Below are positions 1 through 45,446 of a DNA stretch of 45,446 nucleotides, piece after piece. Numbering within the stretch: the first letter of the stretch is position 1; every line of letters begins with the position of its first letter. The position numbers and the translations under genes are program-made. Origin of the DNA: Pseudomonadota bacterium (GTDB lineage Bacteria > Pseudomonadota > Gammaproteobacteria > Burkholderiales > Thiobacillaceae); NCBI GenBank assembly GCA_021826065.1, contig JAKADY010000024.1:1-45446 (forward strand). The letters run 5' to 3'. The notes below the pieces were generated by a model, which saw nothing but the letters and a program-made list of their open reading frames with translations, was not told the DNA's origin and did no database searches.

Positions 1-385
1 GTGAGGTGCTGCCCAGCTTGATGCGCGTGGAGACAAAACCCTCGGCGCCGTTCATGAGGTCGAACTGGCCGATGAGCGGGAAGTTGTTCTTGTCGGCCAC
101 AATGGCGATGGACTCGGTGCCGGGAATGTTGGAGGTGACCTCCACCGGCACCACCGCGCCGTTCTCGGCAATGTCGGGGGCCTTGACCGTGATCTGGTTG
201 CTATCGGCCGCGCCTTCGGCCTTGATCGCCTTGAGCGCGCCCGCCAGGTCGCGCGCCTCAAAGCCCGCCGCGTTCCAGCTCTGGGCATATGCCGCCGTGG
301 GCTTGAGCAGCCCGGCCGCCACCGCGACCCCGACCACTCCCGCCGCGCCGGCGCTCTTCAGCACTTGTCTACGCTGATGGTTCAT
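1..385 (-). CDS. soxY: SoxY, thiosulfate-oxidation carrier protein (partial, C-terminus beyond window)
   Basis: The reading frame is open from an ATG at 385 to the left edge, giving about 128 residues. It begins with a twin-arginine signal (MNHQRRQVLKSAG) followed by a hydrophobic stretch and an Ala-rich cleavage region ending near AAYAQS. The mature part carries SoxY-like segments such as EVTSNIPGTESIAI and FVSTRIKLGSTS. SoxY is the periplasmic half of SoxYZ, which carries sulfur intermediates on a C-terminal GGCGG cysteine during thiosulfate oxidation. That tail lies outside the window and cannot be checked. soxZ would be expected just beyond the edge. The Tat signal fits export of the folded protein. 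Confidence 0.88.
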   Translation of the reverse strand, partial: MNHQRRQVLKSAGAAGVVGVAVAAGLLKPTAAYAQSWNAAGFEARDLAGALKAIKAEGAADSNQITVKAPDIAENGAVVPVEVTSNIPGTESIAIVADKNNFPLIGQFDLMNGAEGFVSTRIKLGSTS

Positions 386-452
386 CGTCTTCTCCATGCA
401 AACTTGAGGACCCGTGGTTGCCGTCGATACCACGCTCGCGTCTTTCCCTCAG

Positions 453-473
453 CACCCTGGCGCCACCAGGGTG
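453..473. other. Perfect hairpin in the soxY 5' region
   Basis: CACCCTGG, a 5-nt loop and CCAGGGTG form an 8-bp stem, 68 bases upstream of the soxY start. There is no T-tract on either side, so it is not an obvious intrinsic terminator. It could be a leader structure or an operator. The rest of the 386-613 intergenic stretch shows no gene. Confidence 0.35.
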
Positions 474-572
474 TCTGACCGACGGCACGAGGCCACAGTG
501 CTGACCTCTCGGGACGTGCGAACGATAGTGCATGCGCGTGCGCCGGGTAATGCCCCAAACATACTAAATGGC

Positions 573-588
573 GGTGTCAAACGACACC
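573..588 (-). terminator. Weak hairpin after the M48 protease gene
   Basis: On the minus strand GGTGTC-GTTT-GACACC forms a 6-bp stem 25 bases past the stop of the protease gene, followed by GCCATTTAG. The T-tract is short, so termination there is only plausible. Confidence 0.35.
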
Positions 589-613
589 CTGTGCGGGCGA
601 CGGACCGACTCCC

Positions 614-2035
614 TCAACGCCGCGCCGCCTCGCGCTGCTGCTGGGCGCGCAGCTCGCGAAGACGCGCCTCGGCGATCGACAGCCGGTGGAAATCACGCCC
701 GCCACTCGCCACCGCGAGCTGCAGCTGTTCGATGGCGGCAGCCACGGCGCCCTGACGCACATGCGCCTCGGCCTGGGCCAGATGCGCCTCCAGGCGCTGT
801 CCCAGGGCCCCGTGGGCACGCGCCTTCAGCGTGTAGAGCACGGCATCCTCGGGCCAGGTGAGAAGCTGTTCGTCGACCAGGCGCAGGGCCCGCTCCGCCT
901 GACCGGCGAGCAGCAGGGCGTGCGCCTGGGTGTAGGCCAGCGGGCGATGCGCCGAGTAGCGGGCAAGCGCCTGTTCGCCCCGGGCGATGGCCTGTTCCGG
1001 GCGGTTGGCTGCCAATGCGACATCCATGGCCAGCGTCTCGACCAGGGGTGTGGCGGTGTCCAGTGCGTCGATCCGCGCCACGGCCTGTTGGGCGCGCTCC
1101 CGGCGGCCTGCGCGCAGGGCAGCACGGGCGAGGCCGTACCAGGCGGCCACATCGCGCGGCTCGGCCGCCGCCAGGGTCTCGAAGCGTTGCACGGCCTGGC
1201 CGGGCTCACCCTCCTCAGCCCACACCCGTGCCCGTATCAACCGGAATTCGAGGCTGTCCTGATGCTGGCGGTAGGGCATCTCGGCTACCCGGTTCTGGAT
1301 GTCGGCGATGCGTTGGAAGGTCAGGGGGTGGGTGCGCAGATAGGCGGGCGCTTGGCTATCGAGCAAACGCCCCTGGGCCTGCAGCCGCTCGAAGAAGCTG
1401 GCCATGCCGGCGGGGGCAAAGCCCGCCTGGGCGAGGATCTGCAGGCCGACGCGGTCCGCCTCGCGCTCATGCTCCCGGCTGAAATCGAGCTGCTGCTGGA
1501 CGTTCATGGCACCGGCCAGTGTCGCAGCGGCCTGCGAGACCTGGCTGTTGGAACGTGCGGCGAGGATGGCCACAGCGAGTGCCGCCAGCGACATGAGGCC
1601 CGAGCTGCGCTGTTGATCGACCATGCGGGCGATGTGGTTCTGGGTGACGTGGGCGATCTCGTGTGCAAGCACCGCCGCGAGCTCGGATTCGTTGCGCGCG
1701 GCGGAAATCAGACCGGTATGCACGCCGATGTAGCCACCCGGCAGGGCAAAGGCGTTGATCGTGGGATCGCGCACGACGAAGAACTCGAAGTGCCGATAGG
1801 GACTGGGGCTCACGGCGACCAGCCGGTCCCCCAGGGCATTGAGATACTCGGTCAATTCGGCATCGTCGAGAAAGTCGCGGCTCGACCGGATCTGGCGCAT
1901 GATCTCCCGCCCCAGACGCGCCTCCTGCGCCTCGCTGAAGGCGGCGCGCGCCGACTCGCCCAGGTCCGGCAGCTCGCTGGCACGGACCGGCAAGGCCAGG
2001 ATCAGGACGAGCGCAATGGCGTGGCGTAAACCCAT
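614..2035 (-). CDS. bepA: M48-family metalloprotease with TPR region, BepA-like
   Basis: 473 residues from an ATG at 2035; the frame extends further upstream but this start gives a clean signal peptide (residues 1-19, ending VRAS). The M48 domain carries the zinc motif HEIAH (125-129) and the third ligand in READ (about 191-194). Residues from about 285 to the end are Ala/Arg/Leu-rich helical repeats of TPR type. In E. coli BepA, this architecture belongs to a periplasmic protease/chaperone that handles stalled outer-membrane proteins such as LptD. The 473-residue length fits that family (E. coli about 487). It is divergent from moaC with 40 bp between starts. The substrate here is inferred from family only. 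Confidence 0.85.
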   Translation of the reverse strand: MGLRHAIALVLILALPVRASELPDLGESARAAFSEAQEARLGREIMRQIRSSRDFLDDAELTEYLNALGDRLVAVSPSPYRHFEFFVVRDPTINAFALPGGYIGVHTGLISAARNESELAAVLAHEIAHVTQNHIARMVDQQRSSGLMSLAALAVAILAARSNSQVSQAAATLAGAMNVQQQLDFSREHEREADRVGLQILAQAGFAPAGMASFFERLQAQGRLLDSQAPAYLRTHPLTFQRIADIQNRVAEMPYRQHQDSLEFRLIRARVWAEEGEPGQAVQRFETLAAAEPRDVAAWYGLARAALRAGRRERAQQAVARIDALDTATPLVETLAMDVALAANRPEQAIARGEQALARYSAHRPLAYTQAHALLLAGQAERALRLVDEQLLTWPEDAVLYTLKARAHGALGQRLEAHLAQAEAHVRQGAVAAAIEQLQLAVASGGRDFHRLSIAEARLRELRAQQQREAARR

Positions 2036-2075
2036 GCAGGTATGATACCCCGCCACAGACCCGGTTCCCTGGACG

Positions 2076-2552
2076 ATGACACAACTCACCCACTTCGACG
2101 ATCAGGGCCGCGCCGTCATGGTGGACGTCGGCGGCAAGGCCGAAACACAACGCGTGGCCGTGGCGCGCGGGCATATCCGCATGCGGCCCGAGACCTTAGA
2201 GATGATCCTGACCGGCGAGGCGAAAAAGGGCGACGTCCTCGGGGTCGCCCGTCTGGCCGGCATCATGGGGGCCAAGCGCACGCCCGACCTGATCCCGCTG
2301 GCGCACCCCATCGCGCTCACCCGCGTGAGCATCGAATTCACCGCCGAGCGCGAGCACCATCGCATCGTCTGCACTGCCCAGGCGGAGACCGTGGGTCGCA
2401 CCGGTGTGGAGATGGAGGCCCTGACGGCAGTGAGCGTGGCCCTGCTCACCATCTACGACATGTGCAAGGCCGTGGATCGCGGCATGGTGATCGAGGAAGT
2501 CCGTCTGCTGGAAAAACGGGGCGGCAAGTCGGGGCACTGGCAGGCTGGGTGA
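2076..2552 (+). CDS. moaC: Cyclic pyranopterin monophosphate synthase MoaC
   Basis: 158 residues, full length for MoaC. It converts the MoaA product 3',8-cyclo-GTP to cyclic pyranopterin monophosphate in molybdenum-cofactor synthesis, in the cytoplasm. Visible family motifs are the [18 protein letters not shown] block (about 66-83) and [20 protein letters not shown] (about 111-130), with the following KAVDRGM. It shares a divergent 40-bp region with the M48 protease. The other moa genes are not in this window. The next gene, a SUMF1-fold protein, follows after 31 bp on the same strand with no obvious functional link. Confidence 0.95.
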
Positions 2553-2583
2553 ACTTCCCTCGGCTTGTCCACGACAAAGCAAC

Positions 2584-3453
2584 ATGCCACAGACCACTAC
2601 CACCCTGCCCTGGGTCCACGACCTGAGCAGTGCCGAACTACGCCGCCTGCAAGAGGCTGCCGCCGAGGCGGCCGGCGTGTCGCGCTTCTTCCGCGACCGG
2701 ATGCGCGACGGTGGCGAGGGGCCTGAGCTCGCGGTGATCCCGGCCGGCCGCTTCCTCATGGGGACAAGCGATGACGGCCGCCGTTTCGGTGAACTCAGCC
2801 AGCGGCCGGTCGCGGTCAGCCAGTCCTTCGCCATCGGCCGCTACACTGTCACGGCCGAGGAATTCGACTTCTATGTCCAGGCCAACGGGCTCGTCTGGCC
2901 CGACCACCTGCTCCAGTCGGAAGGGCGACAACCGGTCATCAACATCACGGCCCAGGACGCCATCGCCTACCTCGCCTGGCTGAGCGAGCAGACCGGCGCG
3001 CGCTACCGCCTGCCCAGCGAGGTGGAGTGGGAATACGCCGCCCGCGCCGGCAGCGCGACCGACTATTGCTTCGGCGAGCGGCTCGCCTGCGGCGAGGCGA
3101 ACACCGCCACCATCCTGGGCAGCGGGCGCGCCTCGGGCGGGTGGCGCAGCTGGCTGCCCTTCTGCGTGCCGCTGCACCGCGTCTGCGAGGTCGGCAGCTA
3201 CCCCGCCAACGTCTGGGGCCTGCACGAGGTGCACGGCAACGTCTGGGAATTCACCAGTGACGCCTGGCAGGGCCCCCTGGACGCCGCCAACACCGCCCCC
3301 GCCGCCGGCAGCCGCTGGATCGTCACCAAGGGCGGTTCCTGGTTCGAGGGTGTGGCCGATGCCCGTTTCGCCGCCCGCCGCCCCCGCATGGTCAATGAGA
3401 TGGACACCAACCTGGGGATCAGGGTGGTGCGAGAGCTGAGGACTGAGGACTAA
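2584..3453 (+). CDS. SUMF1/formylglycine-generating-enzyme-fold protein
   Basis: 289 residues. The SUMF1-type fold starts near residue 50 (VIPAGRFLMGTSDDG) and runs to the end, with family signatures RLPSEVEWEYAARAG (about 141-155), GLHEVHGNVWEFTSD (about 211-225), KGGSWF and a C-terminal GIRVVRE. This superfamily includes true formylglycine-generating enzymes, EgtB-type sulfoxide synthases and non-catalytic relatives. The few cysteines (in DYCFGERLACG and LPFCVPLHRVC) do not sit in an obvious FGE copper site, so catalytic formylglycine formation is not supported. There is no signal peptide. The last codons (ending RTED) are formed by a CTGAGGA heptamer repeat, so the 3' end may be decayed or extended. 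Confidence 0.75.
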   Translation: MPQTTTTLPWVHDLSSAELRRLQEAAAEAAGVSRFFRDRMRDGGEGPELAVIPAGRFLMGTSDDGRRFGELSQRPVAVSQSFAIGRYTVTAEEFDFYVQANGLVWPDHLLQSEGRQPVINITAQDAIAYLAWLSEQTGARYRLPSEVEWEYAARAGSATDYCFGERLACGEANTATILGSGRASGGWRSWLPFCVPLHRVCEVGSYPANVWGLHEVHGNVWEFTSDAWQGPLDAANTAPAAGSRWIVTKGGSWFEGVADARFAARRPRMVNEMDTNLGIRVVRELRTED

Positions 3454-3537
3454 GCACGGATGGTTAGCGCCAGCGCAGGGCGCTGGCGATGCCGATACGC
3501 CTCTGAGGACTGAAGACCGAGGACTGGGGACTGTGTA
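3436..3537 (+). repeat. CTGAGGA-type heptamer arrays at the end of the SUMF1-fold gene
   Basis: Two CTGAGGA units occupy 3436-3449 and overlap the stop region of the SUMF1-fold gene. Four more degenerate units (CTGAGGA, CTGAAGA, CCGAGGA, CTGGGGA) run at 3503-3530, with a weaker fifth to 3537. A GCCAGCGC-AGG-GCGCTGGC hairpin (3469-3487) lies between them. Opposing arrays follow at 3573-3600. Confidence 0.6.
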
Positions 3538-3572
3538 AAAACCCCAACACAGAGCTCCGGTACCGGGATCAA

Positions 3573-3600
3573 TCCTCTGTCTTCCGTCCCCTGTTCTCTG
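3573..3600 (-). repeat. Inverse-orientation heptamer array before the tusE stop
   Basis: Four units TCCTCTG, TCTTCCG, TCCCCTG and TTCTCTG are, on the minus strand, of the form C(A/G)G(A/G)(A/G)(A/G)A and resemble the array at 3503-3530. They end 2 bp before the tusE-like stop. Together the arrays fill the space between two convergent genes and could fold into an imperfect long hairpin. A 10-bp palindrome, CCGGTACCGG, lies between the two arrays. Confidence 0.45.
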
Positions 3601-3602
3601 AC

Positions 3603-3935
3603 TCAGACGCAGCCGGTCGGCTTGGGCGTGCCGGCGTAACGCCCGGCCTGCTTGGCCGGGCCGTAGGGGAAGAGGTCGAACAGGAATTTCTTGTCGCCCC
3701 ACTCCTCGCCGAACTCCTCCTTCAGGGCCTTCTGCAGGATGCGCAGGTTCGGCGCGGTGCCGTACTCCTGGAAGTATTCGCGCATGAAGTTGATAATCTT
3801 CCAGTGGTTATCACTCAAGCCGAGCTTGTCCTGCGCCGCCAGATACTCGGCGACCTCGGGCGACCAATCCTCCAGGTTGACCAGATAGCCTTCCGCGTCG
3901 GTCTCGATGATGCGGCCGTTGATGTTCAGTTCCAT
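3603..3935 (-). CDS. tusE: TusE/DsrC-family sulfur-carrier protein with a single C-terminal cysteine
   Basis: 110 residues, normal for the DsrC/TusE family. The C-terminal arm ends KPTGCV, so the conserved penultimate cysteine (Cys109) is present. The second cysteine found in respiratory DsrC about ten residues earlier is replaced: the sequence reads PAKQAGRYAG where DsrC has a Cys. A single cysteine is the pattern of TusE-like relay proteins rather than of DsrC acting with DsrAB. The protein would carry a persulfide in the cytoplasm. A good ribosome site (AGAGAGGA) precedes the ATG. A perfect TTGACA hexamer lies at 4008-4013 on the minus strand but no well-spaced -10 is evident. No dsr genes are nearby. 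Confidence 0.88.
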   Translation of the reverse strand: MELNINGRIIETDAEGYLVNLEDWSPEVAEYLAAQDKLGLSDNHWKIINFMREYFQEYGTAPNLRILQKALKEEFGEEWGDKKFLFDLFPYGPAKQAGRYAGTPKPTGCV

Positions 3936-4043
3936 GCGTCGTTCCTCTCTAACAGATGGATGATTGTGTGTCGTCGCAGTTCATAGGATGCAATACCCGA
4001 GTTTATTTGTCAACTAATAGCCCAACAGGACTTCGAGGTTCGG

Positions 4044-4072
4044 TTGCAAGGGATGCACCGTTCACATAACAT
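4044..4072 (+). promoter_or_regulatory. Candidate sigma-70 promoter for the B12-uptake operon
   Basis: TTGCAA (4044-4049), 17 bp, TAACAT (4067-4072) gives a plausible start near 4079, right at the beginning of the cobalamin riboswitch. Confidence 0.45.
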
Positions 4073-4079
4073 CCCCCGT

Positions 4080-4262
4080 TGACGTGGTGCCCGCGGTTGC
4101 AAAGGCCGTGGGTTAAACGGGAAACAGGTGCAAGGCCTGTGCTGCCCCCGCAACGGTAAGCGCCTCTCGGCGGTCCACGCGAAGCCACTGGACGCATGTG
4201 TCCGGGAAGGCGGACCTTGAGCCTCATGCGCGAGCCCGGATACCGGCCCGTCATCCCAGGAC
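4080..4262 (+). ncRNA. Cobalamin (B12/AdoCbl-class) riboswitch
   Basis: The conserved core elements occur in order: TTAAACGGGAAACAGGTG (about 4112-4129), GCTGCCCCCGCAACGGTAAG (about 4140-4159), GCCACTG (about 4184-4190), GGGAAGGCGGA (about 4204-4214) and GAGCCCGGATACCGGCCCG (about 4232-4250). This is the standard B12-box arrangement. The RNA lies directly upstream of btuB and the candidate btuM, so B12 should lower expression of the uptake genes. The outer limits are approximate because the P1 helix was not folded computationally. Confidence 0.93.
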
Positions 4263-4263
4263 G

Positions 4264-4348
4264 CTGCGGGGTGCGGCGCGCCGGCGACCTCGGCCGTCCT
4301 CTCCCCGCAGCCATACCAACCGCTCATCACGCAAGCGGCGGGCTTGCG
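4264..4348 (+). promoter_or_regulatory. Leader hairpins between riboswitch and btuB, possible expression platform
   Basis: CTGCGGGG (4264-4271) can pair with CCCCGCAG (4303-4310). A second perfect stem CGCAAGC/GCTTGCG with a 5-nt loop (4330-4348) ends just before the btuB ribosome site AAAGGA. There is no T-tract, so translational control is more likely than termination. This is an inference. Confidence 0.4.
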
Positions 4349-4362
4349 GGAAAGGACGAAAG

Positions 4363-6210
4363 ATGCAAACCACTGCCATGGCCGCCCTGGGCGGCGGCCT
4401 CCTCGTTGTCGCCACCGGTCTGACGGCCGCCCCCCCGATCGACGCGACCGACACCTATCTTGATGAAATCGTGGTCACCGCCAGCCGGGTGCGCCAGCCG
4501 CTCACCCAGAGCCTCCGACACACGACGGTGATCACCGCGGCCGACATCCGGGCCAGCCAGGCGGCGGATCTGCCCACCCTACTGCGTCAGCAGGCCGGCA
4601 TCGAGGTCACGCAATCGGGCGGCGTGGGCACGCAGTCGAGCCTGTTTCTGCGCGGGGCCAACAGCAACCAGGCCCTGGTCCTGCTCGACGGCCAGCGCAT
4701 CGACTCGGCCACCACCGGCGCCGCCGCGCTGGACCAGATCACGCTCGCCGACATCGAGCGCATCGAGATCGTGCGCGGCAATGTGAGCGCGCTCTACGGC
4801 GCCTCGGCCATCGGCGGGGTGATCCAGATCTTCACCCGCAAGGGCACCGGTAGGCCGGCCGGCGAGCTGCGTGCCGGCCTGGGCAGCTATGGCACGCAAA
4901 GCCTGAGCGGCGACTACGGCGGCCAGTTCGGCGCCACCCGCTTTCACCTCAGTCTGGCGCACCGCGACACTGACGGTTTTTCCGCCGCCCGTAGCGAGTT
5001 CGTCCCCGCCCCCTTCGTCTTTGCGCCGGCGGACGCAGACCGCGACGGCTACCGCAACACCACTTTCACCTTCAACCTGGCGCATGACCTCGAGGCCGGC
5101 CACACCCTGTCTGCCCTCGCCCGGGCGAGCCGCGGCCGGGTCGAATACGACGGGACATTCAGCAACCGCTCCGAGCAGGACCTCGACGCCCTGCAACTGA
5201 CCAGCGAAAACCGTTTCGGCGAGCGCTGGACCAGCCGGTTGATGCTCGCAACCAGCCGCGACGCCCTGGACAGTTTTCTCGACAGCGCGCCGGCCAGCCG
5301 GGTACACACCCGCAACCGCCAGATCGACTGGTTCAACACCGTGACACTCGCCCCGGACCAAAGCCTCACCCTGGGGCTGGGCTGGCTGGGCCAGCGGGTG
5401 GCGAGCGACATGACCTACACGCGCACCCGGCGTGAGGCCAGACACGCCGCCGCCGGCTATGTCGGCGAATTCGGGCGCCATGGCGTGCAACTGAACCTGC
5501 GCACCGACGACTACAGCGACTTCGGCAGCCACAGCACCTGGCTGGCCGGCTATGGCCTGGAGGTCGCGCCCGGCTGGCGGCTGCTCGCCAGCGCCGGCAC
5601 GGCCTTTCGCGCACCCACCTTCAACGATCTCTACAACCCTGCCTGGGGCGGCAACCCCAACCTGCGCCCCGAGAAGGCGCGCAGTTGGGAGGCAGGACTG
5701 CAGTACGCCAGCGGCCCCTGGCTCGCCCGCCTGGTGCATTTCGACACCCGCACGCGCGACCTCATCGTCTATCAATGGCCGGCCGGCAACGTCAACCTCA
5801 AGCGGGCCGAGGTCGAGGGCTGGGAGCTCTCGGCCTCGGGCCGCCTGGCCGACATCCAGATCGGGCTGAGCCTCACCGCGCAGGATCCGCGCGATGCCGA
5901 CAGCGGGCAGCCGCTGCTGCGCCGGGCCAGGCGTCTTGGCAGCCTGACGCTCCGCCACGAGAACGGGCCCTGGCGCCTTGCCGCCGAGGTCAAGGCCTCG
6001 GGTGCGCGTGAGGACATCCACGCGACCACCTTCAGCCGCATCCGCCTGCCCGGCTACACGGTGTTCAACGTCAGCGGGCGTTACCGCCTGAGCCAATCCC
6101 TCGCCCTGGAGGCACGGGTCGACAACCTGTTCGACCGCGACTACAGCCTCGTGCACGGCTACAACACACCCGGTCGCAGCGGCCACCTCCAGCTCGAATG
6201 GCGTTTCTGA
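4363..6210 (+). CDS. btuB: TonB-dependent outer-membrane cobalamin receptor BtuB
   Basis: 615 residues from the ATG at 4363, which has AAAGGA upstream and gives a signal peptide ending near TAAPP. The frame is open further upstream but that part lies inside the riboswitch. A TonB-box-like DEIVVTASR follows at about 30-38. The plug domain runs to about residue 155 (LLRQQAGIEV, VLLDGQRIDS, IERIEIVRG, GASAIGGVIQI). The remainder is a 22-strand barrel type ending in the aromatic terminus LEWRF. The cobalamin riboswitch upstream and the candidate btuM downstream make B12 the likely ligand. Energy would come from a TonB-ExbB-ExbD complex; an exbBD pair lies at 24144-25174, though its link to this receptor is unproven. 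Confidence 0.92.
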   Translation: MQTTAMAALGGGLLVVATGLTAAPPIDATDTYLDEIVVTASRVRQPLTQSLRHTTVITAADIRASQAADLPTLLRQQAGIEVTQSGGVGTQSSLFLRGANSNQALVLLDGQRIDSATTGAAALDQITLADIERIEIVRGNVSALYGASAIGGVIQIFTRKGTGRPAGELRAGLGSYGTQSLSGDYGGQFGATRFHLSLAHRDTDGFSAARSEFVPAPFVFAPADADRDGYRNTTFTFNLAHDLEAGHTLSALARASRGRVEYDGTFSNRSEQDLDALQLTSENRFGERWTSRLMLATSRDALDSFLDSAPASRVHTRNRQIDWFNTVTLAPDQSLTLGLGWLGQRVASDMTYTRTRREARHAAAGYVGEFGRHGVQLNLRTDDYSDFGSHSTWLAGYGLEVAPGWRLLASAGTAFRAPTFNDLYNPAWGGNPNLRPEKARSWEAGLQYASGPWLARLVHFDTRTRDLIVYQWPAGNVNLKRAEVEGWELSASGRLADIQIGLSLTAQDPRDADSGQPLLRRARRLGSLTLRHENGPWRLAAEVKASGAREDIHATTFSRIRLPGYTVFNVSGRYRLSQSLALEARVDNLFDRDYSLVHGYNTPGRSGHLQLEWRF

Positions 6211-6265
6211 GACCTTCGTGCGCCGCAATGGCTAAAATAGTGCCGAAACCTCCCAGGAGATCCCC

Positions 6266-6799
6266 ATGCCTGTCCGTCCGACCCTGATCGCCCTGCTCGC
6301 CCTCATGGCCATTACCCGCATCGGCCACTTCGGTAGCGCCGTGAGCCTGCCCGACGCCTCGCTCGCGGTCTTCCTGCTGGGCGGGTTGTGGCTCGCAGGC
6401 TGGGGATACTACGCCGTCTGCATGGCGCTCGCCTTTGCCGTCGATTTCGGCCTGGCGCAAAGCGCCACGGAGGCGGGCTGGTGTTTGACGCCGGCCTACT
6501 GGGGGCTGCTGCCGACCTATGCCCTGCTCTGGCAGGCCGGACGCTGGCTCAGACGTTGGCCTGAACGTCCGCCCGTGCGTTTCGCCGTGGTGAGCGCCCT
6601 GGCGGTGACGCTCGCCTTCGTCGTCTCCAACGCGACGTTCTGGGCGTTTTCGGGTCTCTTCCCGGAGATGGGTGTGGCCGAGTACACCCAACGCGTCATG
6701 GGCTATTACCCGCCCTACCTGGGCAGCGCCGCCCTCTATCTCGCCCTGGGCTGGCTCGCGCAGCGGCTACTCACCGCACGGCGCACTGCCCTGGTTTGA
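6266..6799 (+). CDS. btuM: Candidate BtuM, solitary ECF-type inner-membrane B12 transporter
   Basis: 177 residues, nearly all hydrophobic with about six membrane segments, and no ATPase partner nearby. It follows btuB by 55 bp under the same riboswitch. The sequence carries ITRIGHFGS near the N-terminus and GWCLTPAYW with Cys73. In the BtuM family, known from Thiobacillus denitrificans, a conserved cysteine in the equivalent loop binds cobalt and removes the upper cyanide ligand of cyanocobalamin. Position, size and the cysteine motif all fit. The assignment rests on remembered family features, not on an alignment. A ribosome site (CCAGGAGA) precedes the ATG. It ends 5 bp from the convergent CNP1 gene. 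Confidence 0.75.
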   Translation: MPVRPTLIALLALMAITRIGHFGSAVSLPDASLAVFLLGGLWLAGWGYYAVCMALAFAVDFGLAQSATEAGWCLTPAYWGLLPTYALLWQAGRWLRRWPERPPVRFAVVSALAVTLAFVVSNATFWAFSGLFPEMGVAEYTQRVMGYYPPYLGSAALYLALGWLAQRLLTARRTALV

Positions 6800-6804
6800 G
6801 GGCG

Positions 6805-7398
6805 TCAGCGCACGTCGCGCTCGCTGTCGCGGTAGAGCCCACCCTGGCGCAGATAGCGGCGGATGGCGGCGAGGTCGCCCTTGCCCTCCACCGTACAGAG
6901 ATAGTGGTAGAACAGCTCACGCTGGTAGCTGGCGGCCTGGCGCACCGGGATGGGCTCCCAGCGAGCAAAGCGGTTTCGCACCCACTCGCCCCCGCCTGAA
7001 CCGGTCGCTCGGCCGAAGGCGTAGAGCTTGCGCTCGCCGGTGTCGCAGCGCATGCCCTCGAAGCTGACGTTCTCCGCGCCGCCGGCGGTGCGGACGACCA
7101 CCGTGTAGCGCACCACCCCGTCCTCGCCCACACTCAGCGAGGCGGCGTCGAGGAAATGCCGGTTGCGCGTGGCGGCGCTCACCTCGAAGGCGACGAGGTT
7201 CTCGGGGCGGGGATAGGCCGGCAGACTCGCCTCGATCTCCCGCCAGGGCTTCTCCTCCGCGTCGAAGTCCCGCTCAAAGCCCCGCCAGTCGGCCCGCGCG
7301 GGTGGATGGAACGAGGGCGCGACCAATGCCAGGGCGACGATCCAGGCCGACAAGCCCCTTTTCTCTTTTCCTCTCACCCCTCGCTCCTCACGCCTCAC
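6805..7398 (-). CDS. CNP1-like family protein, exported
   Basis: 197 residues with an N-terminal signal (hydrophobic AWIVALALVAPSF, then PARADW) and a mature region with WREIEASLPAYP, LVAFEVSAATRNRHFLDAASLSV-type strands and a C-terminal YRDSERDVR. This matches the CNP1-like family of Betaproteobacteria, whose function is unknown. The start is a GTG at 7398 overlapping the cfa stop (GTGA). A second GTG at 7377 is possible. The first codons are formed by a CTCACNC heptamer array, so the true start may be the later one. It is likely translationally coupled to cfa. Confidence 0.75.
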   Translation of the reverse strand: MRREERGVRGKEKRGLSAWIVALALVAPSFHPPARADWRGFERDFDAEEKPWREIEASLPAYPRPENLVAFEVSAATRNRHFLDAASLSVGEDGVVRYTVVVRTAGGAENVSFEGMRCDTGERKLYAFGRATGSGGGEWVRNRFARWEPIPVRQAASYQRELFYHYLCTVEGKGDLAAIRRYLRQGGLYRDSERDVR

Positions 7399-7407
7399 CC
7401 TTCACCA
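7373..7407. repeat. CTCACNC heptamer array at the cfa/CNP1 junction
   Basis: Five contiguous 7-bp units: CTCACCC, CTCGCTC, CTCACGC, CTCACCC, TTCACCA. They span the cfa stop and the CNP1 start. The same unit type recurs at 30909-30936. Confidence 0.6.
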
Positions 7408-8597
7408 CACAGATGCCGCCGGTTGAAGGGATATTCCTGCCGCCCGTCGGGCAGCGGTTTGCCGCCCAGGACCTGGAACAGGGCGAGCCAGTTGCGCTCG
7501 AAGGCATAGGCCGAGCCGGCCATGTAGATGCGCCAGATGCGGTACTTCTGCTGGCCCACCAGACGCAGGGCCTCGTCGGCGCGCGCCTCGAGGCGATCGA
7601 CCCAGTTCCACAGCGTCCGGGCATAGTGCGGGCGGAGGTTTTCCGCATCGAGCGGCTCCAGCCCGGAGGCGGCCAGCTCGCGGATCACGTGCGAGACGTG
7701 GGTGAGCTCCCCGCCAGGGAAGACGTAGTCGTCGATGAACTCGGAGATGTCGCTGCCCAGACCGTGCGCCTCCACCGCCACCGAGGTGATGCCGTGGTTC
7801 ATGACCAGCCCGCCGGGGCGCAACAGGCGGTGAATCTTGCCGAAATAGGCCGGCAGGTTCTTGCGACCGACGTGCTCGAACATGCCCACGCTGGCGATCT
7901 TGTCGTAGGGCTGATCCTCGGGCACGTCGCGGTAGTCCATCAGCCGCACCTCGACCCGGCCGGCGAGCCCGCGACGGGCGATCTCGGCCTTGACGTGATC
8001 GTGTTGGTTGTCGGACAGGGTGATCCCCAGCGCCGTGACGCCGTACATCTCGGCCGCACGCAGGATCAGCCCGCCCCAACCGCAGCCGATGTCGAGTAGA
8101 CGCTCGCCGGGTTTCAACATCAGTTTGCGGCAGATGAGGTCGAGCTTCTTTTCCTGGGCGGTGTCCAGGTCTTCGTCGCCATTCTCGAAGTAGGCGCAGG
8201 AGTAGACCCGGTTGCGGTCCAGCCACAGCCCGTAGAAGTCGTTGGAGACGTCGTAGTGGTAGCTGATGTTGCGCCGGTCGCGGCTGCGGGTGTGGCGCCA
8301 CCAGCGCCAGTCGGTGCCGCGCCGTCCTTCCAGGCTCGCCTCGGTTTGGCAGAGTTCGCGCCCCAGTTCAAGGATGTCGCGCGCATCCCCCTGCAGGTCG
8401 ATCCAGTCTTCGACGTAAGCACGCGCCAGCCCCCCCATGCTCGGTTGGGCGAGCACGCGCAGCGCCCGTGGTGTCTTGACGACCAGGCGCACGCGCGCGC
8501 CAGGGGCGCCCAGCGTCTCGCCATTCCAGAGCTGGACCTCGACCGGCAGACCTTGCAGCCGGCCGCGCATCTGTTTGTACAGTACTTCGCGCAGCAT
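7395..8597 (-). CDS. cfa: Cyclopropane-fatty-acyl-phospholipid synthase
   Basis: 400 residues from the ATG at 8597, chosen over the GTG one codon upstream because GGGGGAG is better spaced from it. The enzyme adds a methylene from S-adenosylmethionine across the double bond of membrane phospholipid acyl chains. Residues 1-100 form the N-terminal lipid-contact domain. The SAM-binding glycine loop is LLDIGCGWGG (167-176), preceded by ISYHYDVSNDFY (111-122), which is highly conserved in the family, and followed by GMFEHVG and SYAFERNW-type segments. It overlaps the CNP1 gene at its 3' end. Family members are often induced in stationary phase or stress; nothing here shows that directly. Confidence 0.94.
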   Translation of the reverse strand: MLREVLYKQMRGRLQGLPVEVQLWNGETLGAPGARVRLVVKTPRALRVLAQPSMGGLARAYVEDWIDLQGDARDILELGRELCQTEASLEGRRGTDWRWWRHTRSRDRRNISYHYDVSNDFYGLWLDRNRVYSCAYFENGDEDLDTAQEKKLDLICRKLMLKPGERLLDIGCGWGGLILRAAEMYGVTALGITLSDNQHDHVKAEIARRGLAGRVEVRLMDYRDVPEDQPYDKIASVGMFEHVGRKNLPAYFGKIHRLLRPGGLVMNHGITSVAVEAHGLGSDISEFIDDYVFPGGELTHVSHVIRELAASGLEPLDAENLRPHYARTLWNWVDRLEARADEALRLVGQQKYRIWRIYMAGSAYAFERNWLALFQVLGGKPLPDGRQEYPFNRRHLCGEG

Positions 8598-8647
8598 CAC
8601 GCTCCCCCTTCGTGTGCTGGCGGTCAGGGCCGCCGAAAAATCCGATT

Positions 8648-9229
8648 TTAAGCGAGATCGGCGGCGAGCGAGTCGCGCACGTTGCGCGGCACCTCCACCT
8701 CCACCCGATACTGCGGATGGTCGATGCCGGCGCGTAGGCCCGCGCCGTTCTTCACCGCCGCGACCATCTCGGGGGTGAGCTCGAAGCGCATGAAGTGGAC
8801 CGAGGCGGTCTTGTCCGGCGTACTGCGGTCGAGGTCCTCGTTGGCGATGGGGCGGATCTTGTCGAATCCTTCGACCTGCAGCCAGACCTGGTTCTCGATG
8901 CCGACCAGGCGGGCGAGGGCCTGGCGCCGCTCTTCCAGGTCCGGGTATTCGAGCATGAAAGACGCCTTCCAGTTGTTGCCGTCCGGGATCAAGGGGTTGT
9001 AGACATCGAGCTCCTCCTGGATCGCCTCCGGCTCGAAGATGCGCTCGATGCGCAACATCTCCTGAATCTGATACTGCATCGTCAGCCGGTCCTCGAAATA
9101 GAGGGCGGCGTGCTCACCCAGGGCGAGCCGCCGGTTCTTCTTGTGTTCGATCACCTTGGCGCGAAAATCCTTGCGCTCCTGGGCGTATTGTTCCAGCGAA
9201 TAGAGGTCGGCTCGGGTCAGTTTCTGCAT
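8648..9229 (-). CDS. DUF3501 family protein
   Basis: 193 residues from the ATG at 9229 (MQKLTRADLYSLE). It has the family's typical block KNRRLALGEHAALYFEDRLTM (about 31-51), MLRIERIFE and a C-terminal half rich in acidic and beta-type segments. No signal peptide or membrane segment is present. It is the third gene of the rubrerythrin / Fe-S protein / DUF3501 set, 11 bp after the Fe-S gene stop, so translation is probably coupled. The family has no established biochemical role to my knowledge. The conserved company of a peroxide-reducing diiron protein and an electron-transfer protein suggests an oxidative-stress or anaerobic redox function, which is inference. Confidence 0.85.
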   Translation of the reverse strand: MQKLTRADLYSLEQYAQERKDFRAKVIEHKKNRRLALGEHAALYFEDRLTMQYQIQEMLRIERIFEPEAIQEELDVYNPLIPDGNNWKASFMLEYPDLEERRQALARLVGIENQVWLQVEGFDKIRPIANEDLDRSTPDKTASVHFMRFELTPEMVAAVKNGAGLRAGIDHPQYRVEVEVPRNVRDSLAADLA

Positions 9230-9240
9230 GGGTTGACTCC

Positions 9241-10575
9241 TCAGATTCCGTAGGCCTTGCGCAACAGGGTGATGGGATGCTCCGGGGCGGTGCCGTCGGT
9301 ACGGGCATGGCCGATGTGATGTCCGGCCATGGCACAGTCCGAGCCATAGTGGTCGGGTTTGGCCTGGTTGACCCGGTTGACCACCGGCTTGACGATCTTC
9401 ATGGCCGCGGGGTGGAACTCGCGCTTCACCGCATAGGTGCCGTCGTGGCCGGAGCAGCGCTCGATGACCTCGACCTCGGTCTGCGGGATCAGGGCGAGGA
9501 CCTCCTTGGTCTTGGGCCCGATGTTCTGCACCCGCTGGTGACAGGCGGCGTGGTAGGCGACCTTGCCCAGACCCTGTTTGAAATCGGTCTTGAGCTTGCC
9601 CTCCTTGTGCCGCAGCATGAGGTATTCGAAGGGGTCGTAGAAGGCCGCCTTGACCTTCTGTACGTCCGGGTCGTCGGGGAACATGAGCGGCAGCTCCTGC
9701 TTGAACATGAGCACGCAGGAGGGGATCAGCGCCGTCAGGTCCCAGCCGGCGTCCACCAGACGGGCGAGCTGGGGGATGTTGACCTCCTTGAGCGCGCGCA
9801 CGGTCTCCAGATCGCCCAGCTCCAGTTTGGGCATGCCACAGCAGCGCTCCTTCTCGGCCAGCGTCACCGGGATGCCGTTGTGCTCGAACACGGCCACCAG
9901 GTCCTCGCCCGGGCCAGGCTCGTTGCGGTTGATAAAGCAGGTGGCGAACAGGGCCACCTTGCCGCGCGTGGGGCCGGCCGGCACACCCGGGGTGTCGTCC
10001 GGCAGGCGCTTGAGGCGGCTGCGCAGCGGGCGGCTGGTGAATTCCGGCAGCCAGGCCTCGCTGTGGATGCCCGCCACCGACTCCAGGGCCTTGCGCGCCA
10101 CCCCCACCTTGTTGACGGCATTGACCGTCTGCGCCACCACCGGGATGCCGACGAAGCGCCCGACCATGTCGGTGCTGGTGAGCACGCGGTCGCGCAGCTT
10201 GGTGGGCCGGTTCTTGAAGTGCCAGGCCTTGGCGCGCAGCATCAGGTGCGGGAAGTCGAGGTTCCACTCGTGCGGCGGCACGTAGGGGCACTTGGTCATG
10301 TAACACAGGTCGCACAGATAGCAGTGCTCCACGACCTTCCAGTAGTCCTCCTTCTTGACGCCGTCCACCTCCATGGTGTCGGAGGCGTCGACCAGGTCGA
10401 ACAGCGTCGGGAAGGACTGACACAGGCTCACGCAGCGCCGGCAGCCGTGGCAGATGTCGAACACCCGCTCCATCTCCTTGAACAGGGCGGCCTCGTCGTA
10501 GAACTCCGGGTTCTGCCAGTCGAGGGGATGACGGATGGGGGCTTCGAGATTGCCTTCGCGGACGGGGGTGGCCAT
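9241..10575 (-). CDS. GlpC/HdrD-type iron-sulfur protein with two CCG-like domains
   Basis: 444 residues. The N-terminus carries two cysteine clusters for [4Fe-4S] centres: CHGCRRCVSLC (Cys42, 45, 48, 52) and CYLCDLCYMTKCP (Cys85, 88, 91, 96). Two cysteine-rich CCG-type domains follow: one with ATCF and KERCCGMPK, the other with HAACHQ and ERCSGHDG. This layout is that of GlpC and heterodisulfide-reductase D-like electron-transfer subunits. No flavin-binding partner (GlpA, LldE/GlcD type) is adjacent. It is cotranscribed with rubrerythrin and DUF3501, so it may deliver electrons to the diiron protein. That is inference. An AAGGAAG ribosome site precedes the ATG. Confidence 0.88.
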   Translation of the reverse strand: MATPVREGNLEAPIRHPLDWQNPEFYDEAALFKEMERVFDICHGCRRCVSLCQSFPTLFDLVDASDTMEVDGVKKEDYWKVVEHCYLCDLCYMTKCPYVPPHEWNLDFPHLMLRAKAWHFKNRPTKLRDRVLTSTDMVGRFVGIPVVAQTVNAVNKVGVARKALESVAGIHSEAWLPEFTSRPLRSRLKRLPDDTPGVPAGPTRGKVALFATCFINRNEPGPGEDLVAVFEHNGIPVTLAEKERCCGMPKLELGDLETVRALKEVNIPQLARLVDAGWDLTALIPSCVLMFKQELPLMFPDDPDVQKVKAAFYDPFEYLMLRHKEGKLKTDFKQGLGKVAYHAACHQRVQNIGPKTKEVLALIPQTEVEVIERCSGHDGTYAVKREFHPAAMKIVKPVVNRVNQAKPDHYGSDCAMAGHHIGHARTDGTAPEHPITLLRKAYGI

Positions 10576-10621
10576 AAAACTTCCTTGTGCGGGTTTGGAG
10601 GGTCTTGGGACCTCGCTTGCC

Positions 10622-10672
10622 GAGGCTGTGCCCTGCGGTCGGCCTGGACATCCGACCGCAGGGCACAGCCTC
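10622..10672. repeat. Perfect 21-bp inverted repeat between rubrerythrin and Fe-S genes
   Basis: The arm at 10622-10642 (begins GAGGCTGTGCCC) is exactly complementary to 10652-10672, with a 9-nt loop. There is no T-tract, so it is not a classic terminator. It lies inside the operon, 30 bp after the rubrerythrin stop, where it could stabilise the upstream mRNA segment or attenuate the downstream genes. Confidence 0.85.
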
Positions 10673-10701
10673 CCCCGGCTGGGGGAGATTGCTGCAAGCG
10701 G

Positions 10702-11124
10702 TCAGGCGGCGCCCAGTTCGTTCAGGGCCTTCTGATAGCGGTTGGCGTGCGAGCGCTCGGCCTTGGCCAGGGTCTCGAACCAGTCGGCGATCTCGTCGAA
10801 GCCTTCCTCGCGCGCGGTCTTGGCCATGCCCGGGTACATGTCGGTGTACTCGTGCGTCTCGCCGGCCACGGCGGTCTTCAGGTTGTCGATGGTGGAACCG
10901 AACGGCATGCCGGTGGCCGGGTCGCCGCAGGCCTCCAGGTACTCCAGGTGACCATGGGCATGGCCGGTCTCACCCTCGGCGGTGGAGCGGAACAGGGCGG
11001 CGATGTCGTTGTAGCCCTCCACGTCGGCCTTGGCAGCGAAGTAGAGGTAACGACGGTTAGCCTGGGACTCGCCGGCGAAGGCGTACTTCAGGTTCTCTTC
11101 GGTTTTGGATCCTTTCAGCTGCAT
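10702..11124 (-). CDS. Rubrerythrin-family diiron protein without rubredoxin domain
   Basis: 140 residues forming one ferritin-like four-helix domain. Expected iron ligands are visible in [11 protein letters not shown] (about 16-26), [12 protein letters not shown] (about 50-61), VAGETHEY (about 86-93) and [10 protein letters not shown] (about 121-130). Rubrerythrins reduce hydrogen peroxide to water in the cytoplasm using electrons from rubredoxin-type donors. This copy lacks the C-terminal rubredoxin domain (no CxxC at all), so it needs an external donor, possibly the Fe-S protein encoded next. A strong ribosome site (CAGGAG) precedes the ATG. A palindrome overlaps its likely promoter. Confidence 0.93.
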
Positions 11125-11182
11125 CGTGATCTCCTGACATCAGTGGTCCCCGGCAGAATACCCGCGCCGGGTTTGCGGGATA

Positions 11183-11211
11183 TTTAGAATTAATCTAAAC
11201 ACTAGACTCAA
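11183..11211 (-). promoter_or_regulatory. Rubrerythrin promoter with overlapping palindromic operator
   Basis: On the minus strand, TTGAGT (11211-11206), 17 bp and TCTAAA form a -35/-10 pair. The near-perfect palindrome TTTAGAATTAATCTAAA (11183-11199; 7 of 8 arm positions pair) covers the -10. Its inner TTAG-N7-CTAA core resembles an OxyR half-site, and the whole differs at only a few positions from a PerR box. Either regulator would fit a peroxide-reducing operon. Which one is not decidable here. Confidence 0.55.
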
Positions 11212-11266
11212 TATATCGACCTGACGTTCCCCTGTCAACACTTCCGGGTGTCCTCGTTGACGGGAA

Positions 11267-11578
11267 TCAACCGAGGCGCATGACGACGAGATTCACGTCC
11301 AGGACCTCCCCGCCCAACAGATAGACACGGCCGGGCAGACGATTGTCACCGGTGTCCGAGTATTCGAAGGCGTACTCTCTATATAGACGAAGCTGCTGAC
11401 GATCGTCACGGCGCAGCCGCAGTCGGGCGAGGCTAACCGTCTCGTCGAGCAGTTGCACGCCCGCCCGCTGGCAGACCTGCCGCGCCGCCTGGATGGCGAG
11501 CTCACGCTTTTGCAGCCCGTCCCACCACAAACCGCCCAGCGCGAGCAAGCCGCCGACGACCAGCCATTCGCTCGTCAT
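11267..11578 (-). CDS. DUF3301 domain protein
   Basis: 103 residues. One N-terminal membrane or signal-anchor segment (WLVVGGLLALGGLWWDGL) is followed by a basic soluble region (REYAFEYSDTGDNRLPGRVYLLGGEVLDVNL) that matches DUF3301 proteins of Gamma- and Betaproteobacteria. Function is unknown. It lies alone between the rubrerythrin operon and rhlE. The ATG at 11578 is the only start that keeps the hydrophobic N-terminus. Confidence 0.75.
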   Translation of the reverse strand: MTSEWLVVGGLLALGGLWWDGLQKRELAIQAARQVCQRAGVQLLDETVSLARLRLRRDDRQQLRLYREYAFEYSDTGDNRLPGRVYLLGGEVLDVNLVVMRLG

Positions 11579-11634
11579 GCCGTGCCGTCACCGTGAATGT
11601 CGGCGCAGCCGATCACGATGCGCACCCCTCCTGC

Positions 11635-11723
11635 CCTCACCCCCAACCCCTCCCCCGCTCGCGGGGGAGGGGAGCTTCGAGCGGCTGCCGCCGATCACAA
11701 AGCTGGAGGGGCTGGGGGTGAGG
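11635..11723. repeat. C-rich palindromic intergenic repeat, copy 1
   Basis: The outer arms 11635-11653 and 11705-11723 (CCTCACCCCCAACCCCTCC and its complement) match at 18 of 19 positions. An inner perfect 12-bp stem CCCCTCCCCCGC / GCGGGGGAGGGG with a 2-nt loop lies at 11647-11672. It sits between DUF3301 and the rhlE stop. The same core recurs at 18844-18885. Confidence 0.8.
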
Positions 11724-11740
11724 GAACGGACTGGCGACAT

Positions 11741-13060
11741 TCATGCCTCTGGTTGACCGTCGCCATGTCCGTTGGGTTCTTTCGGGCGCACCGGCGGCAG
11801 GAACAGGGCGCAGACCTCACGCGGGGCCTGCCGAGCGCGGGCAGGCGACCCGGCCGCAGGGGCCGGCCCAGTGACGGCCGCGGCCGGTTTGGGAGCCGGC
11901 CGCGGCAGGGGGCTCACCGTCAAACGCCGCTGGATGAAGCGCTCGACCCCGGCGAGCAGCTTCTCCTCCTCCGGCGAGACCAGCGAGATCGCCAGCCCCG
12001 AGGCGCCCGCGCGTCCGGTGCGGCCGATGCGGTGCACGTAGTCCTCGGGCGAATAGGGCAGCTCGTAGTTGACCACACAGGGCAGCTCGGCGATGTCCAG
12101 ACCGCGTGCGGCGATGTCGGTCGCCACCAGGATCTTGATCTCGCCCCTCTTGAAGCCCTCCAGCGCGGTCAGGCGATCGACCTGGGCCTTGTCGCCATGG
12201 ATGACGGCGGCCTCGACGGCGCGCCGCTGCAGCCTGCGGCCCAAACGGTCGGCGGCGAGCTTGGTGCGGGTGAAAACCAGCACCTGGTTGAGTTCGCGCG
12301 CGCGGATGACCGCGAGCAGGGCATCGAGCTTGTCGTCCTCGGCCACCTTGTGCACCACCTGCTCCACCGTCTCCGCCGCGGTGTTGCGCCGCGCCACCTC
12401 GACCTTCAGGGGATTGGTCAGAAAGCTTTGCGCCAGACGGGTGATGTCGTCGCTGAAGGTGGCGGAGAAGAGCAGGGTCTGGCGATTGCGCGGCAGCAGC
12501 GCCAGGATGCGCTTGAGATCGGGCAGGAAGCCCATGTCCAGCATGCGGTCGGCCTCGTCCAGCACCAGGAACTGCACCTGGTTGAGCTGCACGGTCCTGT
12601 TGCCGGCGTGGTCGAGCAGCCGCCCGGGGGTGGCGACCAGGATCTCGACCCCGGCGCGCAACTGCGCCTCCTGCGTGTCCATCCCCACCCCGCCGTATAC
12701 CACGGCGCTGCGCAGCGGCAGGTATTTGCCATAAGCGACGATGCTCTCGTGCACCTGGATGGCCAGCTCGCGGGTGGGGGTGAGCACCAGCGCGCGCACC
12801 GGATGCCGTGCGGGCGAGGTGCTGGTGTTGGCATAGGGCTGCATGCGCACGAGCAGGGGCAGGGAGAAGGCCGCCGTCTTGCCGGTGCCGGTCTGTGCCT
12901 GGGCCATCAGGTCGCGGCCGGACAGCACCAGCGGGATGGCCTGCCGCTGGATGGGGGTGGGCGTGTGGTAACCCAATTCCCGCACCGCACGCAGCACCTC
13001 CGGCGTGAGCGCCAGGTCCTCGAAACTGCTGGCCGCCTCCAGGGCGGCGGATTCCGTCAT
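11741..13060 (-). CDS. rhlE: DEAD-box RNA helicase, RhlE-like
   Basis: 439 residues with the complete DEAD-box series: Q motif region GYHTPTPIQ, motif I AQTGTGKT (about 54-61), PTRELA, TPGRL, DEAD (about 168), SAT, and motif VI HRIGRTGRAG. The C-terminal 60 residues are a Pro/Ala/Arg-rich low-complexity tail typical of RhlE-type helicases. It would unwind RNA in the cytoplasm, for example during ribosome assembly or mRNA decay. It follows the MBL-fold gene by 13 bp on the same strand. The subtype is inferred from overall shape. Confidence 0.92.
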   Translation of the reverse strand: MTESAALEAASSFEDLALTPEVLRAVRELGYHTPTPIQRQAIPLVLSGRDLMAQAQTGTGKTAAFSLPLLVRMQPYANTSTSPARHPVRALVLTPTRELAIQVHESIVAYGKYLPLRSAVVYGGVGMDTQEAQLRAGVEILVATPGRLLDHAGNRTVQLNQVQFLVLDEADRMLDMGFLPDLKRILALLPRNRQTLLFSATFSDDITRLAQSFLTNPLKVEVARRNTAAETVEQVVHKVAEDDKLDALLAVIRARELNQVLVFTRTKLAADRLGRRLQRRAVEAAVIHGDKAQVDRLTALEGFKRGEIKILVATDIAARGLDIAELPCVVNYELPYSPEDYVHRIGRTGRAGASGLAISLVSPEEEKLLAGVERFIQRRLTVSPLPRPAPKPAAAVTGPAPAAGSPARARQAPREVCALFLPPVRPKEPNGHGDGQPEA

Positions 13061-13073
13061 CGCCGCCGTTTCC

Positions 13074-13841
13074 TCAACCGATCTGCCGCCAGTCCAAACC
13101 GTTCGCCTGATCCGCCACGGCGATCTCCTCCGGCCGACAGCCCAGCGCGTCCGCCAGGGCAGCGCGCGCGAGATCGGGGGTATTGTTCTCCTCGCTCAGA
13201 TGGGCCGCAACCACGTGCTGCAGCCGGCGAGTGTCGAGGCTGGCGAGCAGGCCGGCGGCCACGCGGTTGTCCAGATGACCGTAGCGGCCGAGTATGCGGG
13301 CCTTGAGGCTGGGCGGATAGGCCCCCTGCAGCAACCGCTCGAGGTCGTGGTTGCATTCCAGCACCAGGGCATCGCAGGCATCCAGGCACTGCGCCATGTG
13401 CGCGGTGACGTGCCCGGCATCGCTCAGCATCCCCAACCGTACCCGGCCGTCCGAGAACACGTACTGTACCGGCTCCCGGGCATCGTGGGGAATGGGGTAA
13501 GGCGTGAGCTCCAGGTCGCCGATGGCCAGCGCCTGATCCGCCGCCAACAGACCGGTCTCGGTGGGCAACTCGGCTGTGGCCGCAAGCATGGCCCGGCAGC
13601 CGTGGGTCATCCAAAGCGCACAACCGTAACGGCTGGCGAAGCGGACGGCGCCGCGCGCATGGTCGCTGTGTTCGTGGGTCAGCACGACGGCGCTGACCGC
13701 CTCCGGCGCCACGCCCCGCTGCGCCAGGCGCTGGGTGATCTCAGCCAGTCCGAAACCGCAGTCCACCATGATCAGGGTGGATCCCTTTTGCACCAACCAG
13801 GCATTGCCGCGACTGCCGCTGCCCAGACAGGCAAAGCGCAC
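13074..13841 (-). CDS. MBL-fold metallo-hydrolase, YycJ/WalJ-like
   Basis: 255 residues starting at a GTG (13841). The metal motif THEHSDH (about 55-61) is intact, as are MRFACLGSGSRGNAWLV at the N-terminus, LSDAGH (about 139) and LECNHD (about 160-165), which are signatures of the YycJ-like metallo-beta-lactamase subgroup. It is probably a cytoplasmic hydrolase or nuclease. The gene sits between bamC (13 bp upstream) and rhlE (13 bp downstream). The dapA-bamC-MBL order recurs in Betaproteobacteria. Confidence 0.88.
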   Translation of the reverse strand: MRFACLGSGSRGNAWLVQKGSTLIMVDCGFGLAEITQRLAQRGVAPEAVSAVVLTHEHSDHARGAVRFASRYGCALWMTHGCRAMLAATAELPTETGLLAADQALAIGDLELTPYPIPHDAREPVQYVFSDGRVRLGMLSDAGHVTAHMAQCLDACDALVLECNHDLERLLQGAYPPSLKARILGRYGHLDNRVAAGLLASLDTRRLQHVVAAHLSEENNTPDLARAALADALGCRPEEIAVADQANGLDWRQIG

Positions 13842-13854
13842 GATGGCTCACGCG

Positions 13855-14979
13855 CTATTTCAGCTGCTCGTGCAGCAGGTTGAGGATGCGGTTGCCCGTC
13901 TCGCCCGCCGGGCTGCGCCCGTCATCCTGCAGCACCGTCACGCGGGTGGCGCCGGCCGACTCGGCGAGCCTCACCCGGTAGCGCTGCGCCTTGAGCCTGT
14001 CGTCGTCGCTGCGCCAGAAGGCCAGACGCGAGAGCATGCCCTGCCGCTTGGTCCCCGCCTCGGGGTCGGCGTAGCGGACGAAGTACTCCCCCGCAGCGCG
14101 GTCGCGATCCTCGACGACGAAGCCCACGCGGTCGAGGGCAAGCCCCACGCGCCGCCAGGCGCGGTCAAAGGGCTCGGGCAGTGTCAGTTGGGCCGCGCCG
14201 TCGGCGGTGCGCGTCAGGCTCGCGGCCGGCTCCGTCTGCGCCCTGGCGAGCAGGGTCTGGGCGCGCGTCTCCTCGATGCCGAAGCGGGTCATGAGGCGGC
14301 GCAGCATCTCCGCCTCCAGCTCGGGGTCGACCGGACGCGGCTGCCAGACGGTGCGGCCGACGCCCTGATCGCCGCCGCCCTGCGTCCCCTCGAAGACCTC
14401 GATCATGCCGCGGTGGCTGATGTAGATCTCGGTACCCTTGCCATCGGGGGTCGGCTCCAGCCGGGTGCGGAACTTGTCGCGTTCGGCGGTGGAGTAGACC
14501 GCATCGATCAGCCGTCCCAGGGTGCGGCGGATGATGTCCTGGGGGATCTTGGCCCGGTTCTCGGCCCAGTCGGTCTCCATCACCCCCGCCTCGGGGATCT
14601 CGACGTTGACGATGAAGCCCATCTCCTGCCAGAAGGCCTTAACCACCGGCCAGACCTGTTGCGGCGGCTGGTCCACCACCAGCCAGCGCTGGCTGCCGGC
14701 CCGTTCGATGCGGGCCTTGTCCACGCTGGGCAGAAGCCGGCTCGCCTCGGCCGTCGGCCGGGCGCTGCGGTCCTGGGTGTAGGCCGAGTAGGTCGCCGAG
14801 CCGCTGGGGCTCACGTCCGGCACCGCGAAGCGGCTGTCCCGGCTGGGCAGCACCAGGTCCGGCGGCACCTCCAGGCTGGGGACGGTGCCCGCCGACTTGT
14901 AGTCGATCGGCTTGCTCTCCAGCAGGGTGCAGCCACCAAGGGCCAGGGCGATGACGATGGCGAGGAGACGACTCGGCAT
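13855..14979 (-). CDS. bamC: Outer-membrane assembly lipoprotein BamC
   Basis: 374 residues from the ATG at 14979. The frame is open 97 codons further, but only this start gives a lipoprotein signal (LLAIVIALALGGC, lipobox LGGC, Cys17). The N-terminal unstructured segment with IDYKSAGTVPSLEVPPDL is characteristic of BamC/NlpB, and two helix-grip domains follow (RWLVVDQPPQQVWPVVKAFW and FDRAWRRVGLALDRVGF). BamC is an accessory subunit of the BAM complex that inserts beta-barrel proteins. It lies 62 bp downstream of dapA, the classical dapA-nlpB arrangement. Confidence 0.93.
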   Translation of the reverse strand: MPSRLLAIVIALALGGCTLLESKPIDYKSAGTVPSLEVPPDLVLPSRDSRFAVPDVSPSGSATYSAYTQDRSARPTAEASRLLPSVDKARIERAGSQRWLVVDQPPQQVWPVVKAFWQEMGFIVNVEIPEAGVMETDWAENRAKIPQDIIRRTLGRLIDAVYSTAERDKFRTRLEPTPDGKGTEIYISHRGMIEVFEGTQGGGDQGVGRTVWQPRPVDPELEAEMLRRLMTRFGIEETRAQTLLARAQTEPAASLTRTADGAAQLTLPEPFDRAWRRVGLALDRVGFVVEDRDRAAGEYFVRYADPEAGTKRQGMLSRLAFWRSDDDRLKAQRYRVRLAESAGATRVTVLQDDGRSPAGETGNRILNLLHEQLK

Positions 14980-15041
14980 GTCTGGATTCCTCAGGGTCGG
15001 CAGCGCAGGGGGCCGTGGCTCGCGGATGAGGTCACGCCCGT

Positions 15042-15920
15042 TCATACCGGGATTCCCGCCTCGGACAGGGCGCTGAGGAGGACGGGCTGCTGCGCCTCGG
15101 ACAACGGCGTGAGCGGCAGCCGGATCCCCGGGCCGATGCGACCCATGCGCGCCAGGGCCCATTTGACGGGGATGGGGTTGGCCTCGACGAACAGCTTCTG
15201 GTGCAGCGGCAGCAGCCGGAAATGGATCTCCCGCGCCCGGGCGAGGTCCCCGGCCAGGGCCGCCTGGCACATGGCGTGCATGAGCCCCGGGGCGACGTTG
15301 GCGGTGACCGAGATCACCCCGTGGCCGCCCAGTAACATCAGGGCGAGCGCGGTGGCGTCGTCACCGCTGTAGATGGCGAAGCCCGCCGGCGCGCGGCGGA
15401 TCAGGTCGGCGCCACGCTCGAGGTTGCCGGTGGCGTCCTTGATGCCGATCACGCCGGGCACCTGGGCGAGTCTCAGGGCCGTGTCGTTGGCGATGTCCGA
15501 GGCGGTGCGGCCGGGGACGTTGTACAGGATCATGGGCAGGTCCACCGCCTCGGCGATGGTCCGGAAATGCCGGTAGAGGCCCTCCTGCGTGGGTTTGTTG
15601 TAGTAGGGGGCCACGGACAGCCCGGCCACCGCGCCGGCGGCCTTGGCGCAGCGCGTCAGCTCGATCGCCTCCGCCGTGGAGTTGGCGCCCGTGCCGGCGA
15701 CGATGGCGATGCGGCCCGCGGCATGCTCGACCGCGGTGCGGATCAGCAGGCAGTGCTCCTCGGGGCTCACGGTGGGCGACTCGCCGGTCGTGCCGACGAT
15801 GACTAGGGCGTCGCTGCCCTCCGCCACATGCCAGTCGATGAGGCGGCGCAGGGCATCGAGATCGAGCTCGCCCGTGGCGGTCATGGGGGTGACCAGGGCG
15901 ACGAGGCTGCCTGTGAGCAT
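15042..15920 (-). CDS. dapA: 4-hydroxy-tetrahydrodipicolinate synthase
   Basis: 292 residues. It condenses pyruvate and aspartate semialdehyde in lysine/diaminopimelate synthesis. From the ATG at 15920 the catalytic residues fall exactly at E. coli positions: Thr44/Thr45 (GTTGE), Tyr133 (YNVPGRT) and the Schiff-base Lys161 (GIKDATG). An ATG four codons upstream (15932) is the alternative but would shift this register and has a poor ribosome-site spacing. The gene heads dapA-bamC and lies 51 bp after the methyltransferase stop. Confidence 0.96.
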
Positions 15921-15971
15921 GGTATCCAACATTCCAAAAGCGCGATTCTATCCGAAATCCGCCGCCTGGAT

Positions 15972-16511
15972 TCAGGCTCGCACCGCCGCCAGCCGCTGGC
16001 GGCAGCGTGGCACGGGACTGGTCTCGGTCACGTCCTCGAAGGCCACCACCTTGAGCCGCCCGCGCACCCATTCGAGCAGTTCGCCGGGCTTGAGCAGATG
16101 GTCCGGATTGCGCGGGCGGCCGAAGCGCGCCTGCCCCTCGGCATAGGTTGCATAGAGGAGCACACCCCCGGGTGCCAGGGCGGCGAGCAGGGGCTCGAAG
16201 AGCGGCCGGTGTAGGTAGTTGACCACCACCACGCCCTGCCACACACCCGGCTCGAAGGGCCACGGGGACTGCTCCAGGTCGTGTTCGACCCAGGTGATGC
16301 CGGGGATGTCACGCACGGCTGCGCTCAAGCTGAGGTCGCGGTCGACGGCGGTGACGCGATGGCCCTGGGCGGCCAGCCATACCGCATGGCGGCCGCCGCC
16401 GCAGGCCACGTCCAACACCCGACCGCCGGTGGGGATGAGATGCGCCCAGCGCCGGATCCAGCCGGAACACAGTGTCGGGCCCGGCAATGGCACGGATGGG
16501 TGCCCGCTCAT
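15972..16511 (-). CDS. Small class I SAM-dependent methyltransferase
   Basis: 179 residues. Motif I is RVLDVACGGGRHAVWLA (about 31-47), with an acidic residue following strand 2 (AVDRDL) and motif VVVVNYLHRPLFEPLLAAL later. The TehB-like compact size suggests a small-molecule or unknown substrate. It starts in the ATGA overlap with the fliR stop, so it is translationally coupled to the flagellar export genes, though nothing else connects it to flagella. Confidence 0.8.
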   Translation of the reverse strand: MSGHPSVPLPGPTLCSGWIRRWAHLIPTGGRVLDVACGGGRHAVWLAAQGHRVTAVDRDLSLSAAVRDIPGITWVEHDLEQSPWPFEPGVWQGVVVVNYLHRPLFEPLLAALAPGGVLLYATYAEGQARFGRPRNPDHLLKPGELLEWVRGRLKVVAFEDVTETSPVPRCRQRLAAVRA

Positions 16512-17296
16512 CGCCCTGCTGCCCCCGACAACAGGCTGCCCATGCCCTCGACCGCCTTGATCCAGACGCCCTCCAGGGTCTGCGGCAGAAAGACCAGGGT
16601 GAAATAGAGCATGACGAAGCCGGCGGCCAGGGTGAGCGGGAAGCCCACGGCGAAGATGTTGAGCTGGGGGGCGGCGCGCGTCATCATGCCGATGGCCAGG
16701 TTGGTGGACAGCAGCGCCGCGGTCACCGGCAGGGCGATCTTGAGCCCCAGGCTGAAGATCTCGGCGCCGAAGCGGACGACGGTGCCGAAGTCCAGACGTG
16801 AGAAGGGCACGGCGCCGATGGGCAGGACGCGGAAACTCTCCACCAGGGCCTCGATGATGAGGTGGTGGCCGTTGAAGGCGAACAGGACCAGGGCGGCGGT
16901 GATGACCATGAATTGCGCCACCACCGGCGTCTGCGCCCCGTTGACCGGATCGATCAGGGTGGCGAAGGACAGGCCCATCTGTAGCCCGATGAACTGGCCG
17001 GCGAATTCCAGGGCGGCGAAGACGATGCGCAGCATGAAGCCCAGGGCCACACCGATGACCACCTGCTGGGCCAGGATCAGCAGCCCCTCGCCGGAGCTGA
17101 GCGCCACCTGGGGCGCCGGCGGCAGGGCCGGGACGATGGCCACGGTGAGGACGAGACCCAGGGCCACGCGCACGCTCGCCGGTGCGGCGCGGTTGCCGAG
17201 TAGGGGGTCGGTGCCGAGCCAGGCGAGGATGCGTACGAAGGGGAACAGGAAGGCGGCGAGCCAGGCGTCGAGCTCAGCCGAGGTGACGGAGATCAT
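16508..17296 (-). CDS. fliR: Flagellar export gate protein FliR
   Basis: 262 residues with about six membrane segments, normal FliR length. It begins with MISVTSAELDAWLAAFLFPFVRILA and contains GFMLRIVFAALEFAGQFIGLQMGLSFATLIDP, a hallmark stretch of FliR. With FliP and FliQ it forms the export gate of the flagellar type III apparatus in the inner membrane. Its ATG overlaps the fliQ stop (ATGA) and its stop overlaps the methyltransferase start. Confidence 0.96.
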   Translation of the reverse strand: MISVTSAELDAWLAAFLFPFVRILAWLGTDPLLGNRAAPASVRVALGLVLTVAIVPALPPAPQVALSSGEGLLILAQQVVIGVALGFMLRIVFAALEFAGQFIGLQMGLSFATLIDPVNGAQTPVVAQFMVITAALVLFAFNGHHLIIEALVESFRVLPIGAVPFSRLDFGTVVRFGAEIFSLGLKIALPVTAALLSTNLAIGMMTRAAPQLNIFAVGFPLTLAAGFVMLYFTLVFLPQTLEGVWIKAVEGMGSLLSGAAGR

Positions 17297-17562
17297 CCGA
17301 TCAACTGCGGGATACTCTCGTAGAGCCGGACGATGTATTCCACCATGAGCTGCAGGGCCCAGGGCCCCATCAGCACCAGGACCAGGAACATCACCACCAG
17401 CTTGGGGATAAAGGTGAGCGTCAGCTCATTGATCTGGGTGGCGGCCTGGAAGATCGACACCAGCAGGCCCGTGAGCAGCGAGGCGAGCAGCAGCGGCCCG
17501 GCGGTGAGCCCGGCCACCTCCAGGGCGGCGCGGATCAGGGCGACGACGGTGTCGGCGGTCAT
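17293..17562 (-). CDS. fliQ: Flagellar export gate protein FliQ
   Basis: 89 residues with two membrane helices. The family pattern is visible: MTADTVVALIRAALEVA, then PLLLASLLTGLLVSIFQAATQINELTLTFIPK. It assembles with FliP and FliR in a 5:4:1 ring. It overlaps fliR and lies 82 bp after fliP. That gap is GC-rich, with no gene or clear regulatory site. Confidence 0.97.
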   Translation of the reverse strand: MTADTVVALIRAALEVAGLTAGPLLLASLLTGLLVSIFQAATQINELTLTFIPKLVVMFLVLVLMGPWALQLMVEYIVRLYESIPQLIG

Positions 17563-17644
17563 TTCAATACGTAGTGCGCGTCAGGTCGTCCAAGCGGGCT
17601 GACCGTCCCCGGGGGGCGGCGAGCAGAGCGAGCCGGGGGCCATT

Positions 17645-18376
17645 TCATATCTCGAAGGTCTGCACCAGGGAGGCGATCAACAGATTCCAGCCGTCGGCCA
17701 GGACGAACAGCAGCAGTTTGAACGGCAGCGACACCAGCATGGGCGAGAGCATCATCATGCCCATGGACATGAGCACGCTGGAGACCACCAGGTCGATGAT
17801 CAGGAAGGGGATGAAGACGATGAAGCCGATCTGGAAGGCGGTCTTGAGCTCGGAGATCACATAGGCCGGGATCAGCACCCGCATGGGGGTGGCCTCCGGG
17901 GTCTCGATCGGCGGCGTGTTGGACAGGCGGACGAACAGGGCCAGATCGGTCTCGCGCGTCTGTTTGAGCATGTAGGCCTTGAGCGGCTCGGCACCGCGCT
18001 CGACCGCCTGGACGAAGTTGATCTGATTGTCCGCATAGGGCCGCCAGGCCACGTCGTAGATGCGCTCGAAGACCGGAGCCATGATGAAGAAGGTCAGGAA
18101 CAAGGCGAGCCCGATGATGACCTGGTTGGGTGGGGCCTGCATGGTGCCCAGGGCCTGGCGCAACAGGGCCAGGACGATGACGATGCGGGTGAACGAGGTC
18201 ATCATCAGCAACACCGCCGGCAGGAAGGTGAGCGAGGTGAGCAGCAGCAAGGCCTCCAGGCTGAAGCTGTAGGTCGTGCTGCCGCCCGGCCCCGGTGTGC
18301 TCACGAAGGCGGGCAGCCCCTGCGCGGCGGCCACGCCGGGTAGCCAAGCGAGGACGAGCAAAAACAGCCGCGCCAT
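17645..18376 (-). CDS. fliP: Flagellar export gate protein FliP
   Basis: 243 residues from the ATG at 18376, which gives a cleavable signal (LFLLVLAWLPGVAAAQ), as FliP normally has. Conserved segments include LLLLTSLTFLPAVLLMMTSFTRIVIVL, RQALGTMQAPPNQVIIGLALFLTFF and the C-terminal FPFLIIDLVVSSVLMSMGMMMLSP-like helix pair. It is the main gate subunit. It is separated from fliO by 2 bp. Confidence 0.97.
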   Translation of the reverse strand: MARLFLLVLAWLPGVAAAQGLPAFVSTPGPGGSTTYSFSLEALLLLTSLTFLPAVLLMMTSFTRIVIVLALLRQALGTMQAPPNQVIIGLALFLTFFIMAPVFERIYDVAWRPYADNQINFVQAVERGAEPLKAYMLKQTRETDLALFVRLSNTPPIETPEATPMRVLIPAYVISELKTAFQIGFIVFIPFLIIDLVVSSVLMSMGMMMLSPMLVSLPFKLLLFVLADGWNLLIASLVQTFEI

Positions 18377-18378
18377 GC

Positions 18379-18774
18379 TCAACCGCTGCGATGGCGCGTG
18401 AGCAACTCGGCCAGCTTGCTGGCGAAGGGACTGGCGGCCGGCATGGCCGCCTGGCCTGGATCGACCGGCGGCCTGGGCATGGTGTGCAGATGGTTGACGC
18501 GGCCGGCCGCCACCCCCAGCAGCAGCCACTGGTCGGCCACCTCGACCACCACCAGACGCTCGCGCGTCCCCAGCATGACGCCGCCGACGACCCGCACCAC
18601 CCCCTGGGCGCCGGTCTGCACCGGGGTGAGGCGCCGCAACAACCAGAGGAAGGCGAACAGGGCCGCCAGGACCACCAGCAGCGCCAGCAGGGCCTGAAAC
18701 AGCAGGCCGAGGGTCGAGGTCTCGGCAGCTGCGGGTGCCGCAGCCGCGGCCAGACCTGGCAAGCCGGCGCTCAC
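18379..18774 (-). CDS. fliO: Flagellar biosynthesis protein FliO
   Basis: 131 residues if started at the GTG at 18774. One membrane helix (LGLLFQALLALLVVLAALFAFLWLL) is followed by the short FliO cytoplasmic domain with GVMLGTRERLVVVEVADQWLLLGVAAG. FliO helps FliP assemble. The frame is open to 18903, but the extra N-terminus (LSPNPSPACGGGG) is translated from a C-rich palindromic intergenic repeat and is unlikely to be real. Confidence 0.88.
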   Translation of the reverse strand: MSAGLPGLAAAAAPAAAETSTLGLLFQALLALLVVLAALFAFLWLLRRLTPVQTGAQGVVRVVGGVMLGTRERLVVVEVADQWLLLGVAAGRVNHLHTMPRPPVDPGQAAMPAASPFASKLAELLTRHRSG

Positions 18775-18843
18775 GCCGGCCAGCGCCCGTGTGTGCCCGC
18801 CCTGAACTGCGTGACCGTGGGAGTCGCGCGCCGACTCACGATG

Positions 18844-18885
18844 CCCCCCTCCCCCGCAAGCGGGGGAGGGGTTGGGGGAGAGGGG
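18844..18885. repeat. C-rich palindromic intergenic repeat, copy 2
   Basis: CCCCTCCCCCGC (18846-18857), AA, GCGGGGGAGGGG (18860-18871), then TTGGGGGAGAGGGG. The core and one flank match the element at 11635-11723. It lies in the fliN-fliO gap. Confidence 0.75.
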
Positions 18886-18975
18886 ACCGTTCATGGCCTG
18901 CACAGGCGTTTCATCGCCGGGGGCGGTCTAGCGGCCATGAACGGTTCCCGTGCGTCGGCCGCGCGGGCGCAGCGC

Positions 18976-19440
18976 TCATTTGTTCAAGCGGCGCAGCCGC
19001 TCCGCCGGGCTGATGATGTCAGTCAGACGGATGCCGAACTTGTCGTTGACCACCACCACCTCGCCCTGGGCGATGAGATAGCCGTTGACCAGGACGTCCA
19101 TGGGCTCGCCGGCCAGGCCGTCGAGCTCCACCACGGAGCCCTGCGCCAGTTGCAACAGGTTGCGGATGGCGATCTTGGTGCGGCCGAGCTCCACTGTCAG
19201 GTGGACGGGGATGTCGAGGATGAGGTCGAGATTGTTGGCCGCCGGCGGCACGGCGTCGGCCACCAGGCTCTGGAAGACGTTGGCCGCAGCCGGCGCCGCC
19301 TGGGCCTCGGCGGCGCGCTGTTCGGCCATGGCCGCCGCCCAGTCATCGGCCCCCGCCTCCTGAGTGGCGCTCTCCTGTTCGGCCAGGGCCGCCGCCCAGT
19401 CGTCGGCGGTGATGCTGTCCTTCTCGGCTTCGTTCGTCAT
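18976..19440 (-). CDS. fliN: Flagellar motor switch protein FliN with duplicated N-terminal motif
   Basis: 154 residues. The C-terminal SpoA domain runs from about 70 (LDIPVHLTVELGRTKIAIRNLL) through VDVLVNG-like and GEVVVVNDKFGIRLTDI. FliN forms the C-ring with FliM and FliG and docks the FliH-FliI export ATPase. The N-terminal extension holds two copies of DDWAAAxAEQ (about 13-22 and 32-41), where E. coli FliN has one similar segment. It overlaps fliM by the ATGA. Confidence 0.95.
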   Translation of the reverse strand: MTNEAEKDSITADDWAAALAEQESATQEAGADDWAAAMAEQRAAEAQAAPAAANVFQSLVADAVPPAANNLDLILDIPVHLTVELGRTKIAIRNLLQLAQGSVVELDGLAGEPMDVLVNGYLIAQGEVVVVNDKFGIRLTDIISPAERLRRLNK

Positions 19441-20438
19441 GGCATCATCCCGGCTACGGCGGCCGTCCTCTCGTCGCTCTGCAGGACGCGCTTGATCTTA
19501 AGGGCGTATTGGCCGTTGACCTGGCCGTATTGGCACTCGAACAGGGGCACGCCGTCGACGTGGGCGATCACCGCCTCGGGGATGTCCAGGGCGATGACGT
19601 CGCCGATCTGCAATTCCATGATCTGCCTCAAGGTGATGACCGTGTGCCCCAGGTTGGCGACCAACTCCACCTGGGCATCCTGCACCTGCTGCCGCATCTG
19701 CGCAAGCCAGCGTTCGTCCGACTCGGCGCGGTCGGCCTGCATCGGGCTCATGAGCTGGTCGCGCAGCGGCTCTATCATACTGTAGGGGATGCAGACGTGG
19801 AATTCGCCGCCGCCGGCGCCCAATTCGATGTTGAAGGTGGTCACCACGACGATCTCGGTCGGCGTGGCGATGTTGGCGAACTGGGTGTTCATCTCCGAGC
19901 GCACGTATTCGAAGCGCACGGGATGGATCGGCGCCCAGGCCTTCTCGTATTCCTCGAACACCACCTCCAGCATCTTGTGGATGATGCGCTGCTCGGCCAG
20001 GGTGAAGTCACGCCCCTCCACCCGCATGTGGAAACGGCCGTCGCCGCCGAACAGCGTGTCCACCACCAGGAACACCAGGTTCGGGTCGAATACGAACAAG
20101 GCCGTGCCGCGCAGCGGTGGCATGTGCACCAGGTTCAGGTTGGTGGGCACCACCAGGTTGCGCACGAACTCGCTGTATTTGATCACCGACACCGGCCCCA
20201 CCGAGATCTCGGCGGTGCGGCGGATGAGGTTGAACAGCCCGATGCGGAAGTTGCGCGCGAAGCGCTCGTTGATGATCTCCAGCGTGGGCATGCGCCCACG
20301 CACGATGCGCTCCTGGCGGCCGATGTCGTAGGGCCTGACGCCGGTGGTCGTCTCCTCGGCGACCGTCTCCTCGGCCTCGCCGGTCACCCCGCGCAGCAGG
20401 GCATCGACTTCTTCCTGGGAGAGGATGTCGTCCGACAT
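19437..20438 (-). CDS. fliM: Flagellar motor switch protein FliM
   Basis: 333 residues. The CheY-P-binding N-terminus DILSQEEVDALLRG (4-17) is intact. The middle CheC-like domain has YDIGRQERIVRGRMPTLE and the C-terminal SpoA domain has MELQIGDVIALDIPE. FliM is the rotor protein that switches motor direction in response to CheY-P. It lies 16 bp after fliL and overlaps fliN. Confidence 0.97.
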   Translation of the reverse strand: MSDDILSQEEVDALLRGVTGEAEETVAEETTTGVRPYDIGRQERIVRGRMPTLEIINERFARNFRIGLFNLIRRTAEISVGPVSVIKYSEFVRNLVVPTNLNLVHMPPLRGTALFVFDPNLVFLVVDTLFGGDGRFHMRVEGRDFTLAEQRIIHKMLEVVFEEYEKAWAPIHPVRFEYVRSEMNTQFANIATPTEIVVVTTFNIELGAGGGEFHVCIPYSMIEPLRDQLMSPMQADRAESDERWLAQMRQQVQDAQVELVANLGHTVITLRQIMELQIGDVIALDIPEAVIAHVDGVPLFECQYGQVNGQYALKIKRVLQSDERTAAVAGMMP

Positions 20439-20454
20439 GGCGTTCGCAGCACCC

Positions 20455-20964
20455 CTACTGGATGATAAAGGAGGTGAACAACACGTCCTTGACCCCCTGG
20501 CTCACCTTTTTCGCGCCGATCACGCGATTGACCTCCTTGCGCACCTCCTCGGCCAGGGCGGTCTTACCCTCGGCGGTCATCAGCTCCTCGGCCGTCTTGC
20601 TGGTAAGCAGCCGCAGCAGCGCGTCGCGCACCTCGGGCATGTGCAGCTTGATCTTTTGCTGTACCGCGGGGTCCGCCACCTTGAGCGAGATCTCCGCCTG
20701 CAGATAGCTTTCCTGGTCGGCCAGGTTGACGGTGAAGGTCTCGAGCTTCTCGTAGACGGGCGGCTTGCCCTCCGCCTCGGCATGGTCCTCCGCCTCCTCG
20801 CCCTCGGCCTGCTGTTCGGCGGCCGGCTTGCCGCTCAGGAGCATGAATGCAGCCCCGCCGGCAGCGAGCACGACCACCGCCAAGACGACGGCGATGATGA
20901 GGAGCAGCTTTTTTTTCTTGGGGGGCGCCGGTTCAGCGCCCTGGGCAGCCGCTTTTTCGGCCAT
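20455..20964 (-). CDS. fliL: Flagellar basal-body-associated protein FliL
   Basis: 169 residues from the ATG at 20964, preferred to a GTG two codons upstream because AGAGG is spaced six bases from it. A Lys-rich segment (PPKKKK) precedes one membrane helix (LLLIIAVVLAVVVLAAGGAAFMLL), then an acidic linker and the periplasmic FliL domain (EKLETFTVNLADQESYLQAEISLKV). FliL surrounds the stator units. The 124-bp gap from fliK holds a possible TTGCGA-17-TAAGCT promoter on the minus strand. Confidence 0.94.
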   Translation of the reverse strand: MAEKAAAQGAEPAPPKKKKLLLIIAVVLAVVVLAAGGAAFMLLSGKPAAEQQAEGEEAEDHAEAEGKPPVYEKLETFTVNLADQESYLQAEISLKVADPAVQQKIKLHMPEVRDALLRLLTSKTAEELMTAEGKTALAEEVRKEVNRVIGAKKVSQGVKDVLFTSFIIQ

Positions 20965-21088
20965 GGACACCTCTGGGGTTTATGAAATCTCGCTAAAACA
21001 TGGGCTTCTGCGCATCAGCTTAGGTGGTTTGTGAGTCTATCGCAAGCCTGGGGCGGGCTAGCGGCCCGGGAAGGCGCGCTGCCAGGCC

Positions 21089-22219
21089 TCAGATGTAAAG
21101 ATCGACCAGGCCCCGCCTGACGTTGACCGGTCCCTCATCCACCCCGGTTCTGGCCGCGCCGAGCGCCCCGCTTGCCGGCAGGAAGCCACTGGTCTGACGC
21201 TCCGTGAGCGACTCCCGCCCGACCTGGGCCTGACCCAGCTGGATGCCGGCGGCCGCCAACATGTCCCTGAGCCGGCCGAGGCTCTCGTCGATCGCCTCAC
21301 GCACCACCGCATGCGGTGAATAGAAATAGGCGTTGGCGTCATTACCCCGCAGCGACAGATGGACCTCGATGCTGCCCAGATTGGGCGGATTGACCGTGAT
21401 CTCCGCCCATTGCGCCTGGCGCCCCGCCATCCAGACGACACGTTGGGCGAGTTCCGTGTCCCAGCCGCTGGCGCGCAAGGGCAGCTGCAGGGCGAGCGAT
21501 TCGCGCACGAACGCAGGCCGTCCTGTTTCCTGGAGCCGGTCGAATCGGGCCGCGGCGTAGGCATCGGTCAACCCCGAGCCGCGTGGGAGCGGATCGCCGA
21601 CGGTCGGCGGCGGGCCGGAGAGCTCCGTGCCGGCGGGGGGCCGCAGTCGCCCCTCCCCTGCCGCCAGGTCCATGACAGTATCCGGGTCAGCCGCGGAGGT
21701 CGGCAGGATTTGCCGGCCGGCGGCAAGGGTTGCCGGTCCATCTTCCGACGCTGGACCACCCGAAGCGGTGCGCCAGGCCGCAGCCACCCCTGCCAGGGTG
21801 GCCGCCGCCGGGCGGGTCGCGGTCGACGCCGGGCCACCTGCGGCGCCGTCGGCAACCGCGGCCTGTGCCGCCGCCTGTGGCAACGCGCCGACCAACAACA
21901 CCGCTGCCCAAGCGGTGGACTCGACCTCGCTGTGCTCGCCCTCAGCGCTCGCCGCGGCGGTCGCCTTGTCAGGCAGGCCCGCCGCCCCGCCTTGGCCGGC
22001 TGCGAGGGTGACCACGGGCGGCCCGGACTCGGCAACGACCCCCAACGGCAAGCCGATGTGGGCCGTGGGCTTGCCGCCGCCGGCCTGGATCGCAGCAGAC
22101 AGGGCAGCGGCGAAGGGGCCGCCGGGGGCCAGCCCCCCGGGCGACGTGCACGCGGCGCACGGAGCCCCTGCAGCGAGACCTGCGGGCGAGAGGGACGGGG
22201 TCATGGCCATTGCGGTCAT
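21089..22219 (-). CDS. fliK: Flagellar hook-length control protein FliK
   Basis: 376 residues. The first 240 are Ala/Gly/Pro-rich low complexity, as in FliK rulers. The C-terminal Flg_hook domain is clear: LALQLPLRASGWDTELAQRVVWM, QWAEITVNPPNLGSIEVHLSL (about 275-295), then VREAIDESLGRLRDMLAAAGIQL. It measures hook length and triggers the export specificity switch. Possible ATGs are at 22219, 22210 and 22204; none has a good ribosome site. A MITE copy ends 9 bp upstream of the first ATG and may have displaced the original leader. Confidence 0.9.
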   Translation of the reverse strand: MTAMAMTPSLSPAGLAAGAPCAACTSPGGLAPGGPFAAALSAAIQAGGGKPTAHIGLPLGVVAESGPPVVTLAAGQGGAAGLPDKATAAASAEGEHSEVESTAWAAVLLVGALPQAAAQAAVADGAAGGPASTATRPAAATLAGVAAAWRTASGGPASEDGPATLAAGRQILPTSAADPDTVMDLAAGEGRLRPPAGTELSGPPPTVGDPLPRGSGLTDAYAAARFDRLQETGRPAFVRESLALQLPLRASGWDTELAQRVVWMAGRQAQWAEITVNPPNLGSIEVHLSLRGNDANAYFYSPHAVVREAIDESLGRLRDMLAAAGIQLGQAQVGRESLTERQTSGFLPASGALGAARTGVDEGPVNVRRGLVDLYI

Positions 22220-22233
22220 AGCGCTCAGTTAAA

Positions 22234-22468
22234 CCTAAAAACCGCAGTTGAACGCGCCCGAAAGCGGGCTTGTACGACCGGCTGGCAAGGCGCGACGACG
22301 CCGCAGGATGGCTCCCTGCAAGGAGGAGCAACGCAGCCAGACGGGCGTACAAGACCGAAGGCGGACGATTCGCGTGTTCACCCTCTGGGAGAGGATGACC
22401 GGAGGCAAAATCTCTTGCATCAGCGAGCTGTTACGAAGCCATAAGAGCGGTCAACTGCGGTTTTTAGG
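22234..22468. mobile_element. MITE-like element, copy 1 (235 bp), between fliJ and fliK
   Basis: The termini are perfect 18-bp inverted repeats (CCTAAAAACCGCAGTTGA and its complement). The element is flanked by the 5-bp direct repeat TTAAA (22229-22233 and 22469-22473). Internally, CTTGTACG pairs with CGTACAAG, and there is a small GCCCG-AAAG-CGGGC hairpin. Length is identical to copy 2, with about 10 substitutions, five of them clustered mid-element. A 74-codon frame inside is not convincing as a gene. The CCT ends and 5-bp AT-rich duplication resemble IS1380-family habits, so such a transposase may mobilise it; none is present here. Confidence 0.88.
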
Positions 22469-22522
22469 TTAAAAGCAAGGCCCATGCCAGCCCTTACGAT
22501 GGTGCCGGCCCAGCGCCGGCGA

Positions 22523-22978
22523 TCAGGCGTCCTCTTGCCGGGCCTGATCGAGGCGCACGCGTGCGGCGTGTTCGTCGGTCAGCCGCTGCTCCAGCCGTTC
22601 CGCCCGCAGCGACTCGCGTTTGTGATGGCGCTGCGCCAGGGTCTCATAGGCCAGGACCTTCTGCCGCTCGGCAAGCCACTGCCGGTGCGCGCTCTCCCAG
22701 CGCGCGCGCGCCTCCTCGACCACGGCGGCCTGATGGCGGATGGCGTGCTCGATCTTGGCGAGGAAGACGTGGTAGTCGCGCATGAGCTGGATGTGCATCC
22801 CCCCGGCCGAGCTGTTGGCGAGCCGGGCGTGGTATTCCTGGCGGAAGCCCTCCAGTTCGGCCAGCCTTTGTCGCGCCTCGTCCTCCTTCTGCTTGAGCAG
22901 CCTGAGCGTGCGCTCGGCGGCATCCATGCGATGCCGGGTGTGCTCCAGCAGCGGTTGCAGCGGGAAACGCTTGGCCAT
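22523..22978 (-). CDS. fliJ: Flagellar export chaperone FliJ
   Basis: 151 residues, almost entirely charged alpha-helix predicted to form a coiled coil, starting MAKRFPLQPLLEHTRHRMDAAERTL as FliJ proteins do. FliJ joins the FliI ATPase ring to the export gate. No fliH or fliI lies upstream. The next gene upstream is the ycaR-like gene, 9 bp away. Downstream a MITE separates it from fliK. Confidence 0.88.
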   Translation of the reverse strand: MAKRFPLQPLLEHTRHRMDAAERTLRLLKQKEDEARQRLAELEGFRQEYHARLANSSAGGMHIQLMRDYHVFLAKIEHAIRHQAAVVEEARARWESAHRQWLAERQKVLAYETLAQRHHKRESLRAERLEQRLTDEHAARVRLDQARQEDA

Positions 22979-22987
22979 GCCGACGGC

Positions 22988-23167
22988 TCAGACCTCCTCT
23001 TCCGCCGGCAGGCGACGCGCCTCCTCCTCCAGCATGACCGGGATGCCGTCGCGGATCGGATAGGCCAGGCGGTCGGCCTTGCAGATGAGTTCCTGGGCCT
23101 CCTTCTTGTAGGTGAGCGGCCCCTTGCAGAGGGGGCAGACCAGGATCTCAAGTAGTTTGGCGTCCAT
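22988..23167 (-). CDS. ycaR: Trm112/YcaR-family small protein
   Basis: 59 residues from the ATG at 23167: [18 protein letters not shown], then [21 protein letters not shown]. This is the UPF0434/YcaR signature with one CxxC pair. The start lies inside the end of lpxK (20-bp overlap), the same association as lpxK-ycaR in other Proteobacteria. The exact role is not established. Confidence 0.93.
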
Positions 23168-24128
23168 GGCGTGGGGGCGGGAGTCGGTTGAGGATGCGCG
23201 TTTGTAGCGCCGGATCGACGACGGCGTCAACCTCCAGCACCCAGTCGTCGGCGCGGGCGAAGGCGGCGCATTTGACGGCGTCCTTCTCGGTCATGACCAC
23301 CGGGCCGGCCGGCAGATCCTGCGGCCGGAAGCCGTGGTGGTCGGGGAAGGGGTGTGGCGTGACCACGGCGCCAAGCTCGCGCAGCAGCTCAAAAAAACGC
23401 TCGGGGTGGCCGATGCCGGCCACGGCGTCGAGCCGCCGCCCGCGCAACCAGTCCAGGCCGCGAACGTCTTCTGGGTCGCACAGCCGTCGCAGCCGCACCG
23501 GCGTAAGCCGCATCGGATAGACCGGACTGGCCACCCGCAGCCAGTCCGTCGTGCCCCCGTTGACCACCACCGCGTCGACCGTGTCGAGCCGGCGGGGTGA
23601 CTCGCGCAGCGGGCCGGCGGGCAGCAGCCGGCCGTTGCCGAAGCGGCGCACACCGTCCACCACGGCGATCTCCAGGTCGCGCCCCAGGGCATAGTGCTGC
23701 AGCCCGTCGTCGGTGACGATCACGTCGGTGTCGGGGTGCGCTCGGAGCAGGGCACGCGCCGCCGCCGGCCGCCGCCGGCCGATGTAGACCGGGACCTGCG
23801 CGCGCCGGGCCAGCATCAGCGGCTCGTCCCCCACCTCGGCGGGGTCGCTCGCAGGGGTGACGACGAGCGGCCCACGCTGGCGGCCGCCATAACCGCGGCT
23901 GACGATGCCCGGCCGATAGCCGGTAGCCTGCAACATCTCGACCAGCCAGAGGGTGAGCGGCGTCTTGCCGGTGCCGCCGACGCTGATGTTGCCCACCACG
24001 ATCACCGGCACGGGCAGCCGTGTCACCTGCAGCAGCCCACGGCGATAGGCCAATCGGCGCAGACCGGAGACCAGGAAGAACAACCCCGACAGCGGCAACA
24101 GCAGCCATGGGGCGCCGCCCTCACCCAT
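23148..24128 (-). CDS. lpxK: Tetraacyldisaccharide 4'-kinase LpxK
   Basis: 326 residues. It phosphorylates the lipid A precursor at the 4' position at the inner membrane. An N-terminal membrane-associated helix ([19 protein letters not shown]) precedes the Walker A motif VGGTGKTP (about 50-57), followed by [24 protein letters not shown] (about 140-145) and FPDHHGF. It lies 15 bp after exbD and overlaps ycaR, the usual exbBD-lpxK-ycaR cluster. Confidence 0.96.
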
Positions 24129-24143
24129 GGGGTGTGCGTGTCG

Positions 24144-24572
24144 TCACTGCGCCGCTTCGGGCGACGTCTGGGTCACGAAGGTCACCCGCGTGAAACCGGC
24201 CCGCCGGGCGGCGTCCATGACGTGGATGACGGCCTGGTGGGTGGCGCGCGCGTCGGCGGAGATGACCACCACCGGGTCCTTCTGCCCACCGGCGATGCGC
24301 ACCAGGGTCTCGCGCAGGTCCTCGACCCCGCGGAAGGCCACGGCGGTCTCGTTGATGCGATAGTTGCCGGCGGCATCGACGTTCACGTTGATCTGCGCCG
24401 GCACCTCCTTGGCGGTCTCGCCCTGGGCCTCGGGCAGGTTGATCTGCAACTCGGCGAAACGGGCATAGGTGGTGGTGATCACCAGGAAGATGATGATCAC
24501 CAGCAGCAGGTCGATGAGCGGGATCAGGTTGATCTCCGGCTCGTCGCGCCGCCAACCGCGCTGGAAGTTCAT
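24144..24572 (-). CDS. exbD: ExbD/TolR-family proton-channel protein
   Basis: 142 residues. A short cytoplasmic N-terminus is followed by one membrane helix with the conserved Asp (INLIPLIDLLLVIIIFLVITTTY, Asp near 24) and a periplasmic domain ending in a Gly/Ala-rich VTFVTQT segment. It works with ExbB to couple the proton gradient to TonB-type receptors or envelope functions. It overlaps exbB by ATGA. Confidence 0.94.
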   Translation of the reverse strand: MNFQRGWRRDEPEINLIPLIDLLLVIIIFLVITTTYARFAELQINLPEAQGETAKEVPAQINVNVDAAGNYRINETAVAFRGVEDLRETLVRIAGGQKDPVVVISADARATHQAVIHVMDAARRAGFTRVTFVTQTSPEAAQ

Positions 24573-25174
24573 TTGCGCTCGCCGTGCACGATGTCCACCA
24601 GGTGCAGGGCCTGCTGCTCCATCTCCACCAGCAGCGTGTCGACCCTGGCGCGGAAATAGCGGTAGAAGATCATGCTGGGGATGGCGACGATGAGGCCGAA
24701 GGCAGTGTTGTACAGGGCGATGGAGATGCCGTGCGCGAGCTTGGCGGGGTTGCCGCCGCCGGGGCTCTGGGCGCCGAAGATCTCAATCATGCCGATGACC
24801 GTGCCCAGCAGCCCCAGCAGCGGGGCCACGGTGGCGATGGTGCCCAGGGCCGTGAGGTAGCGTTCCAGTTCATGCGCCACCGAGCGGCCAACCTCCTCCA
24901 GGGTCTCCTTCATCAGCTCACGGCTGCCGTTCATGCTGCGCAGCCCCGCGGCGAATACCCGCCCCATCGGCGAGCCCTCGGCCAGAGCGCGCAGGAGGTC
25001 GTTGTTGAGCCCGTGCCGGCGCAGGTTCTCCAGGGTCTGCTCGAGCAGGTTGGGCGGGTTGACCAGGCGGGCACGCAGGCTGTAGCTGCGCTCGATGATG
25101 ATGGCCAGGGCGATGACCGAGGCGATGATCAGGGGCCAGATCGGCCAGCCGGCGGCTTCGATGAGGGCGAGCAC
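24569..25174 (-). CDS. exbB: ExbB/MotA/TolQ-family proton-channel protein
   Basis: 201 residues starting at a GTG. Three membrane segments are visible: WPIWPLIIASVIALAIIIERS (about 9-29), IATVAPLLGLLGTVIGMIEIF (about 113-133) and GLIVAIPSMIFYRYF (about 161-175). The motif LLGTVIGM is typical of ExbB. It starts a long minus-strand run through lpxK and flagellar genes. Its leader carries MITE copy 2, whose near end is 78 bp upstream of the start codon. Confidence 0.94.
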   Translation of the reverse strand: MLALIEAAGWPIWPLIIASVIALAIIIERSYSLRARLVNPPNLLEQTLENLRRHGLNNDLLRALAEGSPMGRVFAAGLRSMNGSRELMKETLEEVGRSVAHELERYLTALGTIATVAPLLGLLGTVIGMIEIFGAQSPGGGNPAKLAHGISIALYNTAFGLIVAIPSMIFYRYFRARVDTLLVEMEQQALHLVDIVHGERK

Positions 25175-25252
25175 TCCCGTGTCCTCGTCAAGGTTTTGTC
25201 GATGGCCCGCAAATGTAGCCCGGCAGGCAGCCTGGGGGCAAGCCGCTATAAT

Positions 25253-25487
25253 CCTAAAAACCGCAGTTGAACGCGCCCGAAAGCGGGCTTGTACGACCGG
25301 CTGGCAAGGCGCGACGACGCCGCAGGATGGCTCCCTGCAAAGAGGAGCAACGCAGCCAGACGGGCGTACAAGACCGAAGGCGGGCGCGGAGCGTGTTCAC
25401 CCTCTGGGAGCGGATGACCGGAGGCAAAATCTCTTGCATCATCGAGCTGTTGCGAAGCCATAGGAGCGGTCAACTGCGGTTTTTAGG
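25253..25487. mobile_element. MITE-like element, copy 2 (235 bp), between exbB and pcnB
   Basis: It has the same 18-bp perfect terminal inverted repeats and 235-bp length as copy 1, with about 96% identity by eye. It is flanked by its own 5-bp duplication ATAAT (25248-25252 and 25488-25492). The left flank reads TATAAT, so the insertion hit an AT-rich, -10-like hexamer in the divergent region. It carries no transposase. Confidence 0.88.
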
Positions 25488-25587
25488 ATAATACGCGCGT
25501 CGATGTCGAAAACTGCCCCTGCGGGGATCACCCCGTCCGCCACCTGATGGCCTCGCGCCGCCCTGCGACCACCCGCCCGTCCGCCAA

Positions 25588-26970
25588 ATGATCACCCGGA
25601 TCCTGCGCAAGGTGTTCGGACGCGGCCGCGCCCCCGCCACCCCCCGCATCCTGCCGCTCGAACAGCATGGGATCACGCGCGACCGGATCTCGCCCTGCGC
25701 CCTCAGGGTCTGCCGCACCCTGCGCGAGGCCGGCTATGCCGCCTTCGTGGTCGGCGGGGCGGTGCGCGACATGCTGCTGGGGCGCACCCCCAAGGACTTC
25801 GACGTGGCCACCGACGCCACACCGGACGAGATCCGCGCCCTCATCCGGCGCTCGCGCATCATCGGCCGCCGCTTTCGTATCGTGCACGTCTATTGCGGCG
25901 GCGAGACCATCGAGGTCACCACCTTCCGCGCCAGCAACCCCCAGGGCGAGGAGGACGACGCGGAGCGGGTCACGGCGGAGGACGGCATGATCCTGCGCGA
26001 CAACGTCTTCGGCACCCACGCCGAGGACGCGGCACGGCGCGACTTCACGGTCAACGCCCTGTATTACGACCCCGAGCGCCAGGAGATCTGGGACTGGCAC
26101 GGCGGTGTGGAAGACGCCAAGCGCCGCGTCCTACGCATGATCGGCGACCCGGCCACGCGCTATAAAGAAGACCCCGTACGCATGCTGCGGGCGGCGCGCT
26201 TCGCGGCCAAGCTCGACTTCCACATCGACCCGGCCACACGCGCCCCCATCCCCCAGCTCGCCCACCTGCTCGCCCGCATCCCCGCGGCGCGGCTGTTCGA
26301 CGAGATGATGAAGCTGCTGCTGTCGGGGCACGCCGAGCGCGGGGTGCGCCAGCTGCGTGCCGAGGGCCTGCACCACGGGGTGCTGCCGATGCTGGACACC
26401 ATCCTCGACGACCCCGCGCGCCAAGCCTTTCTGCACGCCGCACTGCACGACACCGACGAGCGTGTGCGGCATGGGCAGTCGGCCTCGCCGGCCTTCATGC
26501 TGGCGGGGCTGCTCTGGTTCGACATGCGCGCGTTGTGGCGCGCACACCAGGAGGCCGGCGAGCCGGCGCTGGCCGCGTTGCATGCGGCGATGGAGGAGAC
26601 CCTGGAGCGCCAGCGCGAACGGCTGGCCTTCCCGCGCCGCTTCGACGGCATGATCAAGGAGATCTGGCAGCTGCAGCCGCGCTTCGAGAGCCGCAGCGGC
26701 GCCCGCCCCTACCGGCTGCTCGCCCATCCCCGCTACCGGGCCGGCTACGACTTCCTGCTGATCCGCGCCCGCGGCGGCGACGCACCGCAGGAACTGGCCG
26801 ACTGGTGGACCCGCTTCCAGGACGCCGATGAGGCCACGCGCGCGGCAATGCTGCTGCCCGCCGGTGCGGAGGGCCCGCGCAAACGCCGCCGCCGCAAGCG
26901 CCGCTCGCGTGGGGCGGAGACGCCGACCGCCGCCGCGGCGCAGGAACAACCGCATGCCACCGCCGGTTGA
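25588..26970 (+). CDS. pcnB: Poly(A) polymerase I
   Basis: 460 residues. The nucleotidyltransferase head contains FVVGGAVRDMLLGRTPKDFDVATDATPDEI (about 52-81) with the catalytic aspartates in DFDVATDA, then FRIVHVYCGGETIEVTTFR. RNA-binding helices and a very basic tail (RKRRRRKRRSR) follow. These distinguish poly(A) polymerase from CCA-adding enzyme together with the RRD-type region (RRDFTVNALYYD). It adds 3' A-tails that promote RNA decay. It overlaps folK by 17 bp. The first 90 bp upstream hold only a TSD remnant and no clear promoter. Confidence 0.93.
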   Translation: MITRILRKVFGRGRAPATPRILPLEQHGITRDRISPCALRVCRTLREAGYAAFVVGGAVRDMLLGRTPKDFDVATDATPDEIRALIRRSRIIGRRFRIVHVYCGGETIEVTTFRASNPQGEEDDAERVTAEDGMILRDNVFGTHAEDAARRDFTVNALYYDPERQEIWDWHGGVEDAKRRVLRMIGDPATRYKEDPVRMLRAARFAAKLDFHIDPATRAPIPQLAHLLARIPAARLFDEMMKLLLSGHAERGVRQLRAEGLHHGVLPMLDTILDDPARQAFLHAALHDTDERVRHGQSASPAFMLAGLLWFDMRALWRAHQEAGEPALAALHAAMEETLERQRERLAFPRRFDGMIKEIWQLQPRFESRSGARPYRLLAHPRYRAGYDFLLIRARGGDAPQELADWWTRFQDADEATRAAMLLPAGAEGPRKRRRRKRRSRGAETPTAAAAQEQPHATAG

Positions 26971-27469
26971 CGTCTACATCGCCCTGGGCGCCAATCTGGG
27001 CGACCCGGTCGGACAGCTGCTGCGGGCCATCGACGAGCTGGCCGCCCTACCCCAAAGCCGGCTCCTGGCGCGCTCCTCGCTGTACCGCAGCCGGCCGGTG
27101 GGCGGCCCCGCGCAGCCCGACTACGTCAACGCCGTGGTCCGCCTCGCCAGCGCGCTCAAGCCGCGCACGCTGCTGCGCCATTGCCTGGCCATCGAGGCGC
27201 GGCACGGCCGCCAGCGGCTGCAGAAAAACGCCCCGCGCACCCTGGACCTGGACCTCCTGCTCTATGACGGGCTCATCATGCACGAGGCGGGGCTTACCCT
27301 GCCGCACCCGCGCATGCATCTGCGCGGCTTCGTCCTCCAGCCCCTGGCCGAGATCGCGCCGGCGTTGGTCATCCCCGGCCGTGGGGCGGTCGCTGAGCTT
27401 TTGGCGGCGGTGGACACGAGCGACCTGGTGCGTCTGGCCGAGCCGCTCCAGCGTCGCGCCGCGGGTTAG
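26954..27469 (+). CDS. folK: 6-hydroxymethyl-7,8-dihydropterin pyrophosphokinase
   Basis: 171 residues from the ATG at 26954, within the end of pcnB. Motifs: YIALGANLGDP (about 7-17), RPVGGPAQPDYVNAVV (about 52-67), NAPRTLDLDLLLYDG (about 93-107) with the Mg-binding DLDL, and LPHPRMHLRGFVLQPLAEIAP. It catalyses the ATP-dependent pyrophosphorylation step of folate synthesis. pcnB-folK overlap is a common proteobacterial arrangement. Confidence 0.95.
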   Translation: MPPPVDVYIALGANLGDPVGQLLRAIDELAALPQSRLLARSSLYRSRPVGGPAQPDYVNAVVRLASALKPRTLLRHCLAIEARHGRQRLQKNAPRTLDLDLLLYDGLIMHEAGLTLPHPRMHLRGFVLQPLAEIAPALVIPGRGAVAELLAAVDTSDLVRLAEPLQRRAAG

Positions 27470-27482
27470 AGCCTTCCGACCG

Positions 27483-28124
27483 ATGCTGATCGAACACTTC
27501 CGCTACATCGCCGTGGAGGGCCCCATCGGGGTCGGCAAGACCAGCCTCGCGCAGAAGCTGGCACGCCTGCTCGATGCCGAGCCGCTGCTGGAGCAGCCCG
27601 AGGCCAATCCCTTCCTGCCGCGCTTCTACGAAGACCGCCGCCGCTATGCCCTGCCCACCCAGCTCGCCTTTCTGCTCGCCCGCTTCGAGCAGACCCGGCC
27701 GCTCGTCCAGGGGGAGCTGTTCCAGCGCGCACGGGTGGCCGATTTCCTGCCTGACAAGGACCTCTTGTTCGCCCGTCTCAATCTGGACGAGTCCGAGTTC
27801 CAGCTCTATCAGAAGATCCACGCCGACCTCAAGCCGCCGGCGCCACCGCCCGATCTGGTGATCTACCTGCAGGCCACCCCCACCACCCTGGTCGAGCGCA
27901 TCCGCCGGCGCGGCCGTCCCTATGAGCGCGCCCTGGATATCGCCTATCTGACCGAACTGGCCGACAGCTATGCGAAATTCTTCTACCATTACGAGGCCGC
28001 GCCCCTGCTGATCGTCAACAGCGAGCATCTCGACTTCGTCGAGCGCGAGGACGACTTCGAGCTGCTCATGCGCCGCATCCACGACATGCGCGGCCGGCGC
28101 GAGTTCTTCAACCGGGGGGGCTGA
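27483..28124 (+). CDS. Deoxynucleoside kinase family protein
   Basis: 213 residues from the ATG at 27483. The P-loop is EGPIGVGKTS (about 12-21), followed by EQPEANPFLPRFYED and the family's DFLPDKDLLFA and arginine-rich lid (RIRRRGRPYE). It resembles deoxyadenosine/deoxyguanosine kinases that salvage nucleosides to dNMPs. Its place between folK and panB, with a TGATG stop/start overlap to panB, is seen in some Proteobacteria, but the physiological substrate is not known. Confidence 0.85.
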   Translation: MLIEHFRYIAVEGPIGVGKTSLAQKLARLLDAEPLLEQPEANPFLPRFYEDRRRYALPTQLAFLLARFEQTRPLVQGELFQRARVADFLPDKDLLFARLNLDESEFQLYQKIHADLKPPAPPPDLVIYLQATPTTLVERIRRRGRPYERALDIAYLTELADSYAKFFYHYEAAPLLIVNSEHLDFVEREDDFELLMRRIHDMRGRREFFNRGG

Positions 28125-28906
28125 TGTTCCTGCCACAACTGCTCGCCAAGTCGGCCAAGGGCGAGAAGCTGGTTGCGCTGACCTGCTACGACGCGAGCTT
28201 TGCCCGCCTCATGACGCGCTGTGGCATCGACATCCTGCTGGTGGGCGACTCCCTGGGGATGACCATCCAAGGGCATGCCACCACGCTCCCCGTCACCTTG
28301 GAGCAGATGGTCTACCACACCGAGGCGGTGACGCGCGGCGCGGGTGGGGGCGCCTTCATCCTCGCCGACCTGCCCTTCGGCACTTACCAGGCGAGCGCCG
28401 AGCAGGCCTTTGCCGCCAGCGCCCGCCTGCTCGCCGCCGGGGCCAACATGGTCAAGCTCGAGGGCGGCGGTGTGCTGGCGCCCACCGTCCGCTTCCTCGT
28501 CGAGCGCGGCGTGCCGGTGTGCGGCCACCTGGGTTTGCTGCCGCAGTCGGTCAACCGCACCGGCTACGCGCCGCAGGGGCGCGACGTCACGAGCGCCACG
28601 CGTTTGCTGCAGGATGCCGAGGCGCTCATGCAGGCGGGTGCGCAGCTCATGGTGCTGGAGTCCATCCCCTCCGTCCTGGCCGAGGAGGTCACCCAGCGGC
28701 TCTCCATCCCCACCATCGGCATCGGCGCCGGTCCCTACTGCAACGGCCAGGTCCTGGTCCTGCAGGATCTGCTGGGCCTCACCCCCAAGCCGCCGCGCTT
28801 CGCCCGCGACTTCCTAACCGGGGCCCTCTCGCTCGAGGAGGCCCTCGTCAACTATGCCCGCGCCGTACGCGAGGGGACCTTTCCAGGCCCCGAGCATTGC
28901 GTCTGA
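28124..28906 (+). CDS. panB: 3-methyl-2-oxobutanoate hydroxymethyltransferase
   Basis: 260 residues. Signatures: ALTCYDASFARL (about 18-29), LLVGDSLGM with the Mg-binding Asp (about 39-47), VKLEGG, GHLGLLPQSVN and GIGAGPYCNGQVLVLQDLLG. It makes ketopantoate, the first committed step of pantothenate synthesis. It is translationally coupled to the upstream kinase by a 1-nt overlap and lies 216 bp before panC. Confidence 0.97.
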   Translation: MFLPQLLAKSAKGEKLVALTCYDASFARLMTRCGIDILLVGDSLGMTIQGHATTLPVTLEQMVYHTEAVTRGAGGGAFILADLPFGTYQASAEQAFAASARLLAAGANMVKLEGGGVLAPTVRFLVERGVPVCGHLGLLPQSVNRTGYAPQGRDVTSATRLLQDAEALMQAGAQLMVLESIPSVLAEEVTQRLSIPTIGIGAGPYCNGQVLVLQDLLGLTPKPPRFARDFLTGALSLEEALVNYARAVREGTFPGPEHCV

Positions 28907-29045
28907 GCGGGGAACGGGTTATAGGTGACAGGATACCGTCGGCTTGGGCGCTGCACGCGGCTTGAACCGGCCATTTCAGCCACATGTCCTCAGTCGCCAG
29001 ACGTCGATGAACCCGGATAGCCCATTGAAAGGTCGGACTCCTCCG

Positions 29046-29071
29046 GTAGGAGCGCCGCTGGCGGCGCGAGA
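29046..29071 (+). repeat. REP-like palindrome in the panB-panC gap
   Basis: GTAG followed by GAGCGCCGCTGGCGGCGCGA forms a stem GCGCCGC/GCGGCGC with a 2-nt loop. The GTAG head plus GC palindrome resembles REP elements associated with RAYT transposases. The remaining 28907-29122 intergenic sequence has no gene. Confidence 0.6.
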
Positions 29072-29122
29072 CATCCCTTCGGCCCGCCAGCGTGCCGCCT
29101 GCCACGCAATCGACGTCACAGG

Positions 29123-29962
29123 ATGAGGCTGATCCATACCATAACCGAGCTGCGCCGCGCCCTGGCCGGGGCGGGGGCGGCCTTCGTGCCGACCATGGGC
29201 AACCTGCACGCCGGCCACCTTGCCTTGGTCGAGCAGGCGGGTCGGGCCGGCCGGCCGGTGGTGGTGAGCATCTTCGTCAACCCCCTGCAGTTCGGCCCCG
29301 GCGAGGACTTCGAGCGCTACCCACGCACCCTGGAGGCCGACTGTGCCCTGCTCGAACCGCTCGGGGTCGATTACGTCTTCGCCCCAGCCGTGGACGAGCT
29401 CTATCCGCAGCCCCAGCGCTTCCGGGTCGAGCCCCCGCTCGCCGACGAGCTCTGCGGCGCGCATCGGCCCGGCCACTTCGCCGGGGTCTGCACGGTGGTG
29501 TTGAAGCTCTTCAACATCGTCCAGCCGCACGTGGCGGTGTTCGGCAAGAAGGACTACCAGCAGCTCTATCTCATCCGCGCCATGGTGCGCGAGTTCAACC
29601 TCCCCATCGCCATCCTCGCCGGCGAGACGGTGCGCGCCGCCGACGGCCTGGCCCTGTCCTCGCGCAACGGCTATCTCACGCCGGAGGAACGCGCCGAGGC
29701 GCCACGGCTCTACCGCACGCTGCTCACGCTGCGCGAGCGCCTGGCCGCCGGCGCGCGCGACCTCGCCACCCTGGAGGCCGAGGCCGCAGCCGCGCTCACC
29801 GCGCACGGCTGGCAGGTGGATTACGTGAGCGTGCGCAGCCAGGCCACCCTGCTCGCGCCTAAGCCCAACGAGCGCGCGCTGGTGGTGCTGGCCGCCGCCC
29901 GCCTGGGCGCCACCCGGCTGATCGACAACGTCGAGGTCGAATTGTCCGAACCTGGTTTATAA
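29123..29962 (+). CDS. panC: Pantoate-beta-alanine ligase
   Basis: 279 residues. HIGH-like motif [10 protein letters not shown] (about 23-32), [32 protein letters not shown], and the KMSKS-equivalent LSSRNGYL (about 178-185). It condenses pantoate with beta-alanine using ATP. panD, which makes beta-alanine, follows 28 bp later. Confidence 0.97.
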
Positions 29963-29990
29963 TGAAACACTTATCTTCACGCCAGTCGCC

Positions 29991-30371
29991 ATGCAACGCA
30001 CGCTGCTCAAATCCAAGCTGCACCGGGTGCGGGTGACCGCCTCGGAGCTCGACTACGAGGGCTCCTGCGCCATCGACGAGCTGTTGCTGGAGGCAGCCGA
30101 CATCCGCGAATACGAGCGCATCGACATCTACAACGTCAACAATGGCGAGCGCTTCTCCACCTACGCCATCCGCGCGCCGCGCGGCAGCGGCACGATCTCG
30201 GTGAACGGTGCCGCCGCCCGCCGCGCGGCGGTGGGCGACGTGCTGATCATCGCCTCCTACGCGGTCTACAACGAGGTGGAGCTCAACGCCTACGCGCCAC
30301 GTCTGGTCTATGTCGACGGCGCCAACCGCGCCGTGCGCATCGGCGACCGCATCCCCGCACAGGCCGCCTGA
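29991..30371 (+). CDS. panD: Aspartate 1-decarboxylase proenzyme
   Basis: 126 residues. The self-cleavage site is [10 protein letters not shown], with Ser25 becoming the pyruvoyl group. Other conserved parts are [14 protein letters not shown] at the start, [33 protein letters not shown] and [11 protein letters not shown]. It makes beta-alanine from aspartate. It is the last gene of the run; ampD converges 3 bp away with no room for a separate terminator. Confidence 0.97.
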
Positions 30372-30374
30372 GCC

Positions 30375-30920
30375 TCAACGGCTGGCAAGCCGCGCCCAGT
30401 CGAAACAGGGCCCCGGATCGGTCTTGCGCCCGGGGGCGATGTCGGCATGCCCTACCACCGCGGCGATGGGGTAAGCCTCACGCAGCAGCGCAAGCAGGGC
30501 GTTCAGCACCGCATACTGGGCGTCGGTGAAAGGCAGGTCGTCCGTGCCCTCGAGCTCGATGCCGATGGAGAAGTCGTTGCAGCGTTCGCGCCCCTGCCAG
30601 CGGGACACCCCGGCATGCCAGGCGCGCGCCGTGCAGGGGACGAACTGGATCGGCTCGCCGTCGCGGCGGATGAAGAAGTGGGCGGAGACCCTGAGGTCCT
30701 TGATCGTCTCGTAGTACGGGTGGGCCGCAGGGTCGAGCCGGTTGGTGAACAGTTCGATCACCCCCGGCCCGCCGAACTCGCCCGGCGGCAGGCTGATGGC
30801 GTGGATCACCACCAGGCGGATCGCTTCGCCCTCAGGGCGTGCGTCGCAGTTGGGCGAGGGGATGTGGGTCACCCCATGCAACCAACCTGCGGCATCCAAC
30901 CGCCACCCCTCACGCCTCAC
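30375..30920 (-). CDS. ampD: 1,6-anhydro-N-acetylmuramyl-L-alanine amidase AmpD
   Basis: 181 residues from a GTG at 30920. The N-terminus (WLHGVTHIPSPNCDARP) matches AmpD. Zinc-site residues are visible in VVIHAISLPPGEFGG (His about 39) and GHADIAPGRKTDPGP (His and Asp near 156 and 166). It cleaves anhydro-muropeptides in the cytoplasm during wall recycling. The first codons come from a heptamer array, so the start could lie a few codons further in (a TTG at codon 8). Confidence 0.93.
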   Translation of the reverse strand: MRREGWRLDAAGWLHGVTHIPSPNCDARPEGEAIRLVVIHAISLPPGEFGGPGVIELFTNRLDPAAHPYYETIKDLRVSAHFFIRRDGEPIQFVPCTARAWHAGVSRWQGRERCNDFSIGIELEGTDDLPFTDAQYAVLNALLALLREAYPIAAVVGHADIAPGRKTDPGPCFDWARLASR

Positions 30921-30936
30921 GCCTCACCCCTCACCC
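30909..30936. repeat. CTCACNC heptamer array between ampD and the thioredoxin-like gene
   Basis: Four exact 7-bp units: CTCACGC, CTCACGC, CTCACCC, CTCACCC. They cover the ampD start and stop just short of the thioredoxin-like stop codon. Same unit type as 7373-7407. Confidence 0.65.
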
Positions 30937-30937
30937 A

Positions 30938-31285
30938 CTAGGGTTCTTCCTGCGCTGGCGCGGCCAGGGCGCGTTCGATCGCCGCCTTGAGCGCCACGGG
31001 GGTCACCTCGCAATCGAGCCGCGCGTGGTAGTGGCCGTCGCGAAACAGCATCAGGGTCGGTAGGTGGAAGACCTCGTAGGCGCGGGCCAGGGCTTGGGCC
31101 TGCTGCACGTCGGCGCGAAACAGCCGCACACCCGGCGGGGCGGCCAGGGACAGCAGCTGCTCGACCCGGCGACAGGTGCCGCAGGTGGGGCTCACGAACA
31201 GCACGAGGCTGACCCCGCCTGACTGTGCGAGCCGTTGATGCAGATTGAATTCGTCCACGGATTCCACGCCTGGATTGTGCCGCAT
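30938..31285 (-). CDS. Thioredoxin-like protein
   Basis: 115 residues from the ATG at 31285. The redox motif is FVSPTCGTCRRVEQLL (CGTC), with the cis-Pro region FHLPTLMLFRDGH downstream. There is no signal peptide, so it is cytoplasmic. The CGTC centre is not the CGPC of thioredoxin 1, so it is a family member of unknown partner. It precedes ampD on the same strand. Confidence 0.85.
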   Translation of the reverse strand: MRHNPGVESVDEFNLHQRLAQSGGVSLVLFVSPTCGTCRRVEQLLSLAAPPGVRLFRADVQQAQALARAYEVFHLPTLMLFRDGHYHARLDCEVTPVALKAAIERALAAPAQEEP

Positions 31286-31333
31286 CGGCGCCGCAGCGGG
31301 CAGCCGTCCTGCCCGCCTCACCCCCTCTGAGCA

Positions 31334-31347
31334 AAGCCCATGGGCTT
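31334..31347. other. Perfect 14-bp palindrome upstream of the sigma-28-like promoter
   Basis: AAGCCCATGGGCTT is fully self-complementary. It lies in the divergent region between the thioredoxin-like gene and the PAS gene, 8 bp before the -35-like box. It could be an operator or part of a terminator. Confidence 0.35.
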
Positions 31348-31354
31348 GCGGCTC

Positions 31355-31381
31355 TAAAGATTCTCCGTAGCTGGACGTTAT
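31355..31381 (+). promoter_or_regulatory. Candidate sigma-28 (FliA) promoter for the PAS/chemoreceptor pair
   Basis: TAAAGATT (31355-31362), 11 bp, GACGTTAT (31374-31381). The consensus is TAAAGTTT-N11-GCCGATAA; 7 of 8 and 5 of 8 positions agree, with exact spacing. The predicted start near 31390 is about 20 bp before the PAS gene ATG. Confidence 0.55.
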
Positions 31382-31410
31382 TAACTCCCAGACCCGTCTT
31401 GCACACGGCC

Positions 31411-31935
31411 ATGAAAAACCGCATCCAGCCCACCGGTGTCGAGCGTCTGATGCGCGAGGACGACTTCATCGTCTCCAAGACCGATCTCAAAGGGCGCATC
31501 ACCTACGGCAACCGCATCTTCATCGAGTTCTCCGGCTTCACGGAGGCAGAGCTCCTCGGTGCGCAGCACAACATCATCCGTCACCCCGACATGCCGCGCG
31601 GGGTCTTCCGACTCCTGTGGGACACCATCAGTGCCGGTCAGGAGTGTTTCGCCTACGTGAAAAACATGTCCAAGGACGGCGGTTTCTACTGGGTCTTCGC
31701 CCATGTCACGCCTGACTACAGTCCCGATGGCAAGGTCCAAGGCTATTACTCGGTGCGGCGTGCGCCAAATCGTGAGGCCGTGCGCCGAATGGACGAGATC
31801 TACGCGCAGATGCGCGAGGTGGAACGCCGCGCCGGTCCCAAGGACGCCCCCGCCGCCTCGCTCGCCTTTCTGCAGGACCTGCTCGCCGGGCACAAGACCG
31901 ACTATCATCGTTTCGTCCTCACGCTTGGATCATGA
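31411..31935 (+). CDS. Single PAS-domain sensor protein, Aer/CetB-like
   Basis: 174 residues from the ATG at 31411. A PAS domain of the Aer type fills residues 10-125: [48 protein letters not shown], then [14 protein letters not shown]. The Aer family binds FAD and senses redox state. There is no signalling domain or membrane helix. Its stop overlaps the chemoreceptor start by ATGA. A separate PAS protein plus a PAS-less receptor is the layout of the Campylobacter CetB/CetA energy-taxis pair. FAD binding is an inference. Confidence 0.87.
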
Positions 31936-33386
31936 TCACCACCCTATCCCAAGACCTACGCCCTCTCGCCTGGGCCAACGCCGCCCTGTGGCTCGGCATG
32001 GCCGCTTTGCTTGCCGCGTTTGCCGAGACCGCCTGGCTTTTGCTGGTTCCAGTCATGGGTCTGATCATCAGCGCCCTTGGCAACCATGGCCTATCCCGTC
32101 TGCACGCAGCCCTTGGGCGGCTGCGCGAGATCACGGACGGTATCGCCCATGGCCACTTCAATTTGCGGATTACCCAGATCCACGGGCTGCCCCCACGTGT
32201 ACAAGCGCTTGCCTGGTCCCTGAACGACATGCTCGACCAGCTCGAGGCCTTCAACCGCGAACAGGCGGCGGCCTTCCGCGCCCATCTCGACCGTCGTTTC
32301 TATCGCCTCACCCTGCCCGTTGGGCTGCGCGGCGGCTTCCGCAAAGGGCTGGAGAACCACAACGTGCTGCTCGAGGCCATGGCCGAGAACATGCGCCAGC
32401 AGATGCGCAATGCGCTCATGAGCCAAGCACACGATCTGAACACGCAGAACCTGCTCAAGAACTTAGCCTCCACCCAGGCCGACCTGCTCGCCATCACCCA
32501 GGCCATGCAACAGGTGGCGCAGGAGGCCGGTCAGACCCGGCAGGACGCGGAAACGAGCCAGACGATGGTCGAGCGGGTGGTGGCGGAGCTCGCCGACATC
32601 CGCACGCGGGTGGAGCATGCGGCCGAGGCCATCGCCGAACTCAATGCGCGCGGTGACGAGATCCAACAGGCGGTGTCCCTCATCAACACCATCGCCGACC
32701 AGACCAACCTGCTGGCCTTAAACGCTGCGATCGAGGCGGCGCGCGCCGGCGAGGCCGGCCGTGGCTTCGCCGTGGTGGCGGACGAGGTGCGCAAGCTGGC
32801 GGAAAAGACCAAAGACGCCTCGGTGTCCATCGGCCAGGTCATGGAGGGGTTGCTGCAGGAGGCCGCCACCATGTTGACCGACTCCGCCGCCATGCGTGAA
32901 CGCACGCAGAGCTCGAGCCGCAGCGTCACCGAGATGGCCAGCCGCTTCGCGCAGTTCTCGCGCGCCGCCAGCGCCACGGTCGACCGCCTGGAGCACGCCC
33001 TGGACAAGAGCTTCGTGTCGCTGGTCAAGGTGGACCACGTGGTCTACAAACAGCGGGCCTACATGACCCTGTCGACCAACGGCACCGTCGAAGAACACGT
33101 CAAGGCGATCGAGGTCGACAACCACGGCTGCCGGCTCGGCCGCTGGTACGACGACGAGGGTCGCCGTCGCTTTGCCGGCACCGCCGCCTACCGCGAGCTG
33201 GATGCGCCCCACCATCAGGTGCATGCAGCCGCGCACGACATGCTCGCCCTGCTCGAACAGGACTGGGCGCAGGATGGCGAGGTGCAGGCGCGTATCCACC
33301 AGGCGCTCAGCCGGATGGAGGCCGGCAGCGAGGGGGTCATGCACACCCTCGACCGCATGGTGGCGGAAAAGCACGGCGTTGCCTGA
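31932..33386 (+). CDS. Methyl-accepting chemotaxis protein with C-terminal CZB zinc-binding domain
   Basis: 484 residues. Two adjacent N-terminal membrane helices (about 13-50) leave almost no periplasmic domain, so the stimulus must be internal. A HAMP-like region follows (about 52-105). The signalling hairpin tip is intact: [41 protein letters not shown] (about 251-291). A CZB domain occupies about 360-475 with likely zinc ligands His369 (KVDHVVYK), Cys400 (HGCRLGRW) and the histidines at 427-435 ([10 protein letters not shown]). It is translationally coupled to the PAS gene, and pairing with that protein is likely. Confidence 0.92.
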
Positions 33387-33405
33387 CGGCCGCCGCCGGT
33401 CGGCC

Positions 33406-34736
<1,331 letters not shown>

Positions 34737-34740
<4 letters not shown>

Positions 34741-36401
34741 GACGGCTGCATCGCCTCCCGCAATGCCATGGGTTGTCCGTTGACGCCGGGGGTGTCCGGC
34801 TCCCCAACGCGCCCGCCATTGCTCTGCCCGGTCTCCGCGACACAGGTCAGCCGAAACAGGGCACCGCCGGGGTGGTCGACATAGCCCAGACTGCCGCTGT
34901 TGGCCTCGGCCAGTTCCCGCGCGATGTAAAGACCCAGGCCGGTGCCGCGCGTGTCGGTGGTGTAGAAGGGCTCGAACAGGCGCTGCTGCATCTCGGCCGA
35001 GATGGGCTCGCCGTCGTTGAAGACATCGATCTGCACACCCCTTCCGGCGTGCCGGGCACTGATCCGGATGCTGCCTGGGGTGCGCGTGCAGTAGCGCCAG
35101 GCATTGCGGATCAGGTTCCAGAGGATCTGCGTCAGGTGGAGACGGTCGAACTGGACCCTGAGCGCTCCCTCGACCTCGAGGTGGATCACGTCGGCCGGGA
35201 CCTTCTCGGCCTGGGCGAACTCGGCGCTGAAATCGCGCAGGAACTCCGCCAGGAGGACCGCTTCCTTCTGCAGGCGATCGCGGCGGTTGAGCGACAACAC
35301 GTCCTCGACCAGGCCATTGAGACGCTTGGAATTGTCCTCGATGATGCGGGTGAGCCGCGCCATGGTCGGCGTCGAGGGCTCCTCCCCCAGCAGGGCGGCA
35401 GCCTGCTCGATCGCCGCCAGGGGATTGCGGATTTCATGGGCGAGGTTGGCGGTGAGTCGGCCGAGGGCTGCGAGCTTCATGTTCTGGGCCTCGCGTTCCA
35501 GTTCGGTCATGTCCTGGAGCAAGATCATGGCGCCGGAGGGTCGGCCGGGCTCCAGCTGGGTGAAGCGGGCGCGCACGCGCTGCGAGGTGTTCCCGGTGGC
35601 CAGCGGGGTCTCGGGATTGCGGCCGCTCGCCTGCCAATCCCTCCAGAGCTGGGCCAGGGCCGGCGCACATTGCCCAAGACGTGCCTGGGGGCCGAGCCGG
35701 CAACCGAGCAAGGACTCGGCACGGCCGTTGTGTTGCAGGACGCGGCCGTCGGCGTCCACCACCAGGATGCCGTCATGCAGCTCCTGAATCACCCAGTCGT
35801 TGATGCGCGCCAGGCTCTCGGCCTGCGCCGCCTTCTCCCCGGCGAGCTGGGCCGAGCTCAGCGTGCCCTTGGCCAGCACATGGGAAAAGCCCGATACCGT
35901 GAAGAAACCCAAGGCGAGCAGCCCCGCGCGCAGATAGCCCTCGTTGCCGGCCTGCCAGAGGAGGGTCTGCAGGGTCTGCTCGGTCAACACGGCAACGGTG
36001 CCCAGAGAGGCCAGCAACATGGCCAGCAGCGGCCTGGGGTGCAGGCCCGCCGCGGCCATGGGCACGATGAGCAGCAGGCCCACCCCGCTGGCGTTGCCGC
36101 CGGCCAGGGCCATGAGCCCGGTCAGGAAGACGACGTCGCTCAGCACGTGGACGATCAGCTGTCGGTCGAAGGACGGCCGCCGCCGTTTGAGGACGTGACC
36201 GAACCAGAGCGCGAGCAGCCCATAGAGCAGGCCGGCCAGGGTCACCCAGCGGCTGTCGGCCTCGCCCAGGGGCGCGTTCTGCCCGTAAAACGGCGCGAAG
36301 AGAAAAAACAGCGCAAGAAAGCCGCGAAAGCGGTTGAGGTGGTGCAATGACCGCCAGAAGCTGTCGGGGTATTCGAGCTCCGCGGGCGAGAGGGTCGCCA
36401 T
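34737..36401 (-). CDS. pilS: Sensor histidine kinase PilS
   Basis: 554 residues from the ATG at 36401, chosen because it overlaps the preceding gene's stop (ATGA) and lacks the junk N-terminus of the longer frame. About six membrane helices fill residues 25-180. A PAS domain follows (LHDGILVVDADGRVLQHNGRAESLLG). The phospho-acceptor site is NLAHEIRNPLAAIEQ, and the ATPase has NAWRYC, FYTTDTRGTGLGLYIARE. It pairs with PilR to control type IV pilus genes. Confidence 0.92.
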
Positions 36402-36625
36402 CAGGCCCCATTCTGGCGGCGGTGTTCCTCGCCGCAATAGAAACGCCCCCGGCTCAGGATGGCCTCGGAGCGGGGCAGGTTCACGCCACAGACGTGACAG
36501 CGTACCATGTCCTCGACCTTGGGCTCGCCGCCCGGCTGCTGGGGGACCTCGCGACGCCGGCTCGCCTTGTTCATGAGCAGCACGACGAGCACGACGAGGC
36601 CGATGACCAGCAGCCACTTAACCAC
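36401..36625 (-). CDS. PP0621-family small membrane-anchored zinc-ribbon protein
   Basis: 74 residues. One N-terminal membrane helix (WLLVIGLVVLVVLLM), then a short basic linker and a putative zinc site with CHVCG (about 43-47) and FYCGEEH (about 62-68). This resembles the PP0621-type protein found beside pilSR in Pseudomonas and Betaproteobacteria. Its stop overlaps the pilS start, and its start overlaps the upstream gene's end by 8 bp. Confidence 0.82.
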   Translation of the reverse strand: MVKWLLVIGLVVLVVLLMNKASRRREVPQQPGGEPKVEDMVRCHVCGVNLPRSEAILSRGRFYCGEEHRRQNGA

Positions 36626-36926
36626 GATCCAGCCCGTTTTTGTGCGTGTCGTTGATGCGGATCAAGAGCTGTTTGAACGGGAAATCCGGACCATACCGGT
36701 TCAGGACCTGCATGTAGGGCAGGTCGCGTCCCGTCGGGAACTGGTAGGTGTCGGCCACCATCTCGTCATACAGCTTGCGCAACACGCCGTCGAGCATGTC
36801 CAGCAGCCCGGACCAGCGCTCCATGTACTCGGGCTCGTACTCGATGCTGGCGCGCATCTCGTCCACTTCATAGACCGCCTGGTGCACCAGGTCGACGTAT
36901 TCCTCGTAGGTCTTGGGTTTCTTCAT
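36618..36926 (-). CDS. Conserved hypothetical protein preceding PP0621-pilSR
   Basis: 102 residues, acidic and helical: KPKTYEEYVDLVHQAVYEVDEMRASIEYEPEYMERW, later LPYMQVLNRYGPDFPFKQLLIRINDTH. There is no signal peptide or membrane segment. I do not recognise the function with confidence; similar small proteins appear in this position in related bacteria. It begins the pilSR transcription unit, and two 11-bp tandem repeats lie 22 bp upstream of its start codon. Confidence 0.78.
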   Translation of the reverse strand: MKKPKTYEEYVDLVHQAVYEVDEMRASIEYEPEYMERWSGLLDMLDGVLRKLYDEMVADTYQFPTGRDLPYMQVLNRYGPDFPFKQLLIRINDTHKNGLDRG

Positions 36927-36947
36927 CGCACTTCACTCGGGTCCAAA

Positions 36948-36969
36948 ATGGCAACTATATGGCAACTAT
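36948..36969. repeat. Tandem 11-bp direct repeat upstream of the pilSR unit
   Basis: ATGGCAACTAT occurs twice without a gap (36948-36958, 36959-36969). Read on the minus strand it contains TATAGT boxes and sits 22 bp before the start codon at 36926. It may be a promoter or operator site. The rest of 36970-37101 shows nothing clear. Confidence 0.7.
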
Positions 36970-37101
36970 ACCCCATGCCTCGCAGGCCGTATCCAGCCCA
37001 CGTCGCCCACGGCAACAGACTCGGATTCGACGGCGGGATACCCCTCTTAACACCGATCCAGTAGCATAAGACGGCGTCACAATCACTGAACCAGACACTC
37101 T

Positions 37102-38067
37102 ATGCAACCGCCCGAGGGCACCCTCCAGGAGGCCATCGCTCAGCAGCGCGAGGCCTTGCGGGTGATGCTGATCGGCCCGCTGCAGAAGGCGGCCGAGCTG
37201 GCGAGCTACGCCTGGCACGACCGGGCGGCGCTGGATGCCGCCCTGGTCGAGGCCTTCAAGCTGATCCCCGGCTGCAAGTACGTCTACGCCCTCAACACTG
37301 ACGCCATCCAAGTCAGCAGCAACGTCGACAAGGATGGCATACACCCCGAGGACTATGGCCGCGACCGCTCGCAGCGGCCCTACATGCGCGAGGTGGTGCC
37401 GGCCGACGGCTTCGTCCTGTCGCAGGCCTACATCAGCCTGCGCGCGCAACGCCCCTCGCTCACCGCCATACAACTCGTGCGCGGCACCGACTGGCGGGTG
37501 CTCGGTTTCGTCGGCGCCGACTTCGACCTTAGGGACCTGCCCATAACCCGCCGGCTCTACGAGGAACCGCGCTACTGGCGGCAGATCAAGGGCGACCCGG
37601 CCATCCGCGGCACCGTCTTCCATCAGACCCGCGCCGAGAGTGAGATGGACCGCAACATCGACACCGTGCTGTCCGTGGTGGAGGAGCTCATGACCCAGCG
37701 CGGGGTCTACCACGTCATGCTGCACTTTTCCTCCAGCCGTGCCGTGGTCTGGGTGATGGACGACCCCTATCGTTATCGGCTGCTCGACATCCAGGCCCTG
37801 GTCGACCCAGACATCTGCCTGGCCTACCCCCTGCGCCCCTACCCCATCGATGCCCTGGTCAAGGCCGAGCAGGTCGCCCCCGTGCTGAAAGGGCTGCGCG
37901 AGCTGCGCTTCATGGACGAGATGCTCTATCTGCGCACCGGCACGCTCAACATCTTCAACGGCGTGGTGGGGCTCACCTTCTCCTGTGACGGTTCGCACTA
38001 CGTGCCGGTCGACGAGTTCCTGGACAAAGGCCATGACTTCTGGGTGAGCGGCCTGGGACAAGGCTAG
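37102..38067 (+). CDS. Soluble PDC-type sensor domain protein
   Basis: 321 residues. The N-terminal PDC/Cache-like region includes PLQKAAELASYAWHDRAALDAALVEAFKLIPGCKYVYALN, QVSSNVDKDG and GRDRSQRPYMREVV, typical of the fold. The C-terminal part (about 190-321) has a second alpha/beta region ending in GHDFWVSGLG. No signal peptide or membrane helix is visible, so this sensor domain sits in the cytoplasm, which is unusual since PDC domains are mostly extracellular. It lies convergent to an orphan FixJ-like regulator. The function is unknown. Confidence 0.82.
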   Translation: MQPPEGTLQEAIAQQREALRVMLIGPLQKAAELASYAWHDRAALDAALVEAFKLIPGCKYVYALNTDAIQVSSNVDKDGIHPEDYGRDRSQRPYMREVVPADGFVLSQAYISLRAQRPSLTAIQLVRGTDWRVLGFVGADFDLRDLPITRRLYEEPRYWRQIKGDPAIRGTVFHQTRAESEMDRNIDTVLSVVEELMTQRGVYHVMLHFSSSRAVVWVMDDPYRYRLLDIQALVDPDICLAYPLRPYPIDALVKAEQVAPVLKGLRELRFMDEMLYLRTGTLNIFNGVVGLTFSCDGSHYVPVDEFLDKGHDFWVSGLGQG

Positions 38068-38068
38068 C

Positions 38069-38103
38069 GTGGCTCTCGCCACACGAAGCGATGCGGGACC
38101 GCA
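38069..38103. terminator. Pair of small hairpins between convergent genes
   Basis: GTGGC-TCTC-GCCAC (38069-38082) and TGCGG-GA-CCGCA (38092-38103) lie between the PDC gene and the regulator gene. Neither has a T-run, so they are weak terminator candidates. Confidence 0.3.
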
Positions 38104-38106
38104 GTC

Positions 38107-38715
38107 CTATCCGGCATCGACACCCGCCTCGATCCCCCGACGCACCAGTTCGGCCAGTGAGTCGGCGCGCATCTTGGTGTAGAGCTTGGCGCGGTGGGCC
38201 TCGATGGTCTTCGGGCTTAAGCCCAGCTTGCGGGCCATCTCCTTGTTCGAGAGACCGGCCATGATCAGCCCCAGGACCTCGCGCTCGCGCGGAGTCAGAC
38301 GCGCCATCAGGCCCTGGATCTCGGCCGACGCGCCTTGGGCCACGCGACGCCCCTCCGGTCTGGCCAGGGCCGTCTGTACGGCCGCGAGCACCTCCTGGGC
38401 GCGCAGCGGCTTCTCCAGGAAATCGACCGCCCCCGCCTTCATGGCCTTGACTGCCGTGGCCACGTCGGCATGGGCGGAGACGAAGACGATGGGGATCGCC
38501 AGGTGCATGGCCTTGAGCCGCGCCTGCAGGTCGAGCCCGGTGATGTCCGGCAGCAGCATGTCGGCGACCAGGCAGCTCACGGCGTCGGGCGTGGTCAGGC
38601 TGGCGAGGAATTCCTCCCCCCGCGTATAGGTCCTGACGGCCAGGCCGGTCGAGCGCAACACGTCCACCAGCCAGTCCCGCACGCTGGCATCCGCCTCCAC
38701 CACACATATCGTCAC
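38107..38715 (-). CDS. FixJ/NarL-type response regulator with LuxR DNA-binding domain, orphan
   Basis: 202 residues from a GTG at 38715, which has GGAGG (cctcc at 38722-38726) correctly spaced, unlike the longer frame. The receiver has LVADMLLPDITGLDLQ (acceptor Asp about 53), VSAHADVATAVKAMKAGAVDFLEKPL and the FixJ-like linker. The first acidic pair is E-A-D rather than D-D. The LuxR helix-turn-helix is LTPREREVLGLIMAGLSNKEMARKLGLSPKTIEAHRAKLYTKM. No histidine kinase is adjacent. Confidence 0.88.
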   Translation of the reverse strand: MTICVVEADASVRDWLVDVLRSTGLAVRTYTRGEEFLASLTTPDAVSCLVADMLLPDITGLDLQARLKAMHLAIPIVFVSAHADVATAVKAMKAGAVDFLEKPLRAQEVLAAVQTALARPEGRRVAQGASAEIQGLMARLTPREREVLGLIMAGLSNKEMARKLGLSPKTIEAHRAKLYTKMRADSLAELVRRGIEAGVDAG

Positions 38716-38834
38716 GCCGAACCTCCAGTTTCGTTCACCGGCCCTAACTCCAACCACAGGGCTGCGTACTGGCCAGAGTGCGGCTCAGGCGAAGACCTGC
38801 CGGCGTAGGCAGAATGGCTGAGCCGGGTTTTTCC

Positions 38835-38861
38835 TTAAGTTTTCCGCCGCATTGACGATAA
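38835..38861 (+). promoter_or_regulatory. Candidate sigma-28 (FliA) promoter for the GGDEF-EAL gene
   Basis: TTAAGTTT (38835-38842), exactly 11 bp, GACGATAA (38854-38861). Against the consensus TAAAGTTT-N11-GCCGATAA, 14 of 16 positions match. Start near 38869, about 50 bp before the ATG. Very good agreement for a sequence-only call. Confidence 0.7.
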
Positions 38862-38919
38862 TAAAGCCAGATGGCCGCTGGCTGCGCCCTAGGCGGCGCC
38901 TGCCTTGGCCGTATCGCCG

Positions 38920-41805
38920 ATGAGAGACAGAGGGTCCTTGAAGAGGAAGCCACCCCCCGCAGCCGTTCGGATCCGGGAAAACGCGCGACGCGGTAGACCG
39001 CATCGCGTGCGCACCGGCATCACCGTCTGCGGCATGCTGGTGGGCGGCCTCATGCCGTCAACCGCCCTCGCCCAAAGCGGGGCTGTCTCGGTGGGCTGTG
39101 TCGTCGTGGCCTTGGTCACCACCCTGCTGGGCGGCTTGTTTTGGAATGCCCAACAGTCCGCCAGACGCAGCAGGCTGGCCGCCGAACGCAACGCCAGGCA
39201 GGCCGACTGGCTGCGCGCGCTCATCGACAGCGCCGGTCTGCCGGTCATCGCCACCGACACGCGCGGCTCCGTGGTCGGCTTCAATCCCGCCGCCCGGCGC
39301 ATCCTCGGCTATCGTGCCGAGGAGGTGTTGGGCAAGACCACCCCCGCCCTCCTGCACGACCCCGAGGAGCTCATGAAGCGGGCGGTCGAGCTGGCGCGGG
39401 AGACGGGCGAGACGCTCAACCCCGGGTTCGAGGTCCTGGTGGCGAAGGCCCGGCACGGACTCGACGAGGAGCGGATCTGGACCTGGATACGCAAGGACGG
39501 CAGCCGCCTGCGGGTATGCCTGACGGTTTCGCCGGTGCGCGACGACGCCGGGGTCATCACCGGCTACATCATGATCGCGGCCCCCAATGCGGCACTGGAG
39601 GACACACCGCGTCTGCGGGGTCAGCAGGCCTTGTTGCAGGCCACCATAGACGCCATGCCGGGCCTATATTTCCAGTTCGATGCCGACGGGCGCATGCTGG
39701 CCTGGAATCGCACCTATGCCGCGACACTGGGACTGAGTGAGGATGAGATGCGCCAGATGCACGCCCTGGACGTGGTGCATCCGTCCGACGTGCCCTGCAC
39801 GCTGGACAAGATCCGCAACGTCCTGGAGGAGGGTCGCATGGAAAGCGCCGAGATCCGGCTGCAGACGCGCGACGGCCGCGAGATCCCGGTGCTCGCCACG
39901 GGCGGGCGGGTGATGCTGGACGGCCGACCGGCCCTGGTCGGCACGGCGCTCGACCTGAGCGAACACAAGGCGGCCGAGGCCGCGCTGGAACAGTCTCGCC
40001 AGGAGGTCCTGCGCCGCAACGAGAGCCTGCAGCTCCTGCATGAGCTCTCGCGTCGGCTGCACAGCCAGCTCTCGGTCGATGCCATCTGCACGCAGGCCAT
40101 CCAGGCCTTCATGCGCCTGGAGAACACCAACCACATCGCCCTGTATCAGCTGTCGGCCGACGGGCAGAGCCTCTTGCTCACCCACAGCCTGGGCTTCGAC
40201 GCTGCCCAGAACGCCGATTTCCGCATCCTGCCCGTGGCCGGGACCCTGGCCGGGAAGGCCCTGGCCGAGGGGCGGCTGATGCACAGCCCGGACCTGGCCG
40301 AGGATGCACGCACCGGGGCGGAGATGCGCCAGCGCCTGGCCGCACATCGCATCCACGCAGCGGTCATCATCCCGCTCATTCATGCCGGGCAGGCCTTCGG
40401 CACCATACACCTCGCCTTCCAGCTGCGCCGCGAGTTCAGCGCCCTGGAGCTGGAGACCCTGGACACCCTGGGTAAGACACTGTCGCTGGCACTGGCCAAC
40501 GCCCGCCACGTCGACCGGCTCGACCACCTCGCCCACCACGACAGCTTGACCGGCCTGCCCAACCGCGTGGTCTTGTACCAGAGCTTCGAACGCCTGCTCT
40601 CCCGGACCTCCGGGCGGACGCGGCCCTTGACCCTGCTGCTGCTCGACCTGGACCGCTTCAAGGAGATCAACGACACCCTGGGGCACTGCGTCGGTGACCA
40701 GGTCCTGCGCCAGATCGGCCCGCGCCTGCAGCCCCTACTGGCCCCACGCGAGGGGCTGCTCTGCCGGCTGGGCGGTGACGAGTTCGCCGTGCTGCTGCCC
40801 GCCGCGCTCGACGAGGCGCTCGAGCGCCATTACGCACGCGACCTGGTGGCGGCCCTGCGCCAGCCCTTCAGCGTCGATGCCATGCCGCTCACCGTGGATG
40901 CCAGCGTGGGGATCGCCCGTTATCCGGATGACGGCGAGGACATCCACGCCCTCATGCGCGCCGCCGACGTCGCCATGTATACGGCCAAGCGCAGCGGCCA
41001 GGCGGTGGCGCGCTATACCCCGTCCCTGGATCGCCACAGCCCCGAGCGCCTGGCCCTGATGGCCGAGCTCAACGAGGCCATCCGGTCCGGTCAGCTCCTG
41101 TTGCACTATCAGCCCAAGTTCGACCTGAAACGCGGGTGCATCACCGGTTTCGAGGCCCTGGTGCGCTGGCAGCACCCGCGTCTGGGCCTGCTGCATCCGG
41201 AGCGTTTCCTCCCCCTGGCGGAGATGGGCGATGCCATCCACGCCCTGACCGAGCAGGTGCTGGACCTGGCCCTGGCCGACCTCAAACGCTGGCAGGACGA
41301 GGGGCGCGCATACAGCGTGGCCGCCAATCTCTCGGCCCGCTCCCTCATGGACGAGCGTTTTCTCGTGACCCTCCGCGGCTTGCTCGACCGGCATGGGGTA
41401 CGGCCCGACCGGCTGGAGCTGGAGATCACCGAGACCGCCCTCAAGCACGACCCCGAACGGGCCGCCGCGCTGCTGCAACGCATCGCCGACCTGGGCGTGA
41501 AGCTCTCCATCGACGACTACGGCACCGGCTACTCCTCGCTCGGTTATCTGCACCGCCTGCCCATCCACGCCCTGAAGATCGACCGCATGTTCGTGCACGA
41601 CATCCCGGTCAACGAACACGACGGGATCATCGTGCGTTCGACCGTCGCCATGGCGCATCACCTGGGACTGGAAGTGCTGGCCGAGGGGGTCGAGGACGCG
41701 CGCACCGAGGCGCTGTTGCGCGACATGGGCTGCGACCAGATCCAGGGCTATCACCTGAGCCGGCCGCTGCCCATGCGTGAACTCACCGACTGGCTGGCCC
41801 GCTAG
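38920..41805 (+). CDS. PAS-PAS-GAF-GGDEF-EAL cyclic-di-GMP enzyme
   Basis: 961 residues from the ATG at 38920. A basic N-terminus is followed by two hydrophobic segments (GITVCGMLVGGLMP and VSVGCVVVALVTTLLGG). Two PAS domains (about 90-215 and 235-350), a GAF domain (about 370-530), GGDEF (about 540-700) and EAL (about 715-955) follow. The GGDEF active site LCRLGGDEFAVLL is intact; the RxxD I-site reads REGL, so product inhibition is probably lost. EAL residues are intact: FEALVRW, LELEITE, DDYGTGYSSLGYL, LKIDRMFV, AEGVED, QGYHLSRP. Both activities are possible. Its sigma-28-like promoter suggests a flagellar role. Confidence 0.93.
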   Translation: MRDRGSLKRKPPPAAVRIRENARRGRPHRVRTGITVCGMLVGGLMPSTALAQSGAVSVGCVVVALVTTLLGGLFWNAQQSARRSRLAAERNARQADWLRALIDSAGLPVIATDTRGSVVGFNPAARRILGYRAEEVLGKTTPALLHDPEELMKRAVELARETGETLNPGFEVLVAKARHGLDEERIWTWIRKDGSRLRVCLTVSPVRDDAGVITGYIMIAAPNAALEDTPRLRGQQALLQATIDAMPGLYFQFDADGRMLAWNRTYAATLGLSEDEMRQMHALDVVHPSDVPCTLDKIRNVLEEGRMESAEIRLQTRDGREIPVLATGGRVMLDGRPALVGTALDLSEHKAAEAALEQSRQEVLRRNESLQLLHELSRRLHSQLSVDAICTQAIQAFMRLENTNHIALYQLSADGQSLLLTHSLGFDAAQNADFRILPVAGTLAGKALAEGRLMHSPDLAEDARTGAEMRQRLAAHRIHAAVIIPLIHAGQAFGTIHLAFQLRREFSALELETLDTLGKTLSLALANARHVDRLDHLAHHDSLTGLPNRVVLYQSFERLLSRTSGRTRPLTLLLLDLDRFKEINDTLGHCVGDQVLRQIGPRLQPLLAPREGLLCRLGGDEFAVLLPAALDEALERHYARDLVAALRQPFSVDAMPLTVDASVGIARYPDDGEDIHALMRAADVAMYTAKRSGQAVARYTPSLDRHSPERLALMAELNEAIRSGQLLLHYQPKFDLKRGCITGFEALVRWQHPRLGLLHPERFLPLAEMGDAIHALTEQVLDLALADLKRWQDEGRAYSVAANLSARSLMDERFLVTLRGLLDRHGVRPDRLELEITETALKHDPERAAALLQRIADLGVKLSIDDYGTGYSSLGYLHRLPIHALKIDRMFVHDIPVNEHDGIIVRSTVAMAHHLGLEVLAEGVEDARTEALLRDMGCDQIQGYHLSRPLPMRELTDWLAR

Positions 41806-41810
41806 GCGCG

Positions 41811-41858
41811 GGCGGGTTGCTCGCCGGCGCCCGTCGGTGTATTCCTTGAGCACCCGCC
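41811..41858. other. Long-loop inverted repeat between the GGDEF-EAL and NSS genes
   Basis: GGCGGGTTGCTC (41811-41822) pairs with GAGCACCCGCC (41848-41858) with one bulged T and a 25-nt loop. It fills most of the gap before the transporter gene. It could be a processing or weak termination signal. Confidence 0.3.
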
Positions 41859-41873
41859 GCATTGTCGCAGATC

Positions 41874-43292
41874 ATGACCGGCCCCACGCGCAACGCCAAA
41901 CCCCATCCCCAGCCCGTGCGCCGCGAGCACTGGTCCGGGCGGCTCGCCTTCGTGCTGGCCGCCACCGGTTCGGCCGTCGGACTGGGCAACATCTGGAAGT
42001 TCCCCTACATCACCGGGGTCAACGGCGGCGGCTGGTTCGTGCTGATCTATCTGATCTGCGTGGCGACTGTCGCCCTGCCCATCATGGTGGCGGAGATCAT
42101 GCTGGGCCGCGCTACCCAGCGCTCGCCCGTGCTGGCGTTTCGCAAGCTGGCCGGCCCGCGCAGCCCCTGGCAGGGGATCGGCTGGCTGGGGGTGGCGGCG
42201 GCCTTCGTGATCCTGTCCTATTACAGCGTGGTGGCCGGCTGGACCCTGCACTACAGCTGGCTGGCGCTCTCCCAGGGCTTTGCCGGGATGCAGCCGGCCG
42301 AGGTCGAGGCCCTGTTCGGCCAGGTCTATGCGGACCCCGGCATCAACCTGTTCTGGCACGGGTTGTTCATGCTGCTGACCATCGCCATCGTCGCCGCCGG
42401 GGTCAACGCCGGGGTGGAGCGCTGGAGCCGCATCCTCATGCCGTTGCTGTTCCTGATGATCCTGGCCCTGGTGCTGCGCGCGGCGGGCACCGACGGCTTC
42501 GGCCCGGCGCTCGACTTCGTCTTCGGCGCCCACAGCGACCGGCTCACCCCCGCCGGTGTGCTGGAGGCCCTGGGGCACAGCTTTTTCACCCTGAGCCTGG
42601 GCATGGGCGCCATGCTCACCTATGGCAGCTACCTGCGCGCGCGCGACGACGTGGTGACGACCTCGCTCGCCGTGGGCGGGCTGGACACCCTGATCTCGCT
42701 CATGGCCTGCATGATGATCTTCCCCATCATCTTCGTCGCCGGCCTGACACCGGCGGCGGGCCCCGGCCTGGTGTTCGTGAGCCTGCCCATCGCCTTCGGC
42801 CAACTGCCGGGCGGGGCGCTGTGGGCGGCGGTGTTCTTCGTGCTGCTCGCCGTGGCGGCGCTCACCAGCGCCATCTCGCTGCTGGAGGTGGCGGTGAGCC
42901 ACGCCATCGACTGGCGCGGGGTCTCGCGCCGGCGCGCCGCCATCGGCATCGGCGCGGTGATCTTCGTGTTGGGCATCCCCTCGGCCCTGTCCGGCGGCAC
43001 ACCGCTCTTCGGCAGCGACTTCGCCGCCGCCACCGAGGCCCTGTTCGGCGAGGGGCACGGCAAGAACTGGTTCGACCTGGCCGACTACCTGGCCAGCAAC
43101 TGGATGCTGCCCCTGGGTGGCCTGGGGATCGCCGTCTTCGTGGCCTGGCGCATGGGTGAACACGCCCGCGAACAGGCCTTCCGCGCCGGCAGTCGCTTCG
43201 CCCGCCTCTACTGGGGCTGGGTCTGGCTGCTGCGCTACATCGTGCCGGTGGGCGTGGTGGCCGTGTTCCTCCATGCCCTGGGCATCATTTGA
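41874..43292 (+). CDS. Sodium-dependent (NSS/SNF) transporter
   Basis: 472 residues from the ATG at 41874 with about 11-12 membrane segments. The first helix carries the family motif ATGSAVGLGNIWKFPYI (about 31-47), where sodium and substrate bind in LeuT-like transporters. Later hallmarks are FFTLSLGMGAMLTYGSYL and the C-terminal WGWVWLLRYIVPVGVV. Substrates of bacterial NSS proteins are usually amino acids; this one cannot be assigned. It lies 11 bp before the polyphosphate kinase-type gene, so cotranscription is likely. Confidence 0.92.
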   Translation: MTGPTRNAKPHPQPVRREHWSGRLAFVLAATGSAVGLGNIWKFPYITGVNGGGWFVLIYLICVATVALPIMVAEIMLGRATQRSPVLAFRKLAGPRSPWQGIGWLGVAAAFVILSYYSVVAGWTLHYSWLALSQGFAGMQPAEVEALFGQVYADPGINLFWHGLFMLLTIAIVAAGVNAGVERWSRILMPLLFLMILALVLRAAGTDGFGPALDFVFGAHSDRLTPAGVLEALGHSFFTLSLGMGAMLTYGSYLRARDDVVTTSLAVGGLDTLISLMACMMIFPIIFVAGLTPAAGPGLVFVSLPIAFGQLPGGALWAAVFFVLLAVAALTSAISLLEVAVSHAIDWRGVSRRRAAIGIGAVIFVLGIPSALSGGTPLFGSDFAAATEALFGEGHGKNWFDLADYLASNWMLPLGGLGIAVFVAWRMGEHAREQAFRAGSRFARLYWGWVWLLRYIVPVGVVAVFLHALGII

Positions 43293-43303
43293 GGAGACCG
43301 AGG

Positions 43304-44782
43304 ATGTTCGAATCCGCCGAGCTGGGCCACAAAGTCGACAAAAAGACCTATGAAGCCGAGTTGCCCGCCCTGCGCGAGGCCCTGCTCGACGCCCAATACG
43401 ACCTGATCGAGAGCCGGGCCTTTCCCGTGGTGATGATCGTCAGCGGGGTCAACGGCGGCGGCCGGCGCGAGTCGGTGCGCCTGCTCAATGCCTGGCTCGA
43501 CGCCCGCCACATCGACACGCACGGCCTGGGCGAGCCCTCCGACGAGGAGCGCGACCGCCCGCCGATGTGGCGCTTCTGGCGCCTGCTGCCGCCCAAGGGG
43601 CGCATGACCATCTTCCAGGGCTCCTGGTATAGCCAGGCCTTGATCGATCGCGTCTACGGACGCAGCAAGGTGGCCGACCTGGAGGAGGCGATGGAGCGCA
43701 ACCTGCGCTTCGAACAGATGCTGGCCGACGAGGGGGCGCTGATCCTCAAATTCTGGTTCCATTTGTCGAAAAAGGCCCAGGAGAAGCGCCTCAAAAGCCT
43801 GGAGAAGGACCCGCTCACGCGCTGGCGGGTAACCGAGCGCGACTGGGAACACTTCAAGCTCTACGACCGCTTCTACAAGACCGCCTCGCATGCCCTGCGC
43901 ATGACCAGCACCGCCGACGCCCCCTGGTACATCATCGAGGGTACGGACGAGCGTTACCGCAACCTGACGCTGGGCAAGATCGTCCTCACCGCCCTGCGCA
44001 AGCGGCTCGAGCTCACCCAGCCGCCGCCGCGGCCGCTCGCCACCCTGCCCAGCCTGCCGCGGGTCGATGAGCAGAATCTGCTGCGCAAGCTGGACATGAC
44101 GCTGAGGCTACCCAAGAAGACCTACGAGAAACAGCTGGAGACCTATCAGGGGCGGCTCGCCCTGCTCACCCGCGAGCCCGGCTTCCAGAACATCTCGGTC
44201 GTCGTCGTGTTCGAGGGCGTGGACGCCGCCGGCAAGGGCGGGGCCATACGCCGCATCATCAGCGCGCTCGACGCGCGCATGTACCAGATCATCCCAGTGG
44301 CCGCCCCCACCGACGAGGAGCGCGCCCACCCCTACCTCTGGCGTTTCTGGCGCCACATCCCACGGCGCGGGCGGCTCGCCATCTTCGACCGCTCCTGGTA
44401 CGGGCGGGTGCTGGTCGAGCGGGTCGAGGGCTTCTGCAGCGAGTACGACTGGATGCGCGCCTACAACGAGATCAACGACTTCGAGGCGCAGCTCGTCGAA
44501 CACCACATCGTGCTGGTGAAGTTCTGGCTGGCCATCAGCAAGGACGAGCAGCTCAGGCGCTTTAAGGCGCGCGAGCAGACCGGTTTCAAGCGCTTCAAGA
44601 TCACCGAGGAGGACTGGCGCAACCGCGAGAAGTGGGACCAGTACGAGGAAGCGGTGTGCGACATGATCGACCGCACCTCCACCGAGATCGCCCCCTGGAC
44701 CCTGGTCGAGGCGGAGGACAAGAACTATGCCCGCATCAAGGTGCTCAAGACCCTGTGCGAGCGCATCGAGGCGGCGCTGTGA
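43304..44782 (+). CDS. pap: Polyphosphate:AMP phosphotransferase (two-domain PPK2)
   Basis: 492 residues with two PPK2-type domains. The second (about 265-492) has an intact Walker A FEGVDAAGKGG (304-313) and FDRSWYGRVL (361-370), typical of active PPK2. The first (about 10-250) has GVNGGGRRE and FQGSWYSQ at the same positions, so lysine, aspartate and arginine are lost and it is probably catalytically dead. Members of this class convert AMP to ADP using polyphosphate. A GAGGA ribosome site precedes the ATG. Confidence 0.93.
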   Translation: MFESAELGHKVDKKTYEAELPALREALLDAQYDLIESRAFPVVMIVSGVNGGGRRESVRLLNAWLDARHIDTHGLGEPSDEERDRPPMWRFWRLLPPKGRMTIFQGSWYSQALIDRVYGRSKVADLEEAMERNLRFEQMLADEGALILKFWFHLSKKAQEKRLKSLEKDPLTRWRVTERDWEHFKLYDRFYKTASHALRMTSTADAPWYIIEGTDERYRNLTLGKIVLTALRKRLELTQPPPRPLATLPSLPRVDEQNLLRKLDMTLRLPKKTYEKQLETYQGRLALLTREPGFQNISVVVVFEGVDAAGKGGAIRRIISALDARMYQIIPVAAPTDEERAHPYLWRFWRHIPRRGRLAIFDRSWYGRVLVERVEGFCSEYDWMRAYNEINDFEAQLVEHHIVLVKFWLAISKDEQLRRFKAREQTGFKRFKITEEDWRNREKWDQYEEAVCDMIDRTSTEIAPWTLVEAEDKNYARIKVLKTLCERIEAAL

Positions 44783-44815
44783 GCGCCGGCCCGGCGGGTA
44801 GTCCCCGACCCCCGG

Positions 44816-45446
44816 TCACTGGGCGGCGAAGGTTTGTGCCTTCTGCACCGGGCAGAAGAACTGCTCGGTCACCAGCTCGGCCTCGACCCGGATCTCGCCG
44901 GGACGTTGCACACGGCTGACGACACGCCACTCGGCCTGTTCTCCCGCATTGAGGACGGGCAGCGTGGCCGTCATCCCACCCTCGGCCGCGGCCACCGGAC
45001 TGGGACCGGTGGCCGCGACATGGACCAGGCCCTCGCCCAGACGGATGCGCAGCTGGAGCTGGCTGAGCGCCTCGGCGCCGAGATTGCGCACGCGGATCAG
45101 GTGGGCGACCTCCTCGCCTGACTTGACTGCCTGAACCGGGCCGACGACCTCCAGCAGCGCCTCCGGCGAGGCCGTGACCAGGGTCTCCACCATCTGGACC
45201 TGCTCGCCGACCAGGGCGCTCGACGCCGTCGAGCGGAACTGGATGCGCCCGGCCCCGTCCGGCGCGAAGGTCGCGCACACGGTGCGCCGGGCCCCCCGCG
45301 GGATGGTATCGACGCTCCAGCTTAAGCGACGCTTATCGCTCACGTCCGCCCCGCCGAACACACAGTGCACTTTCGCCCCCTCGGGCATGGCCATGCTCAG
45401 GCGGGCCGGCGCCTCGGCATAGTCGCCGGTGTTCTGCAAGGTGCAG
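44816..45446 (-). CDS. Partial protein with DUF11/CARDB-like beta-sandwich repeats
   Basis: The frame is open from the right edge (about 209 residues), so the N-terminus is missing. The sequence alternates short beta-strand-like units with patterns such as LVHVAATGPSPV and EVAHLIRVRNLGAEALSQLQLRIRLGEGL, typical of DUF11/CARDB extracellular repeats. It ends QKAQTFAAQ. Such domains occur in large exported or surface proteins. Function unknown. It converges with pap with a 33-bp gap. Confidence 0.7.
   Translation of the reverse strand, partial: CTLQNTGDYAEAPARLSMAMPEGAKVHCVFGGADVSDKRRLSWSVDTIPRGARRTVCATFAPDGAGRIQFRSTASSALVGEQVQMVETLVTASPEALLEVVGPVQAVKSGEEVAHLIRVRNLGAEALSQLQLRIRLGEGLVHVAATGPSPVAAAEGGMTATLPVLNAGEQAEWRVVSRVQRPGEIRVEAELVTEQFFCPVQKAQTFAAQ

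Follow-up and report, generated by a model that had tools for sequence, protein, structure and literature searches.

A MITE family with IS1380-like autonomous relatives and a conserved internal hairpin in a Thiobacillaceae genome and related bacteria

Two copies of the element in the window

The stretch of DNA analysed here (45,446 nucleotides, contig JAKADY010000024.1 of assembly GCA_021826065.1, a member of Thiobacillaceae; hereafter the window) contains two copies of a 235-bp miniature inverted-repeat element (MITE), situated 3 kb from each other. Copy 1 (22234..22468, + strand) is inserted in the interval between fliJ and fliK, both encoded on the - strand; the listed fliK frame has its start codon 14 bases from the left end of this copy. 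Copy 2 (25253..25487, + strand) lies in the interval flanked by a MotA/TolQ/ExbB gene on the - strand and by pcnB on the + strand. In the window, the 18-mer CCTAAAAACCGCAGTTGA occurs in exact form four times, at the left and right ends of copy 1 (22234..22251, +; 22451..22468, -) and of copy 2 (25253..25270, +; 25470..25487, -). No further match was found in the window at up to three mismatches, and none occurred in 100 shuffles. Copy 1 is bordered by the 5-bp duplication TTAAA (22229..22233 and 22469..22473) and copy 2 by ATAAT (25248..25252 and 25488..25492), the left one sitting within a TATAAT sequence. Ten of the 235 positions are different between the copies (95.7% identity). All of this agrees with the initial annotation, which had described two intact copies about 96% identical, identical 18-bp terminal inverted repeats and differing AT-rich duplications.

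The same annotation had ascribed the copies to independent insertions, which also holds: origin of both from a single segmental duplication, as their proximity and high identity might suggest, is excluded by their unrelated flanks (23% and 28% identical over the 60 bp outside the duplications), by the differing duplications, by the 39 paired copies in the genome and by the emptiness of the second site in two genomes of the same genus (see below).

Copy number and target sites

A genome-wide search with the 18-bp end, such as had been proposed for verification, yielded 93 sites at up to two mismatches in the window genome and none in a reversed control. From these ends, 39 paired elements could be assembled, 32 of a long form and seven of a short form which lacks the hairpin described below. 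Identical 5-bp flanks were present in 30 of the 39, with eight different sequences among those 30; all but one of the 30 duplications (29/30) were palindromic ATNAT or TTNAA, a pattern found at 0.26% of window positions. The short form retained identical flanks in five of seven copies. As for the recent mobility assumed from the near identity of the two window copies, the wider family supports it only moderately, the median nearest-neighbour identity among the 32 long copies being 97%.

The end sequence was present at 29 to 93 sites in each of the genomes G000, G002, G003 and G080. In G080, which belongs to another family of the same order, 21 of 22 examined elements had identical 5-bp flanks. 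In the fragmented genomes the corresponding numbers were none of six examined long pairs (G003) and two of four (G002), and these poorer flanks are the result of recombination between copies or of misassembly. The empty-site comparison was made for the second site, with four loci aligned (L348 to L351; L352 and L353 were left out). The site was uninterrupted, with a single ATAAT, in two genomes of the same genus, namely G003 (L348) and G002 (L349), while L350 and L351 gave no clean alignment across it, so that the site is empty in two of four aligned loci. The MITE DNA had no match in plasmid and phage collections, and the end and core patterns did not occur in viral contigs.

In kind, the window element is an ordinary MITE: it is short, bears terminal inverted repeats and with 235 bp has no room for a transposase gene, its duplications differ from site to site, it is multicopy and dispersed, and its ends match those of autonomous elements in other genomes (L193, L274, L287 and others). 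It resembles the insertion-sequence-derived bacterial MITEs described in a review (PMC10969869), which are likewise short, non-coding, flanked by terminal inverted repeats and duplications and present in many genomic copies, with a predicted stable folded transcript. However, bacterial MITEs are typically AT-rich according to the same review, whereas the window family is GC-rich and occurs in two length classes; it further differs from typical MITEs in that the core of its hairpin is conserved across genera and common to elements with other ends.

Autonomous relatives and the candidate driver

Among 112 loci, 80 were scanned for paired ends and 100 for the hairpin. Six full-length insertion sequences with ends of the same style were found, all of them in other genomes, and all six have CCTA ends. 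L193 (1634 bp) has an exact left end, is bordered by ATGAT at either side and encodes a 513-aa transposase; L281 is likewise flanked by ATGAT on either side, and L274 is a degraded relative with matching ends. A plasmid of Polaromonas sp. P1-6 carries a 1630-bp element with TTAAA on both sides, the transposase of which is UUZ66186.1; roughly 350 bp away lies a MITE with a left end equal to the right end of the element over 16 bases. The duplications were identical in three of the six relatives (L193, L281 and L287), all three being of the ATNAT/TTNAA type; four of five bases matched in L274 and L284, and there was no match in L283. Five of the six relatives also contain a subterminal palindrome (TCACC..GGTGA, itself symmetric) 77-88 bp from the left end. 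Among 74 long MITEs examined, 36 had it in exact form; the window copies carry a degenerate version, located in copy 1 at 22378..22392 (+). Separately, L171 contains a possible 3.6-kb end pair with a 585-aa frame.

Elements of the IS1380 family have ends beginning with CC and duplications of 4-5 bp. The relatives share these CC-starting ends and 5-bp duplications, as well as a single DDE transposase gene and a length of about 1.5-1.7 kb. The domains PF01609 and PF13701 scored over their gathering thresholds in the two transposases scanned (L193 and L287), and the NCBIfam model NF033539 (IS1380) was the best match for five of five transposases, although with 121.6-155.5 bits all five fell below its cut-off of 180; we therefore call them IS1380-like. 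The candidate DDE residues D164, D245 and E374/E379 are invariant in seven aligned proteins. Two proteins which pass the IS1380 model share them, and the identities of the L193 protein to these two are 18% and 20%. The relatives thus differ from the family proper as a divergent group, and the window elements differ in that they encode nothing. For comparison, IS1247 of Paracoccus, an IS1380-family element, is listed in PMC3281130 with 1672 bp, IR 16/13 and DR 5. The IS1380 link suggested in the initial annotation can thus be retained in the sense that the ends go with IS1380-like transposases, the scores of which stay under the family cut-off.

Its expectation of a driver transposase elsewhere in the same genome was not borne out. 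No transposase matching the MITE ends was found in G000, G002 or G003; the transposase group associated with these ends was matched in 5 of 101 genomes, G080 not being among them. The sole PF13701 transposase found in the window genome (C8:19499-20797) has different ends, CCTGAATCCGTGG, and PF13701 was discarded as a driver marker, with only 3 of 12 copy-bearing genomes matched. Two loci in G080 (C1:41369 and C1:1337030) proved to be copies of one IS4-type element, the ends of which are different. The autonomous relative that had been sought therefore exists as full-length insertion sequences in other genomes and not in that of the window, where, no matching insertion sequence having been found, the driver is absent or unassembled.

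It could be argued that the MITE owes its movement to another transposase family, such as IS1634 or IS4, and that the IS1380-like link is incidental, given the scores under the cut-off, some weak matches to IS1634, IS701 and IS4 and the window genome without any driver found. We regard this as very improbable in view of the six relatives with same-style ends, the flanks of which match at four or five of five bases in five of six cases, of IS1380 as the top model for every transposase compared, and of the plasmid on which one such element adjoins a MITE whose end matches.

We consider it very probable that the window element is a non-autonomous MITE, moved into palindromic sites by an IS1380-like DDE transposase acting in trans. 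The ends, the type of target and the fact that other genomes encode matching transposases are direct observations. In the step in trans, such a transposase would putatively bind the 18-bp ends and move the MITE into a palindromic ATNAT or TTNAA, leaving the 5-bp duplication. Since the driver was not found in the assembly, the spread of the copies is probably due to an element that has since been lost, that remains unassembled or that was encountered by horizontal transfer. The target rule, together with the identified autonomous relatives, makes a direct transposition test possible.

The internal hairpin

Beyond what the initial annotation had noticed, the long copies carry a hairpin of about 128 nt which is constrained on one strand. 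The module spans 22250..22377 (+) in copy 1 and 25269..25396 (+) in copy 2, scoring 111.5 and 111.4 bits, respectively, with the covariance model R1; the former is one of the 22 sequences used to build the model, the latter lies outside its training set. For the underlying alignment (A1), modules were sought in 32 sources, which yielded 27 sequences fitting the search expression, and 22 of these were used; L127, L136 and L130 of G080, the short variant L298 and L289 (with unrelated ends) were left out. Across the 22 sequences, compensatory change was seen in 27 of 39 base pairs. The stems vary freely yet stay complementary, while the purine-rich inner core (22284..22338, +, in copy 1) is nearly invariant and imperfectly paired. 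Counted in alignment cells, which are not phylogenetically independent, G-U outnumbered A-C by 192 to 14 and, for those pairs in which Watson-Crick forms predominate, by 77 to 13. Searched by its sequence alone, the core was recovered in five genomes at a total of seven loci whose ends are different, all of them outscoring every one of 72 million simulated positions.

The element had no match in Rfam, either at the gathering threshold or at E values up to 1, and copy 1 had none; the only Rfam match in the window was a cobalamin riboswitch outside the element, and the four matches at E up to 0.1 in 14 related loci were none of them on the core. The ends and core strings were not printed in the literature searched (most subscription papers lie outside its coverage), the core 11-mer gave only unrelated matches by title (a Rhodococcus isolate; ovarian fibroblasts), and topic searches of titles and abstract beginnings returned no description of this MITE family. 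Correia elements of Neisseria, ERIC and the pneumococcal BOX, RUP and SPRITE repeats are small repeats with possible RNA effects, and their ends and hosts differ from those of the window MITE. The latter is similar to them as a small repeat with possible RNA effects but matches no Rfam family. Of the pneumococcal repeats, BOX and RUP are mentioned in PMC3049150, SPRITE and BOX in PMC10969869.

The recurrence of the folded core in elements with unrelated ends suggests a useful role, and one that has not been described; the shared core is probably functional. The paired changes might nevertheless stem from quasi-palindrome correction or gene conversion at replication, without any function. Long inverted repeats can be homogenised through template switching, and stems that change while staying complementary fit such a process. 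Correction should, however, have perfected the mismatched core, which has instead been kept imperfect; the excess of G-U over A-C (in cells not phylogenetically independent) would be unexpected, and so would the presence of the core at loci with other ends. We therefore hold this explanation to be unlikely.

It is similarly unlikely, to about the same degree, that the hairpin works not as RNA but as single-stranded DNA (in replication, as a cruciform or as a transposition intermediate). The one-strand constraint agrees with this, G-T being better tolerated than A-C in single-stranded DNA too, and no internal promoter- or terminator-like sites were found in the element. Relative to both flanking genes, the orientation was antisense in 11 and sense in six of 27 loci (of 29, two truncated loci being left out; crude gene finder), i.e. 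without a clear sense bias, so that a role in mRNA gains no support. On the other hand, the short form keeps its identical flanks without the hairpin, which is thus not needed for movement, and both orientations occur along the G080 chromosome (by coordinate, not relative to the replication origin).

Tentatively, we favour a hairpin acting as RNA once transcribed, which might bind a common host factor or shape the transcript in such a way that insertions are tolerated. With equal reserve, it may be proposed that the hairpin is an undescribed functional structural motif, probably RNA, with tandem purine (G.A) internal loops, which serves many bacterial MITE families as a kind of shared passport: their unrelated ends would probably mean unrelated transposases, and recognition by a conserved host factor may be the reason why they have shared the core or converged upon it. 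MITEs are usually seen as empty passengers known by their ends alone, whereas here it is an internal fold that is conserved between genera and in elements with unrelated ends. Should the hairpin be functional, which small elements succeed may depend on one host factor, and the same fold could serve to locate them in many genomes; the covariance model of the hairpin has matches in 63 of 101 related genomes.

The MITE family in the window, its genome and other genomes

The two window copies, at 22234-22468 (flanked by TTAAA) and 25253-25487 (flanked by ATAAT), are elements of 235 bp each with exact 18-bp inverted ends, and differ from each other at 10 of 235 positions. The end sequence occurs four times in the window, each time at an element end, with no further match at up to three mismatches and no match in 100 shuffles. 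Copy 1 is located between fliJ and fliK, with a gap of 14 bases to the start codon of fliK (frame as listed), and copy 2 between a MotA/TolQ/ExbB-family gene and pcnB. The 60-bp flanks of the two copies are unrelated (23% and 28% identity), and the copy 2 site is uninterrupted in two same-genus genomes (two other loci gave no clean alignment across it). Both the paired 235-bp elements and the two separate insertions described in the initial annotation are thus borne out. Elsewhere in the window, a cobalamin riboswitch (4067-4265, plus strand, 112.8 bits) overlaps the start of a listed TonB-dependent receptor frame (4198-6210).

The genome-wide search that the same annotation had suggested did reveal many copies. 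At up to two mismatches, 93 end-sequence sites were detected, and none in the reversed-sequence control. When these sites were paired with looser mismatch limits, 39 elements were obtained, 32 of them long (233-237 bp) and seven short (135-139 bp). The 5-bp flanks were identical in 30 of the 39, matched at four of five bases in five and at zero to three in four; all but one of the identical flanks (29 of 30) read ATNAT or TTNAA, a palindromic target represented by 0.26% of window positions. Unpaired sites were mostly located at contig ends, as expected of repeats in a 74-contig assembly. Median pairwise identity of the long copies was 93.6%, and the nearest-neighbour median 97%. A divergent copy on contig C14 (17524-17871) is split by a different short element with inverted repeats (GGGAAACACTGATTTAA...TTAATCAGCGTTTCCC).

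Among 101 genomes, the window's own included, the end sequence was present in 36 at no more than one mismatch, while the reversed controls gave two matches among those listed. In G080, from another family of the order, 21 of 22 examined elements had identical 5-bp flanks. In the same-genus genomes, identical flanks were found in none of six examined long pairs (G003) and two of four (G002); both assemblies are fragmented, and we attribute this poor identity to recombination between copies or misassembly. Several variants were also observed. L127 of G080 holds a second MITE-like repeat (533-653, ends CCCAGATTGTCCATTAG, TTGAA on both sides), which adjoins or sits within the 18-bp-end family and resembles a sequence inside L133. 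An additional hairpin that includes GCGGAGTCGTTG is nested at the same core point in longer MITEs of different genomes (L250, L197, L229 and L293; those of L197 and L229 measure about 290 bp), and MITEs of 356-549 bp in G003 (L142-L147) contain palindromic units inserted in the core, with mismatched left and right flanks.

IS1380-like relatives and the candidate driver

A scan of named genome contigs detected at least 112 stretches with such ends, in Thiobacillus, Nitrosomonas, Methylobacter, Thiodiazotropha and others. Eighty of these were examined, and one, L193, contained a complete insertion sequence (1634 bp) flanked on either side by ATGAT; its left end is exactly that of the MITE and its right end is similar. 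In Pfam, its 513-aa protein scores over the cut-offs of both PF01609 and PF13701; among NCBIfam models IS1380 matches it best, at a score below that model's cut-off (130.6 bits vs 180), hence IS1380-like. Relatives of this transposase occur in five of 369 genomes of the class (E <= 1e-30) and five of 101 related genomes (E <= 1e-3, two of them strong), G080 not being among the latter. Their elements have ends of the same type; the duplication is identical in L281, matches at four of five bases in L284 and L274 and does not match in L283, and L282 begins at a contig edge. D164, D245 and E374/E379 (L193 numbering) are common to seven transposases, two of which pass the IS1380 model. A plasmid of Polaromonas sp. 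P1-6 carries a complete IS1380-like element (TTAAA on both sides) and, about 350 bp away, a MITE; over 16 bases, the left end of this MITE is identical to the right end of the element.

The initial annotation suggested an IS1380-kind transposase as a candidate driver elsewhere in the same genome, and a search for a full element with the same ends. The kind of element stands, in other genomes (L193 and the Polaromonas plasmid); its suggested location is not supported, since no L193-type transposase matched in the window's genome, nor in G002 or G003. The genome's own IS1380-type element was rejected as driver, as its ends differ from those of the MITE. It is well supported that the element is a MITE served by an IS1380-like transposase, which would act in trans.

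The hairpin module of the long form

The module of about 128 nt is confined to the long form, and is absent from the short form and from the autonomous elements themselves. RNAalifold folded 22 aligned modules from about 15 genomes (four each from the window's genome and G080) into a single long hairpin of 39 pairs, with both-side changes at 27. Paired cells amounted to 95.0% (77.6% in shuffles) and the covariation score, which ignores relatedness of the sequences, to 0.499 vs 0.172, with none of 500 shuffles as high; it dropped to 0.129 or less when the pairing partner was slid, a control that favours the hairpin because the structure was derived from the same sequences. In the core, C-G pairs alternate with G.A/A.G purine loops, and L195 and L118 have A-T pairs in place of one such step. 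As for strand, 43 modules (two opposite-strand rows left out) contained 192 G-U vs 14 A-C cells, or 77 vs 13 in pairs with a Watson-Crick majority, and the consensus energy was -74.5 kcal/mol on the module strand vs -36.1 on the opposite one. No Rfam family matched the element or the core.

A covariance model of the 22 modules matched 63 of 101 genomes and 24 of 52 genera (E <= 0.001), a count which includes genomes that supplied model sequences and in which weak matches may represent other long hairpins; L366, for example, lacks a clear core. With one locus taken per genome, 23 of 30 modules lay within elements of 233-236 bp whose ends are of the IS1380-like type, two of them showing the CCTTGATTCC end variant; flanks were identical in 14, matched at four of five bases in eight and at three in one. 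Inner portions of variant ends were present in two of the other seven loci; the remaining five had no assigned ends.

The core in loci with other ends

A deeper search of ten genomes already matching the model yielded 30 loci, in which the two core strands were scored without pairing, so that core sequence was separated from hairpin shape. Sixteen scored above 12.8, the maximum reached when these sequences were reversed. A model that includes the core had selected the loci out of whole genomes, and for this reason a simulated set of 72 million positions, roughly the size of the ten genomes counted on both strands, was scored as well; its highest value, 24.4, was exceeded by eight loci. One of these (L359) has IS1380-like ends, and the remaining seven, from five genomes, lie in other contexts: L369, L378 and L387 of G067 (48.6, 42.3 and 41.0), with ends AGGGCCTGTT... 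or GGGGCCTGTT...; stand-alone hairpins of about 100 bp in G098 (L376, 39.6) and G085 (L363, 36.8); L364 of G023 (30.1; ends AGTGGTCTGCTT...); and L385 of G086 (26.6; ends AGGGCCTGTTTACACT). Four further loci with other contexts scored 14.2-23.2. The other 14 of the 30 did not exceed the reversed control; some contain recognisable core strings, with ends such as GGGAAACGCTGAACAAG and AGAGCCTGTTCAATAT, and their putative membership follows from the covariance model, not the core-only score.

We argue that constraint on one strand, together with reuse in elements with different ends, points to a function of the hairpin. Action as RNA is favoured only slightly over action as single-stranded DNA, because no sense bias was seen in orientation relative to genes.

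By eye, a MITE-like element in L365 of G095 (ends AGAGCCTATTTCAGTA) appears to hold two inverted core copies.
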